A DNA stretch of 64,000 nt from Leeuwenhoekiella parthenopeia (GTDB taxonomy: Bacteria; Bacteroidota; Bacteroidia; Flavobacteriales; Flavobacteriaceae): contig NZ_JAJGMW010000012.1 of the NCBI RefSeq assembly GCF_020782115.1, positions 1 through 64,000 on the forward strand, in the 5' to 3' direction. How positions within the stretch are numbered: the first letter of the stretch is position 1; every line of letters begins with the position of its first letter. Under the pieces are notes generated by a model, which saw only the letters and a list, made by a program, of their open reading frames with translations, made no database searches and was not told the origin of the DNA. The position numbers were made by a program, and so were the translations under genes. Shown one piece after another: positions 1-64,000 of this stretch.

Positions 1-175
1 ATCTATACCAACAATTAAAAACGTATTTTAGTTATTACAATACAAAAAGAAGGCATCAGGGAATAGAAAACGAAATACCGCTGGTAAAGTATTTAAACAA
101 ACAACAAAAAGCAGCTTAGTCAATATAGCCGGAACTTAATTTAAGCTGAAAACTGCCCTACAAATGGGGGGATGC

Positions 176-688
176 TCAATCTTCATTATAACTTAAAATG
201 GAATTTATTTCGGGTTTAGTTTTTATCCAATTTTCGACTCTTTCTTTTAAATGAGTAAAGTCAAATTCACTGAAGTTTATTTGGTCGTTTTTAAATTTCA
301 CGAATAATGCTTTATCGCTTTCAATCTCTGATAACAAATCAAATATTTTATCAATAAATTGTATAGCAAAATCGTCTTTTTGACTGCTACCTAATCTATA
401 AATCTCTCCGATTACCTTATTACCTCGAAGATCAATAGTTAAATCAGGAGTTTTTTCTTGGTCTCCTCTTTTGTAGCTTTTCTCGTATTCGATCACAAAA
501 TTTAAATCATCAAAAAGATGTATGAACTTAAGTTCTGAAAGAGTGGAAATGAAGTTATTTCTGTCTCTTTCTCTATTAAATCTTTTTAAAATTTTCCGAG
601 ACAGATTCTTGTCAATTGGTTTTAATTTTTCAATTATGTAATCTGGATCTTTACCAAACGCAATACATTTTTCCCTGTTTAAGTTCAT
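176..688 (-). CDS. Orphan protein, possible PD-(D/E)XK nuclease-like fold
   Basis: No family is recognised with certainty. The product is about 170 residues, largely charged helices, with a central block PDLTID followed about ten residues later by GEIYRL. That spacing of an Asp and a Glu on neighbouring hydrophobic strands recalls the PD-(D/E)XK nuclease core, but the Lys expected after the Glu is not obvious, so this is only a suggestion. The reading frame is open up to 763, but the first 25 codons lie inside a non-coding repeat-like element (710-846), so the start at 688 (MNLNREK) is preferred. It lies downstream of two small zinc-ribbon genes on the same strand, in AT-rich DNA unlike the neighbouring core genes, which suggests an acquired cassette. 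Confidence 0.55.
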   Translation of the reverse strand: MNLNREKCIAFGKDPDYIIEKLKPIDKNLSRKILKRFNRERDRNNFISTLSELKFIHLFDDLNFVIEYEKSYKRGDQEKTPDLTIDLRGNKVIGEIYRLGSSQKDDFAIQFIDKIFDLLSEIESDKALFVKFKNDQINFSEFDFTHLKERVENWIKTKPEINSILSYNED

Positions 689-709
689 TTTTTGCTTAAA
701 ATTTGCTTG

Positions 710-846
710 CATACAACTGTCTCGGCTAGGACTAGTTGCGTGTTTTAGCAACCAATTTAGCAAATACGGTCCAAATACAAAATCCGCAGGGATTTTCAGA
801 AGTAGGCAAGAACAAGTAATTACTTAGCCATTGTTCTAGTGCGTTT
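710..846 (-). repeat. Cassette-junction-like non-coding element
   Basis: This roughly 140-nt stretch separates two small orphan genes and can fold. Read on the plus strand it has a hairpin AAAATCC-GCAG-GGATTTT at 779-796 and an outer inverted repeat GAACAA (810-815) / TTGTTC (831-836) enclosing the palindrome GTAATTAC. On the minus strand the downstream end reads GTTGTATGC, resembling an integron-type core site GTTRRRY, and the upstream end carries AGAACAA. From memory, similar sequences with the GGATTTT hairpin and a following GCTAAAACACGCAAC block occur between small accessory ORFs in many Bacteroidota genomes. The equivalence with integron attC sites is an inference. Confidence 0.5.
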
Positions 847-1155
847 TTATTCAGTTATAATTCTTTTGTTACCACAAGCAGCACATAATTTTGCTTTTGG
901 TGTTCTGTATGGTTTTCCACAATTTTCGCAGTCAGATCCAAACATTCCTATGGCGTGATGCATAATTGCATTAGGTTCAGTTTCTCCAAATCCTGTCAAA
1001 TCATTATAGTAATCTAATAATTCTTTGAAACGTTCTTGTGTGTCTTTTTTTAAAACTTTAAATCCTTTTGCATAAAGTTTAGATGCAATTGCGTGTTCTT
1101 CTTTATCAAGTAAAGGAACTTCCATTTTACATCTCCAACAATATTTAATTTCCAT
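847..1155 (-). CDS. Small zinc-ribbon protein
   Basis: A 102-residue protein of unknown role. It begins with CWRC (residues 6-9) and ends with CENCG and CAACG, about 14 residues apart, so two CxxC pairs can form a C-terminal zinc ribbon and the N-terminal CxxC may add a third pair. The middle is helical and charged, with a conserved-looking NAIMHHAIGMFG segment. It overlaps the start-distal end of the upstream small zinc protein gene (1145-1525) by 11 bases, so the two are probably co-transcribed and translationally coupled. No signal peptide or membrane segment is seen, so a cytoplasmic location is likely. It sits in an AT-rich accessory segment next to a cassette-like repeat. It could be a regulator or an immunity-type protein, but nothing in the sequence decides this. 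Confidence 0.6.
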   Translation of the reverse strand: MEIKYCWRCKMEVPLLDKEEHAIASKLYAKGFKVLKKDTQERFKELLDYYNDLTGFGETEPNAIMHHAIGMFGSDCENCGKPYRTPKAKLCAACGNKRIITE

Positions 1156-1525
1156 TTAAGATTCCTTTATTATGATCAGATTCTGGGCGAAAGAATTTAA
1201 ATTTATTTGTCTTTCCGATTTCGATTGCAATTCTTCCACAATTTTCACACTCAAAAATGTCTTGAGTTTTATCTGACAATTTGATTAAATCGTGAATCAT
1301 TGAGGATTCTTTTAAATCAGTTGGGTAAGGAGGAACGTTAAAATGCTTTTTAATCCATTCACTTTTCTTTCCACTTTTCAGAGCCTCAATTAAAGAATCA
1401 ATATTGTCGGTCAATTTTAGAGAAACTTCATTAACAAAAACGTCAGGAAGAATGTAACCTTTGTATTCCAAATTGTCAGTTTGGTCAACTATTATGTACC
1501 CACATTTACATTTCAATTTCCCCAT
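1145..1525 (-). CDS. Small CxxC-pair (zinc-binding) protein
   Basis: A protein of about 126 residues with a CKCG motif near its N-terminus and a CENCG motif near its C-terminus, which together could form one zinc site. Between them is a helical region including an IEALKSGKKSEWIKKHF stretch. The frame is open seven codons further upstream, but those codons are a Lys-rich run, and the Met directly before GKLKCKCG (start 1525) places the first zinc knuckle at the N-terminus as expected. It overlaps the downstream zinc-ribbon gene by 11 bases, so the pair appears to be a two-gene unit. No family is recognised and no catalytic residues stand out. The base composition is AT-rich, like the rest of this accessory stretch. 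Confidence 0.55.
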   Translation of the reverse strand: MGKLKCKCGYIIVDQTDNLEYKGYILPDVFVNEVSLKLTDNIDSLIEALKSGKKSEWIKKHFNVPPYPTDLKESSMIHDLIKLSDKTQDIFECENCGRIAIEIGKTNKFKFFRPESDHNKGILNGN

Positions 1526-1643
1526 TCGTTTTTTTTTCAAATACACTACAACTTGTTATATCAACCCAATAATAACCGTTTATAAAAGGATTTATGGGAT
1601 ATTGATACTTTTTCCAGCTGGTTTAGCACTCTGATGAATACTC

Positions 1644-1702
1644 CAACAGCACCTAATGCGAATTTTTAAGAACCTTAAATTTTCGTTGTCGATCCCTGTT
1701 TA
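1644..1702 (-). pseudogene. Decayed copy of the 3' end of the thioesterase gene
   Basis: The stretch 1644-1702 resembles 2506-2564, the last codons of the acyl-CoA thioesterase gene. Shared blocks include ATGCGAATTTTTAAGAA and TTCGTTG, with roughly four of five positions matching and one base missing, which breaks the frame. It looks like an end-fragment left by duplication or by an insertion event that separated the thioesterase gene from its former downstream flank. The segment between the copies holds the membrane-anchored gene at 1700-2341, whose stop codon overlaps the end of this remnant. Confidence 0.5.
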
Positions 1703-2341
1703 TTTAAAATCAAATTCTTCCTGAAGTCCGTTTTTGGCAGTTTCTGTATTTTCAACAAGCATTTTTGCAAGTGAAATGATGCGATCTAGCCGATTCTGTA
1801 TGATTTTTATTTTTTCCTTTGGCTCATTAGAATCGGGTTTATAAAAATAATCCATCCCTTTTTCGTAATCGGCTGTAACGTAGTTTTCATATTTCGTATT
1901 GAAGCCCTCAATTTCATGCAGAAACATTTGATGAGAAGTATTGAAATTGGCCAATCCTTTAAATAACTCCGCATTTATATTTGCTAACTTATCGCTGTTC
2001 GATAAGGAATTGATGATCTCGAGATGCCAATAATCACCGTAAAGAAACTTGTTAGCGGGTATCTTTTTTATAGAAATAAGGCTGTCTAAATCCTTTTTAT
2101 AATTCTGAAATAAATTAATAAAGCCTCTTTCATTTTCTTCCCGGCCTGACACATAGAAGGCATTCAAATCTTCGTAAACGGCACGATAAATCTGAACCTC
2201 TTCTTCTTTCTTATCCTGGGTTTCTTTTCGGGCATTTAACCAAAACGCTAAGAAGACGCCAATAAACACCACAAAAAAGTCGAAAAAGTATTTTGTGGTT
2301 TTTGGAATCAATAACCTGATTTTTTTTAAAAATTTCTTCAT
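1700..2341 (-). CDS. Membrane-anchored protein, DUF6090-like
   Basis: A 213-residue protein with a basic N-terminus (MKKFLKKIRLLIPK), one hydrophobic segment at about residues 18-36 (FFDFFVVFIGVFLAFWLN), and a long helical C-terminal part likely on the periplasmic side. The layout, basic start plus one membrane helix ending in Trp-Leu-Asn, followed by a charged coiled region, matches the small membrane proteins of unknown function (DUF6090-type) that are abundant in Flavobacteria. No catalytic motif is visible. It is transcribed alone, is flanked by a decayed thioesterase fragment and by the true thioesterase gene, and so may have arrived with the insertion that produced that fragment. A perfect inverted repeat lies about 75 bases upstream at 2412-2433. 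Confidence 0.6.
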   Translation of the reverse strand: MKKFLKKIRLLIPKTTKYFFDFFVVFIGVFLAFWLNARKETQDKKEEEVQIYRAVYEDLNAFYVSGREENERGFINLFQNYKKDLDSLISIKKIPANKFLYGDYWHLEIINSLSNSDKLANINAELFKGLANFNTSHQMFLHEIEGFNTKYENYVTADYEKGMDYFYKPDSNEPKEKIKIIQNRLDRIISLAKMLVENTETAKNGLQEEFDFK

Positions 2342-2411
2342 TTGGTTTTTTAGATTAAATGAGAGCCACTAAAGTGCTGGTACAACCGGTTGAATCACTT
2401 GAATTTAACTT

Positions 2412-2433
2412 GGTGTAAATATAGACTTACACC
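2412..2433. promoter_or_regulatory. Inverted repeat upstream of the membrane-anchored gene
   Basis: GGTGTAA (2412-2418) and TTACACC (2427-2433) form a perfect 7-base inverted repeat with an 8-base spacer. It lies between the start of the gene at 2341 and the terminator of the thioesterase gene. The symmetry and spacing would suit a dimeric repressor site, but no regulator is identified. Confidence 0.35.
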
Positions 2434-2468
2434 TCACAAATATTTTACTGAATCCCGTAAAAACATTA

Positions 2469-2494
2469 AAAAAGGGGACAATTGCCCCCTTTTT
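2469..2494 (-). terminator. Intrinsic terminator of the thioesterase gene
   Basis: A-rich arm followed by GGGG, a 7-base loop ACAATTG, then CCCC and a T run. Read on the minus strand this is a GC stem followed by U residues, starting three bases after the thioesterase stop codon. Confidence 0.7.
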
Positions 2495-2496
2495 GA

Positions 2497-3042
2497 TTAA
2501 TATTTCAACTGCACCTTATGCGAATTTTTAAGAATCTCGAGATCTTCGTTGTTGATCTCGTGTTTGGCTGAGGATTCTTTTCGGTGTTTTTTCTTGAGTT
2601 CCTGGCGGTTCAGGCTTTTTAAGAAGCGGCGCATCTGCTTTTCGTTTTGCAAAATAAGCCCGGGCACGGGTACCGAGTCGCCGTTTTTATCTTTGGCCAC
2701 CATCGTAAAATAGCTGGAGTTGCAGTGTTTGATTGTGCCGCTGTGAATGTCTTCCGCCTCTACACGTATGCCTACCACCATCGAGGTGCGGCCCACAAAA
2801 TTGACCGAGGCTTTCATCACCACGAGTTCGCCCACCTCAATAGGTCTTAAAAAATCTACGGTGTCTACACTGGCGGTTACGCAATAATTGCCGCTGTGTT
2901 TAGACGCACAGGCAAAGGCGATCTGGTCCATCAGCGAGAGGATGTAGCCGCCGTGTATTTTTCCGCTAAAATTGGTATGTGAAGGCAGCATCAGTTCGCT
3001 GATGGTTACCTGTGATTGTTCTATGGTTTTAAATGAATCCAA
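2497..3042 (-). CDS. Acyl-CoA thioesterase, hotdog fold (YciA/BACH type)
   Basis: The 181-residue product hydrolyses acyl-CoA thioesters in the cytoplasm. Residues about 1-125 form one hotdog domain. The N-terminal segment PSHTNFSGKIHGGYILSLMD carries the features typical of the YciA/cytosolic acyl-CoA hydrolase family: the Asn-Phe-x-Gly-x-x-His-Gly-Gly loop and the Asp on the central helix (MDQIAF) that serves catalysis. The strand-forming part TASVDTVDFLRPIEVGE and SYFTMVA complete the fold. The last 50 residues are a charged, probably disordered tail (KKKHRKE). It is a single-copy gene followed by a strong terminator; its final codons are duplicated in decayed form at 1644-1702. Substrate preference cannot be read from the sequence. 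Confidence 0.88.
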   Translation of the reverse strand: MDSFKTIEQSQVTISELMLPSHTNFSGKIHGGYILSLMDQIAFACASKHSGNYCVTASVDTVDFLRPIEVGELVVMKASVNFVGRTSMVVGIRVEAEDIHSGTIKHCNSSYFTMVAKDKNGDSVPVPGLILQNEKQMRRFLKSLNRQELKKKHRKESSAKHEINNEDLEILKNSHKVQLKY

Positions 3043-3109
3043 AGTTTTTGGTTTTAAGGATTAGGCGATGGTTGGCATAACAAAGCTGAGAAGTTCTTAA
3101 TGTATCGCG

Positions 3110-3478
3110 TTACTCACGGTTAAAATGCGGGGATTGTTCTCTACTGATGTCGGTGATAAAATACTTGGTGTCGCCCCAAAAGAAAAAGGTGGCATAGCGC
3201 TCCTCGTAAGTGAGTTTTACATAACTGCCCTGATATTCCTTGAGCTTATCAATCACGTCCTGCTTGCTGCCCATTACCGAAAAGTCAAAGATCTGCGCAC
3301 CGCTAATGCCCTGACTGATCTGGCCTTCCCAGGTTTTAACCAGCACGCCCTTTTTACTGAATTTAATGAGTTCGCCGGCTCGTGTACCTTCACTGTAAGG
3401 CACAAAATAGACGAAAGCATAGAAGAGCACCGCAAAGGCGATTATTCCGGTTAAGACAAGGGCTAAGAGTTTTTTCAT
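3110..3478 (-). CDS. Small exported or membrane-anchored protein
   Basis: About 122 residues, beginning with a signal-anchor (MKKLLALVLTGIIAFAVLFYAFVYFVPYSEG) followed by a compact soluble domain containing KTWEGQISQG, a VMGSKQDVIDKLKEYQG segment and a C-terminal FFFWGDTKYFITDI block. Proteins of this pattern are common in Flavobacteria and have been labelled 6-phosphogluconate dehydrogenase in some databases; nothing in this sequence supports that, since there is no Rossmann motif and it is far too short. The frame is open 20 codons further upstream, but that stretch is Arg-rich and would overlap the toxin gene, so the Met at 3478 is preferred. The function is unknown; the soluble domain is probably periplasmic. 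Confidence 0.65.
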   Translation of the reverse strand: MKKLLALVLTGIIAFAVLFYAFVYFVPYSEGTRAGELIKFSKKGVLVKTWEGQISQGISGAQIFDFSVMGSKQDVIDKLKEYQGSYVKLTYEERYATFFFWGDTKYFITDISREQSPHFNRE

Positions 3479-3527
3479 GGGTTTTCGGTTTATGCGAAAT
3501 CTAATTCGTAGTCTAGTTAAGGTGTGA

Positions 3528-3830
3528 TTATTTTTCAAAGATTTGTTTTGTCAAATCCATTCGTCCGTGTAAAATTCGAGTAATCTCAATGGGTTTGTTA
3601 ATTCGATTTCGGTAAAAGATAATGTGTCGGCCGGTTTTTAGTCCGAACAATTCATGGATTATTCCTTTATAATTTTTGCCCAATTTAGGGTTATTGGCAA
3701 TTTCCTGACAGCTTTGAATGAGCAAATTATAATATTGGTCAGCCGGTTTTTCAGACCATTTTTCAACCGTGTATTCCCAAATTTCAGTCAAATCCTGAAC
3801 GGCCTTATTGGTCAATTCATAACTAGCCAT
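3528..3830 (-). CDS. parE: ParE/RelE-type toxin
   Basis: A 100-residue type II toxin. The family pattern is visible: an N-terminal strand (YELTNKAVQDLTEIWEYT), two amphipathic helices, then the strands ending in GRHIIFYR and a C-terminal IEITRILHGRMD, which is the conserved core of ParE toxins. ParE members act on DNA gyrase and RelE members on ribosome-bound mRNA; the FYR and RILHGRMD pattern favours ParE. The gene lies directly behind the antitoxin gene with an 8-base overlap, so translation is coupled and the antitoxin is made first. The target was not tested and the assignment to gyrase is by family only. Confidence 0.85.
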   Translation of the reverse strand: MASYELTNKAVQDLTEIWEYTVEKWSEKPADQYYNLLIQSCQEIANNPKLGKNYKGIIHELFGLKTGRHIIFYRNRINKPIEITRILHGRMDLTKQIFEK

Positions 3831-4074
3831 TTACTTTAGGTCTTGCTTTAAGCGCTTGCAGGTGTTTTTCAGGATCAAAATCTGAAGCAATACCGCTATC
3901 TATTCCTTCCTGAATCGCTTTTCGTAAAGCCAGGGTTTTAGTTTCCTCATCTTCCAAAAGCCGAAGTCCGGCCCTGATCACTTCACTAACGTTTCTATAC
4001 CGCCCTGCCGAAATCTGATTGTTTACAAAATCGTCAAAATAGGTTCCTAATGAAACCGATGTGTTTTTACTCAT
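3823..4074 (-). CDS. parD: ParD-type antitoxin, ribbon-helix-helix
   Basis: An 83-residue antitoxin. The first 45 residues, with SVSLGTYFDDFVNNQISAGRY followed by NVSEVIRAGLRLLEDEE, match the ParD ribbon-helix-helix DNA-binding and dimerisation domain, here cited in parts. The remainder is the flexible tail that wraps the toxin. It is the first gene of the pair and overlaps the toxin gene by 8 bases. A perfect inverted repeat at 4096-4112, about 20 bases upstream of the start, is a good candidate for the autoregulatory operator to which ParD or the ParDE complex binds. The toxin gene also looks intact, so the module may be functional. Confidence 0.85.
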   Translation of the reverse strand: MSKNTSVSLGTYFDDFVNNQISAGRYRNVSEVIRAGLRLLEDEETKTLALRKAIQEGIDSGIASDFDPEKHLQALKARPKVNG

Positions 4075-4095
4075 GACTTTAAAATTTGCTTAAAA

Positions 4096-4112
4096 ATACC
4101 AAAAATTGGTAT
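4096..4112 (-). promoter_or_regulatory. Candidate parDE operator
   Basis: ATACCAA-AAA-TTGGTAT is a perfect 7-base inverted repeat with a 3-base centre, 21 bases upstream of the parD start. Autoregulation of parDE operons through a palindrome at the promoter is established for the family; the assignment of this particular palindrome is an inference from position. Confidence 0.55.
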
Positions 4113-4128
4113 GATTCGGAATAACTTT

Positions 4129-5454
4129 TTAGTTTTCTAACGTATCATCACTGGCGCTGTTAAGCAACTTTTGATCGAGTTGTTTCCCGGTTTTGGCACC
4201 CAGTTTGCGTAGTTTTTCAACCCGGCTTACAAGGTTGCCCTTGCCGGTGAGTTTGGTCATCGTACGCTCCCAGGTGTTTTGTACCGTTCCTAGCTGACTG
4301 CCTATTTTCGCCAGTTCTTCGGTAAGCAGGGTAAACGAGTCGTACAACCTGCCGGCCTGGGTAGCGATCTCTATGGCGTTGCGTTTTTGCCGGTCATTTT
4401 GCCAGAGGTTTTCGACCAACTTAAGTGCCGCTAGCAGGGTAGAAGGGGTAACGATGATAACATTTTTAGAAAAAGCCTCTTCGTACAATCGCGGTTCGTG
4501 TGCCGAAGCCAGTGCAAATGCAGGCTCAATGGGTACAAATAGAAAAACCGTATCAGGGCTTTGGGCAACCAACTGCTCGTATTTTTTGGAAGCCAAATTG
4601 TTGATGTGATTCTTTACCGACTGGATATGTTGCTTTAAATACGTAGCTCGCAGCGCCTCATCGGTTTCTGAAACGTAACGTTCAAAAGCCACCAGCGAGA
4701 CCTTGCTGTCAATGATCATCTTTTTGCCGTCGGGCAAATGAATGAGCACATCGGTGACGAGTCGTTTGCCGTTTTCATCGGTATGCGCGTCCTGTAAGGT
4801 GTACTCGCGGCCGTTCTCGAGACCCGATTTTTCCAGAATTCGGGTTAGGATGAGTTCGCCCCAATTCCCCTGCATCTTGGCATCGCCCTTCAGCGCTTTG
4901 GTAAGGTTGTCTGCATCCTTACTCATTTGCAGGTTTAAAGCCGCCAGACCTTTAATTTGCTCGCGCAGTTCGCTGTGGCGCCCCAGACTTTCCTTATTGG
5001 TTTCTTCGACTTTTTTCTCAAAACTGTTGATCTTTTCCTGCAGGGGTTTTAAGATGGTATCCAGATTCTCTTTGTTTTGCAGGGTAAACTTGCTCGATTT
5101 TTCGTCCAGCAATTTGTTGGCAACCAGTTCAAAGTCTTTTGTAAACTTTTCCTGAAGCTGCTCCAGCTCGCCGGTTTTTTCGCGGATGCGTTCTTCTAAA
5201 TGTTCAAAGGCGGTATTGCGGGCGGTGAGTTCGTTTTGATAAAACTCCTTGTCTTCCTGCAATTGCTCGATTTTTTGCTGCAACACAGCCTCCTGTTTTA
5301 GCAATTGCCCGCGTTGTATTTCGGCATTGCTCAGGCGTTCAGAAACCTGTGCGTAACGTGCATTTTTACGCAGGGAAGTAATCAGATAGGCGATCACGGC
5401 ACCTGTTAAAAGGCCGGCAAGCAGAGCAAGAATGAGCAACAGCGTTTGATCCAT
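4129..5454 (-). CDS. rmuC: DNA recombination protein RmuC
   Basis: A 441-residue membrane-tethered protein of the RmuC family, whose E. coli member limits recombination at short inverted repeats. A single membrane helix (residues about 4-26, LLLILALLAGLLTGAVIAYL) is followed by a long coiled coil (about 35-190) and then the conserved RmuC domain, recognised by the segments GNWGELILTRILEKSGLENG, VTDVLIHLPDGKKMIIDSK and FLFVPIEPAFALA. The domain has a nuclease-like core in which the Asp of PDGK, the Asp-Ser-Lys that follows, and neighbouring acidic residues could form the active site. Length and domain order are normal. It is transcribed alone on the minus strand, upstream of (not in operon with) the ParDE pair. 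Confidence 0.93.
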   Translation of the reverse strand: MDQTLLLILALLAGLLTGAVIAYLITSLRKNARYAQVSERLSNAEIQRGQLLKQEAVLQQKIEQLQEDKEFYQNELTARNTAFEHLEERIREKTGELEQLQEKFTKDFELVANKLLDEKSSKFTLQNKENLDTILKPLQEKINSFEKKVEETNKESLGRHSELREQIKGLAALNLQMSKDADNLTKALKGDAKMQGNWGELILTRILEKSGLENGREYTLQDAHTDENGKRLVTDVLIHLPDGKKMIIDSKVSLVAFERYVSETDEALRATYLKQHIQSVKNHINNLASKKYEQLVAQSPDTVFLFVPIEPAFALASAHEPRLYEEAFSKNVIIVTPSTLLAALKLVENLWQNDRQKRNAIEIATQAGRLYDSFTLLTEELAKIGSQLGTVQNTWERTMTKLTGKGNLVSRVEKLRKLGAKTGKQLDQKLLNSASDDTLEN

Positions 5455-5494
5455 TTGGGGGAGAATTTTCTCAAAGATAGCTAACGCCGGGGTC

Positions 5495-6283
5495 TTAACA
5501 AATTAAAAAGCGGCGGGAGGTTTTGTCAAAATACACATTGGTCCCGGGGAAGAGGTTTTCAAAAATCCCCTGTTCAATCAGGGCTTCGGGCGTGTTTTGA
5601 ATAGCGGTGTTGTTGTGCAGTACGATGAGTTCATCGCAAAGCGAAAGCACCAATTCAATATCGTGTGTGGTACACAAAATGGTTTTTTGCTGCTGCCGCG
5701 CGATCTTTTTAAGCAGGGAGAAGATCGAAGCTTTATGGTGTAAATCGAGATGGGTGGTGGGCTCGTCGAGCAGAATGACTTCGGTGTTTTGTGCCAAAGC
5801 CCGTGCGATCAGCGCCCGCTGCAACTGCCCGTCACTCAGGGCATAGCAGGCTTTGTGTTTGAGGTTTTCGAGCTCGGTCGCTGCAAGGGCAGCCTGTATT
5901 TCGGCTTTATCTTCTTCGGTGAGTTTGCCCAGCCAGTTGGTATAGGGCTGGCGTCCCAAAGAAACGAGTTCGAGTACGGTAAGGTTTTTTGAAATCACCT
6001 GACTCGTAAGCACCACGCTGATATTTAGGGATTTGGTTGCGGCATCCAGTTTATTCAGGGGTTTTCCTTCCAGAAAAATTTCCCCTTCAAGCGGTTCCTG
6101 TAAGCCTGCGAGGGTACGCAACAGGGTAGATTTACCCGAACCGTTGATGCCCACCATGGTCACAAAGCTTCCGGCCTTTAACTCGAGGTTGATGGTATTC
6201 ACCACAGTTTCCTTTTCGGCTTTGCCGTAACCTACTGCGAGATTTTTGGTAGCTAAAACGCTATGTTTTTGAGTAGAGGACAT
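5495..6283 (-). CDS. btuD: ABC transporter ATP-binding protein, BtuD/FecE type
   Basis: A 262-residue ATPase that would energise import through the permease encoded just upstream. Walker A is GINGSGKST (residues 45-53), the Q-loop Gln is near 95, the signature motif is LSDGQLQ (150-156) and Walker B is ILLDEP (170-175), followed by the D-loop HLD and the switch His in TTHD near 208. The signature has Asp in place of the first Gly of LSGGQ, a variation also known in related Bacteroidota importers. The gene is the third of a three-gene minus-strand unit (binding protein, permease, ATPase), three bases downstream of the permease. The cobalamin assignment rests on the divergent riboswitch-controlled receptor; iron-siderophore import would be the alternative. 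Confidence 0.88.
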   Translation of the reverse strand: MSSTQKHSVLATKNLAVGYGKAEKETVVNTINLELKAGSFVTMVGINGSGKSTLLRTLAGLQEPLEGEIFLEGKPLNKLDAATKSLNISVVLTSQVISKNLTVLELVSLGRQPYTNWLGKLTEEDKAEIQAALAATELENLKHKACYALSDGQLQRALIARALAQNTEVILLDEPTTHLDLHHKASIFSLLKKIARQQQKTILCTTHDIELVLSLCDELIVLHNNTAIQNTPEALIEQGIFENLFPGTNVYFDKTSRRFLIC

Positions 6284-6286
6284 CGC

Positions 6287-7315
6287 TTAAAACAGGAGTT
6301 TTTTCTTTCGTATTAATAACCAAATCACAATGGGCGCGCCTATAAGCGAAGTGATCGCGTTGATGGGCAGGGTGATGGGCAAGCCCGGTAATTGGGCCAG
6401 AATATCGCAGAGCAGCATCAGCACCGCACCGCCCAAAATACAGGCGGGGATTAGCGTCCAATGATTAGAGGCGGTAAACCATTGCCTGATGAGGTGCGGT
6501 ACAGCAAGGCCAACAAAAGCGATAGGGCCTACAAAAGCGGTAAGGCTGCCGGCCAGAATACTGGTTGAAATCAGAATTACAAAACGGCTGCGCTGCAGGG
6601 AAACTCCCAGTGTTTGCGCGTAGTGATCGCCCAAAAGCAAACTGTTGAGGTTTTTGGTAATGCTAAAGGCTAAACCGATTCCAATACAATAGCAAAGCGA
6701 AAGGATTCCCAGCGCGGCCCACGAAATATCGCCCAGACTACCGAAAGACCAGAACATATAGCGCTGCAGTTCTTCCGCCGGACTGAAATAGGCGAGAATA
6801 CTCACCACCGCCGAAGTGAGGCTGCCAAACATTAAGCCAATGATAAGCAGGGCCATCGCATCCCGCACCCGTGAAGCAACGGCAATCACCACACTAAGCA
6901 CCGTAAAACTGCCCAGACTGGCGGCGATGATGGTGCCCCAACCGTGTACCTGAAGTATTGCGGTAAGGCCCAGAGCGCTTCCGCCCAAAATAAAGAAAGC
7001 CACGCCCAGACTGGCGCCACTGCTTATTCCCAAAACAAAAGGCCCCGCCAGCGGATTCTTAAAAAGCGTTTGCATCATAAGCCCCGCGACGGCTAGTCCG
7101 CTACCGGTCATCACAGCCGCCAGCGCTTTGGGAATGCGGTAATCGAGTATAATATACGTCCAGGCTTCCCGAATGCTGTCGTCGCCTGCAATCACTTTAA
7201 AAATTGCAGACAACGGGATGTACACCGATCCCAATGCGATATTGAGCAGCAACAGGAGCAGTACGCCTACGCCCAGCAGTGTAAATTTGGTGCTATGACC
7301 TGATCTAGTCTTCAA
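6287..7315 (-). CDS. btuC: FecCD/BtuC-family ABC permease
   Basis: A 342-residue inner-membrane permease of the FecCD family with about ten predicted membrane helices, which forms the translocation path for vitamin B12 or a metal chelate. Typical family landmarks are DYRIPKALAAVMTGSGLAVAG and MQTLFKNPLAGPFVLGISSGAS in the first third, given here in parts, and FVGPIAFVGLAVPHLIR in the last third, the loop that contacts the ATPase. The C-terminus ends in a basic RKKKLLF tail. Its start overlaps the end of the substrate-binding protein gene by 11 bases and its stop lies three bases before the ATPase start, so the three genes form a tight operon. Confidence 0.9.
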   Translation of the reverse strand: MKTRSGHSTKFTLLGVGVLLLLLLNIALGSVYIPLSAIFKVIAGDDSIREAWTYIILDYRIPKALAAVMTGSGLAVAGLMMQTLFKNPLAGPFVLGISSGASLGVAFFILGGSALGLTAILQVHGWGTIIAASLGSFTVLSVVIAVASRVRDAMALLIIGLMFGSLTSAVVSILAYFSPAEELQRYMFWSFGSLGDISWAALGILSLCYCIGIGLAFSITKNLNSLLLGDHYAQTLGVSLQRSRFVILISTSILAGSLTAFVGPIAFVGLAVPHLIRQWFTASNHWTLIPACILGGAVLMLLCDILAQLPGLPITLPINAITSLIGAPIVIWLLIRKKKLLF

Positions 7316-8453
7316 GGCGGGAGTAAAAATGAAATTGATGATCGGTTAGGAGTTGCGGGTGTAAAATCGCTACAAGATCTTCCAGCACCCAATCGGGTCG
7401 TGACGAGGCGAGTTCATAATACAACATCCCGCCGGTTTCGCCTTTTGCGGCGGCAAAACTGTAGATGTTTTGTTCGTTGAAAGCTTTAAAACGGGTATAG
7501 GCTTCGTTGGCCTCTGCCAGATCGCTGAAGCGTTCAAAGGCATTGGGTGCGATCCAGAAATCGGCATTCTGGGCGGTGTTGAGCACCTCTTCGATACTCA
7601 GGGCGGCGCTGCCGGTTCCTTCGGTGTCTTTGTACAGGTAATCTCCGTGTGCGTCTGCAACTAAAGTTGCGGCCCAGCTGTCGCCTTTAGGCAAATACCA
7701 AACGTCTTTAAACATCGCACCGCTGATTACCGTGGGTTCTTGCGGAGCGGTCGCAGCTTTTTGTTTGAGATCGAGATAGCGTTTTTCGATACCGTTAAAT
7801 ATCGAGTCGGCCATATCCTGCTTGTCATATAGCGCTGCAAAGAATTTGATCCATTCGGCCTGGCCTAAGGGTGTGGTTTCGGTCCAGTCGCCATTATACA
7901 AAACCGGAATCCCGGCCCGTTGCAGGGAATTGATGGTTTTGTTTTCACCTTCCACACCAAAGGTTATGACCGCATCCGGGTTGAGGTTGATGGCGCTTTC
8001 GGTGTTGATCGATTCGTTTTGACCCAATTCCTGTACTTCGCCGTTTTTGATGCGGGCGCGGGTTTTAGGAGACGAAATGTAATCGAGATTCGGGAAACCT
8101 TTCAGGCTGGCTTCCACACGCAACAATTCCAAAGCGGGAATGTGTGTGGTAGAGGTGACCACAATGCTTTGTACCGGAATGTTGATCACGGCATCGGTCT
8201 TTACACTGTCCGGAAGTTTTTGACCTTGTTTGAGTAAGGCATAACGAAAGGTTTTATCGCTTCCGGGCCAGGCCTGAGTGACTGTGAGCAGCGTATACGC
8301 TTCATAATCCAGAATGTTGAAGCCTTTAGCATACTTCATCTTTTGCTCCTGTGATGCTTTCGCGGAAGCGGGATCGTTTGCTTTTTCATTTTTACAGCCG
8401 CTAAAAACGAGCAGGAACAGGACTAAAAGGGAGGCTAAGTTTTTTGCTTTCAA
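7305..8453 (-). CDS. btuF: Periplasmic substrate-binding lipoprotein, BtuF type
   Basis: A lipoprotein of about 382 residues that captures the ligand in the periplasm. From the proposed TTG start (8453) the protein begins MKAKNLASLLVLFLLVFSGC, a textbook lipoprotein signal whose lipobox is FSGC. The two lobes of the periplasmic-binding-protein type 2 fold follow, with landmarks VINIPVQSIVVTSTTHIPAL, LNPDAVITFG, and AGIPVLYNGDW. An upstream ATG at 8564 keeps the frame open but would bury the signal peptide 37 residues inside the protein and lies upstream of a consensus -7 box at 8489-8496, so the TTG is preferred. It is first in the btuFCD-like operon and overlaps the permease gene by 11 bases. 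Confidence 0.85.
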   Translation of the reverse strand: MKAKNLASLLVLFLLVFSGCKNEKANDPASAKASQEQKMKYAKGFNILDYEAYTLLTVTQAWPGSDKTFRYALLKQGQKLPDSVKTDAVINIPVQSIVVTSTTHIPALELLRVEASLKGFPNLDYISSPKTRARIKNGEVQELGQNESINTESAINLNPDAVITFGVEGENKTINSLQRAGIPVLYNGDWTETTPLGQAEWIKFFAALYDKQDMADSIFNGIEKRYLDLKQKAATAPQEPTVISGAMFKDVWYLPKGDSWAATLVADAHGDYLYKDTEGTGSAALSIEEVLNTAQNADFWIAPNAFERFSDLAEANEAYTRFKAFNEQNIYSFAAAKGETGGMLYYELASSRPDWVLEDLVAILHPQLLTDHQFHFYSRLED

Positions 8454-8488
8454 AATAATACGGGATTTGGAATTCTTAAACACCGCCT

Positions 8489-8496
8489 CAAAAGTA
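8489..8496 (-). promoter_or_regulatory. Bacteroidota -7 box for the btuFCD-like operon
   Basis: TACTTTTG on the minus strand matches TAnnTTTG exactly. It lies 36 bases upstream of the TTG start at 8453 and downstream of the alternative ATG at 8564. No good -33 TTG is seen at the right distance. Confidence 0.5.
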
Positions 8497-8582
8497 AGAT
8501 TAATTAAAAAAAGGCGTGCAGGCTTATGGATTTGATTAACTTCGTGCCCGAATTTTGGTGGCAATTTTCAGTCTGAAAAATG

Positions 8583-8772
8583 CCTTAAAAGGGAATCAGG
8601 TGACCAAAATTCAGAATTCATAATTCAGAATTCTGAATTGACGAAGTCCTGAGCTGTTCCCGCAACTGTAAGCTTGTTCCGCATCAGCGGAAGGTAAAGA
8701 TTGCTCTTTAATACCACTGCCTGTATTAGGCGGGAAGGTTGATCTTTATACGCGAGCCAGGAGACCTGCCTT
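8583..8772 (+). ncRNA. Cobalamin riboswitch (btuB leader)
   Basis: The adenosylcobalamin/cobalamin aptamer is recognised from its conserved blocks in order: GGGAATCAGGTGA (8591-8603), CTGTTCCCGCAACTGTAA (8654-8671), the GGCGGGAAGG region (8729-8738) and the B12 box GCCAGGAGACCTGCC (8756-8770). Between the first two blocks sits an unusual insert of about 40 bases containing an 18-base perfect palindrome AATTCAGAATTCTGAATT (8622-8639). Downstream are two hairpins, 8786-8808 and 8809-8826, the likely expression platform. It precedes the TonB receptor gene only and should repress it when B12 is plentiful. Confidence 0.92.
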
Positions 8773-8785
8773 TATTCACTTTTGT

Positions 8786-8826
8786 CAAACCTTCGGGATA
8801 AAGGTTTGTATGAAGGTGACTTCATA
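8786..8826 (+). promoter_or_regulatory. Expression platform hairpins of the B12 riboswitch
   Basis: CAAACCTT (8786-8793) pairs with AAGGTTTG (8801-8808), and TATGAAG (8809-8815) pairs perfectly with CTTCATA (8820-8826) around a GTGA loop. The second hairpin is followed by CCTTTTCT, a weak U-tract, and ends 26 bases before the start codon. It may act as a terminator or by masking translation initiation. Confidence 0.5.
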
Positions 8827-8852
8827 CCTTTTCTCGTACAATTTTATTTTAA

Positions 8853-10721
8853 ATGATTACCAAAAAGTATGTTTTGGGCGGCGCATTATTGGCGTCCCTG
8901 TCGGTTTTTGCTCAACAGGAAGAACCACAAAAACTGGAAGAGGTCGTGGTGACCGACTCCAAATTTGAATTGAAACGCGAAAACAGCGGTAAAGTAGTGA
9001 CCCGCATCACCCGCGACGAACTCGAAAAACAGGAAGGGAAATCGGTTGCCGAGATCCTGAGTACCGTAAGCGGCATCAGCATTAACGGTGCACAGAGCAA
9101 TGCGGGGCAAAACATCAGTATTTTTGCACGCGGGGGTAACAACCGGCAGGTGCTCGTACTTATTGACGGGGTGCAGCTTAATGATCCTTCAAACATCGCT
9201 TCCGATTACGATTTGCGTTTACTTGATGTAAATAGCATTGAGCGTATTGAGATTATCAAAGGCGCGGCCAGTACCCTTTACGGAAGCGGCGCGGCTACAG
9301 CGGTGATCAACATCATTACGCGCAAGGCTTCCAAAGACAAAATCGCTTTTGAAGCCACTTCTGTTGCCGGGACCAATGAGTCTCAAAATGACCGGGATTT
9401 TAGTTTTAATGATTTCCAAAACCGGGTTTCGGTAAACGGTACACTCGATAAATTTACCTATCTGGTAGGTTTTGCACAGCAGTATACAGACGGACTTTCG
9501 GCTGTGATTGACGCAGACAGCAACGAGAAAGACCCGTTTTCGCGCTACAGCACGCAGGTGAAGTTTGGGTATGACTTTGGTGAACGTTTCAGTCTTACCG
9601 CTTATGGAAACTACGATAAGATGGATGTGGATTACGACAATTCGTTCCCTCTGGAAGATGCAGCTTACCGCTCGTTCAGCAAGCAGTATCGTGGTGGGGT
9701 CAATTCCGAATTCAACTATAATAAGGGAAGCATTACCTTAAATGCTGCCTATAACAGCATTGAGCGCGAGTTTCAATCGGCTTTTCCCAATGCGTATGAT
9801 TCAGACAGCTATATTTTGGATGTCTTTAACCGCTATACGTTTAATGAGAAATTTTATACGGTTTTGGGACTGAACCACATCAACAGCCGCACCTATTTTG
9901 GGGAGCAGGAAACCTCTCAAATCACCGATCCGTATGCCAATGTGGTGTATGTGTCTGATTTTGGACTGAATGTAAACGCCGGTGCACGTCTTAATAATCA
10001 CAGCGAGTACGGAAGCCACCTGACCTATAGTCTCAACCCCTCGTTTTCTTTAGAGCAGCAGGAAGGCTATTTGAAGTTTTTTGGAAGCTATGCAACTTCA
10101 TTTATCGCGCCTTCGCTTTCGCAATTGTATGGAGATTTTGGCGCCAACCCCGATTTGCAGCCTGAAGAAGACCGAACTCTGGAAGGCGGGATAGAGTGGA
10201 AGGCAGGTACTTTTCGCGTAAGCGGAACCTATTTTAACCGTCTGGAGGAAAACTTTATTGATTATGTGACCATAGATCCGGTAACTTTTGAAGGGGAATA
10301 CCAGAATGTGAATGAAGATTTTACGGTACAGGGTGCTGAATTTGAACTGGAAGGTAAACTTTTTAAACTTATTGATTTGCGTGCCAATTATACGTTTACC
10401 GAGCCAAAAGACCGACAATTGCTGCGTTTACCAAAGCATACGGCTTTTGGTCAGCTGGGTCTCAATCTGAATAGCGGAACCTTTTTCTCGGCCAGTTATC
10501 AATACCGGGGCGAGCGAAGTGACAGTGATTTTACTACCGGAGAGCAGGTAAGTCTTGATGCTTATGGGTTGTTTGACCTGTATTTGAGCCAAAAGATTCT
10601 GAAGAATCAGGTCAATCTTTTTGTGGGCCTCAACAATGTATTCAATACCGATTACGTAGAGTTGGTAGGCTATACCACGCGTGGAAGAAACATTCGATTT
10701 GGATTGAATCTTTCGCTGTAA
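8853..10721 (+). CDS. btuB: TonB-dependent outer-membrane receptor, BtuB-like
   Basis: A 622-residue outer-membrane receptor that would take up vitamin B12 with energy from TonB. It has a signal peptide (MITKKYVLGGALLASLSVFAQ), a TonB-box-like KLEEVVVTDS at about 28-37, a plug domain with ISIFARGGNNRQVLVLIDGV and IERIEIIKGAASTLYGSGA, and a 22-strand barrel ending in the aromatic-rich NIRFGLNLSL with terminal hydrophobic residue. The length of about 600 is typical of BtuB rather than of the larger SusC or siderophore receptors. A cobalamin riboswitch lies directly upstream, which is the strongest evidence for the substrate. The ABC importer genes are divergently arranged on the other side of the riboswitch. 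A bidirectional terminator follows. Confidence 0.92.
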   Translation: MITKKYVLGGALLASLSVFAQQEEPQKLEEVVVTDSKFELKRENSGKVVTRITRDELEKQEGKSVAEILSTVSGISINGAQSNAGQNISIFARGGNNRQVLVLIDGVQLNDPSNIASDYDLRLLDVNSIERIEIIKGAASTLYGSGAATAVINIITRKASKDKIAFEATSVAGTNESQNDRDFSFNDFQNRVSVNGTLDKFTYLVGFAQQYTDGLSAVIDADSNEKDPFSRYSTQVKFGYDFGERFSLTAYGNYDKMDVDYDNSFPLEDAAYRSFSKQYRGGVNSEFNYNKGSITLNAAYNSIEREFQSAFPNAYDSDSYILDVFNRYTFNEKFYTVLGLNHINSRTYFGEQETSQITDPYANVVYVSDFGLNVNAGARLNNHSEYGSHLTYSLNPSFSLEQQEGYLKFFGSYATSFIAPSLSQLYGDFGANPDLQPEEDRTLEGGIEWKAGTFRVSGTYFNRLEENFIDYVTIDPVTFEGEYQNVNEDFTVQGAEFELEGKLFKLIDLRANYTFTEPKDRQLLRLPKHTAFGQLGLNLNSGTFFSASYQYRGERSDSDFTTGEQVSLDAYGLFDLYLSQKILKNQVNLFVGLNNVFNTDYVELVGYTTRGRNIRFGLNLSL

Positions 10722-10740
10722 CTTAACCAAAGCACATAAA

Positions 10741-10776
10741 AAAACCCGGCTTTTGAATCTTCAAAAGCCGGGTTTT
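10741..10776. terminator. Bidirectional terminator between btuB and an S41 gene
   Basis: A 16-base perfect stem (10741-10756 with 10761-10776; core CCCGGC/GCCGGG, flanked by A and T runs) around the loop ATCT lies between two convergent genes and would work in both directions. Confidence 0.88.
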
Positions 10777-10793
10777 TAGTTTATCACAACATC

Positions 10794-12308
10794 TTACTTT
10801 TTGATAAGAGGTAAATTATCAATATACATTTTTTGGTAAATAGGTGATTGATCTTTCAAACCTTGTATTTCAAGTAGGTTACTTTTCTGACTAGAACTTT
10901 TTCCACTATAAGATCGTCCTATAATTTGATCTAAAGCTATTTTCAATAAAGGTTCTTCCGGATCTCCTAAAATCCCCAGATTGTCAAGCGATTCAGTCGC
11001 ATTAAAATCAGGTGTCAGTCCGGAGGGAGGTCCAACAACATCATTTGCGTTTGCATAGGTAAATATCAGAGGCTGTACTGCATAGGTATGATTGGGATTC
11101 GCATTTTCTCTTCCAAAATTTTGGCTATCATATAGGGTTGCAGAGGCTTCAAATTTACCAACAGTACCATTCCCAATAAGCTGCACATCGATGTAAGGCT
11201 CAAGACCTATAGCCGTAAGTTCGCTTGCTGAGGCTGTATAGGATTTCAAACCAATAACATAAATGCGTGAAAGGTTTAAACTGTTTATAGGTTCTTGTTG
11301 GGGTGTACCTGTAAAAATTGTAGCGTTAAATCTGTTTAATAGACTTTCCGGACCCTGAGATTCAAAGAATGCCTGATATTCATCGTTCCAGCGTTGTTTG
11401 ATGAGGATTTCGCCATTAAACTGACCGGTAATCATAGAACATAAATCGATTGCTGAAGCAACTGAGCCTCCACCATTATATCTGAGATCAAGTACAAGTT
11501 CTTGTATTCCATCTGCTTCAAAATCTGCGAAAGCAGCATTTAATTCATCATCAAATTGAGAGACAAATGAGTTATACATTAAATACCCAATTTTAGTACC
11601 ATTTACATCAAGGGTTTTGCTAACTAAAATAGGGTTTTCAGTAAGCTGTATTTTTGAAATACTTACATCTGAAGTTGCAATTGATAAGGTTTGAGAATTC
11701 TCAAATCCTGGAGAAATACCTAATGTATAATTATCTAAGTTTAACAGGTCGATTGCCTGAGAGCTAAGAGAACTACCTGCAATAGTAAGTCTATTACCGT
11801 TTATGGTTATAAGAGCCTGACCTCTAGATAAGCCCGCGTTTGCACCCGGAGAGTTAGGAACTACATAGCGAATTATCCCTGCAGCGTATCGTACACCATC
11901 AAGTGTGTAGGCTACAAATGAAAGCTCTAAACCATCAGACTTTGAAATGCCTGAAAAGGCATTTTCCAATGCGACATAATTTTCTGTTGCAAAGCTGAAA
12001 CGGTCTATGTCTGCTTCAAGTTTTTCGAAAAAATCGAGAGGGTCATCTTCACTTGCTAAAAAATCAACGTATGCTGCTTCAGAATTAAATCTATTATTTG
12101 CAAGAACGGGAACTCTTGATTTGTATAAATAAACTTCATTCATCGCCTGGTACATAAAATCCTGAACCGGGAAATCGGCACGAGTAAGTGCCGGGGTTTC
12201 TTCTTCGGGGGTTTCTTCTACAACAGGTGGCGTGTCATCATCCTTAGAACAGCCTGAGAATACAAGCAATCCCAGTAGCAGTATTAAAAAATTCTTTTTC
12301 ATAGTCAT
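10794..12308 (-). CDS. S41-family peptidase lipoprotein (copy 1)
   Basis: A 504-residue secreted protease of the C-terminal-processing (S41) family. The lipobox is LVFSGC at about residues 16-21, followed by an acidic, Thr/Pro-rich linker. A PDZ-like region spans about 125-190 (PNSPGANAGLSRG). The catalytic part has GIQELVLDLRYNGGGSVASA and the Ser of SYTASASEL, with the general-base Lys in VGKFEAS. It is adjacent (14 bases) to a second gene of the same kind with about the same length and motifs, evidently a tandem duplication; this copy looks more AT-rich. The start may be two codons later. Substrates are unknown; surface lipoproteins of this type occur widely in Bacteroidota. Confidence 0.88.
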   Translation of the reverse strand: MTMKKNFLILLLGLLVFSGCSKDDDTPPVVEETPEEETPALTRADFPVQDFMYQAMNEVYLYKSRVPVLANNRFNSEAAYVDFLASEDDPLDFFEKLEADIDRFSFATENYVALENAFSGISKSDGLELSFVAYTLDGVRYAAGIIRYVVPNSPGANAGLSRGQALITINGNRLTIAGSSLSSQAIDLLNLDNYTLGISPGFENSQTLSIATSDVSISKIQLTENPILVSKTLDVNGTKIGYLMYNSFVSQFDDELNAAFADFEADGIQELVLDLRYNGGGSVASAIDLCSMITGQFNGEILIKQRWNDEYQAFFESQGPESLLNRFNATIFTGTPQQEPINSLNLSRIYVIGLKSYTASASELTAIGLEPYIDVQLIGNGTVGKFEASATLYDSQNFGRENANPNHTYAVQPLIFTYANANDVVGPPSGLTPDFNATESLDNLGILGDPEEPLLKIALDQIIGRSYSGKSSSQKSNLLEIQGLKDQSPIYQKMYIDNLPLIKK

Positions 12309-12322
12309 CTTTAAGGGGTTAT

Positions 12323-13816
12323 TTATCTTTTGTTGTGCAAGGCTTCCGGCAGGTTGTCAATATACATACGCTGAAAGTCAGGGCTTTGGTTTTCAACCGC
12401 TGTGAAATGTTCAAATTTCATACCACTTCTGGACTTTCCGGAAGGGCTTCTTCCCAGGATCTGATCTAAAGCCAGGCTGAGCAGGGGTTCGTTTTCATCG
12501 CCCAGCACACCAAGATTGGTCAAATTTTCCCGAAGTTCAAAATCCGGGATAATTCCGGTAGGTGGACCTACCGTGCCTGCTGAATTTTCATAGGTGTAAA
12601 CCAAAGGCTGAATGGCATAAAAATGCCGTGGATTTAAGCTGTCGTCGTTTCTGCTAAAATTATCCGAATCGTATAGGGTAATAGAGGCCTCAAATTTACC
12701 AACCGTAGTGGTGCCTATTGTTTTAACCTCAATGTAGGGCTTAAGACCGATAATGGTGAGTTCACTCGCCGAGGCGGTGCTGCCGGTAGTTATTACAAAA
12801 AGGCGGGTCAGATTGAGGCTATTTATTGCATCTTTGTTTGAAATACTATTGTCAAAACGGTCGAGCAGATTTTCGGGATTCCCAGCTTCAAAAACTGCCT
12901 GTACCTCCGGGTTCCAACGTTGTTTGGTAATTACCTGACCGTTAAATTGCCCGGTGATCATCGAAGTTAGGTCAATAGCTGTTTCTACAGAGCCACCACC
13001 GTTATAACGCAGGTCAAGCACGAGGTCTTCGATGCCATCTGCCTTAAACTGCGCAAAAGCATTATTGAGTTGCACGTCAAAATTCCGCCGGTAGGCGTTA
13101 TACATCAAATAGCCTATTTTCCGGTTATTGATGGTGAGTGTTTTGGCGATATAAACCGGGTTCTCGGTATATTCTACCTGAGTGAGGTCAATGCTTGCTC
13201 CCGTGGGTTGTAAATCGTCATTGGTATCAAATTCGGCCAGGTCAATACTAAACACATCCAGATTGAGCAATTCACGGGAACCTGCGCTAAGCGAATAGGT
13301 GCCATCAGCATTAGCCGTGGTGGTCAATCGCTCTCCATTAACGCTGTTGAATAACATTCCGCGTTCAACACCGGCTGCAGATGCAGGCGTGTCGGGCAAC
13401 ACATAGCGCACCCAGGCAAAAGCAAAATTGGGATCGTTACGGTCCAGCGATAAACCGTATTCAATCCCAGAAGTTTTTGAAATCCCGGCAAAACTGCGCT
13501 CAAGTTCACGATAATCGTCTGTTATAAAGCTAAAACGGTCTCCGGGAGTCACTAAACCATTGTAAAAGAAATTTTCCGGAGTGTCAAAGCTGTTTAAAAA
13601 GTCATTGCGATCTTCACGCGATTCAAAAAAGTCATTGGCGAGTTCCGGTACTTCGGGCTTGTACAGGTAGTAAAGCTGCATCCCGTCGTAAATAAAATTT
13701 TTAATTTCGAGAAACGAAACCGGGCCTAGTTCGTCATCCCTATCGGTACTGCAAGAGAGACTAAAAAGCGCAAAAAACAGGATGAGAAGACTTGAGGCTA
13801 TCTTTTTCATTAACAA
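12323..13816 (-). CDS. S41-family peptidase lipoprotein (copy 2)
   Basis: A 497-residue paralogue of the next gene downstream. It starts with a lipoprotein signal (LILFFALFSLSCST) and keeps the same architecture: an N-terminal helical cap, a PDZ-like segment (LPDTPASAAGVERG), the core GIEDLVLDLRYNGGGSVETA, the catalytic Ser in GSTASASEL and the Lys in VGKFEASITLYDS. Both active-site residues of the Ser-Lys dyad are thus retained in both copies. The Ser-Gly-Lys-Ser-rich region and a closing YIDNLP motif near the C-terminus are also shared. Copy 2 lies upstream and probably heads a two-gene operon, with 14 bases between the genes. The protein should be anchored to a membrane and act in the periplasm or at the surface. 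Confidence 0.88.
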   Translation of the reverse strand: MLMKKIASSLLILFFALFSLSCSTDRDDELGPVSFLEIKNFIYDGMQLYYLYKPEVPELANDFFESREDRNDFLNSFDTPENFFYNGLVTPGDRFSFITDDYRELERSFAGISKTSGIEYGLSLDRNDPNFAFAWVRYVLPDTPASAAGVERGMLFNSVNGERLTTTANADGTYSLSAGSRELLNLDVFSIDLAEFDTNDDLQPTGASIDLTQVEYTENPVYIAKTLTINNRKIGYLMYNAYRRNFDVQLNNAFAQFKADGIEDLVLDLRYNGGGSVETAIDLTSMITGQFNGQVITKQRWNPEVQAVFEAGNPENLLDRFDNSISNKDAINSLNLTRLFVITTGSTASASELTIIGLKPYIEVKTIGTTTVGKFEASITLYDSDNFSRNDDSLNPRHFYAIQPLVYTYENSAGTVGPPTGIIPDFELRENLTNLGVLGDENEPLLSLALDQILGRSPSGKSRSGMKFEHFTAVENQSPDFQRMYIDNLPEALHNKR

Positions 13817-13922
13817 CGTATTTTTTTTGAACGTTAAATTTAAAGGTTTATTACCTTAAAAAAGGTTTGCTGTAACAAAATTTATACTGAGTCGTCATCC
13901 TGATAACTAACCACAAGAAGAA

Positions 13923-14432
13923 ATGAACCAAAAGGAATTTTTAGCTCACGTGACTCCCGTACAGGACCGGCTGTACCGCCTTGCAAAGCGGTTGCTGGTT
14001 TCTGAAGACGAGGCTCAGGACGCTACACAAGAGGTTCTTATAAAATTATGGTCGTATCGCAAAAAGTTTAAAAAGCTCAAAAGTGTGGAAGCCTTTGCAG
14101 TAACCATAACCAAGAATCATTGTTACGATAAGCTGAAGCTGAAAAGCAGCAGCAATTTGCAACTGGTACACACCAATTATGAAGATGAGCATTATAATAC
14201 GGTAAAACATACCGAAAATCAGGACAGCGTAAATTGGGTATTAAAATTGATGAATGACCTACCCGAACAGCAACGAGTGGTTTTGCATATGCGTGACATA
14301 GAGCAGTACAGTAACAGTGAGATTGCCGAAGAATTAAATTTAAATGAAACAGCGGTGCGTGTGACGCTTTCGAGAGCCCGAAAAACCATACGCGAACAAT
14401 TGCTAAAAAAACACAACTATGGAATTAGATAA
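13923..14432 (+). CDS. ECF-type RNA polymerase sigma factor
   Basis: A 169-residue sigma-70 family protein of the extracytoplasmic-function class. Region 2 covers about residues 10-75 with DEAQDATQEVLIKLWSYR and FAVTITKNHCYDKLK, and region 4 about 105-160 with LPEQQRVVLHMRDIEQYSN followed by the helix-turn-helix EIAEELNLNETAVRVTLSRAR. There is no region 3, as usual for ECF factors. The stop overlaps the next gene by 14 bases, so it is translationally coupled to a probable membrane anti-sigma protein, and two DUF4252 genes follow. The cluster is a common flavobacterial envelope-response unit. The signal it senses is unknown. Confidence 0.92.
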   Translation: MNQKEFLAHVTPVQDRLYRLAKRLLVSEDEAQDATQEVLIKLWSYRKKFKKLKSVEAFAVTITKNHCYDKLKLKSSSNLQLVHTNYEDEHYNTVKHTENQDSVNWVLKLMNDLPEQQRVVLHMRDIEQYSNSEIAEELNLNETAVRVTLSRARKTIREQLLKKHNYGIR

Positions 14433-14856
14433 AATCGAAAACCTGCTCCAGCTTTATTTTGAAGGGGAGACTTCTTTGGAGCAGGAAGCCCAGTTGCAGA
14501 ACTACTTTACTAGTGACAAGGTAGCCGCGCATCTGGAAGAATACAAGCCTTTGTTTGCAGCCTTTGCCGTTGCCCGGGAAGGTAGTTTTAACCGAACCTT
14601 AGAACTGCCCGAGGATAAACCCAGACGCTATTGGATACCCATTGCAGCGAGTATTTTGCTTTGTGTAGGCCTGTTTTTGACCTTCAATAAGCAATCTGCA
14701 TCAGAGCAGGATCTGGGTACTTATAAAGACCCGGAGGTAGCAGCTTTAAAAACCAAGCAGGCCCTGTTTATGATGGGCAACTTTGTAAACAAAAGTACCG
14801 GTAACCTCAATAAGCTTGATGCTTTTGAAGAAACCACCAATCAAATTTTAAAATAA
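14419..14856 (+). CDS. Probable anti-sigma factor, single-pass membrane protein
   Basis: A 145-residue protein with a cytoplasmic N-terminal helical part (about 1-75; LYFEGETSLEQEAQLQNYF resembles the zinc-finger-less anti-sigma N-terminus of Bacteroidota), one membrane helix at about 78-94 (IPIAASILLCVGLFLTF) and a short periplasmic tail. It overlaps the sigma gene by 14 bases. Position, size and single-pass topology make a sigma-binding role likely, although no classical anti-sigma domain is recognised. It is followed by two DUF4252 genes in the same transcription unit, separated from it by 16 bases. Confidence 0.75.
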   Translation: MELDKIENLLQLYFEGETSLEQEAQLQNYFTSDKVAAHLEEYKPLFAAFAVAREGSFNRTLELPEDKPRRYWIPIAASILLCVGLFLTFNKQSASEQDLGTYKDPEVAALKTKQALFMMGNFVNKSTGNLNKLDAFEETTNQILK

Positions 14857-14872
14857 TCAAAATCAAAAAACG

Positions 14873-15391
14873 ATGAGAAAATTAGTAATTACAATCCTTT
14901 TGGTAAGCGTGAGTCTTACCGGTTTTTCACAAAGCTTCGAGAAGTTTGAAGATATGAAAGATGTAACCGCAATGGTTATGAATCAAAAAATGTTCAAGCT
15001 CCTCGGCAAGATGGATCTCGACTCTAAAGATCCGGAGATGAAAAATTACATCAATATGGTTAACAGCCTTAAGGAAATTCAGGTATATGCAACAAAGAAT
15101 CCCTCTGCCGCGGGTATGATGAAGAGTGAGTTTAATGCGTACAGGTCATCCCAAAAGTTAGAGCAGTTGATGCGCGTTAAGGACGATGGTAAAAACGTGA
15201 ATTTTTACTACAAGCCCGGTAAAAGCGAAGATTTCGTAAGCGAGTTTCTGATGTTTTTAAACGGCACAGGTGATGAAGATACCGTTATCATCAAAATAAC
15301 CGGAGACATTGACCTTAAAGAAATAGGTAAGATCGCGAGCAGCATCAATTTTGAAGGCAGCGAAGAACTTAAGAACGTAAAAGTAAACTAA
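14873..15391 (+). CDS. DUF4252 secreted protein
   Basis: A 172-residue protein with a cleavable signal peptide (MRKLVITILLVSVSLTGFSQ) and a DUF4252-like body, including the DMKDVTAMVMNQKMFKLLG segment and a terminal ITGDIDLKEIGKIASSINFEG. The domain is defined in Bacteroidota and its function is unknown. It lies between the anti-sigma gene and a second DUF4252 gene; the next gene begins two bases after its stop codon. As part of the sigma-factor operon it is probably under autoregulation by that sigma factor and has an envelope role. Confidence 0.82.
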   Translation: MRKLVITILLVSVSLTGFSQSFEKFEDMKDVTAMVMNQKMFKLLGKMDLDSKDPEMKNYINMVNSLKEIQVYATKNPSAAGMMKSEFNAYRSSQKLEQLMRVKDDGKNVNFYYKPGKSEDFVSEFLMFLNGTGDEDTVIIKITGDIDLKEIGKIASSINFEGSEELKNVKVN

Positions 15392-15392
15392 G

Positions 15393-15929
15393 ATGAACTT
15401 TCTAAAATCAGGCGTACTTGCTCTGGCTATTTTCAGCCTAATAGGCTGTAATAATGAGCAATCGCTACAGGAATACTATATCGACAGCAAGGAGAATGAT
15501 GCGTTTATCTCGCTCGATGTGCCCACAAGCCTTCTTGCCCCGGCAAGCGAAAAGCTTTCGGCAGATCAACAAAAAGTGGTGAATTCAGTTAAAAAAATCA
15601 ATCTGCTGGCTTATTCTCTGAAGGATACGGGTTTTTACAATACCGAAACGACTAAGCTTAAAGACATCCTTAAAAACGATGATTACGATGAGTTGATGAA
15701 AGTAGGCAATAGCGGGCAACGTATGCGTATTTTTATCAAAGGCGATGAAGATGCCATTGATGAGGTGGTGCTCTTTGCTCAGGACGAAAATAAAGGCTTT
15801 CTGGTAGCTCGTGTTCTGGGTGAGGATATGAACGTTGCCGATATGGTGCGCTTCGCCGAAACGATGGATACCAGCAGCGCTACACTCAATACCGGTGGCT
15901 TTGAAGGGATTATGGATGTCTTCAAATAA
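15393..15929 (+). CDS. DUF4252 lipoprotein
   Basis: A 178-residue lipoprotein with lipobox SLIGC at about residues 15-19 (MNFLKSGVLALAIFSLIGC, 19 residues). The body shares the DUF4252 pattern with the gene just upstream: LRK-type helices, a DYDELMKVGNSGQRMRIFIKG region and a closing LVARVLGEDMNVADMVRF-like segment. The start is two bases after the previous stop, so the pair is coupled. A terminator with a UUCG loop follows and closes the sigma-factor operon. Both DUF4252 proteins probably work outside the cytoplasm, one soluble and one lipid-anchored; what they do is not known. Confidence 0.82.
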   Translation: MNFLKSGVLALAIFSLIGCNNEQSLQEYYIDSKENDAFISLDVPTSLLAPASEKLSADQQKVVNSVKKINLLAYSLKDTGFYNTETTKLKDILKNDDYDELMKVGNSGQRMRIFIKGDEDAIDEVVLFAQDENKGFLVARVLGEDMNVADMVRFAETMDTSSATLNTGGFEGIMDVFK

Positions 15930-15947
15930 TAGGGAATCCTAAAAATT

Positions 15948-15972
15948 AAAGAGAGCTTCGGCTCTCTTTTTT
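15948..15972 (+). terminator. Terminator of the ECF sigma-DUF4252 operon
   Basis: AAAGAGAGC-TTCG-GCTCTCTTT followed by a T run: a 9-base stem with the very stable TTCG tetraloop, directly after the second DUF4252 gene. Confidence 0.9.
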
Positions 15973-16029
15973 GTTTTAAAAGGCTTCATACCGGTTGCGC
16001 GAAAGCTCGGGTTTCAGGTCTTAATGTCG

Positions 16030-16037
16030 TATTTTTG
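16030..16037 (+). promoter_or_regulatory. Bacteroidota -7 box for pta
   Basis: TATTTTTG matches TAnnTTTG exactly and ends 16 bases before the ATG at 16054. An ATG at 16024 lies upstream of it and would start translation before the likely transcription start, so the promoter box decides the start of pta. Confidence 0.6.
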
Positions 16038-16053
16038 CACCAAACAATTGGTT

Positions 16054-18147
16054 ATGAATAAAGGCATATATATTGCGACTTTAGAGCCTAACAGTGGTAA
16101 GTCTATCGTATCCCTTGGGCTTATGCGAACGCTGCTGGGAAAAACGGCAAAAGTGGGTTATTTCAGGCCCGTGATAGACGATAGTAAAGGGGATACTAAA
16201 GACAACCACATCAGCACCGTGCTGTCTTTCTTCGACATACCGCTCGACTATGAGGACGCCTATGCTTTTACAACCAGCCAACTCATTAAAAAACGCAACA
16301 AAGGGAAGTCCGGCGAAATTCTGGATACCATCATAACCAAATATAAAAATCTGGAAGATCAGTTTGATTTTGTACTGGTTGAAGGCTCCGATTTTACGGG
16401 CGAGGGCAGTGTGTTTGAATTTGATACCAATGTGCTTATTGCTAAAAACCTGGGGCTTCCGGTTATTTTGGTTGGCAGCGGAGTAGGGAAGACCGAAGAC
16501 GAACTGCTGGGAAGTTTGCAAATTGCCTATACCTCCTTTACCGAACGCGATGTTTCGGTGATGGGTGTGGTGGCCAACAAGGTGCAGCCCGAAAATTTAC
16601 AGATAGCCAAGAAGGGACTTAGGAATTTCCTCCCTGATCATGTCGAGGTTTTTGCGATCCCCTTTACCGAAAAACTCGCGCATCCTACCATTAAAGAAAT
16701 CGTACAGGAACTGGACGGGAAAGTGCTTTTCGGAAACGAATTTTTAGACAACCAGACCGGTAATTTTGGCGTGGGTGCGATGCAGTTGCGCAACTACCTC
16801 ACCCATTTAAAGCAGGACAGCCTGGTGATCACGCCCGGTGACCGTGCAGATATTATTCTGGGTGCTTTGCAGGCCAATATTTCGACTAATTACCCACGTA
16901 TTTCGGGTATAATTTTAACCGGCGGACTGGTTCCGGAAGAACCCATTTTAAAATTGATAGAAGGTTTGTCACAGATCGTTCCTATTGTTTCGGTTGACGA
17001 CGGTACGTTTTCGGTAACTAACCGTGTAGGAAATATCAAGTCTAAAATATACGCCACCAGTAAGTCGAAGATTGAAACTTCGCTGACCGTTTTTGAGAAG
17101 GAAGTTTCTTTCGATCAGCTTATTGAGCGCCTCATCAATCTGGAACCCAAAGGCATTACCCCGCGCATGTTTCAGTATGGTTTGATGAAGCGTGCCGCAA
17201 CGGCTAAGAAGCACATCGTACTGCCCGAAGGTACAGATCCGCGGATTCTAAACGCTGCCGTACAGCTGGTGGAACTCGATATTGTACAGATAAGTCTTTT
17301 AGGCGAGCTGGATAAAATTAAAGAAGTAGCGGTACAGCACAGTATTCCGCTGAATCTCGAAAAAGTTCGGGTGATCAATCCCATAACTTCAGAGCATTTT
17401 GAAGATTACGTCAACACCTTTTACGAGTTGCGTAAACACAAAAATGTGAATATGGACATCGCCCGCGACTGGATGGCCGATGTTTCCTATTACGGGACGA
17501 TGATGATCTACAAAGGTCATGCAGATGGGATGGTAAGCGGTGCTGCGCATACCACCGCGCATACCATAAAACCGGCGCTTCAGTTTATCAAGACCAAACC
17601 GGGTGTTTCGGTGGTTTCTTCCGTATTTTTTATGTGTCTGGAAGACCGGGTCTCGGTTTTTGGAGATTGTGCCATTAACCCGAATCCTTCGGCAGGCGAA
17701 CTGGCAGAAATCGCTATTTCTTCCGCAGAAAGCAGTCTGGCATTTGGTATTGAACCTAAAATAGCCATGCTCTCCTATTCCTCAGGGACCAGCGGTAAAG
17801 GAGAAGATGTAGACAGAGTACGTGAGGCTACCGAAATAGTGAAATCTAAACGCCCCGATCTCAAGATTGAAGGTCCTATACAATACGATGCTGCTGTTGA
17901 TGCAGCCATTGGGAAAAGCAAATTGCCAGACTCAGAGGTTGCCGGTCAGGCCAGTGTTTTGATTTTTCCAGATTTAAATACCGGGAATAATACCTATAAG
18001 GCCGTACAGCGGGAGACCGGAGCATTGGCAATAGGCCCGATGCTACAGGGGCTGAACAAGCCGGTTAATGATTTAAGCCGCGGTTGCACGGTAGAAGATA
18101 TTTTTAATACCGTAATTATCACGGCTATTCAGGCGCAGGGTATTTAA
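16054..18147 (+). CDS. pta: Phosphate acetyltransferase
   Basis: A protein of about 697 residues that converts acetyl-CoA and phosphate to acetyl phosphate and CoA. Three domains are seen: an N-terminal P-loop-like domain beginning MNKGIYIATLEPNSGKS (dethiobiotin-synthase-like), a middle DRTGG domain around TPGDRADIILGALQAN, and the C-terminal PTA catalytic domain starting near KHIVLPEGTDPRILNAA, with DGMVSGAAHTTAHTIKPALQ, LMFGDCAINPNPSAGELAEI-like FGDCAINPNPSAGELAEIAI and MLSYSSGTSGKGEDVD. This is the long Pta form found in many Bacteroidota. The ATG at 16054 is preferred over 16024 because a consensus promoter box overlaps the intervening codons. ackA follows 64 bases downstream. Confidence 0.95.
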   Translation: MNKGIYIATLEPNSGKSIVSLGLMRTLLGKTAKVGYFRPVIDDSKGDTKDNHISTVLSFFDIPLDYEDAYAFTTSQLIKKRNKGKSGEILDTIITKYKNLEDQFDFVLVEGSDFTGEGSVFEFDTNVLIAKNLGLPVILVGSGVGKTEDELLGSLQIAYTSFTERDVSVMGVVANKVQPENLQIAKKGLRNFLPDHVEVFAIPFTEKLAHPTIKEIVQELDGKVLFGNEFLDNQTGNFGVGAMQLRNYLTHLKQDSLVITPGDRADIILGALQANISTNYPRISGIILTGGLVPEEPILKLIEGLSQIVPIVSVDDGTFSVTNRVGNIKSKIYATSKSKIETSLTVFEKEVSFDQLIERLINLEPKGITPRMFQYGLMKRAATAKKHIVLPEGTDPRILNAAVQLVELDIVQISLLGELDKIKEVAVQHSIPLNLEKVRVINPITSEHFEDYVNTFYELRKHKNVNMDIARDWMADVSYYGTMMIYKGHADGMVSGAAHTTAHTIKPALQFIKTKPGVSVVSSVFFMCLEDRVSVFGDCAINPNPSAGELAEIAISSAESSLAFGIEPKIAMLSYSSGTSGKGEDVDRVREATEIVKSKRPDLKIEGPIQYDAAVDAAIGKSKLPDSEVAGQASVLIFPDLNTGNNTYKAVQRETGALAIGPMLQGLNKPVNDLSRGCTVEDIFNTVIITAIQAQGI

Positions 18148-18211
18148 TACGCAAAGCGAAAAGTCAAAAGATGCATTCAAAAATTTAGTCAACCTAATAC
18201 GATTTAGACAG

Positions 18212-19399
18212 ATGAACATACTTGTGATCAACAGCGGAAGCTCTTCGATAAAGTTTCAATTGATAGAAATGCCCATAGCCCGGGTTTTAGCCTCCGGAAT
18301 GGTTGAGCGTATCGGTATTGAGGGCGGAGGCATTCAGTATAAATCAGAACGCGGTACCCTTAAGCTTGAGGAAGATTTTGAAAATCACAATGCCGGTCTT
18401 AAAAAAATCGCAACGGTGCTGATGAATCCCAACTCAGGAGTGATTGACAGTGCAGACGAGGTGGCGGCCGTAGGGCATCGCGTGGTACACGGCGGACAGA
18501 AGTTTACCGAGACCATTCGCGTAAATGAGGAAGTAAAAGCAAATATTAAACGGCTGTTTTCGCTTGCACCATTGCATAATCCTGCAAATTTAACCGGGAT
18601 TGAGGTTGCGGAGGAGCTTTTTCCGAATGCTGAACAGGTGTGTGTTTTTGATACGGCGTTTTTTAGCAGCATCCCACAAAAGGCTTTTCAGTATGCCATA
18701 CCCAAAAAGTTTTTAGATCAGGATCATATTCGATTATACGGTTTTCATGGAACCAGTCACAAATACGTGAGTGCAAAAGCTAATGAATATTTAAATACCG
18801 AAAACCTAAAATTGATCACCATTCACCTGGGAAATGGCTGTAGTATAACCGCTCTTAAAAATGGAAAACCCATTGATACCTCACTGGGATTTGGTCCCGC
18901 TAACGGACTCATAATGGGCACCCGGGCAGGGGATATTGATCAGAGCGTTGTGTTTTATCTTCAGGAAAAACTGGGTTATACGGTTGAAGAAGTCAATACC
19001 TTATTAAACAAAGAAAGCGGAATGCTGGGGCTAACAGGTCACAGCGATCTGCGCGATATTGAAGCAAAAGCGGAAGCCGGCGATCCCGTTTGCAAGCTCG
19101 CTTTAGAAATGAATGCATATCGCATACGTAAATACATCGGCGCTTATGCCGCAGCCCTAAACGGAGTGGATGCCATCGTTTTTACAGCCGGGATAGGCGA
19201 AAACAGCAGCACTATCAGAGAATTGGTTTGTGAGGATATGGACTTTTTGGGAATCAGGATCGACAGGGATGAAAATCTGCAACGCAAAAAGGGCATTCGT
19301 GAAATTCAGTCGCCTGATGCAGCAGTAAAAATTCTGGTCATTCCTACCAACGAGGAGTTAGAAATTGCAAATCAGGTCTATAATCTGGTTGAAGACTAA
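18212..19399 (+). CDS. ackA: Acetate kinase
   Basis: A 395-residue kinase that interconverts acetyl phosphate plus ADP and acetate plus ATP, completing the acetate pathway begun by Pta. The ASKHA-fold signatures are clear: NSGSSSIKFQL at the N-terminus, VGHRVVHGG, the FDTAFF substrate loop, GFHGTSHKY with the catalytic His region, HLGNGCS, and the acetokinase signature GTRAGDIDQSV (about 235-245). IVFTAGIGENSS lies in the C-terminal domain. Length is normal for the family. The gene follows pta on the same strand and the two are presumably one operon. Its stop is directly before the convergent small ORF behind purB (one base apart), so the two transcripts meet end to end. Confidence 0.96.
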   Translation: MNILVINSGSSSIKFQLIEMPIARVLASGMVERIGIEGGGIQYKSERGTLKLEEDFENHNAGLKKIATVLMNPNSGVIDSADEVAAVGHRVVHGGQKFTETIRVNEEVKANIKRLFSLAPLHNPANLTGIEVAEELFPNAEQVCVFDTAFFSSIPQKAFQYAIPKKFLDQDHIRLYGFHGTSHKYVSAKANEYLNTENLKLITIHLGNGCSITALKNGKPIDTSLGFGPANGLIMGTRAGDIDQSVVFYLQEKLGYTVEEVNTLLNKESGMLGLTGHSDLRDIEAKAEAGDPVCKLALEMNAYRIRKYIGAYAAALNGVDAIVFTAGIGENSSTIRELVCEDMDFLGIRIDRDENLQRKKGIREIQSPDAAVKILVIPTNEELEIANQVYNLVED

Positions 19400-19400
19400 A

Positions 19401-19577
19401 TTAGTTGATCGACCGTTGTCTTTGCCCACGAATCAAATTGACTAGTAAAAGTGTAAAAATAAGCGCTAAACCTGTTAATACTTCGGCACGTGCCAAAATA
19501 TTAAGTAGTCCGCAAACCAGTATGCTACTGTAAAGCAGGATTACCAGAAACAGATTTAGCGAAACTTTGGTATTCAT
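19401..19577 (-). CDS. Small two-helix membrane protein coupled to purB
   Basis: A 58-codon ORF begins at 19577 so that its ATG shares one base with the purB stop codon (TAATG), and it ends at 19401 next to the ackA stop. The translation is strongly hydrophobic, with two probable membrane segments: about residues 7-28 (NLFLVILLYSSILVCGLLN) and 34-48 (LTGLALIFTLLLVN), then a basic tail GQRQRS. The stop-start overlap, the clean membrane pattern and the exact fit between the two flanking genes argue that it is real. The family is not recognised. Being coupled to purB, it would be made from the same mRNA, but nothing links it to purine synthesis. Confidence 0.6.
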   Translation of the reverse strand: MNTKVSLNLFLVILLYSSILVCGLLNILARAEVLTGLALIFTLLLVNLIRGQRQRSIN

Positions 19578-20920
19578 TAGATTCCGGTATAGTTAGCCGG
19601 AGTTACCGCTTTTAACTCGGTTTTTATTGCACTGCTTACGTCGAGGGTGTCTATAAAACTATGCATCGACTTTTCGGTAATGGCTTCATTGGTTCGGGTA
19701 AGACCTTTAAGTGCTTCGTATGGGTTTGCGTAGCCTTCACGTCTTAAGATGGTCTGAATAGCTTCGGCCACAACCGCCCAGTTATTCTCGAGATCCTGAT
19801 TGAATTTACCTTCGTTAAGCAATAATTTATTTAAACCTTTCTGAGTGCTTTGCAAGCCGATAAGCGTATGGCCAAAAGGTACGCCTATGTTACGCAGTAC
19901 GGTACTGTCAGTAAGATCCCGCTGCAGTCTGGAAACCGGTAATTTTGCCGAAAGATGTTCAAAAAGCGCATTGGCAATACCCAGATTTCCTTCACTGTTT
20001 TCAAAATCAATTGGGTTCACTTTATGCGGCATAGCCGATGAGCCCACTTCACCTTCCTTGATTTTTTGCTTGAAATAATCCATAGAGATATAGCTCCAGA
20101 AATCACGGTTTAAATCCAGCAAAATGGTATTGATACGCTTCATATTGTCAAAAAGCGCGGCCATATGATCGTAATGCTCAATTTGTGTGGTAGGGAAGGA
20201 ATGGTGTAATTTTAAAGTACCGGTTACAAAAGACTTCCCAAACTTTTTCCAGTCGATATTAGGGTATGCAACGTGGTGCGCGTTAAAATTTCCGGTTGCG
20301 CCACCAAATTTTGCAGCGTTTGGTATGGCCTTAAGGAGTTTTATCTGCTCCTCAATACGCACAACAAATACTTCAATTTCTTTGCCTAAACGGGTAGGAG
20401 AAGCCGGTTGTCCGTGGGTGCGGGCAAGCATAGAAACACTTTCCCACTCATCAGCCAATTGTTTAAGATGATCTACAACCTCTAAAAGTTCGGTGAGATA
20501 TACCTGGTTTACAGCATCTTTTAGACTTAAAGGAATTGCGGTGTTATTAATGTCCTGAGAAGTCAGACCAAAATGGATGAACTCTTTGGACTGCTTGAGG
20601 TTGAGGGCGTCAAATTTTTCTTTGATAAAATATTCAACCGCCTTAACATCGTGATTGGTAACTTTTTCAATTTCTTTTACTTTTTTTGCGTCTTCGAGGG
20701 AAAAGTCCTCGTAAATGGCGCGAAGCTTAGAGTATTTTTCTTTAGGAAAGTCTGTTAATTGAGGTAACGGGATTTCACAAAGCGCGATAAAATATTCTAT
20801 TTCTACTTTAACACGGTATTTTATAAGTGCTTTTTCAGAAAAAAATGCAGCGAGTGCTGCGGTTTTAGCTGCGTAGCGGCCATCAATAGGGGAAACAGCT
20901 TCTAATGAAGTTAAAGACAT
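19577..20920 (-). CDS. purB: Adenylosuccinate lyase
   Basis: A protein of about 447 residues that acts twice in purine synthesis, splitting SAICAR to AICAR and adenylosuccinate to AMP, with release of fumarate. It belongs to the fumarase/aspartase superfamily; the landmarks are SPIDGRYAAKT at the N-terminus, THGQPASPTRLGKEIE (general-acid His), and the flexible signature loop GEVGSSAMPHKVNPIDFEN, which holds the catalytic Ser. The Met at 20920 (MSLTSLEAVSPIDGRY) is chosen because the extra 11 upstream codons overlap the transcript leader: a consensus -7 box is at 20943-20950. Length is normal. The next gene downstream, a small membrane ORF, starts in its stop codon. Confidence 0.96.
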   Translation of the reverse strand: MSLTSLEAVSPIDGRYAAKTAALAAFFSEKALIKYRVKVEIEYFIALCEIPLPQLTDFPKEKYSKLRAIYEDFSLEDAKKVKEIEKVTNHDVKAVEYFIKEKFDALNLKQSKEFIHFGLTSQDINNTAIPLSLKDAVNQVYLTELLEVVDHLKQLADEWESVSMLARTHGQPASPTRLGKEIEVFVVRIEEQIKLLKAIPNAAKFGGATGNFNAHHVAYPNIDWKKFGKSFVTGTLKLHHSFPTTQIEHYDHMAALFDNMKRINTILLDLNRDFWSYISMDYFKQKIKEGEVGSSAMPHKVNPIDFENSEGNLGIANALFEHLSAKLPVSRLQRDLTDSTVLRNIGVPFGHTLIGLQSTQKGLNKLLLNEGKFNQDLENNWAVVAEAIQTILRREGYANPYEALKGLTRTNEAITEKSMHSFIDTLDVSSAIKTELKAVTPANYTGI

Positions 20921-20942
20921 AATTGCTTTTGGTTTAAAGCTG

Positions 20943-20972
20943 CAAAGATACACAGCCAGAAGCGGGTAACAA
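20943..20972 (-). promoter_or_regulatory. Promoter of purB (-33 TTG, -7 TATCTTTG)
   Basis: On the minus strand, TTG (20970-20972) is followed after 19 bases by TATCTTTG (20943-20950), matching the Bacteroidota consensus TTG-N17-21-TAnnTTTG. It lies 22 bases upstream of the start at 20920. Confidence 0.65.
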
Positions 20973-20992
20973 GCATTAACCCGATATAAAAC

Positions 20993-21544
20993 TCAGTTTT
21001 TTAGCTTTTTCAAAATGTGACGTGCCCGTGATTGAAAAGCCGGCCCGGCTTCGGAAAAGTGCTGTTCCAGTTGAGCGGTCAGCTCGGGTATGATCCAGTT
21101 TTGGGCATTCCTAAGGTTGTAGAGGCATTGCATCGCAAAAACTTTTACCGCTACTTTTTCAGGTGCAATAAGCCAGTCAAAACAGGTCGACACCATTAGT
21201 TCCTGTTCCGGTTTGTGTAGGGGAAAGGAGCCTTTTAGAAAAGAAAAAGAGATAAGCTCTAAAGTTTTGGCGAAGATTCGTTTTACGGGGTCTGTTTCAA
21301 TTACACAAAGCGCTTTAAAGAAACGTGTCTTATGAGGTTTGAGGATGTCAAGATCACTGCGAACAGCCTGATCAAGCGCAAATGCAGATTTAGTTACCCG
21401 TTCTTTATTTGTAGCCTCAAAAATAAAATGAAGGCAATAGATCACCCCATCCGGAAATTTGAGCAGTTCGTATCCCATTGCCCTGCGATCTGCGAGACTG
21501 GAGGAAATCTTCAAAATTTTGGCAGTCCAGACCGCTTCAGTCAT
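20993..21544 (-). CDS. HEAT-repeat-like protein upstream of purB
   Basis: A 183-residue all-helical protein without signal peptide or membrane segment. The regular helical pairs (for example VAVKVFAMQCLYNLR and the closing RARHILKKLKN) suggest HEAT-like repeats. Proteins of this type next to purB in Flavobacteria have sometimes inherited the label adenylosuccinate lyase, but it carries none of the lyase signatures, so that name should not be used. It is encoded upstream of purB on the same strand, with purB having its own promoter in the 72-base gap. It may be a scaffold or a binding protein; the role is unknown. Confidence 0.72.
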   Translation of the reverse strand: MTEAVWTAKILKISSSLADRRAMGYELLKFPDGVIYCLHFIFEATNKERVTKSAFALDQAVRSDLDILKPHKTRFFKALCVIETDPVKRIFAKTLELISFSFLKGSFPLHKPEQELMVSTCFDWLIAPEKVAVKVFAMQCLYNLRNAQNWIIPELTAQLEQHFSEAGPAFQSRARHILKKLKN

Positions 21545-21583
21545 TTGTATTTAGTATTTTTCGCCCATTAAAATTAGAAAATT

Positions 21584-22057
21584 ATGGTTTGGGTAAAGCG
21601 TATTTTAATGTTGGCATTGGTTGCTCTTATAGTTATTCAATTTATTCCTGTTGAGAAAAATGAGGGAGGCTATGCATCTTTAGACAATTTTTTACAGGAA
21701 ACCAGGCCTTCTGAAGAAGTGGCCGGCATTTTAAAATCTTCCTGCTACGATTGCCACAGTAACCAAACCCAATATCCCTGGTATTCCAATTTGGCGCCGG
21801 CAAGTTTTTTTCTGGCAGATCATATAGAAGAGGGGAAGGAGCATCTTAATTTCGCCAATTGGGAAAGTTATTCCGCAAAGCGAAAGGATCACAAACTTGA
21901 CGAACTTATCGAAGAAGTAGAGCACGGCGAAATGCCTTTGGAGTCTTACACCTTGATCCACGCAGACGCAGAGCTTTCCGCAGAGCAAACCGAGGCCTTA
22001 ATCAACTGGGCAAAAGCGGCTCGGCTTATTTACTCAGAAGATCTTCAACCACAATAG
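21584..22057 (+). CDS. Haem-binding domain protein (cytochrome-like)
   Basis: A 157-residue protein with an N-terminal signal-anchor (MVWVKRILMLALVALIVIQF) and one c-type haem motif, CYDCH (residues about 54-58), followed by QTQYPWYSNLAPASFFLADH, the pattern of the haem-binding domain PF14376. Histidines further on (DHIEEGKEHLNF) could supply a second axial ligand. The protein is exported and anchored in the inner membrane, where it may carry electrons or sense redox state. The adjacent minus-strand sirtuin gene converges and overlaps its 3' end by 32 bases. It is transcribed from a short divergent gap shared with the HEAT-like gene. Confidence 0.85.
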   Translation: MVWVKRILMLALVALIVIQFIPVEKNEGGYASLDNFLQETRPSEEVAGILKSSCYDCHSNQTQYPWYSNLAPASFFLADHIEEGKEHLNFANWESYSAKRKDHKLDELIEEVEHGEMPLESYTLIHADAELSAEQTEALINWAKAARLIYSEDLQPQ

Positions 22058-22706
22058 GGATACCTTTAGAAGCCTTTTCGGAAATTACTTTCAGATTCTT
22101 TTGGGAAGTAATATTTGGGTGGGGATCTATAAAATAAATTGCTGCTTCCGGTTTTGCATAATTAATAAGACCGGCTGCAGGGTACACCTGCATAGAAGTT
22201 CCTACTATTATAATGTAATCAGCTTTTGCTGTAAGCTCGATAGCCGGTTCTAATAGTGGAACCAGCTCGCCAAACCACACGATATGCGGTCTCAACTGGC
22301 TGCCTTTAGCACACAAATCTCCCTCGCAAATATCTTCGTGCCAATCAAGCACTAACTCCTCGTCTGAAGTACTACGTGCTTTTAAGAGTTCGCCGTGAAG
22401 ATGCAAAACTTTTGTGCTGCCTGCCCGTTCGTGTAAATCGTCAACATTTTGCGTAATAATATGGACGTCAAATTGTTTTTCAAGATCTACAAGGGCTTGA
22501 TGAGCTGCATTGGGTTTTACGGTTTTTAATTGGCGTCGCCGCTGATTGTAAAAATCGAGGACTAGCGCCCTGTTTTTAAACCAACCTTCGGGGCTTGCGA
22601 CCTCCATAACATCGTGTCCTTCCCAAAGTCCATTAGAATCTCTAAAGGTTTTTAAACCACTTTCAGCGCTTATTCCTGCACCTGATAAGACTATTATTTT
22701 TTTCAT
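22026..22706 (-). CDS. cobB: NAD-dependent protein deacylase, sirtuin (CobB type)
   Basis: A sirtuin of about 226 residues that removes acyl groups from protein lysines with NAD. The Rossmann motif GAGISAESGL, the ITQNVDDLHERAGS loop, catalytic His in LHLHG, the RPHIVWFGE strand and VGTSMQVYPAAGL are all present. The pair Tyr-x-x-Arg in FYNQRR (Tyr55, Arg58 counted from 22712) is the mark of class III, succinyl- or malonyl-lysine-preferring enzymes. Only two cysteines (ICEGDLC) occur where related enzymes have a zinc tetrad, so the zinc may be absent. The start could also be two codons earlier. Its 3' end overlaps that of the haem-binding gene by 32 bases. Confidence 0.9.
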   Translation of the reverse strand: MKKIIVLSGAGISAESGLKTFRDSNGLWEGHDVMEVASPEGWFKNRALVLDFYNQRRRQLKTVKPNAAHQALVDLEKQFDVHIITQNVDDLHERAGSTKVLHLHGELLKARSTSDEELVLDWHEDICEGDLCAKGSQLRPHIVWFGELVPLLEPAIELTAKADYIIIVGTSMQVYPAAGLINYAKPEAAIYFIDPHPNITSQKNLKVISEKASKGIPIVVEDLLSK

Positions 22707-22814
22707 TAACATTTATTTAACTATCTATGCAAAACCAAGGCGGTAAATTACGCGTAATTATAAACAAAAGAATATCCCTATAGTTCGTAATTAAACTCAA
22801 ACAAACAAATTATT

Positions 22815-25511
22815 ATGAAAAAAATCTATTTTTTAGCATTGTCCTTATTTATGCTTTTTTCGTGTAGTGAAGATGATTCACCATCTGAGGTTGTTAATGA
22901 ATTAGGACTAAGAACTTCATTTGATTTAAATGCAGTTAACGCATCTACTAGTGGGATGGTGCAATTTACTGAAAATGCTGATGGCTCAGTGAATATAGCT
23001 TTAGTGCTTGATAGTCCGCTTGCAGGAGTAAATCCTGCGCACATTCACTATAATTCAGCTGCTGAAGGAGGTGAAATAGCTCTTACACTTGAATCTATAG
23101 GCGATGGGGAAAAGCTAAGTGTTACGAGAAATGTGACAGCCCTTGATGATGGCACTCCAATTTCTTATGAAGAATTAATTGCATTTGACGGTTATATTAA
23201 TATTCATCAAAGTGCAGATGATTTGGGTACTTTGTTATTGCAGGGTGATATAGGGCCAAATGTTCTTACGTCTAATAGCAAGACTTATAATTTAGTGACA
23301 AAAGATGTTGAGGGGATAAGTGGTACAGCTACTTTTACTGAACGTGAAAGTGGAGATGTTCTTTTAGAGGTTATTCTCGAGGGAACACCAAATGGTGGTG
23401 TACACCCCGGTCATATTCATAATAATTCTGCTGCTGAAACAGGAGGTATAGCACTTACCCTGACCCCATTAGATGGAACGACTGGAATAAGTAGAACTAA
23501 TATTACTGCATTAGATGACAATACTCCAATTGATTTTGAAGGTCTACTTAATTTTGATGGTTACATTAACTTCCATTTAAGCGCAGACCAATTAGGAACA
23601 TTGGTTGCTCAAGGAGATATAGGCGAGAACGAACTAACAGGAGAGACGAAAGAATATGATCTGGTAACCAAGGATGTCGAAGGCATAAGTGGAACCGCAA
23701 CTTTTGCAAAACGTAAGAGCGGCGCTGCGCTTGTTACCGTAATGTTAGAGGGTACTCCAGAAGGTGGAATGCATCCTGGTCACATTCATAACAACTCTGC
23801 TGCTGAAACCGGAGGAATTGCCAAGACTCTTACTACTTTGAACGGAACAACCGGTATGAGTGTTACTCATATTGAAGCTTTAGATGACGATACAGCCATA
23901 GGTTATGATGCTTTATTAAACTTTGACGGTTATATCAATTTTCATTTGAGTGCAGAAGAGTTGGGAACTTTAGTTGCCCAGGGAGATATTGGAGAAAATG
24001 AACTTACTGGAGAGACAAAAGTCTATGATTTGGATACTAAAGATGTTGCCGGTATTAGTGGAACAGCAACTTTTGCAAAACGTAAGAGTGGCGCTGCACT
24101 TGTTACTGTAATGTTAGAAGGTACACCTGACGGTGGAATGCATCCGGGTCATATTCACAATAATTCTGCAGCTGAAACCGGAGGAATTGCCAAGACTCTT
24201 ACTACTTTAAACGGAACAACCGGAATGAGTGTTACTCACATTGAATCTTTAAATGACGACACTGAAATAGGTTATGATGATCTACTTGATTTTGATGGAT
24301 ACATAAATTTCCATTTAAGTGCATCTGATTTAGCTACACTTGTAGCTCAGGGTGATATAGGTGAAAATGAACTTACTGGCGAGACCAAGGTTTATGATTT
24401 GGATACTAAAGATGTTCCTGGTATTAGTGGTACTGCTACTTTTGCTGAACGTAAGAGTGGTGCTGCATTGGTAACCGTAATGTTAGAAGGTACCCCTGCC
24501 GGCGGAATGCATCCCGGTCACATACACAATAATTCTGCTGTCGAAACCGGAGGAATTGCCAAGACTCTTACTACTTTGAACGGAACAACCGGAATGAGTG
24601 TTACTCATATTGAAGCTTTAAATGATGGTACCGAAATAGGTTATGCTGGCCTTTTAAATTTTGATGGCTATATCAATTTTCATTTAAGCGCTTCAGACTT
24701 AGGAACCCTGGTAGCACAAGGAGATATAGGTGCAAATGAGTTAACCGGTAATACCAAAACCTATCTTTTAGGTAGTAAAGACGTTGCTTCAATTAGCGGT
24801 TCAGCGCTGTTTTCAGAGCGTAAGGACGGCACCACATTAATTGAATTGAATATTAATGGAACACCAGCAGGCGGAATGCATCCAGCACATATTCATAATA
24901 ATACTGCTGTTGAGGGAGGTTCAATTGCCATTACTCTTGGAACTGTAAACGGAACAACCGGAATGAGTGCTGTACAGGTTGAAACTTTAGATGATGGCGA
25001 AACTGCTGTTTCGTACTCTGATTTACTAGACTTTGATGGTTATATAAATGTACATTTAAGTGCCGCAAATTTAGGTACTATCGTAGCTCAGGGGGATATA
25101 GGTCAAAATGAATTGACCGGAGCCAGTAAAACCTATGCTCTCAATACTAAAGACGTAGCAGGTATAAATGGTACTGCGAAGTTTGAGAAACGTAAGAACA
25201 ACGAGACCTTGGTGACACTTGATATTCAGGGTACGCCTGCAGGAGGTGAGCACCCTGCACACATTCACGCAGGTTCTGTTGCTGAAGCCCCGGGTGATAT
25301 CTTGATTACGTTGATGTCTGTTGATGGTGATACTGGAATGAGCCAGACCAATGTGACGGCTTACAATGCTGAAGACGGTACTGCTAATGGCGGTGCAGCA
25401 ATCACTTACGATCAGATGGTTGCAATAGATGGTTATATTAATGTGCATCTAAGCGCAACTCAACTGGGTACTATTGTTGCTCAGGGGAATGTAGGTGCAA
25501 ATGCAAACTAA
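22815..25511 (+). CDS. CHRD-repeat lipoprotein (seven repeats)
   Basis: An 898-residue lipoprotein (lipobox LFSCS, residues 14-18 region) made almost wholly of seven tandem CHRD-like domains of about 123 residues. Each repeat has an HPxHIHxxSA motif (the first reads NPAHIH), then GTTGMS, then FDGYINxHLSAxxLGTxVAQGDIG. The repeat phase is regular, with the HIH codons beginning at 23031, 23403, 23772, 24141, 24510, 24879 and 25251, a spacing of 369 or 372 bases. CHRD domains occur in chordin and in many bacterial secreted proteins; their bacterial role is unknown. The histidine cluster could bind metal. A second gene of the same type follows. The start follows a TTATT-rich leader. Confidence 0.88.
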   Translation: MKKIYFLALSLFMLFSCSEDDSPSEVVNELGLRTSFDLNAVNASTSGMVQFTENADGSVNIALVLDSPLAGVNPAHIHYNSAAEGGEIALTLESIGDGEKLSVTRNVTALDDGTPISYEELIAFDGYINIHQSADDLGTLLLQGDIGPNVLTSNSKTYNLVTKDVEGISGTATFTERESGDVLLEVILEGTPNGGVHPGHIHNNSAAETGGIALTLTPLDGTTGISRTNITALDDNTPIDFEGLLNFDGYINFHLSADQLGTLVAQGDIGENELTGETKEYDLVTKDVEGISGTATFAKRKSGAALVTVMLEGTPEGGMHPGHIHNNSAAETGGIAKTLTTLNGTTGMSVTHIEALDDDTAIGYDALLNFDGYINFHLSAEELGTLVAQGDIGENELTGETKVYDLDTKDVAGISGTATFAKRKSGAALVTVMLEGTPDGGMHPGHIHNNSAAETGGIAKTLTTLNGTTGMSVTHIESLNDDTEIGYDDLLDFDGYINFHLSASDLATLVAQGDIGENELTGETKVYDLDTKDVPGISGTATFAERKSGAALVTVMLEGTPAGGMHPGHIHNNSAVETGGIAKTLTTLNGTTGMSVTHIEALNDGTEIGYAGLLNFDGYINFHLSASDLGTLVAQGDIGANELTGNTKTYLLGSKDVASISGSALFSERKDGTTLIELNINGTPAGGMHPAHIHNNTAVEGGSIAITLGTVNGTTGMSAVQVETLDDGETAVSYSDLLDFDGYINVHLSAANLGTIVAQGDIGQNELTGASKTYALNTKDVAGINGTAKFEKRKNNETLVTLDIQGTPAGGEHPAHIHAGSVAEAPGDILITLMSVDGDTGMSQTNVTAYNAEDGTANGGAAITYDQMVAIDGYINVHLSATQLGTIVAQGNVGANAN
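23031..25500 (+). repeat. Tandem 369-base coding repeats (CHRD units)
   Basis: Seven in-frame units with 369- or 372-base phase. Units 3 to 5 (near 23772, 24141, 24510) share long almost identical DNA stretches, for instance GAATTGCCAAGACTCTTAC at 23815, 24184 and 24553, each exactly 369 bases apart. This points to recent unit duplication or homogenisation by recombination rather than old divergence. Confidence 0.9.
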
Positions 25512-25860
25512 TTAAACAGTATTTGAATATTCAGAAAACCCGGCCAGTTGGCCGGGTTTTTTAATTTCAAAAATGATATTTACTTAATGATTTTTCAAAT
25601 GATCCGTTAGTAAAAAGATTTATCGGGATTTAGTGGATCCTTATAATCGAATGGGTTAGGATTTTAACGATTAAATACGTTTAGGTTTTTATATATTTTC
25701 ATTAATTATATCCTCTAGCGCTGACTTTCAGTTTTTTAGCCTAAACTTTTAGTTGAACAAGTCCGGTATTTTTCAAAATTTTAGGTTAATTGCAATAAAA
25801 TCCTTTAAAAGCCCTATTTAATTTTATATTATTGCGATAATTCTAATCAAAATTAAATTT
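25512..25860. other. Intergenic stretch between the CHRD genes
   Basis: 349 bases without a gene. It holds the terminator of the first CHRD gene (25535-25562) and then about 300 AT-rich bases. A near-consensus -7 box TATTATTG (25827-25834) lies 26 bases upstream of the second CHRD gene. No ORF, hairpin or repeat of note is seen in 25565-25820. Confidence 0.5.
25535..25562 (+). terminator. Terminator of the first CHRD gene
   Basis: AAAACCCGGCCA-GT-TGGCCGGGTTTT followed by TT: a GC-rich palindrome with a T tail. The terminator behind the second CHRD gene is almost identical, with similar flanks (ATATTCAGAAAA). Confidence 0.9.
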
Positions 25861-27843
25861 ATGAAAAAGATTTATTTCTTTGCATTATCATTATTGGTAC
25901 TGATTTTTGCAGGATGCTCTAATGATGATGACGGAGTAGCGATCATTCCAGGTGAGGCTACCGGAAACATTACAACTTACGATTTAAGCTCAGTTTCTGA
26001 CCCTGATATTAGCGGTACAGTAACTTTTACAGAAAAAACAGATGGTTCTACAGACATCAGCATTTTGATGGACGGAACAACCGGTGGTTCTCATCCGGCC
26101 CACATCCACGCAGGGACTGCTCTTGAAGGAGGTGATATTGTTATCGATCTTACTCCTGTTGATGGTGCTACCCGAAGAAGTCTTACCAATGTTACAGCTA
26201 CAAATGATGGTACTGACGTTAGTTATGAAGATTTAATCAATTTTGACGGTTACATCAATGTTCACGCTAGTGCCAGTGATTTAGGAACATTATTAGCGCA
26301 GGGAGATATAGGAGAAAATGCACTTACAGGAGAGTCTAAAGAATACACGCTATTTACTAAAGATGTAGAAGGTATTGAAGGTACTGCTTTATTTGAAGAG
26401 CGTGTTAGCGGCGAGACTTTGATAACTCTTGACATACAAGGTACACCCGAAGGTGGAATGCACCCTGCACATATTCACGCAGGTACTACTCTTGATAATG
26501 GAGCTATTGTCGTAAGTCTTACAACCGTTGATGGTGATACCGGTATGAGTATGACTGATGTATCTGCGCTTAACGACGGTTCACCAGTGACTTATGAAGA
26601 ACTTTTAGAATTTGACGGTTATATTAATGTTCACGCTAGTGCCAATGATTTAGGAACTATTGTTGCTCAGGGAGATATAGGTCAAAATGAGATATTAGAC
26701 TCTAAGGAGTATGAATTAATGGCTAAAACGGATGCTAATGTGATGGGTACTGCTACAATCGCTATGCGTGCAGACAGTACTTCAGTTGTAACCTTAAACG
26801 TTGAGAATACAATTGCAGGTACAATGCATCCTGCACATATTCACGAAAATAGTGCTGTAGAAACCGGAGCTATTGTTGTAGATCTTATGGCGGTTAATGG
26901 TGATACAGGAATTAGTATGACTAATGTTTCTGCTTTAAACGACGATACCGAAGTTAGCTATGAAGATCTTTTAGAATTTGACGGGTATATCAATATTCAT
27001 CTTAATGGAACTGACTTAACCGTAGTTTCTCAAACAGACATAGGAGCTAATGAGTTAACCGGAAATACGAAATCCTATGTTCTTGCAACAAAAGATGTAG
27101 CCGGAATTAATGGTACTGCATTGTTTTCTGAGCGTATGGACGGGACGACATTAGTTGAATTGACGCTAAACGGAACACCGGCAGGTGGAATGCATCCAGC
27201 ACATATTCACGCAAACACAGCCGTTGAAGGTGGAGATATCGAAATCACTTTAGGAACTGTTAATGGAACTACCGGAATGAGTGCTGTACAGGTTGAAGCT
27301 CTTAACGGTGAAGATGGAACTCCTAATGCCGGAGAAGCTATTACCTACGCAGAATTACTAGACTTTGATGGATACATCAATGTACATTTAAGCGCGACTG
27401 AACTGGGTACTATTGTAGCTCAGGGCGATATAGGTCAAAATGAATTAACCGGAACTTCTAAAACCTACGTTTTAAATACTAAAGACGTACCTGGAATCAA
27501 TGGTACGGCTAAATTTGAAGAGCGTGTTAACGGAGAGACTTTGGTTACTTTAGATCTTGACGGTACTCCTGCAGGAGGTGAGCACCCTGCACACATTCAC
27601 GCAGGTTCTGTTGCTGAAGCTCCGGGAGATATCTTGATTACGTTGATGTCTGTTGATGGTGATACCGGAATGAGCCAGACCAATGTGACGGCTTACAACG
27701 CTGAAGATGGTACTGCTAATGGTGGTGCAGCAATCACTTACGATGATATGGTTGCGATAGATGGTTATATTAATGTGCATCTAAGCGCAACTCAACTGGG
27801 TACTATCGTTGCTCAGGGGAATGTAGGTGCAAATGCAAACTAA
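25861..27843 (+). CDS. CHRD-repeat lipoprotein (five repeats)
   Basis: A 660-residue lipoprotein paralogous to the upstream 898-residue gene. The lipobox is FAGCS at about residues 17-21. Five CHRD-like domains follow, their HPAHIH codons beginning at 26092, 26461, 26827, 27193 and 27583; the last interval is longer because of an inserted AEDGTANGG-type loop. The third repeat is the most divergent. The last repeat and the stop and terminator region are nearly identical in DNA to those of the upstream gene, which indicates gene conversion or a recent duplication of the 3' end. Both proteins should be lipid-anchored at the cell surface or in the periplasm. The role is not known. Confidence 0.88.
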   Translation: MKKIYFFALSLLVLIFAGCSNDDDGVAIIPGEATGNITTYDLSSVSDPDISGTVTFTEKTDGSTDISILMDGTTGGSHPAHIHAGTALEGGDIVIDLTPVDGATRRSLTNVTATNDGTDVSYEDLINFDGYINVHASASDLGTLLAQGDIGENALTGESKEYTLFTKDVEGIEGTALFEERVSGETLITLDIQGTPEGGMHPAHIHAGTTLDNGAIVVSLTTVDGDTGMSMTDVSALNDGSPVTYEELLEFDGYINVHASANDLGTIVAQGDIGQNEILDSKEYELMAKTDANVMGTATIAMRADSTSVVTLNVENTIAGTMHPAHIHENSAVETGAIVVDLMAVNGDTGISMTNVSALNDDTEVSYEDLLEFDGYINIHLNGTDLTVVSQTDIGANELTGNTKSYVLATKDVAGINGTALFSERMDGTTLVELTLNGTPAGGMHPAHIHANTAVEGGDIEITLGTVNGTTGMSAVQVEALNGEDGTPNAGEAITYAELLDFDGYINVHLSATELGTIVAQGDIGQNELTGTSKTYVLNTKDVPGINGTAKFEERVNGETLVTLDLDGTPAGGEHPAHIHAGSVAEAPGDILITLMSVDGDTGMSQTNVTAYNAEDGTANGGAAITYDDMVAIDGYINVHLSATQLGTIVAQGNVGANAN

Positions 27844-27866
27844 TTAATTAGCATTTTAATATTCAG

Positions 27867-27895
27867 AAAACCCGGCCAATTGGCCGGGTTTTTTT
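27867..27895 (+). terminator. Terminator of the second CHRD gene
   Basis: AAAACCCGGCCAATTGGCC palindrome continuing GGGTTTT and a T run; the 26-base core is perfectly self-complementary. Apart from one base in the loop it equals the terminator at 25535. Confidence 0.9.
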
Positions 27896-27902
27896 ATTTT
27901 CG

Positions 27903-28565
27903 ATGCCTATGAATTCAGAATTGATTAATTACCTCGAGGGTTTTCTCACCCCGCGCAGACAGGAACTTTTTAAACAGGTGATTGCACAGCGCACACGCTT
28001 TCTAACGGTCGCTATTGAAGATGTGGGACACTTACACAACACGAGCGCAGTAATGCGCAGCTGCGATGCCTTTGGCGTTCAGGACGTGCATGTGATTGAA
28101 GAACTCAAGGGAAAACGTATAGACCGGGAGATTGCTATGGGGGCTCAAAAGTGGACTTCGGTACACCGCTATGACTCCACTAAAAATGCACTGGCCGGTT
28201 TGAAGGCTAAGGGCTATCAAATTGTTGCCACAACGCCCCATCATACCGCTCATAAACTCGAAAATTTTAAACTGGACAGACCAACTGCTTTGTTCTTTGG
28301 TAGCGAAAAGGATGGATTAACAGACACTGTTATTGAGGCCGCTGACTCGTACATCTATATTCCAACCTATGGTTTTACTCTAAGTCTTAATATTTCGGTC
28401 TGTGCGGCGATTTTGCTTCAGGAACTTACTCAGGGTTTACGCAATTCACAATTAGACTGGAAGCTCAAACCTGAAGATATTTTAGAAATTAAAACGCTTT
28501 GGTTAAAACGCAACCTGAAGGATTATGATGCTTTGGTTAATACCTTTAATACTTCAGCTCAATGA
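27903..28565 (+). CDS. trmH: tRNA 2'-O-methyltransferase, TrmH/SpoU family
   Basis: A 220-residue SPOUT methylase that methylates a ribose 2'-OH in tRNA (Gm18 for TrmH itself). The three family motifs are visible: motif 1 NTSAVMRSCDAFGVQ (about 41-55), motif 2 ALFFGSEKDGLTD, and motif 3 YIPTYGFTLSLNISVCAAI, which forms the SAM-binding knot. The N-terminal helical extension FLTPRRQELFKQVIAQRTR is like TrmH. An alternative start is two codons later. The start lies only eight bases behind the terminator of the second CHRD gene, and the stop overlaps the next gene by four bases (ATGA). The exact tRNA position cannot be decided. Confidence 0.88.
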   Translation: MPMNSELINYLEGFLTPRRQELFKQVIAQRTRFLTVAIEDVGHLHNTSAVMRSCDAFGVQDVHVIEELKGKRIDREIAMGAQKWTSVHRYDSTKNALAGLKAKGYQIVATTPHHTAHKLENFKLDRPTALFFGSEKDGLTDTVIEAADSYIYIPTYGFTLSLNISVCAAILLQELTQGLRNSQLDWKLKPEDILEIKTLWLKRNLKDYDALVNTFNTSAQ

Positions 28566-28819
28566 ATTTAACAGACTGGATAGGAGCGCTGGGTACTTTT
28601 CAAATTTTGTTAGCCTACATCCTGCAGGTTACTAATGTGCTTAAGAAGAACAGCCTTATTTTTATCTTATTGAATACCATTGGCGCCGGTATGGCGTGCA
28701 CGGCGAGTGTACTTCTCAATTATGTGCCTTTTATTGTCCTCGAAGCGGTTTGGACTCTGGTTTCACTCGGAGCTCTGGTGGTTTACTTTCGCGACAGGAA
28801 AACAAAGCAGGAGCAATAA
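28562..28819 (+). CDS. Small membrane protein, CBU_0592-like
   Basis: An 85-residue protein with three hydrophobic helices (about 5-25, 30-50, 55-76) and a charged tail DRKTKQEQ. It fits the CBU_0592-like small membrane domain found in diverse bacteria, with the conserved-looking pattern IGALGTFQILLAYILQ and a SLIFILLNTIGAG segment. The start overlaps the stop of the TrmH-like gene (ATGA), so the two are translationally coupled although their roles seem unrelated. A bidirectional terminator follows immediately. The function is unknown. Confidence 0.75.
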   Translation: MNLTDWIGALGTFQILLAYILQVTNVLKKNSLIFILLNTIGAGMACTASVLLNYVPFIVLEAVWTLVSLGALVVYFRDRKTKQEQ

Positions 28820-28847
28820 AAAAAGCTTCCGGTTTGGGAAGCTTTTT
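28820..28847. terminator. Bidirectional terminator
   Basis: AAAAAGCTTCC (28820-28830), loop GGTTTG, GGAAGCTTTTT (28837-28847), between two convergent genes. Confidence 0.88.
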
Positions 28848-28864
28848 CTAATGTTTTTTATTTT

Positions 28865-29656
28865 CTAACGATCCCGGTTCAAAACCCGGTATTCTTCGTA
28901 ACAACTGCTCAGGGCATCTAGTATTTGAAGATCATTGGCAGTTTTTACAAAACTTTCCGAATAATCACAGCGACTTAAAATGGCTTCGATATCTTCTTTG
29001 GGTACCTGAAGCAAAGCTGTAAGAGTTTCTCTGTCAAATTTAGTAATCAACAGGTTTCTGATGTTATCGTCTTCTTTCATCTTGCGAAGCTTTCGCATTT
29101 GCGAACTCTTATTAGAAAAGACTTTGTTGAGAAAATCTGCTGGATTAAAAATAGCACTCAATACCTTATCTATGGCACCGGGTTGTGAATGACCTGCCTC
29201 GTAAGCAGAGCTTAGGCCCGAAATACTATAACGTACGTTTTTATAAACCGGAACATTCTTCGCATCAATCTCCAGATAGCCGGTAAGCTCGACATCTTTA
29301 ACCACCACTTCTTCAAGTGCGATACCGCTTTCGGTCATTTTTACCTTTACGTCACCAAAACGTTTCCAGTCATTGGTCACACGTACCTGAAGGCTTTTAA
29401 ACCCAAGAAAAGAGAAAAATAAGGTATCGTTTACCTGAGCTCTAAGGCGGAATGTACCTTCAGCATTGGTAGTGGTACCCCGTACCGAATTCAGGTTGAT
29501 GATATTTACACCTTCTAAAGGTTCGTCTGTAGAGGAATTGAGTACCGTACCTATTATAAAATCCTCGCTTTCCTGATCGGTTTCAGAAAGAACAGTATCC
29601 TGAGCCGAAAGCATAAACGGGGCAATAAAAAGTACCAGTAGTAAGAGCTTTTTCAT
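28865..29656 (-). CDS. Secreted protein with CarboxypepD-like beta-sandwich
   Basis: A protein of about 263 residues with a signal peptide (MKKLLLLVLFIAPFMLSAQ) and, at about residues 35-110, a carboxypeptidase-regulatory-like domain: GTVLNSSTDEPLEGVNIINL, TTTNAEGTFRL and LFFSFLGFKS follow the pattern seen at the N-terminus of SusC and TonB-linked proteins. The remainder is helical, ending in SSCYEEYRVLNRDR, without recognised domain. The start at 29656 is used because the 21 codons upstream encode no signal. It is separate from the DEAD-box helicase gene upstream. It is probably periplasmic or at the outer membrane; the role is unknown. Confidence 0.82.
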   Translation of the reverse strand: MKKLLLLVLFIAPFMLSAQDTVLSETDQESEDFIIGTVLNSSTDEPLEGVNIINLNSVRGTTTNAEGTFRLRAQVNDTLFFSFLGFKSLQVRVTNDWKRFGDVKVKMTESGIALEEVVVKDVELTGYLEIDAKNVPVYKNVRYSISGLSSAYEAGHSQPGAIDKVLSAIFNPADFLNKVFSNKSSQMRKLRKMKEDDNIRNLLITKFDRETLTALLQVPKEDIEAILSRCDYSESFVKTANDLQILDALSSCYEEYRVLNRDR

Positions 29657-29730
29657 AGTGGAAGCCAATTTATAGAAAGAGACGGAAAAATCATACCAAA
29701 AGTGACAATTCCGTCTCATTAAATAAAAAT

Positions 29731-31551
29731 TTATCGGTCCCGGCGTCTGCGTTTACCTGAAAACGGACTCTTATTTTCTTTTGGTCCGTCTGGTTTGCGC
29801 TTTCCTTTGCGTTCACCACCGCCACTTCGGCGTTCTTTACCTCCGGCGGATGCGCCTTTTTTGCGGAAACCTCCGTCTCCAAAGTCGTCACGGCGTTTTC
29901 CGCCACCACCGCCTTTGCGATCATTGCGTTTGCGTTTTCCGCCACCGCCACCACCGCCACCGCGGGTGTCTTTGGTAACTTCAACGTGTACCTGTCTTCC
30001 CTGAAGTTTAAAGTCTTCAAAAAGAGCCAGAATGGTGTCTTTGTTTTCGGTGTCGGTATTGAAAAATGAGAACGAATCTTTACAATCTACCTTGTAAATA
30101 CCTTCACCTAATCCCGTAGCATCCTTTAAAAAGTCTTTCAGACTCATCCAGTCAAAACCGTCTTTTGAACCAATATTGATGAAATAACGGGTAGATTCAC
30201 CAGACTCCTCCTTCATATCGGCTTTTACAGCGACATTGAGATCTTTGGTTTTTTGATAATAATTGAAGAAACGCGTAAACTCAACCGAAAATACTTTTTT
30301 GATCAAATCTTCACGGCTAATACCTTCGAGCACTTCATTGATGCTGAATAAATACGGATTGATTTCCTCATTTATCTTAGTTCCCTGAATGTCGTTAGCC
30401 AGGTGCATCAACTGTACCTCGCAGATTTCCATTCCGGTAGGAATATCTTTTTGTACAAATTGCTTATTGATGATTTTTTCGAGGGTGCGTATTTTGCGCA
30501 GTTCACTCTTCGAAACGATCACCATCGAAATACCGGTTTTACCGGCACGTCCTGTACGTCCGCTTCGGTGGGTGTAGGTTTCAATTTCATCAGGTAACTG
30601 GTAGTTGATCACGTGTGTGATATCATCTACATCAATACCCCGTGCAGCCACATCAGTTGCTACAAGCATCTGAATTTGTCGCGCCCGGAAGCTTTTCATC
30701 ACCAGATCACGTTGATTTTGACTCAAATCCCCGTGTAAAGCCGATGCATTGTAACCATCTTCAATCAATTGCTCAGCCACTTTTTGCGTATCGCGTTTGG
30801 TACGGCAAAAAACCACAGAGAAAATCTCAGGATTGGCATCTGCAAGACGCTTAAGTGCCTGATAGCGGTCGCGGGCGTTCACCATATAGTATTCGTGTGA
30901 AACGCTGTCTGCACCTTCGTTTTTAGTCCCTACCGTAATCTCGATCGGGCTGTTCATAAACTGCTTGGCAATACGGGCAACCTCTTTCGGCATAGTCGCC
31001 GAAAATAACCAGGTCTGTTTACCTTTTGGGGTGTCAGCAAGAATGGTGGTGATGTCTTCATAAAAGCCCATGTTGAGCATTTCATCGGCTTCATCAAGCA
31101 CACAAAAATCAATTCCTGAAATGTCAACCAGATTACGGCGCATCATATCCTGCATACGTCCCGGAGTGGCAACAATAATCTGAGCCCCACGGGAAATCTG
31201 GCGTGCCTGCTCCTGGATGTTTGCACCTCCATAAACAGCCACTGTGTTTAAACCTTTAACGTATTTTGAGTAATTCTTAAGTTCATTAGTAATCTGCAAA
31301 CACAATTCGCGGGTAGGGGATATGATTAGACCCTGAGTCTTGCGATTGTTAGCATCAACTTTTTGAATAAGCGGAAAACCAAATGCTGCTGTTTTACCTG
31401 TACCCGTCTGTGCGAGCGCAACTACGTCTGTTGCCTCTTTTAGTAGGACCGGGATGGCTTTCTCCTGTACTTCTGAAGGTTCTGTAAATCCCATGTCGGA
31501 TACAGCCTGCAAAATAGCCTCATTAAGTCCTAACGCTTTAAATGTATTCAT
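29731..31551 (-). CDS. deaD: DEAD-box RNA helicase with DbpA-type RNA-binding domain
   Basis: A 606-residue ATP-dependent RNA helicase. The Q motif (FTEPSEVQ), motif I AQTGTGKT, Ia PTRELCLQI, Ib TPGR, II DEAD, III SAT, V ARGIDVDDITHVINY and VI HRSGRTGRAG are all present in residues 1-370. A DbpA-like RNA-binding domain follows at about 450-535 (NIGSKDGFDWMSLKDFL), and the last 70 residues are a Gly-, Arg- and Lys-rich tail of the RGG kind, typical for binding RNA and for cold-adapted CsdA/DeaD proteins. It is probably involved in ribosome assembly or mRNA decay. A consensus promoter (31593-31619) lies 40 bases upstream. Confidence 0.94.
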   Translation of the reverse strand: MNTFKALGLNEAILQAVSDMGFTEPSEVQEKAIPVLLKEATDVVALAQTGTGKTAAFGFPLIQKVDANNRKTQGLIISPTRELCLQITNELKNYSKYVKGLNTVAVYGGANIQEQARQISRGAQIIVATPGRMQDMMRRNLVDISGIDFCVLDEADEMLNMGFYEDITTILADTPKGKQTWLFSATMPKEVARIAKQFMNSPIEITVGTKNEGADSVSHEYYMVNARDRYQALKRLADANPEIFSVVFCRTKRDTQKVAEQLIEDGYNASALHGDLSQNQRDLVMKSFRARQIQMLVATDVAARGIDVDDITHVINYQLPDEIETYTHRSGRTGRAGKTGISMVIVSKSELRKIRTLEKIINKQFVQKDIPTGMEICEVQLMHLANDIQGTKINEEINPYLFSINEVLEGISREDLIKKVFSVEFTRFFNYYQKTKDLNVAVKADMKEESGESTRYFINIGSKDGFDWMSLKDFLKDATGLGEGIYKVDCKDSFSFFNTDTENKDTILALFEDFKLQGRQVHVEVTKDTRGGGGGGGGKRKRNDRKGGGGGKRRDDFGDGGFRKKGASAGGKERRSGGGERKGKRKPDGPKENKSPFSGKRRRRDR

Positions 31552-31592
31552 ATAAAATAATTATCTTAAATCAACGTCGATTTAAGAGGGCG

Positions 31593-31619
31593 CAAAGATA
31601 CAGTTAATTAGCTTAGCAA
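31593..31619 (-). promoter_or_regulatory. Promoter of the DEAD-box helicase gene
   Basis: Minus strand: TTG (31617-31619), 16 bases, then TATCTTTG (31593-31600), a full match to TAnnTTTG. The same octamer stands in front of purB (20943), the HxlR-controlled reductase (36625) and the rhodanese gene (38973). Confidence 0.6.
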
Positions 31620-31776
31620 TTCACTTGTTTGGGCAAGCATTTAAATTCCTTTAAATGAGAGTTTTAAATGCGGAAATGCGCGCTTTTATAAATACATCGT
31701 TATAGAAGCCCGAATAAGACGTCTTTTTCCAAACATATTCGGCATGTACTTTTAGGATTTGGATAACCGAAGCAAA

Positions 31777-32355
31777 TCAGGTCAGTTCCTGCAGGTATTC
31801 CAGTAATTTTTGAGTTGCGCGCCCGCGGTGACTGATTTTATTTTTTTCAGACAATGGCATTTCGGCAAAGGTAAGTGCATGACCTTCAGGCATAAAAACA
31901 GGATCGTAACCAAAGCCGCCATCTCCCGAAACTGAAGTTGTAATCACGCCCTTGCAGATTCCTTCAAAAACCAATTCTTTTTCACCCAAACACAGTGCGA
32001 TTACGGTTTTGAAACGCGCGTTACGGTTATCTTTTTCCTTTAAATTGTTCAGCAATTTAGCGGTATTATCTGCCGCATTCTTGTGTTCACCGGCATAGCG
32101 CGCGCTGTAGACTCCCGGCTCGCCATTTAGCGCTTCCACCTCAAGCCCGGTGTCATCACCAAAGCAATCATAGCCGTATTTTTGCTTTACATATCGGGCT
32201 TTAATGAGCGCATTGCCTTCAATCGTGTCTGCATCTTCCACAATTTCTTCGGTACACCCAATATCGGTGAGGCTTTTCAGCTGAATGTGTTTCGGCATCA
32301 AAGCCTGAATTTCTTTGAGTTTATTGGCGTTATGGGTTGCAAAAACCAGCGTCAT
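31777..32355 (-). CDS. rdgB: Non-canonical purine NTP pyrophosphatase, RdgB/HAM1
   Basis: A 192-residue hydrolase that removes dITP, ITP and XTP from the nucleotide pool, preventing their use in DNA. The family signatures are FATHNANKLKEI at the N-terminus, DADTIEGNALIKARYV, the metal-binding DDTGLEVEALNGEPGVYSAR, and SGDGGFGYDPVFMPEG, with FAEMPLSEKNKISHRG near the C-terminus, all at their usual spacing. Length is normal. It is transcribed alone on the minus strand; the 225-base gap to the helicase gene holds that gene's promoter. No unusual feature is noted. Confidence 0.95.
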   Translation of the reverse strand: MTLVFATHNANKLKEIQALMPKHIQLKSLTDIGCTEEIVEDADTIEGNALIKARYVKQKYGYDCFGDDTGLEVEALNGEPGVYSARYAGEHKNAADNTAKLLNNLKEKDNRNARFKTVIALCLGEKELVFEGICKGVITTSVSGDGGFGYDPVFMPEGHALTFAEMPLSEKNKISHRGRATQKLLEYLQELT

Positions 32356-32479
32356 AGGAACGATTTAAGGAGGCAAGTTATTAATTATTACAGAATGGCT
32401 AAAATACGTATTCATTAAAAGTAACCTAAATAACCGGGCAAGTCTTGAATGCAAAACTTTTTAAGGGTACTTTAGACCT

Positions 32480-33169
32480 ATGCAAGACGAAAAACATTAC
32501 GCACAGCGCAGTGGCTGGCTTCGGGCCGCTGTTTTAGGGGCAAACGACGGGATTCTTTCAACTGCGAGCCTCGTAATCGGGGTGGCAGCTGCCAGTTCAA
32601 CCCGCGAACCCATTATCCTTGCCGGAGTGGCCGGTATTGTTGCCGGGGCTTTATCTATGGCCGCAGGCGAATACGTGTCGGTGAGTTCGCAGAGCGATAT
32701 CGAAAAAGCCGATCTCAAACGCGAAGAAGAAGAACTCGCCAACATGCCCGAATCGGAATTGCACGAACTCAAGGATATCTACATCAAACGGGGCCTCAGA
32801 GCAGATACGGCTCTTGAAGTGGCCAAACAGCTCACGGCTCATAACGCGCTGGAGGCTCACGTCCGTGACGAACTCGGGATGCACGAGATTACGCAGGCCA
32901 TACCCTTGCAGGCTGCATTAAGCAGTGGGGCTGCATTTACGGTGGGCGGCGCTTTGCCGGTTTTGGTTGCATTTTTAGCGCCTGTGAACTCAATGGAGTA
33001 CGTGCAATATGCGGCGGCCATTCTGTTTTTGATTGTTTTGGGGGCTACTGCGGCACGTACCGGAGGTTCAAAAATGAGCACCGCAGTAATGCGTATCACC
33101 ATTTGGGGTACACTCGCCATGGTTGCCAGCGCGCTAATAGGTCATCTTTTTGGAGTGAATGTGGCCTAA
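32480..33169 (+). CDS. VIT1/CCC1-family metal transporter
   Basis: A 229-residue membrane protein of the VIT1/CCC1 family, members of which export iron or manganese from the cytoplasm. The pattern is clear: WLRAAVLGANDGILSTASLV forms the first helix, followed by two more helices with GIVAGALSMAAGEYVSVSSQ, a cytoplasmic metal-binding loop of about residues 70-125 rich in Glu (EKADLKREEEELANMPESE), and two closing helices with GAALPVLVAF-like and GATAARTGGS segments. Five helices in total are expected. It is a single gene, followed 89 bases later by the XdhC gene. The substrate may be iron or manganese. Confidence 0.92.
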   Translation: MQDEKHYAQRSGWLRAAVLGANDGILSTASLVIGVAAASSTREPIILAGVAGIVAGALSMAAGEYVSVSSQSDIEKADLKREEEELANMPESELHELKDIYIKRGLRADTALEVAKQLTAHNALEAHVRDELGMHEITQAIPLQAALSSGAAFTVGGALPVLVAFLAPVNSMEYVQYAAAILFLIVLGATAARTGGSKMSTAVMRITIWGTLAMVASALIGHLFGVNVA

Positions 33170-33258
33170 AAGCTGGCCAGCTTTCGATTTCTGGTTTTAA
33201 AACCCGAAAGCTTTAACTGCAAAGTTTTATCTTTAATGCTTCCGCAAGCAAAATTCAC

Positions 33259-34287
33259 ATGACACACGAATTTTTAGAAATTTTAAATCAGGCGAAAGTC
33301 TACAAATCACAGGGCGTTTCCTGTGTTTTAGCAACCGTGGTCGCGCTTGATGGTTCGTCTTATCGAAAACCCGGTGTACGTATGTTAATCGCCGAAAACG
33401 GCGCGATGACCGGGGCTGTAAGTGGCGGCTGTGTAGAGAAAGAAGTGGTGCGCCGCGCGGAATCGGTTTTTAAGACCGGCGTATCTAAAATCATGACCTA
33501 TGATGGGCGTTACCGCCTGGGTTGTGAGGGCGTTCTCTATATTTTGCTGGAACGTTTTGAAGCTTCAGACCAACTGGTACATACTTTTGAAAATCTGCTT
33601 TCGCAGCGCGAAAGCTTTGAGATTATGAGTTTTTATAAAAAGGAAGATGAGGCTACCGGGAATTTTGGTTCTTTTTTGCGTGTGGGCGAAAAGAATCCAG
33701 TCTACTTTCAAAATACAAGCACGCTTGAAGCTCCCTCCGAAGCGCTTCGGTTTAAACAAAGCCTAAATCCAAGATTTAAGTTACTTCTGGTTGGCGGTGA
33801 ACACGATACTGTAAAACTGTGTACGATGGCTGCGATGCTGGGATGGGAGGTAGATGTAATCACCTCGCTGAAAGATCCCAAAGAGTTAAAGGATTTTCCG
33901 GGAGCGGCCCGGGTAATTGGTGGCAACGCCGATACCTTCGACGCTGCCACTCTCGATGCACAGACGGCCGTTGTGCTGATGACGCACAATTACGCGCAGG
34001 ATTTGCAGTACTTGGTAAAACTCAAAGACTTGAAACTTCCCTATCTGGGAATCCTGGGATCGGTGAAGCGCCGCGAGAAAATACAACACGAACTTCTGGA
34101 CTATGCACCTGATGTGGATCTTGATTTTTTGGAACAAATCTACAGTCCCGCAGGTTTAAATATTGGGTCTATTACACCTGAGGAAATTGCGCTTTCTATT
34201 TTAGCTGAAATTCTTGCAGTGACCCGTAATCGCAATTCGCTTTCACTTAAAACACTTACCGGTAAAATTAATTCGGCTATCAGCTAA
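33259..34287 (+). CDS. XdhC/CoxI-family molybdenum-cofactor maturation protein
   Basis: A 342-residue protein of the XdhC/CoxI family. The N-terminal domain carries VLATVVALDGSSYRKPGVRM and AVSGGCVEKEVV, and the C-terminal XdhC Rossmann domain (from about 185) has PRFKLLLVGGEHDTVKLCTM, VVLMTHNYAQDLQYL and LGILGSVKRREK. XdhC proteins bind molybdenum cofactor and insert its sulfurated form into molybdo-hydroxylases. The next gene, a cytidylyltransferase, starts in its stop codon (TAATG), so the pair is one unit. No xanthine-dehydrogenase-type structural gene is seen in this window, so the client enzyme is encoded elsewhere. Confidence 0.9.
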   Translation: MTHEFLEILNQAKVYKSQGVSCVLATVVALDGSSYRKPGVRMLIAENGAMTGAVSGGCVEKEVVRRAESVFKTGVSKIMTYDGRYRLGCEGVLYILLERFEASDQLVHTFENLLSQRESFEIMSFYKKEDEATGNFGSFLRVGEKNPVYFQNTSTLEAPSEALRFKQSLNPRFKLLLVGGEHDTVKLCTMAAMLGWEVDVITSLKDPKELKDFPGAARVIGGNADTFDAATLDAQTAVVLMTHNYAQDLQYLVKLKDLKLPYLGILGSVKRREKIQHELLDYAPDVDLDFLEQIYSPAGLNIGSITPEEIALSILAEILAVTRNRNSLSLKTLTGKINSAIS

Positions 34288-34868
34288 TGGATAAAATTGC
34301 AATTCTCATTCTGGCCGCCGGAAGCGCCTCACGAATGGGCAAAGTAAAACAGCTGCTCTCCTACAAACATACCACCTTACTGGGTTACACGATTGAGCAG
34401 GCCTTAAAAACTCCGGCTGACGCGATTTATTGCGTCCTGGGTGCGGGCGCAGCGAACATCAAAAACGAGATTCGGCAACCGGTAAAGACGATCTTTAACC
34501 CAAACTGGGAGCAGGGGATGGGCAGCAGCATCTCGGTAGGTATCCAGGAGATTGAAAAAGCAGGCTTTGATTATGCCTTAATCATGCTCGCCGATCAACC
34601 CCGTATTGATGCCGTATTTCTGACCCAACTTATGGGAATGGCCGCTGTACATAAAAATACCCTCATCGCTTCCGATTACGGTTCAAAAAACGGAGTACCG
34701 GCGTTATTTCCGAAATCTTTTTTTGACCAGTTAAAGACTCTTGACGGTGATCAGGGTGCCCGGCAATTGCTGAATTCGGGAAATCCAAAACCACTAACAC
34801 TTATAGCAGAAGACCGCGTTCAGGACATAGATACGCCTGACGATTATAGTCGTTTGCTTAAAAATTGA
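34287..34868 (+). CDS. MobA/MocA-like nucleotidyltransferase
   Basis: A 193-residue nucleotidyltransferase of the MocA/MobA kind, which adds CMP (or GMP) to molybdopterin. The glycosyltransferase-A-type signature ILILAAGSASRMGKVKQLL lies at the N-terminus, with NWEQGMGSSISVGI and the metal-site LADQPR near 104. The start shares a base with the stop of the XdhC gene. The linked XdhC gene favours a MocA role (molybdopterin cytosine dinucleotide for hydroxylases) over MobA. A distinct nucleotidyltransferase, for instance for sugar nucleotides, is the less likely alternative. Confidence 0.87.
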   Translation: MDKIAILILAAGSASRMGKVKQLLSYKHTTLLGYTIEQALKTPADAIYCVLGAGAANIKNEIRQPVKTIFNPNWEQGMGSSISVGIQEIEKAGFDYALIMLADQPRIDAVFLTQLMGMAAVHKNTLIASDYGSKNGVPALFPKSFFDQLKTLDGDQGARQLLNSGNPKPLTLIAEDRVQDIDTPDDYSRLLKN

Positions 34869-34905
34869 ATTAATTTAGCATTCTAACCAGCATAAACCAT
34901 TCTTC

Positions 34906-35583
34906 ATGACTGCAGATCAGGAAAAGAAGCAAGCCGCATTGGAAGCGGTTAAATACATTAAAAACAATATGGTTGTAGGTCTGGGCACCGGCTCAACCGC
35001 AAAACATATGATCGAAGCTGTGGGGCAGATGGTAGCAGAGGGGATGAACCTTACCTGCGTACCTTCATCTGATGCAACCGAAAAGCTCGCTAAAGAATTG
35101 GGCATTAAAATCGTGGAGCTTCACGAGGTAGACCATATCGATGTCACCATTGACGGCGCCGATGAGTTTGACGGCGATTTCCAATTGATCAAAGGCGGTG
35201 GCGGTGCTTTGCTACGCGAAAAGATTCTGGCGTGGAATACCAAATTCAACATCATAATTGCCGATAGCAGCAAGGATGTTAAGAAACTGGGCGCTTTTAA
35301 ACTTCCTGTGGAAGTGATTCCGTTTGCGACCAAACAAATCAAGACCTATCTCGAAGCTGAAGGTTTAAAGCCTGTACAGCGAATGAAGGAAGGAAACGAA
35401 TACCGTACCGACGAAAATAACAACATTCTGGATATTGATATATTTGAAGTAGAAGACCTTCAGGAACTTGAGATCAAATTGCTTAAAATTCCCGGGGTTG
35501 TTGAAACCGGACTTTTCCTTGATAGCACCAGCCTTATCATTGTTGGGAAAGAAGGCGGACCGGAGGTTAAGGAGCGCTCTTAG
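34906..35583 (+). CDS. rpiA: Ribose-5-phosphate isomerase A
   Basis: A 225-residue enzyme that interconverts ribose 5-phosphate and ribulose 5-phosphate in the pentose phosphate pathway. The phosphate-binding GLGTGSTAKHMIEAVG, the active-site DGADEFDGDFQLIKGGGGAL (Asp and Lys of catalysis), REKI with the catalytic Glu nearby, and the C-terminal PGVVETGLF are all present at family spacing. Length is normal. It is the last of the plus-strand set here. A palindromic repeat (35596-35668) follows the stop, and its stem may serve as a terminator. Confidence 0.96.
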   Translation: MTADQEKKQAALEAVKYIKNNMVVGLGTGSTAKHMIEAVGQMVAEGMNLTCVPSSDATEKLAKELGIKIVELHEVDHIDVTIDGADEFDGDFQLIKGGGGALLREKILAWNTKFNIIIADSSKDVKKLGAFKLPVEVIPFATKQIKTYLEAEGLKPVQRMKEGNEYRTDENNNILDIDIFEVEDLQELEIKLLKIPGVVETGLFLDSTSLIIVGKEGGPEVKERS

Positions 35584-35595
35584 AGAATACAAAAA

Positions 35596-35668
35596 TTGTC
35601 TGTCTGAGCCTGTCGAAGACTATTTGAAAATCAATAGTTCAAAACTTTGACAAGCTCAGTTTGACAAT
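35596..35668. repeat. REP-like palindromic repeat (copy A)
   Basis: CTGAGCCTGTCGAAG (35604-35618) faces CTTTGACAAGCTCAG (35645-35659) around a 26-base centre, and TTGTC/GACAA pairs extend the ends. The same core, CTGAGCTTGTCGAAG, occurs as a perfect inverted repeat at 52663/52705. It sits between convergent genes. Confidence 0.75.
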
Positions 35669-35698
35669 AAGACTAATTTTTCAAGCAGTCTCGTTTTA

Positions 35699-36586
35699 CT
35701 ATCCATAAATCTGTTCCAGCAAAGTTGCCACAGCTTTAGGCTTTCTGCCTAATAGATTCTCCAGATCTTTAGATTCAGAATTGAATTCGCCCTGCGCAAT
35801 CCCCAGAGAGAATCCCAGCATCATATTTACGGCATCTTCCGGTACGCCATAGGAAGCCATAGTCGATTTAAACGTTTCTACATCGGGAGATACATAGTTG
35901 ATTTCTTCTTCCGTGATATCGCTCAGGATTTCAGCTACCGCTTTAAAATCAATCGCTTTTGGTCCGTCTAACGTATAGATTTTGTTTTGGTGCTGTGCTG
36001 CATTTTTCAAAATAAGCGCTCCGGCTTCAGCTAAATCGTCGCGTAAAGCAAAAGCGGTCTTGCCATCACCCGTAGGTAGAAAGACGGTTTTTGATTGAAG
36101 CAAGGCTTCTTTTTCGCCTAAAAAGAGCGCAATCACTTCCGCATACAGATTATGTCTCAAAATGGTATATGCCATTCCCGATTCTTTAAGCCAGTTTTCG
36201 GTTTTGATGTGGGCGTCCATTACAACAGCGACCGGAGAGTTTTCGCTTTCGTCTTTTCTCCCGGCACTGGTGTACACGACGTGTTGTATTCCCGCCTGAG
36301 TTGCTGCATCCACCACATTTTTATGCTGTACGCTTCTTGAACCAATATCACTCCCGGAAACAAAATAGAGAATTTCAATATTCTTAAAGGCTTCCGTGAG
36401 TTTTTCTGTGTTATCGTAATCGGCAATGCGTAGTTCAAAACCTTTGCTTTTGTATACTTTAGCCTGATCGCTTGCTGCATCGCGCACTAATACTGCGATT
36501 TCAGATGGATTTATAGTAGTAGAAAGGTGTTCAACCACGCTGCTACCTAAACCTCCGGTTGCTCCTGTAATTAAATAAGTACTCAT
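35699..36586 (-). CDS. NmrA/SDR-type NAD(P)H quinone oxidoreductase-like protein
   Basis: A 295-residue atypical short-chain dehydrogenase. The N-terminal nucleotide-binding motif is TGATGGLGSSVVEHL, followed by VLVRDA and, near 75, EILYFVSGSD. The layout without the Tyr-x-x-x-Lys catalytic pair, plus the VVYTSAGRKDES and TILRHNLYAEV segments, fits the NmrA/QorB group that binds NAD(P)H. E. coli QorB reduces quinones. Its gene is divergent from an HxlR regulator, with a palindrome in the 132-base gap, so it is probably induced by electrophiles or quinones through that regulator. The C-terminus is normal. Confidence 0.85.
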   Translation of the reverse strand: MSTYLITGATGGLGSSVVEHLSTTINPSEIAVLVRDAASDQAKVYKSKGFELRIADYDNTEKLTEAFKNIEILYFVSGSDIGSRSVQHKNVVDAATQAGIQHVVYTSAGRKDESENSPVAVVMDAHIKTENWLKESGMAYTILRHNLYAEVIALFLGEKEALLQSKTVFLPTGDGKTAFALRDDLAEAGALILKNAAQHQNKIYTLDGPKAIDFKAVAEILSDITEEEINYVSPDVETFKSTMASYGVPEDAVNMMLGFSLGIAQGEFNSESKDLENLLGRKPKAVATLLEQIYG

Positions 36587-36607
36587 GTTTTTTATTTTAA
36601 GTTATTA

Positions 36608-36632
36608 ACTTACTTTTGGTAAGTCAAAGATA
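36608..36632. promoter_or_regulatory. HxlR operator candidate and promoter of the reductase gene
   Basis: ACTTAC-TTTTG-GTAAGT (36608-36624) is a perfect 6-base inverted repeat. Immediately beside it, on the minus strand, is TATCTTTG (36625-36632), a consensus -7 box for the reductase gene. The palindrome would cover the transcription start, the ideal place for repression by the divergently encoded HxlR protein. Confidence 0.6.
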
Positions 36633-36718
36633 AGAAGTAATTGACTCCTGTGGAAGAACTTACGAGGCTGTAGGTCACTTTCCCGGAAGTTAGTTTTGTT
36701 GAAATTCAATGCGTTATA

Positions 36719-37084
36719 ATGGAAAATTCTGAAAAAAAATTTGCAGATTCTGAAAATTGCCCGGTGCGTAATGTCTTGGATCGCTTTGGAGACAAATGGT
36801 CTACGCTGGTTTTACTCGTGCTTGACGATACCAAAGTCCTGCGTTTTAACGAGATTCATAAAATGATTGATACCATTTCTCAAAAAATGCTTGCCGTTAC
36901 GTTGAAATCTTTGGAAGCAGACGGTCTGGTTCTGCGAACCCAATATCCCGAGATACCGCCACGGGTAGAATATACTTTAAGTGAACGCGGAGCATCGCTG
37001 ATTCCACATATAAAAAGTCTGGTTCAATGGGCCAACGCCAATTTTGAAGTGATTACCCAATCGCGGGCGGCGTATAAAAAGTAA
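36719..37084 (+). CDS. HxlR-family transcriptional regulator
   Basis: A 121-residue winged-helix regulator. NCPVRNVLDRFGDKWSTLVL is the HxlR signature, with Cys14 preceding the first helix; in family members such a Cys senses electrophiles or oxidants (YodB and QorR type). The recognition helix region is NEIHKMIDTISQKMLAVTLKSLEADGL, given in parts, and the wing is VLRTQYPEIPPRVEYTLSERG. It is divergent from the QorB-like reductase and a palindrome with a promoter lies between them, matching the known hxlR-reductase arrangement. It likely represses that gene and perhaps itself. A bidirectional terminator follows. Confidence 0.92.
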   Translation: MENSEKKFADSENCPVRNVLDRFGDKWSTLVLLVLDDTKVLRFNEIHKMIDTISQKMLAVTLKSLEADGLVLRTQYPEIPPRVEYTLSERGASLIPHIKSLVQWANANFEVITQSRAAYKK

Positions 37085-37116
37085 AAAGGCTGCTTAAAAT
37101 TTTAAACAGCCTTTTT
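37083..37116. terminator. Bidirectional terminator
   Basis: AAAAAGGCTG (37083-37092) pairs with CAGCCTTTTT (37107-37116) around a 14-base AT-rich loop; between convergent genes. Confidence 0.85.
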
Positions 37117-37134
37117 CGATTAATGGAATAGCGT

Positions 37135-37527
37135 CTACTCGTTTTTAGTTGCTGTGCTTTCTTCTTCAGTCCAACCCAGATACCCGCCTTTGAGATCATA
37201 TAGGGTTTGAAAACCCATTTCCTGCATAATTACCGCTGCTTTGCCGCTTCGGTTACCCGATCTGCAATAGAGATAGACCGGAGTTGCAGGGTCTAGCTGT
37301 TCAACCTGAGCTCTGAAGCTCAGCGAATCGAGCACATTAAAATTGAGTGCCTGCTCGATATGACCGGCTTCAAACTCTTCCGCTCTGCGCACATCAAGAA
37401 GCAATACCTTTTTAGCATTGATGCTGTCACGAAAAGCATTTTTGTCTAAAATGAGGTGATTGCTTTCCTGAGCTTTTGCACCAAAAGTGAACAGACTTAA
37501 AAGCAGTAAACTAAATATGGCTTTCAT
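37135..37527 (-). CDS. Exported single-domain rhodanese
   Basis: A 130-residue sulfurtransferase with a signal peptide (MKAIFSLLLLSLFTFGAKAQ), so it works in the periplasm. The rhodanese domain holds LLDVRRAEEFEAGHIEQALN and the active-site loop CRSGNRS with Cys88, which would carry a persulfide; the C-terminal GGYLGW is also canonical. It is encoded five bases downstream of the beta-lactamase-fold/rhodanese gene and is presumably co-transcribed with it. The pair forms a small sulfur-handling unit in which this protein may deal with thiosulfate or persulfide outside the cytoplasm. Confidence 0.9.
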   Translation of the reverse strand: MKAIFSLLLLSLFTFGAKAQESNHLILDKNAFRDSINAKKVLLLDVRRAEEFEAGHIEQALNFNVLDSLSFRAQVEQLDPATPVYLYCRSGNRSGKAAVIMQEMGFQTLYDLKGGYLGWTEEESTATKNE

Positions 37528-37532
37528 CTTTC

Positions 37533-38951
37533 CTATTTTTTTAAGGTGGAAGGGCAGACGTAATTGGTGGTTTTTAGATCCGTTTCCTTTAAAGCGGCAT
37601 AACCTCCCTGTACGTCGATGAGGTTGTGAATGCCCCGGCTTTTTAAGATGCTGGCGGCAATCATACTGCGGTAACCCCCGGCACAGTGAATGAAAAATTC
37701 TTTAGTATCGGGAAACGCACTCAAATGCTTGTTGATGTAATCGAGCGGCGTACTTTCGGCCACTTCCAGATGCTCTGCTTCAAATTCTCCGGGTTTGCGT
37801 ACATCAAAAACCGGCGTATTGGCATCGGCTTTTACCGCAGTTTCCACTTCGCTTGCAGGTACTGAATTCACCGAGTCGGTTTCTTTACCGGCTGCTTCCC
37901 AGGCTTTAAATCCGCCTTTGAGATAGCCTATCGTACCGTCAAAGCCCACCCGTGAAAGTCGGGTAATGGTTTCTTCTTCGCGACCTTCATCGGCGACTAA
38001 TAAAATAGCCTGCTCGGTGTCGGCAATAAGAGCGCCCACCCAGGGAGCAAAACCGCCGTCAATACCAATAAATATAGATCTTGGGATGTGACCTTTAGCA
38101 AAATCATTTTGGTGTCTTACATCAAGGATCACCGCTCCGGTTTCGTTAGCCGCGGTTTCAAAGGCATCGGGCGAAAGCGCACGTGTTCCGCGTTCTAAAA
38201 CCTCGTCAATGTCGTCGTAACCTTCCTTGTTCATTTTCACATTCAACGGAAAATAGGAGGGAGGAGGCAAGAGACCATCAGTCACTTCCTGAATAAATTC
38301 TTCTTTGGTCATATCTGCCCGCAAGGCATAGTTGGTCTTTTTCTGGTTGCCCAGGGTATCAACCGTTTCCTTGCTCATATTTTTTCCACAGGCCGAACCT
38401 GCACCGTGTGCCGGATATACGATAACGTCATCAGCCAATGGCATAATTTTTTCGCGTAAGCTGTCAAATAAATAGCCTGCGAGATCTTCCTGAGTAAGTT
38501 CTTTGGCTTTTTGTGCCAAATCGGGTCTTCCCACATCGCCCAGAAATAAGGTGTCTCCGCTAAAAATCGCGTGATTTTTTCCGTGCTCATCAATCAGGAG
38601 GTAAGTCGTACTTTCCATCGTATGGCCGGGCGTATGCAACACCCTGATGGTAATTTTGCCTATTTTAAATTCCTGTTGGTCTTTTGCGATAATGGCCTCA
38701 AATGAAGGATTGGCTTTAGGACCGTAAACGATTTCCGCCCCGGTTTCTTTAGCCAGGGTAACGTGACCGCTCACAAAGTCGGCGTGAAAATGGGTTTCAA
38801 AAATATATTTGATTTTGGCGTTATCTGCTTCTGCACGCTCTATATAAGGCTTTACCTCACGCAAAGGATCGATTACGGCGGCCTCGCCGTTACTTTCAAT
38901 ATAATAGGCTCCCTGAGCCAAACAACCGGTGTAAATCTGTTCTATAGTCAT
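37533..38951 (-). CDS. Beta-lactamase-fold persulfide dioxygenase with two rhodanese domains
   Basis: A protein of about 472 residues related to ETHE1/CstB persulfide dioxygenases. The N-terminal metallo-beta-lactamase domain (about 1-245) has THFHADFVSGH (metal ligands), HTPGHTMES and SGDTLFLGDVGRPD. Two rhodanese domains follow: the first (about 255-355) lacks the active-site Cys, having LLVADEGREEE there, and the second (about 365-465) retains it in IHCAGGYRS. Such enzymes oxidise glutathione or coenzyme persulfide to sulfite. The start at 38951 is chosen because a consensus -7 box (38973-38980) overlaps the upstream alternative ATG. The exported rhodanese gene lies five bases downstream. 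Confidence 0.92.
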   Translation of the reverse strand: MTIEQIYTGCLAQGAYYIESNGEAAVIDPLREVKPYIERAEADNAKIKYIFETHFHADFVSGHVTLAKETGAEIVYGPKANPSFEAIIAKDQQEFKIGKITIRVLHTPGHTMESTTYLLIDEHGKNHAIFSGDTLFLGDVGRPDLAQKAKELTQEDLAGYLFDSLREKIMPLADDVIVYPAHGAGSACGKNMSKETVDTLGNQKKTNYALRADMTKEEFIQEVTDGLLPPPSYFPLNVKMNKEGYDDIDEVLERGTRALSPDAFETAANETGAVILDVRHQNDFAKGHIPRSIFIGIDGGFAPWVGALIADTEQAILLVADEGREEETITRLSRVGFDGTIGYLKGGFKAWEAAGKETDSVNSVPASEVETAVKADANTPVFDVRKPGEFEAEHLEVAESTPLDYINKHLSAFPDTKEFFIHCAGGYRSMIAASILKSRGIHNLIDVQGGYAALKETDLKTTNYVCPSTLKK

Positions 38952-38972
38952 GATGATACTGTATTTATAGGG

Positions 38973-38980
38973 CAAAGATA
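38973..38980 (-). promoter_or_regulatory. Bacteroidota -7 box for the persulfide dioxygenase gene
   Basis: TATCTTTG on the minus strand, 22 bases upstream of the start at 38951. It overlaps the ATG at 38975, which argues against that codon as the start. Confidence 0.6.
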
Positions 38981-39031
38981 AGGCACCTTTACGGGTGTCG
39001 CGGTAACACGGGTTACATTCGTCAAAGCTAA

Positions 39032-42000
39032 TTACAGACCGAAGTTAAATCCAAAGCTTAACCGACCGCCTTCATCACCGGTAAAATAAGCGAGATTTCC
39101 GCTGATAAAACCGCCCATTGCAAAATGAATACCACCACCATAACTGTCATGCCAGCGTTCTGAGTTTTCGCCATCGTACCAAACCCTACCTAAATCGTAG
39201 CCGCCAAAGATGTGTGTGCGTACCGGGAATAAAGCTGTTTTTAAAGGCGTAAATTGATACAAAACATCGGCAGAACCACGCAGGGCTTTGTCTCCTGCAA
39301 AACGGTCCAAGCGATAACTGCGCAGACCCGAAGAAGCGCCCAATCGTGCCGATTGAAAAAATACCGCAGGATCGCCAAATCGCAACTGACCTGCTACTTC
39401 GGTTTTAAGAACCAGATCGCGGGAACTGTCTATCGCATTCCAAAATGTAATTGAGGGGTCTGCAGCATAAACGGTTGTGGCGTCATTCAGATTGTCATAG
39501 ATTGAACCGGCTGCTTTAAAATGCATACCTCGTGTGGGGTAAGCCGCGTCATCAACACTGCGGTAGTTGTATTCGGTTTTTAGGGTAGCGTATTTGTTTT
39601 GAGATGTTGCATTACCAGGTTCACGCAAAGCGGAAGGGTCAAATGCATAGTGTTGATAAGCCAAAGCAGCTTTAAACGAACTGCCGTATTCCCCGTTGTA
39701 ATAAACCCCGGCAGCGTACTCAAATTGCTGATTCAGCAGGCGGTTTGCATCAAAGTTTGAGGCGTTGTTAACCGATTCATTACCAAAGCCAAAGAAGTTT
39801 TCGGTGTAATTATTGGTCGTAACCCGGGTGCTAATGAGAAAATTCCATTCCGAGAAAATATTGCTGAAATGCAACTCGCCTTCAAAAGCGGCAGCCTGAG
39901 TTAATGAAAAATACTGCGCGTCTACAACAAACTGGGAGGTAAAGGGATTTCTCTCGAAGCCCATTTTCTGCCGTGCGATCCTGATATGTGGAGCCACGCC
40001 CCAATCTGGATTGTACGGTAATTTAAGCGCAACTTTCTTGGCTTCATCCGGTCTGCGCTCTGAGTCGTAGATGTGATTTTCATAAATACTGTTGAAGCGC
40101 AGTCGAGCCCCTTTATTTTCCTTAACGATGTTGCCTTCAGGCTGGTCGTAAACGGTGAGATTGCTTCCGTTTTCGATCTCATAGGTATCATCGTCCTGGC
40201 CTCCTGCTATGACCATTTTAATTTTAGAGCCTTTTTTTCCCGTAACGGTAAAGACATCTTCATCATCCAGACCATAAACCCAGATTTCCTGAGTTTCTTT
40301 GGGGGCAAAAACGCGGTCAAAAAGCAAGCTTCCGTCTTCACCGTCTTTGATGCGGTAGGCACTAATGCGCGTTGTTCCGTCGTCGTTTCGGTCGATGTAA
40401 AAATGATCGTCTTTATCGGTTCCTTTTAAGGTTTGAAAGTCGATGTAGTAATCATAATAGCGTTCAACTATACTTATCAGGTTTTCTTTTCGCGCCAGCA
40501 CATCACTTTGCAGTTGCTTCCAATTTTCATCCTGAATTTCTTTGGGCATTTCGCTAAAGGCTTTTGCAACCACTTCGGGAGTAATATTTTTCTGTATGAA
40601 ATCTACAGCATCCAGCCAGTCCTTTTTATTGGTATGCTGAAGCAGGGCACGGTCCAGATTTATAGCACTTTCGCTAAAGTGTTTTACATATTCAATATCG
40701 GGCCCATAATTGCCCAACTCGCGGGTTCCGGCCATAAATTTCTGGAGTTTTTTGATGATTTTCCCATCAAATTTTGAAAACACCTGATCGCGGTCACGTG
40801 GGATTGCGATATAGGAATAGGTGCTGTCGTCATTTTTACGCTCAGCCCAGCGCCACTGGTCTTCGTGGCGGTCCCAGTCACCAACCAGCATATCAAAAAC
40901 GCGGGCTTTGATATAGGCCTGCTCATCTACCTGGTTTTTTTCATCTTCACGAATGGCTTCAAACAAATCTGCCGTGCTTTCTACATCTTCATTAAAACCA
41001 AACATATGACTGCCGTTAAAATCATCATCGGGTTTTTCGACAATCATATACAGGCGGTCGCCGTGCGTATCATTAAAATCTCCCAGAGCTTCCTGCTTTG
41101 GAACATAATAGACTTTAGGGTGCGTGTGATTGAGATCTGCGGCCCCTGCAAGGCGTGGGATCGCAAAAGCACCGTAGGGATGCGAGGCGGTATAGAAATC
41201 TTCGATTAACCTTGCCGGAAGCGTACCTTTAAAATACTGCTGAGCGTCAAGATCGTTATAACCCTTAGCCTGTAAAAACGCAAACGGATCTTTAGCCAAA
41301 GCCCTCATATTATACTCGCGGTCATCTGCATCGACCAGTCTTAAAGACTGGGTTTGATGCCCGCCTCCTGCACGCTCCACTTTAAGACCCCCGTAAAGCG
41401 TGTCCAGAATGGCTACCGGAGCTTCAATTTCCAAGCCATAAAGGTCGCGGTAATGCTTGCCCCATTTCTCTTCATAGGCTTCAGATACTTCCACAAGATC
41501 TTTTGGGTAGATGCTGGCGGTTTCTGTTTTGGGAAAAGTATTGGGAAGCGAATTTACCGGATACGGTTCAGGCGCTGCAAAACTTTCTTTTGAAAAGCGC
41601 TCCACAAGCTTACTGGTTTGATTCAGTTCATAAAAATGAACGCTTGAAGCACCGTCTTTATACAATCTCAGTTCGGCAAGTCCCGGTTGCACGGAAGCGA
41701 AAATCCCGTCTTTACCCAATCGTGCATACTCGCTTTTTGCGGCTGTGCCGGAGATGATTTGCCTGATGTCTTCGTTTTCGATGTACTGTAAAGACTGCTC
41801 GTGAGCCGAAAGAACGAACAGCCGTGGCAGGCCTATAGACATTTGTTTGATCTCCTGCATCAAGTCATTCATAAGCGGGTTGAACTGATCCTGCTTGGAG
41901 ATACCGCCCTGTGTACGTGCAAAAGCCCATAAAAAGCCCACTCCCGGAATAAAAGCATTCTCAGCCGACGGTCTGTAGAGTGCGCGGGTGCTCATTTCAC

Positions 42001-42700
42001 CGCCGTAAATTCCGTTAGAATATAACGGATGATGCATCACCAAAATCACATTTTTATGACGGGCTTTACGCGCTTCGTCTTTGAGTAGTGTTAGAAATTG
42101 CACGCGGGTTTTAATGGCACATTTATCGTTAAATCCGGGATGTTTACTCCAGTCCTCTATGTACCACTGGGAATCTGCAATGATGATTTCGGTCTCGTCG
42201 TCAACATCAATAACCTCGATAGGGCAACCGTTTTCGGGTTGAAAGTGATTGTCTTTGCCCATCTTTTCTTCAATAAGGTCTTCTATATTTTCGAGACCAT
42301 TTACTCCGCGGTCGTTCCACTCGTGCTCGCCGGGAATAATCAGGGTTTTACCTTTAAACTCTCTGATAAGTTTTACCAGCGGATCTAATTGCTCTTTAGT
42401 ATCCTCCTTTTTGCCTACGTCAGGGTAGATGTTATCTCCGGCAAGAACCAGGTAGTCACTTTGGGAGGCATTGCTGTTTTGCAGTTCATAAAATGCTTTC
42501 AGGAGTTCATTGTTTGGTCCTTTTTTATGAGCTCCCAGATTGCCTAAAACAAAAAAGCTACGGTAAGCAGAAGTGTCTGCCGTTGTCTTTAAAATCTTTT
42601 GGTCCCGGTCTCTAAACTGGGTTAGCTCGCTGGCGCATGAAACGAATAAGCCTGTTACGATGAGAACGATTAGGCTTTTATAGGGTAGGTGTGATCGCAT
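39032..42700 (-). CDS. Metallophosphoesterase fused to Omp85-like beta-barrel
   Basis: A 1222-residue envelope protein. It starts with a lipoprotein-type signal (LIVTGLFVSCAS). Residues about 45-345 form a calcineurin-like metallophosphoesterase with LVLAGDNIYPD, IPGEHEWND (Glu in place of the usual Asn in GNHD), VMHHPLYSNG and SAHEQSL. The centre (about 480-860) is unassigned, though AFLIP-type segments such as RVFDMLVGDWDRHEDQWRWA recall a kinase-like fold. Residues about 900-1222 form a surface-antigen (D15/Omp85-type) barrel ending with GRLSFGFNFGL. This makes a cell-surface phosphatase anchored by its own barrel. A consensus -7 box is at 42721-42728. The substrate is unknown. Confidence 0.88.
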   Translation of the reverse strand: MRSHLPYKSLIVLIVTGLFVSCASELTQFRDRDQKILKTTADTSAYRSFFVLGNLGAHKKGPNNELLKAFYELQNSNASQSDYLVLAGDNIYPDVGKKEDTKEQLDPLVKLIREFKGKTLIIPGEHEWNDRGVNGLENIEDLIEEKMGKDNHFQPENGCPIEVIDVDDETEIIIADSQWYIEDWSKHPGFNDKCAIKTRVQFLTLLKDEARKARHKNVILVMHHPLYSNGIYGGEMSTRALYRPSAENAFIPGVGFLWAFARTQGGISKQDQFNPLMNDLMQEIKQMSIGLPRLFVLSAHEQSLQYIENEDIRQIISGTAAKSEYARLGKDGIFASVQPGLAELRLYKDGASSVHFYELNQTSKLVERFSKESFAAPEPYPVNSLPNTFPKTETASIYPKDLVEVSEAYEEKWGKHYRDLYGLEIEAPVAILDTLYGGLKVERAGGGHQTQSLRLVDADDREYNMRALAKDPFAFLQAKGYNDLDAQQYFKGTLPARLIEDFYTASHPYGAFAIPRLAGAADLNHTHPKVYYVPKQEALGDFNDTHGDRLYMIVEKPDDDFNGSHMFGFNEDVESTADLFEAIREDEKNQVDEQAYIKARVFDMLVGDWDRHEDQWRWAERKNDDSTYSYIAIPRDRDQVFSKFDGKIIKKLQKFMAGTRELGNYGPDIEYVKHFSESAINLDRALLQHTNKKDWLDAVDFIQKNITPEVVAKAFSEMPKEIQDENWKQLQSDVLARKENLISIVERYYDYYIDFQTLKGTDKDDHFYIDRNDDGTTRISAYRIKDGEDGSLLFDRVFAPKETQEIWVYGLDDEDVFTVTGKKGSKIKMVIAGGQDDDTYEIENGSNLTVYDQPEGNIVKENKGARLRFNSIYENHIYDSERRPDEAKKVALKLPYNPDWGVAPHIRIARQKMGFERNPFTSQFVVDAQYFSLTQAAAFEGELHFSNIFSEWNFLISTRVTTNNYTENFFGFGNESVNNASNFDANRLLNQQFEYAAGVYYNGEYGSSFKAALAYQHYAFDPSALREPGNATSQNKYATLKTEYNYRSVDDAAYPTRGMHFKAAGSIYDNLNDATTVYAADPSITFWNAIDSSRDLVLKTEVAGQLRFGDPAVFFQSARLGASSGLRSYRLDRFAGDKALRGSADVLYQFTPLKTALFPVRTHIFGGYDLGRVWYDGENSERWHDSYGGGIHFAMGGFISGNLAYFTGDEGGRLSFGFNFGL

Positions 42701-42720
42701 TAATAATTAGGTTGTTATCG

Positions 42721-42728
42721 CAAAATTA
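42721..42728 (-). promoter_or_regulatory. Bacteroidota -7 box for the phosphoesterase gene
   Basis: TAATTTTG on the minus strand matches TAnnTTTG and lies 20 bases upstream of the start at 42700. Confidence 0.5.
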
Positions 42729-42892
42729 GTAAACGATTTGAGGGCTAAAAGTTTTTATGTGATTGTTAACGTTCTTGAGTTTAAGACGAGACTTTACAAT
42801 TCAACCCTCTTATTTTACAACTGGGTATTTTAAATCTTTAAAGCCGCAACGTCTTTAGCATCTTTGACCTGTAATCAAAAAACGAGCACGTT

Positions 42893-43075
42893 ATGGTCAA
42901 ATTAATTCTCTATCTGCTTCAAGCCACACTTACTGTTTCAGGAATGAATCCTGAAGCGGTACGTTTTAAAACTGCTGAAGCTTTACTCATACAGGAAATG
43001 AGTTCTAAAGAATATAATACCTTTAAATGCGCGATTGAAAATCACACTTCAGAGTGTAAAGCCATTTTATTATGA
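42893..43075 (+). CDS. Small protein upstream of the LytS-like kinase
   Basis: A 60-codon ORF whose stop overlaps the kinase start (ATGA), the usual sign of translational coupling. The first 18 residues are hydrophobic (MVKLILYLLQATLTVSGM); the rest is charged and has two cysteines (KCAIENHTSECKAILL). No family is recognised. A near-consensus box CATCTTTG at 42859-42866 suggests that transcription begins just upstream, so this ORF would be the first gene of the signalling operon. Codon use is ordinary. It may be a short regulator or merely a coupling leader. Confidence 0.5.
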   Translation: MVKLILYLLQATLTVSGMNPEAVRFKTAEALLIQEMSSKEYNTFKCAIENHTSECKAILL

Positions 43076-44412
43076 ATCTGATTTTTAAAGAATTTGCCAA
43101 TGCCTGTATTGTAGGAGTTTCCATTTACGTGGTTTTCCTGTTGATTCACGTACTTGGAGGAAATACGCTCATTTTTAACAGCGACCTCGCCGAGGATTTT
43201 GCAACCAGTATGCTGTACTCCATTGTACTGTATATGTTTAATATGGGGGTGTTTCGGTATTATCATCAAACCTATAAGGCAGAGCTTTTCACTTTTAAAC
43301 GTACCATTCCTGCTATTTTAAGCGGAATGCTGGCATCTGTACTAGGTGTTTTTTTAATACGCCTGTTTATCAAATGTTTTTTGAGGGGAAATTCGTTGGT
43401 TGAGTTTTTTGAGACCGAAGATTACCACGATTATTGGGTGCCCTTATTTGTGGCGATGGTAGTAAATACGATTTTCTATTCGTTTTATTATTACAGGCAG
43501 CAGAAAGAATACCAGTTAAAGGAGCAGAAAATCATTGCCGGAACGGCTTCGGCACAGTTTGATGCGCTTAAAAATCAGCTTGATCCCCATTTTTTATTCA
43601 ATAGTCTGAATGTGCTTACCAGTCTTATTGATGAAAACCCCGATCAGGCCCAAAAGTTTACCACTTCCCTCTCTAAGGTTTACCGTTATGTTTTAGAACA
43701 GAAGAATAAAGAGCTGGTCACACTTGAAGAAGAACTGGCTTTTGCCAAAACCTATATGACGCTTTTAAAGATGCGTTACGAGGACAGTATCATTTTTACC
43801 ATGCCCGATCAACTCGTAAATCCCGAAGCCAAAATGGTACCTCTGGCGCTTCAGCTGGTGCTTGAAAATGCAGTAAAGCACAATGTGGTGAGCAGCAATC
43901 GTCGGTTAGCAATACGCATCGATGAAGAGCCCGGTTATCTGGTGGTGCGCAATACACTTCAGCCTAAAAAAGTAATGGAGAAGGGCAGCGGGGTAGGGCT
44001 TTTCAACATCCGACAACGCTATGCACTGCTTACATCTCGCAGGGTTTTCGTAGAGAAAACCGAAAATGAATTCATCATCAAATTACCCACATTAACCCGT
44101 CAATTAAAAACGAATCTTATGAAAACCGAAAATTATCTGCTTGAAAAAAAATACGATCGTGCCAAAGAACACGTGGCTAAACTCAAAGGCTTTTACATAA
44201 ATCTCACCTTGTATTGCCTTGCCATACCGGCGATGGTTATTCTCAATATCTGGTCCTCCGATTTTCCTTGGGCTATTTTCCCGGCTTTGGGCTGGGGACT
44301 TGGAGTCTTCTTTCACGGAGCTGAAGTGTTTGAGTGGAATCCAATCTTAGGTAAGGGATGGGAACAGCGCAAGATTCAGGAACTTATAGAAAAAGATAAA
44401 CGCAACCCATAA
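43072..44412 (+). CDS. LytS-like sensor histidine kinase fused to a 2TM domain
   Basis: A 446-residue membrane kinase. The N-terminal part has about four helices (residues 8-30, 45-62, 80-100, 122-140). A His_kinase (PF06580) domain follows, with QLDPHFLFNSLNVLTSL and phospho-acceptor His173, and the ATPase with the N-box LVLENAVKHN and the G-box GSGVGLFNIRQRY. From Met350 (ATG at 44119) begins a separate 2TM domain with KGFYINLTLYCLAIPAMVI, FPALGWGLGVFFHG and FEWNPILGKGWEQRKI, of the kind also encoded alone by the next gene. The kinase and a 2TM gene thus appear to be fused. The LytTR regulator two genes on is the likely partner. Confidence 0.92.
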   Translation: MNLIFKEFANACIVGVSIYVVFLLIHVLGGNTLIFNSDLAEDFATSMLYSIVLYMFNMGVFRYYHQTYKAELFTFKRTIPAILSGMLASVLGVFLIRLFIKCFLRGNSLVEFFETEDYHDYWVPLFVAMVVNTIFYSFYYYRQQKEYQLKEQKIIAGTASAQFDALKNQLDPHFLFNSLNVLTSLIDENPDQAQKFTTSLSKVYRYVLEQKNKELVTLEEELAFAKTYMTLLKMRYEDSIIFTMPDQLVNPEAKMVPLALQLVLENAVKHNVVSSNRRLAIRIDEEPGYLVVRNTLQPKKVMEKGSGVGLFNIRQRYALLTSRRVFVEKTENEFIIKLPTLTRQLKTNLMKTENYLLEKKYDRAKEHVAKLKGFYINLTLYCLAIPAMVILNIWSSDFPWAIFPALGWGLGVFFHGAEVFEWNPILGKGWEQRKIQELIEKDKRNP

Positions 44413-44506
44413 CAATTGATCCAGCCTATTTGACAGCTGGGTATGATTAAATGGGAAAGCATCACGTATATCTTCAACTTTACACAAGAACTAAAAATCA
44501 GTAATT

Positions 44507-44821
44507 ATGGAAAATTTTGAACAACAAAACCGGTATTTAAAGGCTAAAGAACAGGTTGCCGAGATTAAGAAATTTTATGGAAGTCTGGTGAGTTACATTC
44601 TCGTGATCAGTGCTCTGGGAATATTTAATTATTATGTAGATGGCCTCGCACATCCCTGGTTTTTATGGGCTGCCGCCGGTTGGGGTATTGGCCTTATCTT
44701 TCAGGCAGGGAAAGCCTTTAACTGGAATCCTTTGGTAAGTAAAGAATGGGAAGAACGCAAGATTAAAGAATACATGGAGCGCGAGGAGCGTTCTCAGTCT
44801 GGTATGGGACGCTGGGAATAG
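44507..44821 (+). CDS. Stand-alone 2TM-domain protein
   Basis: A 104-residue protein with an N-terminal coil (RYLKAKEQVAEIKKFYGSL), two membrane helices (about 25-45 and 50-68, with SYILVISALGIFNYYVDG and AAAGWGIGLIFQAGKAF) and the tail FNWNPLVSKEWEERKIKEYM. This is the 2TM domain (PF13239) that occurs next to LytS-like kinases in Bacteroidota. It closely resembles the C-terminal extension of the preceding kinase, including the WNP-x(4-6)-W-x(2)-RKI core. It is flanked on the same strand by the kinase and the LytTR regulator. The role in signalling is unknown; a membrane-bound accessory of the kinase is a reasonable guess. Confidence 0.9.
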   Translation: MENFEQQNRYLKAKEQVAEIKKFYGSLVSYILVISALGIFNYYVDGLAHPWFLWAAAGWGIGLIFQAGKAFNWNPLVSKEWEERKIKEYMEREERSQSGMGRWE

Positions 44822-44857
44822 TCAAAATCTGCAACTTAAACCTTTTAAAAACGACTT

Positions 44858-45616
44858 ATGAACGTACTGGTCATAGAAGATGAAAAACCTGCGGCACGCC
44901 GCCTAACCCGCATGCTTGAAGTCATGGAGTTGACTGTAGTGGCGCAGTTGCACTCGGTAGAAGAGGCAGTAGCCTGGTTTGAAACTGAAGAGCATCCCGA
45001 TCTGATTTTTTTAGATATACAACTTAGTGATGGTTTATCTTTTGAGATTTTTGATGCGGTGACCGTAAAAAGTGCCATCATATTTACAACTGCTTACGAT
45101 GAGTACGCCCTACAGGCGTTTAAACTAAATAGTATTGATTACCTGTTGAAGCCCATAGATGAAGAGGAACTGGAAGCTGCGGTGGTCAAATTCAAAAAGC
45201 AACGGCCGGGCCTTAAGAATACCACCTTCAATTTTGAAGATATCCGCAAGCTGCTGGGGGTAAATCCGGTAGACCGGGAGTATAAAAAGCGATTTACCGT
45301 TAAAATAGGTCAGCATCTGAAGATGATCACAATCGATGAGGTTATGTGCGTGTACAGTGAGAATAAAGGAACCTATGTGCGTACGCGCGACAAGCGGGAC
45401 TATTTGCTCGAAACCACCCTTGAAAACCTCGAGGAAGAGCTGGCTCCCGACAGGTTTTTTAGGGTTTCGCGCAAATATTATGTGAATATAGAAGCAATAC
45501 AGGACATTATAAGCTATACCAACTCCCGCCTGCAGCTTAAACTCAAAGCCTGTGAAGATCACGAGATCATCGTAAGCCGGGAGCGGGTTAAGGATTTTAA
45601 ACTATGGCTTTCCTAA
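44858..45616 (+). CDS. LytTR-family response regulator
   Basis: A 252-residue two-component regulator. The receiver domain (about 1-120) has VLVIEDEKPAARR, phospho-acceptor Asp53 in LIFLDIQL, the conserved Thr in IIFTTAYDEYALQAF and the Lys in DYLLKPI. The LytTR DNA-binding domain (about 145-250) shows KRFTVKIGQHLKMITIDEV, ENKGTYVRTRDKRDYLLETT and FFRVSRKYYVNIEAI. It belongs to the operon with the LytS-like kinase and 2TM protein and should be phosphorylated by that kinase. The last four bases overlap the convergent DUF2254 gene. Targets are unknown; imperfect direct repeats would be expected at the promoters. Confidence 0.95.
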   Translation: MNVLVIEDEKPAARRLTRMLEVMELTVVAQLHSVEEAVAWFETEEHPDLIFLDIQLSDGLSFEIFDAVTVKSAIIFTTAYDEYALQAFKLNSIDYLLKPIDEEELEAAVVKFKKQRPGLKNTTFNFEDIRKLLGVNPVDREYKKRFTVKIGQHLKMITIDEVMCVYSENKGTYVRTRDKRDYLLETTLENLEEELAPDRFFRVSRKYYVNIEAIQDIISYTNSRLQLKLKACEDHEIIVSRERVKDFKLWLS

Positions 45617-46941
45617 CCGAGATCAACAAGCGTCTTTCCGGTACGATTATGTGCTGCTATTTTTTTACTGATGGCAAAAATTCCTTCTAAATCTCTGGGG
45701 TTTGTAATGTTTTCTTTGGCATCTTCAAGAATAAGATTAATCTCATCAATAATTATTTCTTCAGAATCTTTGATTACACTCTCTACCTGGAGGAGGAAGT
45801 AGAGGGCTGTAAGCATTTTGTGCAACATGATCACATCGTGTTTACAGTAACTGCGCAGGGATACAAAAACAAAATAGATGAGTTCTCTAAAATCTATGGT
45901 GCGTAAACAAATTACGGCATCATCGTCTTCATTGTGTATGTAGCTGTAATCTTCTTTCTTCAGTCGAAGCGCAAAAAGCTCGGTAAGGTAATCAATACAG
46001 GTAATGGCTGTTCCGGGATCATTTATACCCGGGCTCATTGCCTTGAGTGCGATTTCGGTAAGCTGTTTGAATCCCAGGATATAATTGTGGGTGACAATTT
46101 CGCTACGCGAAAAAGCAAAACAGGAGAGCACATTTGTTGTGGTTTGCTCATCGAGTTCTTTGGAGCAGCGGGCGATAGGTATATTTTTGAGGATAAACGA
46201 TCCCTTGGGCTGCATGATGCGCACCTTAAAATTATTTTCCTTGCAAATATTCATCAGCGTATCTATCGCTATTGTTTGCAAATAACCCGTCTCGTCAATG
46301 CGTATCTCATACCAGTCTTCCCCGTCAGGAAATTGCGTGCTGCGATCGTGATCTCCGGTGTTTTCGATAAGACGGTCAAGACGCGTTTTGGCTTTTGAAA
46401 AAATATTCTCTACAATGCGGTTGATTTGTATGGCTTCAGAAATGGAGTGAATGAAGTAGATAAACAAAGCCAGGACCAGCATACTCATCACAATCCCTAC
46501 AATTACCGAAAATCCGGGTAACTGATATTTATTATCGGTGGGTTCTACGCTCAATAAAATAAGAATACAGTAAATAAGTACTGCGATGTAATAGCCTAAA
46601 ACGTATTGATGTTTTTTATTGGAAATCAGTCCGGGTAGGATGCGTGGCGAGTAATTGCTGGATGCCTGATTGAGCAGGAGCATTACCATCGAAAAACTGA
46701 AAACCATCAGCGAAATGATCCCGCCTATAAAGGTGCTCAGCAACGTACGGGCTGTGTCTGCATCGTTAATGACCAGCTGTGGCACGTGCTCGATCAAAAA
46801 GCTCGAAATACCCCTACTTTCCGCATAAAGCATAGCAAAACCCATAAACAATCCGCCAAAGGCAAAAAGGGTAGGGTAAAACCCGATGTTTGCGGTAAGG
46901 TTGACCAGAATAAGCTTGAACTTGGTAAATAATTGTCGCAT
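45613..46941 (-). CDS. DUF2254 membrane protein
   Basis: A 442-residue protein with four membrane helices in its first 180 residues (including TLFAFGGLFMGFAMLYAES, FIGGIISLMVFSFSMVMLLL and a pair around 115-175) and a soluble C-terminal domain. It matches the DUF2254 family of predicted membrane proteins; SPRILPGLISNKKHQYVLGYYIAV and the LKAMSPGINDPGTAITCIDYL segment, cited in parts, are characteristic. The function is unknown; an ion channel or transport role has been suggested for similar folds but nothing here proves it. The last four bases overlap the LytTR gene on the other strand. Confidence 0.85.
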   Translation of the reverse strand: MRQLFTKFKLILVNLTANIGFYPTLFAFGGLFMGFAMLYAESRGISSFLIEHVPQLVINDADTARTLLSTFIGGIISLMVFSFSMVMLLLNQASSNYSPRILPGLISNKKHQYVLGYYIAVLIYCILILLSVEPTDNKYQLPGFSVIVGIVMSMLVLALFIYFIHSISEAIQINRIVENIFSKAKTRLDRLIENTGDHDRSTQFPDGEDWYEIRIDETGYLQTIAIDTLMNICKENNFKVRIMQPKGSFILKNIPIARCSKELDEQTTTNVLSCFAFSRSEIVTHNYILGFKQLTEIALKAMSPGINDPGTAITCIDYLTELFALRLKKEDYSYIHNEDDDAVICLRTIDFRELIYFVFVSLRSYCKHDVIMLHKMLTALYFLLQVESVIKDSEEIIIDEINLILEDAKENITNPRDLEGIFAISKKIAAHNRTGKTLVDLG

Positions 46942-47025
46942 AAACGAATTTCAATAATAAATTTTACAACCGGGCTTAAATTGGTATTCTCTTAACAGCT
47001 TTTGGCGGGTTTAAGCGCAGCATGT

Positions 47026-48228
47026 TTAAATATCCTCTTCTTCGGTACGATTTTCATTAAAAGCGCTGGGTAATAATTCCGGTATGAATTTTATGAGCAG
47101 GGGCAGGAGTACCCCTCCTCCCGGAAGCATAAAAATTGCCAGCGACGGCACGCTTTTACAAATATCGAGCAACTGGGTTTTAACGCGTTTCTTTTCGGCT
47201 TTGCTCAAATCCCTCACGGTAGAATAACCCAGTAAAATTACCAGATCCTTGCTGCCGGAAAGCTCAAGCAGCAGGCGTTTTTTATTGCGTATAATGAGTG
47301 TGCGTACCGTTTTTGAAGTCTGATTGTAAAAGTGTTTTACGGGATTGCTGTAATTGAGATAGGAGATTTCATTGCGATTGCTCACAATAAACTCCTGTAC
47401 GCAGCTGATGGCATTTTGAGTTACCTGAGTTTCAAAGTTAAGTTTACTACCCAGCTCCTCTAAGAACTCCAGTTCGTTCGAATCCATTTTTAGATCATCC
47501 CACACAGCCAGAGCAGCGAGATCTAAGATATATCGACGGGCAAATAAAGTGGTATAGGGGGTAAGTTCTAACTTATCAAGATCTGTAATGGTTTTATCCA
47601 GATTGCTGTTGTAACGCAGCGATTTTTCAAAAAGCTTAAGCAAAAGCTTATCGTAATTGTCCTTTTGCTGTTTTTGATTAAGAGCCATCCAGATGAGCTG
47701 CATCAGCAAAGCTTCAAATTGAGCCGCATAGGCTTTTACATCTTCGGTTTTATGGTCTAAATACCACTCAAACACCACCACATCTAGGAATAGCAGGGCA
47801 TTGGTGATGAGGTTGCTAAAGTTACGCTGCAAAAGGGCTTCATTAGTTTGCAACCTGTTCTGTATGATTTTTTCGAGATCGGCTGCTGTTTGTTTAGCCT
47901 TTATAAAACCGGAGAAATAGGATTTTTCCTGACTGTTAAGTAAGGTGTAGAAGGTGTTTACTTCCTTAAAAAACAGGTTAGTGTTGTTATACTTGGAATG
48001 ATAGGTGAAAAAGAGCGCGTCAAAGAGATTGATTTTTGCGCGTTCGGTTTCATCCCATTTTAAAGGTTCGTGATTCTTATAGACGCAGGTACTTACCGAA
48101 ACACCATAAATAAAGCCGGTTTTGACGAGCTGGGTATAGAAGTCGTCAGCACCGGGCTGGTTTGCAAGCAGCCATTTGGTAATAAGAGGTTTATGTTTTA
48201 AAATCCATCCGGGAGCTGAAGGATTCAT
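47026..48228 (-). CDS. LETM1-related protein
   Basis: A 400-residue protein, mostly helical. The C-terminal part (about 330-390), with GYSTVRDLSKAEKKRVKTQLL then LPGGGVLLPLLIKFIPELLPSAF, resembles the LETM1 domain, including the Pro-rich hydrophobic segment next to the membrane-spanning region. Related flavobacterial proteins are called LETM1-related biofilm-associated proteins. The N-terminal 320 residues are helical bundles without known motifs. LETM1 proteins are mitochondrial ion-exchange factors, so a membrane or ion role is plausible here but not shown. It is on the minus strand and is not in an evident operon. Confidence 0.78.
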   Translation of the reverse strand: MNPSAPGWILKHKPLITKWLLANQPGADDFYTQLVKTGFIYGVSVSTCVYKNHEPLKWDETERAKINLFDALFFTYHSKYNNTNLFFKEVNTFYTLLNSQEKSYFSGFIKAKQTAADLEKIIQNRLQTNEALLQRNFSNLITNALLFLDVVVFEWYLDHKTEDVKAYAAQFEALLMQLIWMALNQKQQKDNYDKLLLKLFEKSLRYNSNLDKTITDLDKLELTPYTTLFARRYILDLAALAVWDDLKMDSNELEFLEELGSKLNFETQVTQNAISCVQEFIVSNRNEISYLNYSNPVKHFYNQTSKTVRTLIIRNKKRLLLELSGSKDLVILLGYSTVRDLSKAEKKRVKTQLLDICKSVPSLAIFMLPGGGVLLPLLIKFIPELLPSAFNENRTEEEDI

Positions 48229-48472
48229 AAGGAATAATTTAAGTGAAGGTTGAATATTAAATATTTAAAAATCAATTAATTATAAATTTTAACAAATAAA
48301 ACCGCATTTTTTAAAACCGCACTAATCTTTACTGCGTAAATATAGGCAGAAAGTTAAGTTGGGCATTTAACTTTTGAGAATTCAAAAATCCAAACCTTAT
48401 TTTGGAGAATATGAAAAGGAGATTTATCAATTGGTTAGTTGATTAGTTTTTTTTGGATTTTTTGTTAGTTGG

Positions 48473-48513
48473 GAACCACCATGCTTTGGAGAGAGCGGGT
48501 GGTTCTTTTTTTT
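48473..48513 (+). terminator. Orphan intrinsic terminator on the plus strand
   Basis: GAACCACC (48473-48480) pairs with GGTGGTTC (48498-48505) and is followed by eight T. The 17-base loop can pair further (GCTT with GAGC). No plus-strand gene lies upstream within this gap, so it would end a short untranslated or leader-peptide transcript. Confidence 0.7.
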
Positions 48514-48533
48514 GCCCCGTACTAAAATGCATA

Positions 48534-48568
48534 AAAAAATCCCCTGACGATTGATTAGGGGATTTTTT
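48534..48568. terminator. Terminator of the sigma/anti-sigma operon
   Basis: AAAAAATCCCCT (48534-48545) pairs with AGGGGATTTTTT (48557-48568) around an 11-base loop, 19 bases after the anti-sigma stop; works in both directions. Confidence 0.85.
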
Positions 48569-48586
48569 AGATTCAAAAAGTTTCTT

Positions 48587-49396
48587 CTAGGCATTGCCTT
48601 GTACTACACCCAGCGTATAGAGTTGCTCCATCGTTGGGGTTTCGCTTCCGCCAGCAGGCTCAAGCGTGATACCAAATGCCTGTGAGTCGTTAGGATTATC
48701 CAGTTCAAAGACCTTGTTTTCATCCTGACTAAAGTTTTCAAGCAGACCCATGCTGGTAGGAGTAAGCGGGTCTAGTTTTAAGGACCAAACCTGATATACA
48801 AATCCTTCCGGAGGCTCGGGGAGACCTAAAGCATCAATATATGCTTTGTTTGAAGCTTTATCCCAAAATACATTTACATAAGCTTCCGGCGCAACCTGCT
48901 GTCCTGCAAGTGGTATTTTGGTCACCTGCGGATCGCGAATCACCGCCAGAATTTCTTTGGTTTCCTGAAGGGCCTCTTCAGAATAATTCAATTTGCTTTC
49001 GAGCTGTGTTTTTTCAACCTCCACGGTCTGAAGCTCTTCACGCAGTGTATTTGTTCGGTTTAGTAGAGCAAAAATACCTATGAGGAACAGGATCGAAGCG
49101 GCCATGCTTATGTACGAAAGCACACGCGCTCGTTTTTGAGAGACAGTAGGCTGAAGCTGAATCACGCCGTCTGCATTTCGCAATTTTGACTTGATTGCAG
49201 CCAGAAGGACTTCGGGATTGTACGGTGCCGCAGCCGATGACAGGTTTTGAAGCGCTGTTTCAATTTGCTCTACTTCCTGCTGTACCTCGGGGTATTGTGC
49301 GAGGATCGCAGAAACCTCTTCGCTTTCTTTCGGCGTAAGCGCACCGTAAACGTAGAGCTCGAGGATGCCAGATTCTATGTATTCTTGAATATCCAT
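48587..49396 (-). CDS. Anti-sigma factor, RskA-like
   Basis: A 269-residue single-pass membrane protein. The N-terminal part (about 1-90) has the anti-sigma zinc-finger-like layout without Cys/His ligands, and includes LYVYGALTPKESEEVSAIL typical of RskA-group proteins. One membrane helix follows at about 90-110 (ISMAASILFLIGIFALL), a coiled coil (about 115-155), and a C-terminal RskA-like periplasmic domain with GFVYQVWSLKLDPLTPTSMG and LEPAGGSETPTMEQLYTLG. It is encoded three bases downstream of the ECF sigma factor gene. It would hold the sigma factor inactive at the membrane until a signal triggers proteolysis. Confidence 0.92.
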   Translation of the reverse strand: MDIQEYIESGILELYVYGALTPKESEEVSAILAQYPEVQQEVEQIETALQNLSSAAAPYNPEVLLAAIKSKLRNADGVIQLQPTVSQKRARVLSYISMAASILFLIGIFALLNRTNTLREELQTVEVEKTQLESKLNYSEEALQETKEILAVIRDPQVTKIPLAGQQVAPEAYVNVFWDKASNKAYIDALGLPEPPEGFVYQVWSLKLDPLTPTSMGLLENFSQDENKVFELDNPNDSQAFGITLEPAGGSETPTMEQLYTLGVVQGNA

Positions 49397-49399
49397 AAT

Positions 49400-49960
49400 T
49401 TAATTTACCAAGATTTCGCGCAGCTTGTTAATGCAAAGTCGGTTACGGGTCTTTACGGTTCCCAGAGGCATATTGAGCTCCTCAGAAGTTTCTTTTTGAG
49501 TATATCCTTTAAAAAATAACAGGTCGATGACTTTCTTACATTCTTCACCCAGCGTTTTGATATACTTCTTAATTCCTATAGCGTCAACTTTACTTGTAAA
49601 ACTGCTTTTGTGTTCGAGTATATCTACGAAATATTCCTGAGTTAGGTTTTTCTTTTGGTTTTTAAAAGCCTTAGACCGCGTCTTATCTATAGCGGCGTTG
49701 CGTGCGATATTGAGAAGCCAGGTAAAAAAACGTCCTTTTTCGGAAGTATAGGATTCTGAATTGTCCCACACCTTAACAAAAACGTCTTGCAGTACTTCTT
49801 CGGAAGCTTCGGTATCGTGAAGTACGCTGTTGATTACGCCAAAAATACTTTCAGAATAAAGGGAGTAAATCCGCTCAAATGCCTTTTCATCTTTTTGTTG
49901 TAATCGTAAAATCAGTTCGTCGGGTTGCATAGCGATTTTTTGGTTTGCTAAATGTATCAA
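49400..49960 (-). CDS. ECF-type RNA polymerase sigma factor
   Basis: A 186-residue sigma factor with region 2 at about 25-95 (FERIYSLYSESIFGVI and LQDVFVKVWDNSESY, with FTWLLNIARNAAIDKTRSK) and region 4 at about 125-180 (LGEECKKVIDLLFFKGYTQ and the helix-turn-helix SEELNMPLGTVKTRNRLCINKL, cited in parts). It is the SigK-like class that works with RskA-type anti-sigma factors, as encoded next door, three bases downstream. The Cu/Zn SOD gene lies 56 bases upstream on the same strand but ends in its own terminator, so it is separately expressed. The signal is unknown. Confidence 0.93.
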   Translation of the reverse strand: MIHLANQKIAMQPDELILRLQQKDEKAFERIYSLYSESIFGVINSVLHDTEASEEVLQDVFVKVWDNSESYTSEKGRFFTWLLNIARNAAIDKTRSKAFKNQKKNLTQEYFVDILEHKSSFTSKVDAIGIKKYIKTLGEECKKVIDLLFFKGYTQKETSEELNMPLGTVKTRNRLCINKLREILVN

Positions 49961-49964
49961 ATTC

Positions 49965-49993
49965 CATAAAAAAAAGCAGCCCTAAAGCTGCTT
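49965..49993 (-). terminator. Terminator of the SOD gene
   Basis: GCTGCTT pairing with AAGCAGC (49974-49980 and 49987-49993) around TTTAGG, followed on the minus strand by at least eight T. It lies 24 bases beyond the SOD stop. Confidence 0.8.
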
Positions 49994-50016
49994 ATATTCA
50001 TTAATTTATTATAGTC

Positions 50017-50604
50017 TTATTCAATAATGCCACCACAACTTACGCGGGCACCGGCATCACCACTTGGCTGACTGGTAAAATCATCGGCTCCTGCGTGAAC
50101 GATAAGGCCTTTACCTAAGATGTCTTTCATAGGATCTTCACAACCTATGCACCATTCATCGGTAGCGATTGTGATGGTACCATTACCGTTAGCATCGGCT
50201 TCAAAGTTGCCTATATCTCCTTTGTGATAACCTGCGGCATCGCCCCACTTACCATGTTGCTCTTTAGTAGGATTCCAGTGACCACCGGCAGAAGTACCAT
50301 CATCTGCAGAGCAATCTGCATTTTCGTGAATGTGTATCGCGTGCATACCCGGCTCGAGACCTTCAAAAACGGCAGTCATAGTTACTGTGCCATCTTCTTC
50401 TTTAAATACTGCGCTTCCCTGTGCAGTACTTCCACTTTTTGATTCCAGTTTAACGGTTACTTTTTTTGGCTCTGCCATTTCTTCTTCCATCGCAGGAGCT
50501 TCAGTTACCGTATTTTCTTCGGCGTCTTTATCTTTCTTGTCATTCTTGCAGGAGGTAAAACCCAGTGCAAGGGCAAGTGTAAAAAACAATGCATAATTTT
50601 TCAT
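50017..50604 (-). CDS. sodC: Cu/Zn superoxide dismutase lipoprotein
   Basis: A 195-residue secreted dismutase converting superoxide to oxygen and peroxide. A lipobox GFTSC is at about residues 15-19, followed by an acidic Lys/Glu linker. The SOD domain (about 50-195) keeps the metal ligands: GMHAIHIHENADC (two Cu His), GGHWNP (His), YHKGDIGNF (bridging and Zn site) and GKGLIVHAGADD (Cu His), with the Arg of GDAGARVSCG and the disulfide Cys pair. It is therefore likely active and lipid-anchored in the periplasm or at the surface. The neighbouring sigma operon is separate. Confidence 0.95.
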   Translation of the reverse strand: MKNYALFFTLALALGFTSCKNDKKDKDAEENTVTEAPAMEEEMAEPKKVTVKLESKSGSTAQGSAVFKEEDGTVTMTAVFEGLEPGMHAIHIHENADCSADDGTSAGGHWNPTKEQHGKWGDAAGYHKGDIGNFEADANGNGTITIATDEWCIGCEDPMKDILGKGLIVHAGADDFTSQPSGDAGARVSCGGIIE

Positions 50605-50689
50605 AATAGTAGCGTATTAGTTAATTGTAGAACTAAATTAAGGGTTAGGCATTGGCTACACAAAGAATTAAGCATAGCTTAACATTGTA

Positions 50690-51580
50690 CTAGAGCTTGT
50701 AGTCGGCCGGTACGGCAACGGCAATTTTATGAGGGTTCATGCTGGCTTTAACTGTGGTTTCTTCACCCAGATACTCCCCGTCAACCTGCAGGGCAATGGG
50801 CTTGCCGGTCTTGAGTTCGACTTCGGTACAGCAGATCACTTCTACAAAATCGGGATCAAGATTGGTACTGCCGTAGAAGGTTTTCAGGATTTCGGTAATG
50901 CTGAAATTTTTAAAGATTAGAACTTCAAATTTTCCGTCATTCATCTTCCCCTGTGGATTAATATTAGCACCGGTGCCAAATTTATTGGCATTGGCGATTG
51001 CCACCAGAATACCTTCTTTCTCCATGGTCTCACCGTTTACGGTTAAACTAACTTCAAACGGAAATTTACTGCTTACCAGAGTCGGAAATGCCTGAAGCAG
51101 ATAGCCAAATTTCCCCCTGATTTCAGACTGCTCGTAATTTTTAATGAGTTGTGCATTCACACCGATATCTGCAATGTGCAGACAGGAAAGCCCGTTTACG
51201 TCTATGGTGTCAAGCTCCATAAAATGATCTGCAAGGCCAATGTTGAGTTGTTCATCAAGTTCTTCGGGTAAATTGAGATTTTCTGCCAGACCATTTGCAG
51301 ATCCCGATGGGAGTAAGGCAATTTTGATATCCTTTTCTTTTAAAACATCGGCCACCTCACGTATGGTACCATCACCGCCCGAGATGAAAACACGATCGGG
51401 ATTGATGCGGTCAACCAAATCTTTAATAGCTTTTTGATCCCCCTCTCCTGTGGTCTCGTACACTTCTGCGACGTAATTTTTTTCTGTAACAAAAGTTTTA
51501 AACCTATTTATAATGGGTTTCTTATCGGTCCCTCCCGCAATGGGATTGATCACCAGTAAAATGGTCTTTTGTGTTTTCAT
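50690..51580 (-). CDS. Lipid (diacylglycerol) kinase, YegS/DgkB type
   Basis: A 296-residue lipid kinase. The nucleotide-binding start NPIAGGTDKKP, the catalytic FISGGDGTIREV (GGDGT) and ALLPSGSANGLAENLNLP are standard for DAGK-catalytic proteins, and the C-terminal beta-sandwich begins near 150 and ends QVDGEYLGEETTV. It phosphorylates diacylglycerol or a related lipid at the membrane surface, forming phosphatidate. It is divergent from an App1-type phosphatase gene, which would do the reverse reaction. On the minus strand a near-consensus promoter (TTG, 19 bases, TAATTTTA) lies just upstream in the 65-base gap between the two starts. Confidence 0.9.
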   Translation of the reverse strand: MKTQKTILLVINPIAGGTDKKPIINRFKTFVTEKNYVAEVYETTGEGDQKAIKDLVDRINPDRVFISGGDGTIREVADVLKEKDIKIALLPSGSANGLAENLNLPEELDEQLNIGLADHFMELDTIDVNGLSCLHIADIGVNAQLIKNYEQSEIRGKFGYLLQAFPTLVSSKFPFEVSLTVNGETMEKEGILVAIANANKFGTGANINPQGKMNDGKFEVLIFKNFSITEILKTFYGSTNLDPDFVEVICCTEVELKTGKPIALQVDGEYLGEETTVKASMNPHKIAVAVPADYKL

Positions 51581-51645
51581 TAAGTAGTTTTCGTCATAAA
51601 ATTAGGTATTTTGAGCACCACTCAACGTTAAGAGAATACCAATAC

Positions 51646-52626
51646 GTGAAACTCGATTTACAATTATACAGGGGTTATGCCAATGATGAGGAGCTGGTTG
51701 TTTTTGGCCATGCTTTTAAGTCGTGGGCGCCCGATAAGTATCAGATAGACCGCAAGGGTTTTAAGCACGCTTTTGCGGTTTTGCATATGTTTCGCATTTC
51801 ACCTTTAAAAAATGTGGAGGTCTTTCTGCACTTTAAAGATCTTAAAATACGTACCCGCACGATGGATGACGGGTATTTTAGATTCAACATTCCCCACAAC
51901 CTGAATCTGGACAGCGGCTGGCATACCTATGAGGTGAGTTGTAAGCTGGGCGAAAAGGACTATGGTATTGTTGAAAAGGGCGAATTGCTGAAACCCTTTG
52001 AAAGCAATCTCAGCATCATTTCAGACATTGATGATACTTTTTTGATTTCGCATAGCGGAAATATTTTTAAAAAGCTTTTTGTGATGCTGGCGCGAAATGT
52101 CAACCGCCGCAAGACTTTTAAAGATGTGGTAAGGCATTATCAGGCGCTGAGTAGCAGCGGTCACGCAGGCAATGGTACCCGCAATTCCTTTTTTTACGTT
52201 TCAAGCAGTGAGTACAATCTTTACGATTTTATCATTCAGTTTTCGAAATTGCAGAAGTTGCCTAAAGCCGTATTGAAATTAAAAGACATCAAAACCGGAA
52301 TTACCGATTTTCTGGGTACCGGAGGAGGCAACCATGATCATAAGTTTGTAAAAATCAAAGATCTCATCGCTTTTTACCCGAAGCAGCAATATGTATTGCT
52401 GGGTGACGACTCTCAAAAGGACGCTTATATTTATGAGCGCATCTGTAAAATGTTTCCGCTTAATGTAAAAGCGGTGTATTTACGGCAAACGGGGAGTTCC
52501 AAAAAATCAAAAATTGACCGGACTCTTACTAATATAGAGCGGCTGGATGTCGCGACCTGTTATTTTGAACAAAGTAGTGAGGCGATTAATCATTCCCGGA
52601 AAATAGGGATTATAGCCTCTGAATAA
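51646..52626 (+). CDS. App1-type phosphatidate phosphatase (DUF2183)
   Basis: A protein of about 326 residues with an App1/DUF2183 catalytic domain. The N-terminal beta-rich part is LQLYRGYANDEELVVFGHAF-like. The catalytic HAD motif is SIISDIDDTFLISHSG (Asp nucleophile in DIDDT), followed by SSSEYNLYDFIIQF and, near the end, YVLLGDDSQKDAYIY. In yeast App1 dephosphorylates phosphatidate to diacylglycerol. The frame is open to ATG 51571, but that overlaps the divergent kinase start; GTG at 51646 leaves a 65-base gap with room for promoters and is preferred, with an upstream box TATTTTG near 51608. The neighbouring lipid kinase catalyses the opposite step. Confidence 0.86.
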   Translation: MKLDLQLYRGYANDEELVVFGHAFKSWAPDKYQIDRKGFKHAFAVLHMFRISPLKNVEVFLHFKDLKIRTRTMDDGYFRFNIPHNLNLDSGWHTYEVSCKLGEKDYGIVEKGELLKPFESNLSIISDIDDTFLISHSGNIFKKLFVMLARNVNRRKTFKDVVRHYQALSSSGHAGNGTRNSFFYVSSSEYNLYDFIIQFSKLQKLPKAVLKLKDIKTGITDFLGTGGGNHDHKFVKIKDLIAFYPKQQYVLLGDDSQKDAYIYERICKMFPLNVKAVYLRQTGSSKKSKIDRTLTNIERLDVATCYFEQSSEAINHSRKIGIIASE

Positions 52627-52635
52627 AAAAAGAAA

Positions 52636-52754
52636 CTGTCTAAAAAGTCTTAAGCTGTCGAACTGAGCTTGTCGAAGTTATTTAGTTATTGATAACCAAA
52701 TGGTCTTCGACAAGCTCAGACTGACAAGCCTGTATAAAATAACTTTTTAGACAG
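52636..52754. repeat. REP-like palindromic repeat (copy B), nested
   Basis: Outer arms CTGTCTAAAAAGT (52636-52648) and ACTTTTTAGACAG (52742-52754) are a perfect inverted repeat, and inside them CTGAGCTTGTCGAAG (52663-52677) pairs perfectly with CTTCGACAAGCTCAG (52705-52719). The inner core matches copy A at 35604. The whole 119-base element lies between two convergent genes and may end both transcripts. Confidence 0.82.
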
Positions 52755-52780
52755 CCACTTGATATAAAATTTGTGATTGC

Positions 52781-55700
52781 TTAATCAATCTTAAAAACCT
52801 GAGTTTCCTTAAAGGGATCGAGTTCTACCTGTTGCATTTCGGTTTTGTAGGCAGGCCATTCTTGGGCATAGAACGTATTCACTTCTTCTAAAGCTTCACT
52901 CAATTCATCTTTAGCCTGCGAAATCAACGTACGCTCTGTACCGGTAAGTCCGCCGGGTCTGCTGCTTACATAACCATTGGCTAAATAAACGCGGTTAAGA
53001 ACGGTAACCTCCGGGTTGCGGGTGATGCCCTGGCGATCATCTTCGGTTCCTAAAAACAACGCGATTTTAGCGTCAATTTTCTTGATAATCGCAGCCGAAC
53101 TGTCAATCTGCGCTTTGTACTGTTCTTTGTCAGCGTCTTTTAAACGTTTCTGAAAATCCTCAGCCGTATTTTTACTTTCAACCAATTGTTTAACCGCATC
53201 TGCTGAAACCTGAATCATAGACTCTAAATTTTTCTGAGCCGTATAAATCTCATTGATCGCTGCCTGCGAAATGTCTAAACGCGGGTCACTTTCAACCTTG
53301 ATAGTAGTTTGGTCTTCCAGATCGCCATAGCTCATAACAGCCTTATAAGTGCCTGGTTTTACGGTAACGCCACCCGGCTCGTAGTTGCGTTCGCGCAAGG
53401 AGCGTGAAGGTTTGTCGCTGCCTTTTTCATCCATATACCAGCGCATCGTAAATAGACCGGTGGTATCAGGGGTTTTGGTTTTCAAGGTGCGAATGAGGCG
53501 CTCGCCATCGTAAATTTTTAAAAACACCGTGTCCCAGGTTATAGCTGCCTCCGCCTTTTCCGAATCAGCCTCTTTGCTTTCTTCTGTTTTCTCTTCTTTT
53601 TCAGCCTTTTTCGGTTTGATGAAGTAATTAAAGGCAGCGCCACTGCTTCGGTTTTCCCCACTGTAGGTTGCATCGGCTCCAAAACGACTTCCGGTAGGTT
53701 GCTGAGATGCGTTCTGATAAGCCGTGGCAGGAGGAAATACCTCAAGTACCGTTGAGTTTTCGGCTGAAATAGTATTTAGTGTGGTCTTATTGGCGGCCAG
53801 TTCGCGCAGGGGTTTGATGTCATCGAGTACCCAGATCGAACGCCCAAAAGTACCAATTACCAAATCGTCTTCCCGTGGGTGAATGATCAGATCCTTCACG
53901 GGAACGGTAGGGAAGCCATTGGTCCACTTTTGCCAGTTTTTACCGGCATCTATAGAAACGTAGAGACCGTCATCGGTGCCTAAAAACATCAGGTTGGACT
54001 CTTCTTTGTCCTCAATGATAGAGAGCGAATAACTTTCTACATCGTCTTCATCAACCAGACTTTGCCAGGTTTTACCGTAATCTTTGGTGCGGAAAACATA
54101 AGGTTTGTAGTCAAATCTTCGGTAGTTGTTTGCTACCAGCAGTGCCTCACCCTTATTATTTGCCGAAGCTTTAATCTGGGCGACCCAGCTTCCTTCCGGC
54201 AGGCCTTTGATATTTTCAGAAACGTCATTCCAGTTCTTACCGCCATCGGTGGTATAAAAAACCTTTCCGTCATCAGAGCCGGTCCACATCATTCCGCGTT
54301 CTACGGGGGAGGGCTCGATTACCAAAATAGTGGTATGGTTTTCTGCCCCTGTAGCATCCATCGTAAGGCCGCCGCTTTCGCTTTGCTTTTGCTTTTCGGG
54401 ATCGTTAGTGGTTAAATCGGGTGAAATGACTTCCCAGGTAAGACCCTTGTCGGTAGATTTATGTACGTACTGACTTCCAAAATACAGCGTGCTGCTGTCA
54501 AACGGATCAATGTTGATCGCGGCATTCCAGTTAAAGCGCAGCTCAACATCGGGGTCTGGATGTGTGGGTCTTACGGTATAGTTGTTACCGGTAATGTGAT
54601 CGTACCGGCTCACATAACCCTGCTGACTCATCGACCAGCCAAACTGGGAATCATCAGGATCTGGCACCACATCAAAACCATCGCCAAAGGAGATTTCCTG
54701 CCAGTACGAGTTGCGTATTCCCTGAGCTTTCCATACGTAAGCAGGACCGCGCCAGCTTCCGTTATCCTGCATCCCTCCATACACATTATAAGGATACTCG
54801 TTATCTACAGCCACGTGATAAAACTGTCCCACCGGAATATTCTCAACAAACCTCCAGGTTTTGCCACCATCGCGGGTGATATTGAGTCCGCCGTCGTTTC
54901 CGTCAATCATAAAATCTGCATTCTCCGGGTGAATGTACCAGGCATGGTGGTCGGGATGCACACCGTTATCTGCGCCATACGCAGGCATGAGTTCGGTAAA
55001 ACTTTTTCCGCCATCATCAGAAACATTTACGTAGGTAAAAATGCTGTAGACTCTATTTTCATTATTGGGAGCCACATAGATTTCGGCATAGTAAAACGGG
55101 CGGTTGCCTATTTCACTCATATCATCATTCACTTTTTTCCAGTTTTCACCCCCGTCATCAGAGCGGTATAGTGCATTCTTTTTGGCCTCTACATAGGCAT
55201 AAACCACATTGGGTTTACCCGGAGCGATGGCCAGCCCCATTCGGCCTAAATCTCTGGGCAAGCCATTGTCTGAAGTAATTTCTTTCCAGGTGTCTCCACC
55301 ATCGTAGGTAATGTATAAACCCGAGCCCGGTCCGCCACTGTTAAAAAACCAGGGATCGCGTTTGTGCTGCCACATCGCGGCAATGAGTTTATTGGGGTTG
55401 GTGGGGTCCATTACCAGTTCGCCGGCGCCGGTTTTTTGATCTACATAAAGGATTTTTTCCCAGGTTTTTCCGCCGTTTGTGGTGCGGTAAACGCCACGCT
55501 CTTCGTGCTCACCCCAGGGCGAACCGATAGCTGCGGCATAAACGATATCAGGATTTGACGGGTTGATGCGCACTCTATATATATGACGCGTTTTTTCGAG
55601 CCCCATGCATTTCCAGGTTTTTCCACCATCTAAAGATTTGTAAATCCCAAAACCCCCGTTAAGACTGTTGCGCGGGTTTCCTTCTCCGGTACCTACCCAA

Positions 55701-55999
55701 ACTACTGAAGGATTAGATTGCTGAATGGCGACCGAACCTATTGATGCTGTAGCTTCGTGTTCAAATACCGGTTGCCAGGTAACGCCTCCTGAAGTTGATT
55801 TCCAGAGTCCGCCCGAAGCTGAACCTGCATAGATGATATCAGGATCGTCTGTTACCGCATCAATGGCCGTAATACGACCGCTCATACCTGCAGGACCTAT
55901 ATTTCGGGGCGTTTTGTTTTTAAGCAGCTGCAAATCAATTTTTTGACCATAGCTGAGACTGCCTATTAGGATTAAAAAAAGAAGAAAATGGTTTTTCAT
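52781..55999 (-). CDS. VPS10/BNR-repeat secreted protein (glycosyl-hydrolase-like)
   Basis: A 1072-residue exported protein. A signal peptide (MKNHFLLFLILIGSLSYGQ) is followed by a long beta-propeller of the VPS10/BNR type (about 25-725), with many repeats of the form DGGKTW or DGGxxW (for instance SLDGGKTWKCM, TTNGGKTWEKI, TDGGKNWNDV). A disordered Lys/Glu-rich region comes near 790-830 (EKEEKTEESKEADSEKAE) and a helical C-terminus after that. Similar Bacteroidota proteins are annotated as glycosyl hydrolase or sortilin-like, but no glycosidase catalytic residues can be pinpointed. It is likely periplasmic or surface-located. The role is unknown. Confidence 0.87.
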   Translation of the reverse strand: MKNHFLLFLILIGSLSYGQKIDLQLLKNKTPRNIGPAGMSGRITAIDAVTDDPDIIYAGSASGGLWKSTSGGVTWQPVFEHEATASIGSVAIQQSNPSVVWVGTGEGNPRNSLNGGFGIYKSLDGGKTWKCMGLEKTRHIYRVRINPSNPDIVYAAAIGSPWGEHEERGVYRTTNGGKTWEKILYVDQKTGAGELVMDPTNPNKLIAAMWQHKRDPWFFNSGGPGSGLYITYDGGDTWKEITSDNGLPRDLGRMGLAIAPGKPNVVYAYVEAKKNALYRSDDGGENWKKVNDDMSEIGNRPFYYAEIYVAPNNENRVYSIFTYVNVSDDGGKSFTELMPAYGADNGVHPDHHAWYIHPENADFMIDGNDGGLNITRDGGKTWRFVENIPVGQFYHVAVDNEYPYNVYGGMQDNGSWRGPAYVWKAQGIRNSYWQEISFGDGFDVVPDPDDSQFGWSMSQQGYVSRYDHITGNNYTVRPTHPDPDVELRFNWNAAINIDPFDSSTLYFGSQYVHKSTDKGLTWEVISPDLTTNDPEKQKQSESGGLTMDATGAENHTTILVIEPSPVERGMMWTGSDDGKVFYTTDGGKNWNDVSENIKGLPEGSWVAQIKASANNKGEALLVANNYRRFDYKPYVFRTKDYGKTWQSLVDEDDVESYSLSIIEDKEESNLMFLGTDDGLYVSIDAGKNWQKWTNGFPTVPVKDLIIHPREDDLVIGTFGRSIWVLDDIKPLRELAANKTTLNTISAENSTVLEVFPPATAYQNASQQPTGSRFGADATYSGENRSSGAAFNYFIKPKKAEKEEKTEESKEADSEKAEAAITWDTVFLKIYDGERLIRTLKTKTPDTTGLFTMRWYMDEKGSDKPSRSLRERNYEPGGVTVKPGTYKAVMSYGDLEDQTTIKVESDPRLDISQAAINEIYTAQKNLESMIQVSADAVKQLVESKNTAEDFQKRLKDADKEQYKAQIDSSAAIIKKIDAKIALFLGTEDDRQGITRNPEVTVLNRVYLANGYVSSRPGGLTGTERTLISQAKDELSEALEEVNTFYAQEWPAYKTEMQQVELDPFKETQVFKID

Positions 56000-56115
56000 A
56001 AAGGGATAGATTAGTGTCTCAAGATTTTTAAAAATACTAAAAACTCCTTTCTTGAGCTTCTTTTAAATTCTTTAACATAATAAAACCTTAATTAACAAAA
56101 GCTTACGTCTAAATA

Positions 56116-56147
56116 TTGTGCTGTTTGACTCCTTCACTATACATTTG
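56116..56147 (+). promoter_or_regulatory. Promoter of the fasciclin gene
   Basis: TTG (56116-56118), 21 bases, then TACATTTG (56140-56147), a full match to TAnnTTTG, 23 bases upstream of the ATG at 56171. Confidence 0.55.
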
Positions 56148-56170
56148 GACAAAACTAAAAATCAAGTATT

Positions 56171-56761
56171 ATGAAAAAGATTGTATTAAGTATGGCAGTG
56201 CTTGCCACTATAGCTTTTACTTCATGTAAAAACAGCGAAAAAGCAGAAACAGAAGAAACTACTGAAGAAGTAGCAATGGAAGGTGCAGAGACTGAAGAAG
56301 AAGCTCCAGCTCAACAAAACATCGCCGAAATTGCAATGGGAAATGATAATTTTTCAACTTTAGTAACTGCTGTTCAGGCTGCCGGTCTTGCTGAAACTTT
56401 AAGTAGTGAAGGCCCGTTCACCGTGTTTGCTCCTACAAATGATGCATTTGCAAAATTACCTGAAGGAACTGTAGCAACACTTGTTGAGCCTGCAAACAAA
56501 GAAAAATTAACCGGTATTTTAACGTATCACGTTGTTTCCGGAGAATATATGGCAGAGGATGTAATTAAAGCTATTAATGACAATGGTGGTAGTTTTACCA
56601 TTCCTACTGTACAAGGAGGAACTTTAACTGCAACTTTGGTAGACGGTAGCGTAGTGCTTACCGATGCTAACGGTGCAAAATCAACAGTTGTAATGGCTGA
56701 CGTAAATGCTTCAAACGGAGTAATCCACGCGATTGATGCAGTTGTTATGCCAAAAGGCTAA
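56171..56761 (+). CDS. Fasciclin-domain lipoprotein
   Basis: A 196-residue lipoprotein with lipobox AFTSC (residues about 15-19), an acidic, probably disordered linker (about 20-55, rich in Glu) and one fasciclin (FAS1) domain at about 55-195. The FAS1 landmarks are NFSTLVTAVQAAGL, GPFTVFAPTNDAFAKLP and the terminal ASNGVIHAIDAVVMP. FAS1 domains mediate adhesion in several kingdoms; a surface-adhesion role for this lipoprotein is an inference. It has its own promoter and terminator and is therefore monocistronic. The sequence is normal in length for single-domain bacterial FAS1 proteins. Confidence 0.92.
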   Translation: MKKIVLSMAVLATIAFTSCKNSEKAETEETTEEVAMEGAETEEEAPAQQNIAEIAMGNDNFSTLVTAVQAAGLAETLSSEGPFTVFAPTNDAFAKLPEGTVATLVEPANKEKLTGILTYHVVSGEYMAEDVIKAINDNGGSFTIPTVQGGTLTATLVDGSVVLTDANGAKSTVVMADVNASNGVIHAIDAVVMPKG

Positions 56762-56784
56762 TATTCTGAATTACATAAATTACG

Positions 56785-56812
56785 AAAACCCTTCAAATCG
56801 AAGGGTTTTTTT
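56785..56812 (+). terminator. Terminator of the fasciclin gene
   Basis: AAAACCCTTC-AAATC-GAAGGGTTTT followed by TTT, starting 24 bases after the stop. Confidence 0.88.
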
Positions 56813-56931
56813 ATGGAATTCAATTTCCTAAGCTTAAAATAAGGAAGCATTGGCCAAAGTGGTTTTCCTTAATTGGTTTTTAAGAAAAGTATTCAGGAAA
56901 AGCGCGTAAAATGCTTTAATTTTAAATTACT

Positions 56932-58053
56932 ATGAAAAAGAAAATACAAGGTCGGGGATTTGTATTCAAAAGCTATGATGCACCCCGACAATCGCTTTTT
57001 GAACAATTGCTTGAAACTTTTAAAGAACTCATTACGCATACTTCGGGTGATTTTGATGAAGCGATGGACTGGCTTAAGGAACTTGATAAAGAGTATAATC
57101 TCACTAATGAAGATTATACCCTGGACGATTTTGTTCAGGAGCTTAAAGACAAAGGTTATATCAGAGAAGAGATTGAACCTGATGGAACGGGTGGTATTTC
57201 TATTACCGCAAAAACCGAGCAGGCCATTCGCAAACGGGCTTTAGAACAAATTTTTGGCAAGATGAAACGCAGCGGTGCCGGAAATCACCGCACCAATCAC
57301 ATTGGCCGGGGTGACGAGCATACCGGTGAGTACCGTGAGTACCGTTTTGGTGATGCGCTCGAACGTGTTTCTATGACCGAAAGTCTTAAAAATGCTCAGA
57401 TAAACAATGGGTTAGGGGCTTTTGATTTAACCGAACGGGATTTGATCGTCGAAGAAACCCAGCACAAGGCTCAAATGAGTACCGTGTTGATGATAGACAT
57501 CAGTCACAGTATGATTTTGTATGGCGAAGACCGTATAACGCCTGCTAAAAAAGTGGCGATGGCCCTTGCCGAACTCATTACCACCCGATATCCAAAAGAT
57601 ACTTTAGATATCATTGTATTTGGTAATGATTCGTGGCCGATCAAGATTAAAGATTTGCCTTATTTACAGGTAGGCCCGTATCATACCAATACGGTAGCGG
57701 GCTTGCAGTTGGCGATGGATATTTTGCGCCGCAAGCGTAACACCAACAAGCAGATTTTTATGATCACAGACGGTAAGCCAAGCTGCGTGCGGGAGCCAGA
57801 CGGATTTTATTATAAAAACAGTGTGGGGCTTGACGAATACATTGTAAACAAGTGCTATAGTATGGCCAGCCAGGCTCGCAAGCTCAAAATCCCCATTACC
57901 ACCTTTATGATTGCTCAGGATCCGTATTTGATGCGTTTTGTGCGTGAATTTACGCAGGCTAATCAGGGTAAGGCATTTTATACCGGCTTGCAGGGACTGG
58001 GCGAAATGATTTTTGAAGATTACGAGACTAACAGAAAAAAGCGAATACGTTAA
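56932..58053 (+). CDS. VWA-domain protein partner of a MoxR-like AAA+
   Basis: A 373-residue protein. The first 140 residues are helical and basic-to-acidic; a von Willebrand factor A domain follows (about 180-365) with a complete MIDAS: Asp189-Ser191-Ser193 (DISHS), the Thr in YHTNTVAGL and Asp in MITDGKPS. VWA proteins encoded beside MoxR AAA+ ATPases are thought to act with them as chaperone or metal-insertion systems. The stop overlaps the sulfurtransferase start (TAATG), and the AAA+ gene is the third of the operon, so VWA, sulfurtransferase and AAA+ are co-expressed. The client is unknown. Confidence 0.88.
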   Translation: MKKKIQGRGFVFKSYDAPRQSLFEQLLETFKELITHTSGDFDEAMDWLKELDKEYNLTNEDYTLDDFVQELKDKGYIREEIEPDGTGGISITAKTEQAIRKRALEQIFGKMKRSGAGNHRTNHIGRGDEHTGEYREYRFGDALERVSMTESLKNAQINNGLGAFDLTERDLIVEETQHKAQMSTVLMIDISHSMILYGEDRITPAKKVAMALAELITTRYPKDTLDIIVFGNDSWPIKIKDLPYLQVGPYHTNTVAGLQLAMDILRRKRNTNKQIFMITDGKPSCVREPDGFYYKNSVGLDEYIVNKCYSMASQARKLKIPITTFMIAQDPYLMRFVREFTQANQGKAFYTGLQGLGEMIFEDYETNRKKRIR

Positions 58054-58880
58054 TGCAGCGTTTCACTCTAATCGAGGTTAAAGAGCTTTCCGCAATGCTT
58101 GATGATCCTGATCTGGTATTGCTTGATTGCAGTCTGAAAAAGACCGCATCCGGGAAGGAGTTTGATCTAAATGGTAAAACCATTCCCGGAGCGCGTTTTT
58201 TTGATCTTGAGAATACGTTTAGCGATGCTGAAAGTGACTTTCCCAACACCCTGCCTCAGACTCAGGATTTTGAGCGAAAGGCAAGAGCCTTAGGGATTAA
58301 TACCGATTCAAAACTTGTTGTTTTTGATGCGGGAGGGATTTACTCGAGTCCAAGAGTCTGGTGGATTTTTCAGGTGATGGGGCACAAGCACGTTAGAGTA
58401 TTGAATGGTGGTTTGCGGGCCTGGAACGAGGCAGGTTTCCCGCTTGCGGAAGGTTTTAAAAGTGATTTTAAAGCAGGAAATTTTAAAGCAGCATTTGATG
58501 CCGGCAGCGTCAAATCTTTTGAGGATATTGAGCTGAATACCGATGCTCCAAAGTTTACACTTGTAGACGCGCGTTCTTCCGGAAGGTTTCAGGGTATTGA
58601 CCCGGAGCCCCGGCCGCATTTGCAGAGTGGGAGTATTCCACAATCGGTAAATCTTCCTTTTCAGGATGTTTTAGAAGGTGGAAAATTTAAACCCAAAACC
58701 GAATTGTATAAGCTGTTTGAAGAGCGTTCCCTGTTAACTGATAAACTGGTTTACAGTTGCGGATCGGGTCTTACAGCCTGTATCATTATGCTGGCAGGCG
58801 AAATTGCCGCTCAAAAAGGAATACAGCTGTACGACGGCTCGTGGACCGAATGGGCCGAATTAAAAAAATTGAAAAAGTAA
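58053..58880 (+). CDS. Sulfurtransferase (thiosulfate/3-mercaptopyruvate type)
   Basis: A 275-residue protein of two rhodanese domains. The N-terminal domain (about 1-135) is inactive-like; the C-terminal domain (about 150-270) has the active-site loop CGSGLTA with Cys236 and LVDARSSGRFQG, SGSIPQSVNLPF typical of the SseA/TST group. The loop CGSGLTA lies between the CG(S/T)GVTA form of mercaptopyruvate sulfurtransferases and the CRKGVTA of thiosulfate enzymes, which favours 3-mercaptopyruvate as sulfur donor. It sits between the VWA and AAA+ genes with a one-base overlap upstream. That context may hint at sulfur use by the AAA+/VWA system, or may be accidental. Confidence 0.92.
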   Translation: MQRFTLIEVKELSAMLDDPDLVLLDCSLKKTASGKEFDLNGKTIPGARFFDLENTFSDAESDFPNTLPQTQDFERKARALGINTDSKLVVFDAGGIYSSPRVWWIFQVMGHKHVRVLNGGLRAWNEAGFPLAEGFKSDFKAGNFKAAFDAGSVKSFEDIELNTDAPKFTLVDARSSGRFQGIDPEPRPHLQSGSIPQSVNLPFQDVLEGGKFKPKTELYKLFEERSLLTDKLVYSCGSGLTACIIMLAGEIAAQKGIQLYDGSWTEWAELKKLKK

Positions 58881-58895
58881 AATAAAAATTGAAAA

Positions 58896-60359
58896 ATGAG
58901 TAAACCGAACATTGCAACACTGGGCGAACTAAAAAAATCGGGCTATACCAGCCGAAGTATTAAAGATGAGTTACGCACCAATTTGCTGAAGAATATAAAG
59001 AACGGAGTTCGTTCATTTGAAGGGATTCACGGGTATGAGTACACCGTCATTCCCGAATTGGAACGCGCCATTCTCTCTAAACACAACATCAACTTACTGG
59101 GACTGCGCGGTCAGGCCAAGACCCGTCTTGCGCGTTTGATGGTACAGTTGCTTGATGAGTGGGTGCCGGTGGTCGAAGGCTCTGAATTAAATGACGATCC
59201 TTTAAAACCACTTTCGCGCTATGCGAAAGAGCTTATTGCCGAAAAAGGCGATGATACCCCCATTACCTGGCTGCATCGGGACGATCGTTTTGCCGAAAAA
59301 CTGGCCACTCCAGATGTTACCGTAGCCGATTTAATAGGGGATGTAGATCCCATTAAAGCTGCAAATTTAAAACTGAGTTATGCTGACGATCGCGTAATTC
59401 ATTTTGGGATGATCCCACGGGCCAACCGCTGCATTTTTGTAATTAATGAATTGCCCGATTTACAGGCGCGTATTCAGGTTGCCCTGTTTAATATTTTGCA
59501 GGAAGGAGATATTCAGATACGTGGATTTAAATTGAGACTTCCTTTGGATCTTCAGTTTGTATTTACTGCAAATCCGGAAGATTATACCAATCGTGGAAGT
59601 ATTGTAACTCCACTAAAAGACCGTATCGGGTCGCAGATTCTTACACATTATCCCGAAAATATAGAAATTGCCCGAACGATCACCCAGCAGGAGGCTAAAC
59701 GCGATGAGCGTTCAGAAGACAGCATTTATGTTCCTTCCTTAGCTAAGGATTTGCTGGAGCAAATAAGTTTTGAAGCGCGTAACAGCGAGTATATTGATGC
59801 TAAAAGCGGTGTTAGTGCCCGTATGAGTATAACCGCTTATGAAAATCTGTTGAGCACGGCAGAGCGCAGAGCTCTTATTGCCGGTGATGAACAGACGATG
59901 GTGCGTTTAGGAGACTTTATGGGAATGATACCTGCTATAACGGGTAAAGTAGAGCTGGTTTATGAAGGAGAGCAGGAGGGAGCCGCTAATGTCGCGCAAA
60001 CCCTAATTGGTGATGCGATCAAGACCCTCTTTATTACCTATTTCCCTGAAATTAAGAAACTGGAGAAGCAAAGCGAAAAAAGTCCGTATGATGATATAGT
60101 TTCCTGGTTTTTTGATGAGACCGATTTTAGGTTACTCGATGATTTGAGCGAAACGGAGTACAAAAAGACTTTAGATTCAATCACTCCGCTGGAAGAATTG
60201 ATCAATACTCAATTACCCGATCTGAATTTGAAAGACAAATACTTTATGAAGGAATTTGTGCTCTGGGCTTTGGTAGAATATAAGAAGCTGAGTAAGTACC
60301 GTCTTTCTGATGGTATTCGATTTAATGATGTTTACGGCAGCTACATCAAAGGATTGTAG
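58896..60359 (+). CDS. MoxR/BchI-like AAA+ ATPase
   Basis: A 487-residue AAA+ protein of the MoxR/magnesium-chelatase-I type. Walker A reads GLRGQAKT (residues 69-76), with Ala where the canonical motif has its third Gly; Walker B is CIFVINEL (Asn184, Glu185, so the usual Asp is replaced by Asn); sensor 1 is FTANPED, and the arginine finger region is near PLKDRIGSQ. The second half is an all-helical lid. These substitutions recur in Bacteroidota relatives, so the protein is probably still a working, though atypical, ATPase. It is the last gene of the VWA-sulfurtransferase-AAA+ operon; a perfect bidirectional terminator follows. Confidence 0.87.
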   Translation: MSKPNIATLGELKKSGYTSRSIKDELRTNLLKNIKNGVRSFEGIHGYEYTVIPELERAILSKHNINLLGLRGQAKTRLARLMVQLLDEWVPVVEGSELNDDPLKPLSRYAKELIAEKGDDTPITWLHRDDRFAEKLATPDVTVADLIGDVDPIKAANLKLSYADDRVIHFGMIPRANRCIFVINELPDLQARIQVALFNILQEGDIQIRGFKLRLPLDLQFVFTANPEDYTNRGSIVTPLKDRIGSQILTHYPENIEIARTITQQEAKRDERSEDSIYVPSLAKDLLEQISFEARNSEYIDAKSGVSARMSITAYENLLSTAERRALIAGDEQTMVRLGDFMGMIPAITGKVELVYEGEQEGAANVAQTLIGDAIKTLFITYFPEIKKLEKQSEKSPYDDIVSWFFDETDFRLLDDLSETEYKKTLDSITPLEELINTQLPDLNLKDKYFMKEFVLWALVEYKKLSKYRLSDGIRFNDVYGSYIKGL

Positions 60360-60383
60360 CAGCTACAGATTTTAAATACAATA

Positions 60384-60419
60384 AAAAAATCCCGACAGTA
60401 CAGACTGTCGGGATTTTTT
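60384..60419. terminator. Bidirectional terminator
   Basis: AAAAAATCCCGACAGT (60384-60399), loop ACAG, ACTGTCGGGATTTTTT (60404-60419): a perfect 16-base stem between the AAA+ gene and the convergent OmpA gene. Confidence 0.92.
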
Positions 60420-60435
60420 ATTGGAGTACTTTTTT

Positions 60436-62316
60436 TTAATTGATGATGGTAAACTCACTGCGACGGTTTTCGTCCTGTTGTGCATCGGTACAGTCCATTT
60501 CAGTACAGTTGTTGATGGGGTCAGACTCGCCGTAACCCTTTGCCGTAAGACGATCTGCATCTATACCCTTAGAAATAACATAATCCCGGGTAGACTGCGC
60601 ACGACGCTCAGACAATTGCTGATTATAGGTATCTGAACCGCGCATATCGGTATGCGACGCGATTTCTACTTTCATTTCCGGATATTTAGTGAGTATAGCA
60701 ACTAATTTGTCTAAAGTTGTCGCTGCATCGGGACGTATGTTTGATTTATCAAAGTCAAAGTAGATTTTCTCAAGATTGATCTGCGTAAGCTGGTTACGAT
60801 CATTAACCACCACGATTTCTTCGGTATCTGCATAGGCTTCCATATATAACCTTAAAGCGGTCTTGGTATTGCGGGAATATTCGATACGCACATCTTTTTC
60901 AATAGGTACATAGAGTTCTTTGGAAGCCTTCACCTTATAAAAACTATTGGGACGTACATCAAACTTAAAGCTGCCTTCTTCATCTGTAACCTCGGTAATA
61001 AGTGTTCCGGTTTCCGGTCTGAAGAGGGTTACTTTAGCTCCGGGTATAGGCTCCAACGTTTTTTTGTTATCTACGTTACCAATGATCTGATAGTTAATAT
61101 TTGGCAATGTTTCAAAACGGTATAATTTATCTTTTTCGGTTCGGTTTGATGAAAAATACCCGGTACCCTCATTTTCTTTCATAATCAATGCAAAATCATC
61201 TGCATTGGAGTTTATAGATGAACCTAAATTGTAAGCATCCGCAAAAGTTTCGCCCGAAACCTTACTGCGATACAGGTCAAGACCTCCAAGCCCTTCGGCA
61301 CGATTAGAAGCAAAGTACAGATTGCCGGCATCAGAAATAAACGGAAACTGCTCTAGTTTATCGCTGTTGATACGATTGCCCAGGTTTACAGGAGTAGCGA
61401 AGGAGCCGTCCTCGTTCAGGTTTACTTTATAAATATCAAAGCTTCCAAAACCACCGGGCATATCACTGCTGAAGTACAGGGATTTCCCATCGGGGCTTAA
61501 AGCAGGATGCGCGACAGAGTATTGTTTAGAATTGATGGGAAGCAGGGTTATGTTGCCCCACTGACCGTTTACCAGCTCTGCACTGTAGATTTGCAATACG
61601 GCAATTTTAGCATCGTTAATACGGGTAAAGTCATCGCTGGTACGGGTAAAGTACATCTTCCTGCCGTCTGCACTAAATACCGCGTTGCTCTCGTGCGTAT
61701 CGGTATTGATCATTCCGGGGAAAAGGCCGTCATCTGTAATTGCGCTTCCGTTTACATTGGCATAATAGAGATCAAGATAGGGTCTTCCTGTCCACGGATA
61801 GACAGGTCTTGCCGCGTTTCGGTCTGAAGCAAAAATGATTTGACGGTCGTAATAGGCAGCGCCAAAATCATTGTAAGCAGAAGCAGCATCCAGAATTTCC
61901 GGAAAGAAAAACTGCTCAACTTCTTCATCCAGATCTTCAATTCCCTGAAGGATATTTACTTCTTCACCGGTATAGCTGGTAAGCAATTCATTTGCCTTGG
62001 CATAATCTTTACTGCGCTTGGCAGCATCTGCATATCTAAAGATCACAGCCTTATCCTGATCGGGTTTAAGTTCCCATAACCGGGCATAGGTCTCTACAGC
62101 TTTGGCAGCATTTTGAGTATAGTAATACGACTCTGCCAGATTTTTTGTGGCCAGCGTGTCTAGCGGTGTTTGTTCGGCTTCTGCCGTATATGCCTCAATA
62201 GCTTCGGTATAGGCTTTATTTGCATAAAGCTTATGAGCCATTTTAAGGTCTTTACTTTGAGAATATCCTAACCGGCAGGCAGCTAGCAGAATAACGAAGA
62301 GGGTAATATTTTTCAT
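60436..62316 (-). CDS. OmpA-family protein with TPR and PD40 repeats
   Basis: A 626-residue envelope protein. After a signal peptide (MKNITLFVILLAACRLGYS) come TPR-like helices (about 25-110), a PD40/WD40-like propeller (about 150-400) with repeats such as HPALSPDGKSLYFSSDMPGG, a carboxypeptidase-regulatory-like strand block near 415-480, and an OmpA peptidoglycan-binding domain (about 515-626) with INLEKIYFDFDKSNIRP and IASHTDMRGSDTYNQQLSERR, quoted in part. Such proteins are linked to type IX secretion partners. It is the third gene of the trio whose others are a PorP/SprF protein and a CHU_C adhesin. It should join the outer membrane to the cell wall. Confidence 0.93.
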   Translation of the reverse strand: MKNITLFVILLAACRLGYSQSKDLKMAHKLYANKAYTEAIEAYTAEAEQTPLDTLATKNLAESYYYTQNAAKAVETYARLWELKPDQDKAVIFRYADAAKRSKDYAKANELLTSYTGEEVNILQGIEDLDEEVEQFFFPEILDAASAYNDFGAAYYDRQIIFASDRNAARPVYPWTGRPYLDLYYANVNGSAITDDGLFPGMINTDTHESNAVFSADGRKMYFTRTSDDFTRINDAKIAVLQIYSAELVNGQWGNITLLPINSKQYSVAHPALSPDGKSLYFSSDMPGGFGSFDIYKVNLNEDGSFATPVNLGNRINSDKLEQFPFISDAGNLYFASNRAEGLGGLDLYRSKVSGETFADAYNLGSSINSNADDFALIMKENEGTGYFSSNRTEKDKLYRFETLPNINYQIIGNVDNKKTLEPIPGAKVTLFRPETGTLITEVTDEEGSFKFDVRPNSFYKVKASKELYVPIEKDVRIEYSRNTKTALRLYMEAYADTEEIVVVNDRNQLTQINLEKIYFDFDKSNIRPDAATTLDKLVAILTKYPEMKVEIASHTDMRGSDTYNQQLSERRAQSTRDYVISKGIDADRLTAKGYGESDPINNCTEMDCTDAQQDENRRSEFTIIN

Positions 62317-62333
62317 AGTCCTAGTGCTGTAGT

Positions 62334-63278
62334 TTAAAAGAAACGGGGAGATTTGCGATAAGACGGGATGTCGCTGAAGATATCAAAATCAAAGAGCACC
62401 ATCACTTCATGGCTTCCGTTGTTGTACTGTCCCAGATTAGAGGTGGTGTAGTCGTAAGCATAGCCCACGCGTATTCCGGGAGTGACTTCAAAGTTTACCA
62501 TTCCGGTAACTGCATCATCAATGCGATAACCTATACCTGCCTCAAAACGCTGATAAAAGCGAACGTTAGTATTTACATCAATGCTAACCGGAGCTCCATT
62601 TACCCAGCGAGCCATAAATGACGGCTTGATCTGGAAATCTGCCGAAGGTTCAAAAACGTAACCTCCGGTAAGAAAGTAATGGGTGTTTTCGCTTCCCAGA
62701 CGTTGCACGCCATCCTGATCTTCTATGTGTTTTGAAGCAACCAGGTTGGGAGCAGAGAGCCCTACATAGTATTTTTCAGAAAAATAATAGGCACCTATAC
62801 CGATGGTAGGATAGGTCTGATTGATATTCTGCTGAAACGAAGGGTCTGTTGCCGGTCCGCCGGTTCCCAGCTGAATGTTGCTAAAATCGGTACTAAAAAA
62901 CGATGCACCTGCCTTAAGACCTAAAGAGAGGGTTGCGTTTTCCTGTACTCTGAGCTTATAGGCAAAATCCGCATTAAGGTTGGTTTCCTGCACCACATTG
63001 CCTATTTCATCGTGAACCAGGTTAAGTCCCAGTTCGACGTTATCAGACATCGGTAAATGACCGAAAAAGCTGGCTGTTGTGGGAGCGCCATCTATTCCTA
63101 CCCATTGTGAGCGGTAGAGCGCACCTACTTTGGCTTGGTTTACTGAGGCGTAAGCAGGGTTGATTACGCTCATATTGTACATATACTGTGTGTACTCAGG
63201 ATCTTGCTGTCCATACATGCTACCGCAAAAAAGGACAAGACCTGCAAATACTGTAAATATTGAAGTTGAAATTTTCAT
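62334..63278 (-). CDS. Type IX secretion PorP/SprF-family membrane protein
   Basis: A 314-residue outer-membrane protein of the PorP/SprF family. It starts with a signal peptide (IFTVFAGLVLFCGSMYGQ) and QDPEYTQYMYNMSVINPAYAS, the hallmark of the family, followed by ALYRSQWVGIDGAPTTASF and a barrel with strands ending in GYAYDYTTSNLGQYNNGSHE. PorP/SprF proteins are paired with large CHU_C-domain adhesins that need them for export and anchoring at the surface by type IX secretion. The gene lies between the partial CHU_C gene (15 bases upstream) and the OmpA-family gene (17 bases downstream), the classic three-gene unit. Confidence 0.95.
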   Translation of the reverse strand: MKISTSIFTVFAGLVLFCGSMYGQQDPEYTQYMYNMSVINPAYASVNQAKVGALYRSQWVGIDGAPTTASFFGHLPMSDNVELGLNLVHDEIGNVVQETNLNADFAYKLRVQENATLSLGLKAGASFFSTDFSNIQLGTGGPATDPSFQQNINQTYPTIGIGAYYFSEKYYVGLSAPNLVASKHIEDQDGVQRLGSENTHYFLTGGYVFEPSADFQIKPSFMARWVNGAPVSIDVNTNVRFYQRFEAGIGYRIDDAVTGMVNFEVTPGIRVGYAYDYTTSNLGQYNNGSHEVMVLFDFDIFSDIPSYRKSPRFF

Positions 63279-63293
63279 CGAATTAATCCTTTT

Positions 63294-64000
63294 TTATCGG
63301 TTAAGATATACGTTACCTTGTTTTGGAGCGGTCTGGCCGTCGTTGAAGTTTATGATGTAGAAATAAACACCGTTGGGAAGGGTATTGCCTCCCAGGTTAT
63401 TGGTATTGGCCTGGCCATTCCAAAAGCCTGTTGCTGTGTTGCCTTTAAACACGACACTACCATTACGGTTAAATATTTCAATGCTGTAATCGGGATAGAT
63501 GATGTCTATATTTTTCATTTCAAAAACATCATTGATGCCATCTCCGTTAGGTGAGAATCCGTTAGGGATAAATACCGAATCACAACCACTTAGGTCAACC
63601 GTAATGGCAAGACGCTGCGAACTCTCGCAACCACTGGCGGAATTAACGATACCCAGGTAATACGTAGCATTGTCTGCAAGAGCCGTGTTTGCACTAAGAG
63701 CAGCACCACCGGTAGCCGCATTATACGTAACCACGGTAAGCGAACTGTTAACACGCGCTTCAAGATCAGCGATAGTAGGTGAGTCATTAATACAGAATAC
63801 TTCAGCATTTGCAGCCAGAGTAGGAGCAGCAGGATCTTCTGCAACAAACGAGGCAGCAGGAGCACCTACATTTACAGAACTACAGGTTGTTGTGAAATTT
63901 TGTACATCAACAATCGTAAGGGTTGTACTGCCACTGTTAACAATTAATGCCGCATCCAGATCTATGGTAGCCGCTCCTGCGCTAAATGAGAGGGTCTCCG
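63294..64000 (-). CDS. CHU_C-type T9SS adhesin, 3' part (truncated by window)
   Basis: The open frame runs off the right edge, so only the C-terminal 235 residues of what is probably a very large adhesin are present. The end is the type B sorting signal: FIPNGFSPNGDGINDVF, then IEIFNRNGSVVFKG, GFWNGQ and LPNGVYFYIINF, which match the gliding motility-associated C-terminal (CHU_C, TIGR04131) domain. The preceding part has Ig-like repeats with SGCESSQRLAITVDLSGC and FCINDSPTIADLEARV motifs. The first in-frame GTG at 63734 is inside the gene and is not the start. Its partner PorP/SprF gene is 15 bases downstream. Confidence 0.92.
   Translation of the reverse strand, partial: ETLSFSAGAATIDLDAALIVNSGSTTLTIVDVQNFTTTCSSVNVGAPAASFVAEDPAAPTLAANAEVFCINDSPTIADLEARVNSSLTVVTYNAATGGAALSANTALADNATYYLGIVNSASGCESSQRLAITVDLSGCDSVFIPNGFSPNGDGINDVFEMKNIDIIYPDYSIEIFNRNGSVVFKGNTATGFWNGQANTNNLGGNTLPNGVYFYIINFNDGQTAPKQGNVYLNR

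Follow-up and report, generated by a model that had tools for sequence, protein, structure and literature searches.

The CHRD arrays and their probable anchoring

The window, the whole stretch of 64,000 nucleotides of Leeuwenhoekiella parthenopeia DNA analysed here, contains two adjacent genes of lipoproteins composed of CHRD units. The original prediction of such a pair with seven and five units is confirmed: both open reading frames are present at the predicted positions, and the Pfam CHRD (PF07452) stretches number seven and five. The scores of the entire proteins, 78.1 bits for P0001 and 75.2 bits for P0002, exceed the curated cut-off of 24.1 bits and are far beyond chance, so both proteins belong to the CHRD family. 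Its reference is reportedly Hyvonen 2003. The features of the locus are as follows.

22815..25511, + strand: lipoprotein gene P0001 (898 aa; signal peptide, lipobox Cys17 then SEDDS, seven CHRD units of predicted SOD fold)
22815..22880, + strand: signal peptide, lipobox and CSEDDS of P0001 (cysteine codon 22863-22865; assigned by eye; LES-like)
22908..23279, + strand: unit A1 (NPAHIH variant)
23280..23648, + strand: unit A2
23649..24017, + strand: unit A3 (dN/dS about 0.07 against A4 and A5)
24018..24386, + strand: unit A4
24387..24755, + strand: unit A5
24756..25127, + strand: unit A6
25128..25508, + strand: unit A7 (94% identity to B5, dS 0.32)
25535..25562, + strand: terminator-like hairpin 3' of the P0001 gene
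25861..27843, + strand: lipoprotein gene P0002 (660 aa; signal peptide, lipobox Cys19 then SNDDD, five CHRD units of predicted SOD fold; five-unit structure model mc1fb20c75117)
25969..26337, + strand: unit B1
26338..26703, + strand: unit B2 (modelled version shifted by one codon, 26341-26706; eight strands, pLDDT 94.5)
26704..27069, + strand: unit B3
27070..27459, + strand: unit B4
27460..27840, + strand: unit B5
27867..27895, + strand: terminator-like hairpin 3' of the P0002 gene

The two hairpins are nearly identical to each other. The HIH motifs follow at distances of 124, 123, 123, 123, 123 and 124 aa in P0001 and of 123, 122, 122 and 130 aa in P0002. Thus the strict 369-base phase proposed originally holds for most steps, whereas the spacings of 122, 124 and 130 aa deviate from it.

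Judging from their sequences, both proteins are probably lipoproteins anchored on the outside of the outer membrane. The lipobox cysteine is followed by an acidic run, CSEDDS in P0001 and CSNDDD in P0002, identified by eye. To the eye, these runs resemble SDDDD and SDDFE, two sequences that directed export in a species of Bacteroidota (PMC5080379). The Pfam domain LPAM_1 scores 11.5 bits on P0002 (cut-off 20) and is not listed for P0001. In the five-unit model, three residues separate the last strand of one unit from the first strand of the next. Such gaps fit a fairly rigid string, in line with the rod suggested earlier, but the confidence in the arrangement of domains is only moderate (pTM 0.69).

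Conserved histidines

The motif HPxHIH, described originally as kept in all twelve units, is intact in 11 of them, the first unit of P0001 (A1) having NPAHIH instead. A second motif, DGYIN-x-H, was not mentioned before and is invariant (12/12). In unit numbering, H44 and H46 are situated on strand 4, preceded by H41, and H98 on strand 7. The set of three, H44, H46 and H98, is complete in each of the twelve units.

The same histidines are conserved in relatives. Conservation was counted in 278 units (347 matches minus 67 overlapping the scan seed and two partial ones), taken from ORFs with at least two motif matches, a choice that leans towards conserved units. H44, H46 and H98 are each kept in 277 units, and H41 in 268. 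Several columns without histidine show the same degree of conservation: G54 and G114 are present in all 278 units and N116 in 277. Position 52 is E in 86% and D in the modelled unit; the loop around the E110/D113 signature of CSRP and Cu-only SODs is shortened here. The pattern [DN]G[YF]xxxH is absent in 39 of the 429 units in the motif count; most of those printed keep the histidine in a variant such as DAYINVH, and a few differ or end with the locus. No histidine occurs between HIH and the last histidine in 342 of 390 units.

Classical CHRD proteins, single or repeated, from the bacterial family of the host contain H-x-H in 23 and Y-x-N-x-H in 24 of 26 loci. The additional histidine at position -3 is shared by the units and SodC, and is missing from every H-x-H motif printed for the classical loci. 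Unlike the latter, the units of the window form regular arrays on lipoproteins.

Relation to Cu/Zn superoxide dismutases

The H-x-x-H-x-H motif of the units is homologous to, and aligns with, the same motif in the Cu/Zn superoxide dismutase (SOD) encoded in the window:

50017..50604, - strand: SodC, Cu/Zn superoxide dismutase lipoprotein (H-x-x-H-x-H as in the units)

The metal-ligand histidines, aspartate and arginine of SodC are invariant in its 21 relatives. Comparison of the unit profile with these relatives by hhalign produces E 1.6e-9, as against 0.34 for the reversed profile and 0.017 for the best of 20 column shuffles. The alignment is significant for unit residues 2-49 only, which counts against a copper array, and global hhalign does not sensibly align the second half of the unit to SodC. 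H98 would correspond to the last copper ligand of SOD, judging from the fold, the strand order and a forced low-confidence alignment. Among PDB sequences, the top match of the unit profile is the Cu-only SOD5 of C. albicans (E 3.4e-4), with P-x-H-x-H aligned; all matches below 0.001 are SOD5 entries, and copper chaperones and Cu/Zn SODs have E of at least 0.016.

The fold of the unit is confidently predicted to be that of Cu/Zn SOD. The model of B2 (pLDDT 94.5) has eight strands and, as far as a predicted model goes, forms the eight-stranded Greek-key SOD barrel. All 50 VIA-align matches shown for it are SODs or SOD-domain copper chaperones (CCS), with Z 10.2-11.3 over 98-107 residues. Foldseek with the unit model produces nothing at E <= 0.001 (best 1.3e-3); the 50 matches shown are 47 SODs, CCS or SOD-like proteins and three neocarzinostatins. 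With the five-unit model, complement proteins come first at TM about 0.1, taken to be a size artefact, and SODs come next. The chordin structure 9RD6, which may be newer than the structure library, is absent from the matches listed by Foldseek (unit and full model) and VIA-align.

On P0002 taken as a whole, the Pfam domain Sod_Cu reaches 52.5 bits against a cut-off of 28.9, a score summed over repeats. Four individual stretches are nevertheless above the threshold applied, and independent support comes from the profile and from the fold. Pfam does not list Sod_Cu for P0001, and in the first single-unit table none of the units reaches the cut-off (18.3 against 28.9 bits). In a scan of 91 single units, CHRD was found in 71 and Sod_Cu in 22 (E <= 0.01). 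Two other labels, Ntox24 (45.2 bits on P0001 and 23.9 on P0002, cut-off 24) and Cu-oxidase_2 (32.2 and 35.3 bits, respectively, cut-off 20.4), are also sums over repeats, and were rejected because no stretch, or one, passes alone. An NCBIfam search of the array proteins yielded nothing above a cut-off.

The units lack several features of SODs. The fourth copper histidine, the bridging ligand (human H63), has no conserved counterpart, leaving three of four. There is no zinc site of loop IV histidines and aspartate, loop IV having eight residues in the unit model; loop VII, the electrostatic loop, has two residues in the unit model and about eight at most in the full model. Each protein has a single cysteine, within the lipobox, and hence no intramolecular disulfide. 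The columns listed as conserved in at least 86% of units include no arginine, the active-site residue of SODs. The combination of a four-histidine copper site and a disulfide, seen in active repeats of CSRP and Cu-only SODs, is also absent. As the unit has neither the zinc loop nor the disulfide and has lost most of the electrostatic loop, the metal pocket should be open, and by homology the histidines of the unit should line it. The statement in the original prediction that no enzyme motifs are seen has to be revised, as the HIH cluster is the motif that supplies copper ligands in Cu/Zn SOD, here within a domain of predicted SOD fold, although the features listed above are missing.

Distribution and evolution of the arrays

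Across Bacteroidota, such units have a wide but patchy distribution, occurring in 26 of 395 genomes. Among 89 distinct closed ORFs, including P0002 itself, seven HIH motifs are found in one, six in 14, five in 29, four in 23, three in 11 and two in 11; motif counting can miss a unit. Arrays as such are therefore not rare, and seven units are the top of the range. Across 13 Leeuwenhoekiella genomes, the number of units varies from 0 to 12, twelve being the maximum.

The units are under purifying selection, each of them being maintained. The dN/dS values among A3-A5 are 0.066-0.069 at dS 0.85-1.32, and the six remaining pairs for which the ratio is finite have 0.17-0.40. The similarity of A7 and B5 reflects recent gene conversion or duplication. 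Units of P0001 are 80-94% identical to same-position units of a seven-unit array (L050/L008). Strict position-by-position orthology does not hold, since only units 1, 2, 3 and 6 find their best match in place; unit 4 ties with unit 3, unit 5 more closely resembles other units from the middle, and unit 7 more closely resembles B5. The middle units 3-5 are almost interchangeable.

Gene neighbourhood

Downstream of sodC, the window contains a sigma/anti-sigma pair:

49400..49960, - strand: ECF sigma factor
48587..49396, - strand: RskA-type anti-sigma factor (PF10099)

Relatives of this sigma factor adjoin CHRD arrays in six other loci. In four of 79 array loci, the ECF sigma/RskA-type pair is directly upstream of the array in the same direction, and in two more it belongs to the same block. 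No related pair was found in the flanks examined of the remaining 73, which counts against a copper array. Going upstream from the related sigma factor, sodC is the first gene encountered in 21 of 30 loci, including that of the window; these 30 scored best among the matches from 149 genomes, of which 108 gave at least one, and are thus biased to close relatives. The other nine have a YceI-like lipoprotein gene (four) or unrelated genes (five). Three proteins (L138, L142, L160) recovered as CHRD by the unit profile are SodC by Pfam and were counted as such.

Genes named by eye as helicase, adenylosuccinate lyase, sirtuin-like deacetylase and rRNA methyltransferase recur next to arrays, in up to 22 of the 79 loci. 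By eye they look like housekeeping genes, and they were judged to reflect shared chromosome order, not functional partnership. Array neighbours were annotated only in part, and copper genes may lie farther away.

Possible function

On balance, the arrays seem best read as strings of open SOD-like modules that lie on the cell surface and bind copper. All twelve units would each be a small barrel of the Cu/Zn SOD fold from the CHRD family, with H44, H46 and H98 at the SOD copper-ligand positions, joined in 11 units by H41, which is shared with SodC. The units would be held on very short linkers, probably at the outer face of the outer membrane. These histidines most likely form a metal site, for which copper is the likeliest metal, and the most likely role is to retain copper ions in large number on the cell surface, serving as copper sink, superoxide-reactive shield, or both. 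In a few relatives, an envelope-stress sigma/anti-sigma module precedes the arrays; modules related to it are otherwise located after SodC.

One alternative, conceivable but rather unlikely, is a metal-free structural or adhesive array, where the SOD fold serves as a rigid spacer or a glycan-binding rod and the histidines are needed for folding or ligand contacts. Human chordin would be the model: it has four repeated SOD-like CHRD domains, also without the long SOD loops, that bind glycosaminoglycans and show no metal (PMC13382577). The short linkers of the full model and the equal conservation of G54, G114 and N116 are consistent with this. On the other hand, chordin lost the metal histidines (PMC13382577), whereas the three at copper positions are kept in the units of the window and each in 277 of 278 units of relatives.

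It is unlikely that the units are true superoxide dismutases, turning over superoxide at an open copper site in the manner of fungal Cu-only SODs and oyster CSRP. A Cu-only SOD is the best PDB sequence match, the SodC-type sigma/RskA module provides a tie of neighbourhood, and oyster CSRP disproportionates superoxide (PMC13017621). The arrays share with CSRP and Cu-only SODs the tandem SOD-fold domains on short linkers, a probable extracellular location and the loss of the zinc site and of the long loop VII. They differ in being bacterial, in belonging to the CHRD branch by Pfam, and in having three of the four copper histidines and no disulfide. The missing fourth copper histidine, arginine and disulfide and the short loop VII argue against dismutase activity. 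Domain II of CCS also lacks one copper histidine, a different one, and is said in the same source to bind no copper (PMC13017621), which counts against a copper array. SodC shares with the units the H-x-x-H-x-H motif, significant profile similarity, lipoprotein nature and a related sigma/RskA module; unlike them, it consists of a single domain, keeps all the Cu/Zn ligands and has cysteines and long loops.

Calcium is an unlikely metal for a scaffold whose site consists of three histidines. In other beta-barrel proteins, sites of three histidines bind Zn, Mn or Fe, and a scaffold for zinc, manganese or iron would use the site of the units in this way. Trichodesmium genes said to carry multiple CHRD domains respond to iron (PMC5776111). 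Nevertheless, such a scaffold is improbable, as the closest relatives by sequence and fold use the same positions for copper. Neutral growth of a slippage-prone array, without function of individual units, would account for the 0 to 12 units per genome within the genus and the near-interchangeable middle units, but is highly improbable given the low dN/dS, with dS about 1 among A3-A5, and the complete histidine set in all twelve units.

The similarity of CHRD and SOD is already known. As of 2017, no clear function had been predicted for microbial CHRD domains, according to one report (PMC5335551). In another, the fungal protein FonCHRD seemingly plays no part in oxidative stress responses (PMC12825985), which counts against a copper array. 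Among the literature matches listed, from a partly very broad search, no description of a surface copper/superoxide system of this kind was found.

Returning to copper-binding modules, one may tentatively suggest that Bacteroidota evolved multi-copper surface proteins independently of animals, with up to seven open SOD-fold copper sites, which would shield against superoxide or store copper and, in some lineages, be controlled by an envelope-stress sigma factor. If so, these arrays would be the bacterial counterpart of animal CSRPs, and CHRD might be an ancestrally copper domain, later emptied by chordin. Bacterial CHRD arrays, unlike chordin, keep the histidines at the SOD copper positions. 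If they bind copper or remove superoxide, many Bacteroidota would have a surface copper or superoxide system, and the origin of the central domains of chordin would become clearer.

Two adjacent array genes

Two neighbouring genes encode lipoproteins composed of tandem CHRD modules with a predicted superoxide dismutase (SOD) fold and a preserved three-histidine copper motif.

Features of the array locus
22815-25511, + strand: P0001, lipoprotein of 898 aa with seven CHRD units, A1-A7 (ORF, lipobox by eye)
25861-27843, + strand: P0002, lipoprotein of 660 aa with five CHRD units, B1-B5 (ORF, lipobox by eye)
25128-25562 and 27460-27895: near-copies of the last unit and a terminator-like hairpin; most remaining units have diverged

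The original prediction of two such lipoproteins with seven and five units describes a real and regular feature. The 369-base phase is not strict: the unit step is mostly 123 aa and ranges from 122 to 131 aa. Of the predicted motif HPxHIH (H41-P-x-H44-x-H46 in unit numbering), P-x-H-I-H occurs in all twelve units and the histidine ahead of the proline in eleven. DGYIN-x-H is invariant in all twelve. The residues following the lipobox cysteine are SEDDS in P0001 and SNDDD in P0002; SDDDD and SDDFE are described as working export signals when tested in Capnocytophaga (PMC5080379, in excerpt). We infer a surface location for both proteins.

The last units, A7 and B5, show 94% protein identity with dS of 0.32, and the terminator-like hairpins 3' of both genes are nearly identical. 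This near-identity of the 3' ends suggests that gene conversion or duplication took place recently. Within A3-A5, dN/dS is 0.066 to 0.069 at dS of 0.85 to 1.32; six other unit pairs have dN/dS between 0.17 and 0.40, and the A2-A3 pair is saturated at synonymous sites. P0001 and a seven-unit array of a second species have 80 to 94% identity at equal unit positions, and only units 1, 2, 3 and 6 have their closest counterpart in their own position. Hence selection maintains the units, whereas those in the middle undergo exchange or duplication.

Fold and candidate copper ligands

The model of one unit (26341-26706; from 91 units) has eight strands, with pLDDT 94.5 and pTM 0.87. On a second look at the Foldseek matches, each of the 50 listed was either an SOD or a copper chaperone with an SOD domain (Z 10.2 to 11.3; Foldseek's own best E-value 1.3e-3). 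Among PDB sequences, the unit profile had Candida albicans Cu-only SOD5 on top (E 3.4e-4), followed by SOD chaperones from 0.016 and Cu/Zn SODs from 0.066 upwards, none of these reaching 0.001. With hhalign, the units matched SodC, the Cu/Zn SOD lipoprotein of the window (50017-50604, - strand), at E 1.4e-7 and 21 SodC relatives at 1.6e-9 to 3.1e-9; the controls gave 0.34 (reversed profile), 0.017 or worse (20 shuffles) and 0.2 or worse (six other window proteins). With the SodC set as query, 144 sequences of the PDB matched at E <= 1e-10; all 60 listed were SODs or SOD-like.

In the hhalign alignment G-M-H-P-A-H-I-H of the units falls onto G-M-H-A-I-H-I-H of SodC. H98 is paired with the last copper histidine of SodC in a forced full alignment of low confidence. 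In the model, strand 4 carries H44 and H46 and strand 7 carries H98; in SOD the copper ligands lie on these strands. Among 278 near-complete units from 75 loci, none overlapping the search seed, each of H44, H46 and H98 is retained in 277, compared with 268 for H41. The predicted SOD fold and the ligand conservation are well supported; the histidine array, real and regular, is to be read not as an anonymous histidine rod but as a row of SOD-fold modules with a copper motif.

In the same bacterial family, classical CHRDs, whether single or repeated, have H-x-H in 23 of 26 loci and Y-x-N-x-H in 24 (analyst-chosen patterns; two loci without output). No histidine at -3 was seen in the H-x-H motifs listed for these loci.

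Judging by sequences and models, the units have no bridging copper histidine, zinc loop or disulfide, and little of the electrostatic loop remains. This places them outside both Cu/Zn SODs and CSRPs, the animal tandem Cu-only SOD-like repeat proteins, although the latter have a similar layout of tandem SOD-like domains. Excerpts of a review (PMC13017621) describe CSRPs as having 4-12 such domains with short linkers, extracellular by prediction, report superoxide disproportionation by an oyster CSRP, and call CSRPs and fungal Cu-only SODs opisthokont-specific; neither CHRD nor chordin is mentioned in the text of the review.

Distribution

A scan of named genome contigs yielded 250 pattern matches, 219 of them confirmed; the best 80 of these represent 79 distinct loci. 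By record title, all of these 79 are Bacteroidota except L052. The latter's record bears an alphaproteobacterial name, Thalassovita sp. MAG, and has a typical Bacteroidota-like five-unit array, perhaps reflecting a misbinned contig or transfer. Among 89 distinct closed ORFs, P0002 included, five HIH motifs occur in 29, four in 23, six in 14, three in 11, two in 11 and seven in one.

At E <= 1e-6, array units were found in 26 of 395 genomes of the phylum sample, including the window's own. Within the genus, this genome has 12 units and eight others have 7, 6, 6, 5, 5, 5, 4 and 3; no units at this threshold were found in four of the 12 other genomes searched. Arrays of the same length and start were also found in other Leeuwenhoekiella genomes. 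Paired arrays are recurrent: a two-unit gene adjoins a five-unit one in L031, L033, L066 and L098. Pfam CHRD of any kind occurs in 70 of 397 genomes of the family. Frames of 1719, 954 and 857 aa in this family (L116, L121, L122) contain strong-scoring classical CHRD repeats, a second kind of CHRD array.

Gene neighbourhood

The recurring neighbours of array loci are housekeeping-like, as judged by eye. An ECF sigma factor and an RskA-type anti-sigma factor lie immediately upstream in the same direction in four of 79 loci (L068, L058, L040, L081), and such a pair shares a block with the array in L076 and L072. Pfam confirmed the RskA domain in all of these six but L072. In the window, relatives of these pairs are encoded downstream of SodC.

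Sigma/anti-sigma genes downstream of SodC
49400-49960, - strand: ECF sigma factor, relative of the array-adjoining pairs
48587-49396, - strand: RskA-type anti-sigma factor, relative of the array-adjoining pairs

Together with SodC they form a single cluster (48587-50604, - strand). In 30 related loci, including that of the window, the first gene upstream of the related sigma factor encodes SodC in 21 (20 of 29 without the window's), a YceI-like lipoprotein in four and others in five. SodC and CHRD arrays are thereby linked to related stress modules, although just a small share of the array loci shows this.

At 13923-15929 there is another ECF sigma/anti-sigma pair, with two small exported proteins encoded after it. 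Each of these four genes has relatives at 12 of the 79 array loci, for the most part on the upstream side of the array.

Possible function

Most likely, the arrays would display many open putative copper sites on the cell surface, acting as a copper sink and/or a superoxide-reactive coat. The units probably bind copper; SOD activity is possible, though with low probability. The leading alternative is a structural rod that holds no metal. On one side stand the near-invariant ligand positions; on the other, metal is not visible in the SOD-like domains of a 2026 chordin structure (PMC13382577, in excerpt).

The similarity of CHRD to SOD was proposed by Hyvonen in 2003, as cited in PMC5776111. In the excerpts available, bacterial CHRD proteins are seen on spores (PMC5335551), turn up in the iron/dust response (PMC5776111) and are listed in a low-temperature protein table in which the adjacent locus tag, for a catalase-related peroxidase, also stands (PMC7522526); a fungal CHRD protein is seemingly uninvolved in oxidative stress (PMC12825985). 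Among the literature matches listed, none dealt with copper ligands of such arrays in bacterial CHRD proteins. The CHRD family is already known; what is distinct here is the three-histidine array variant, whose likely copper role is directly testable.
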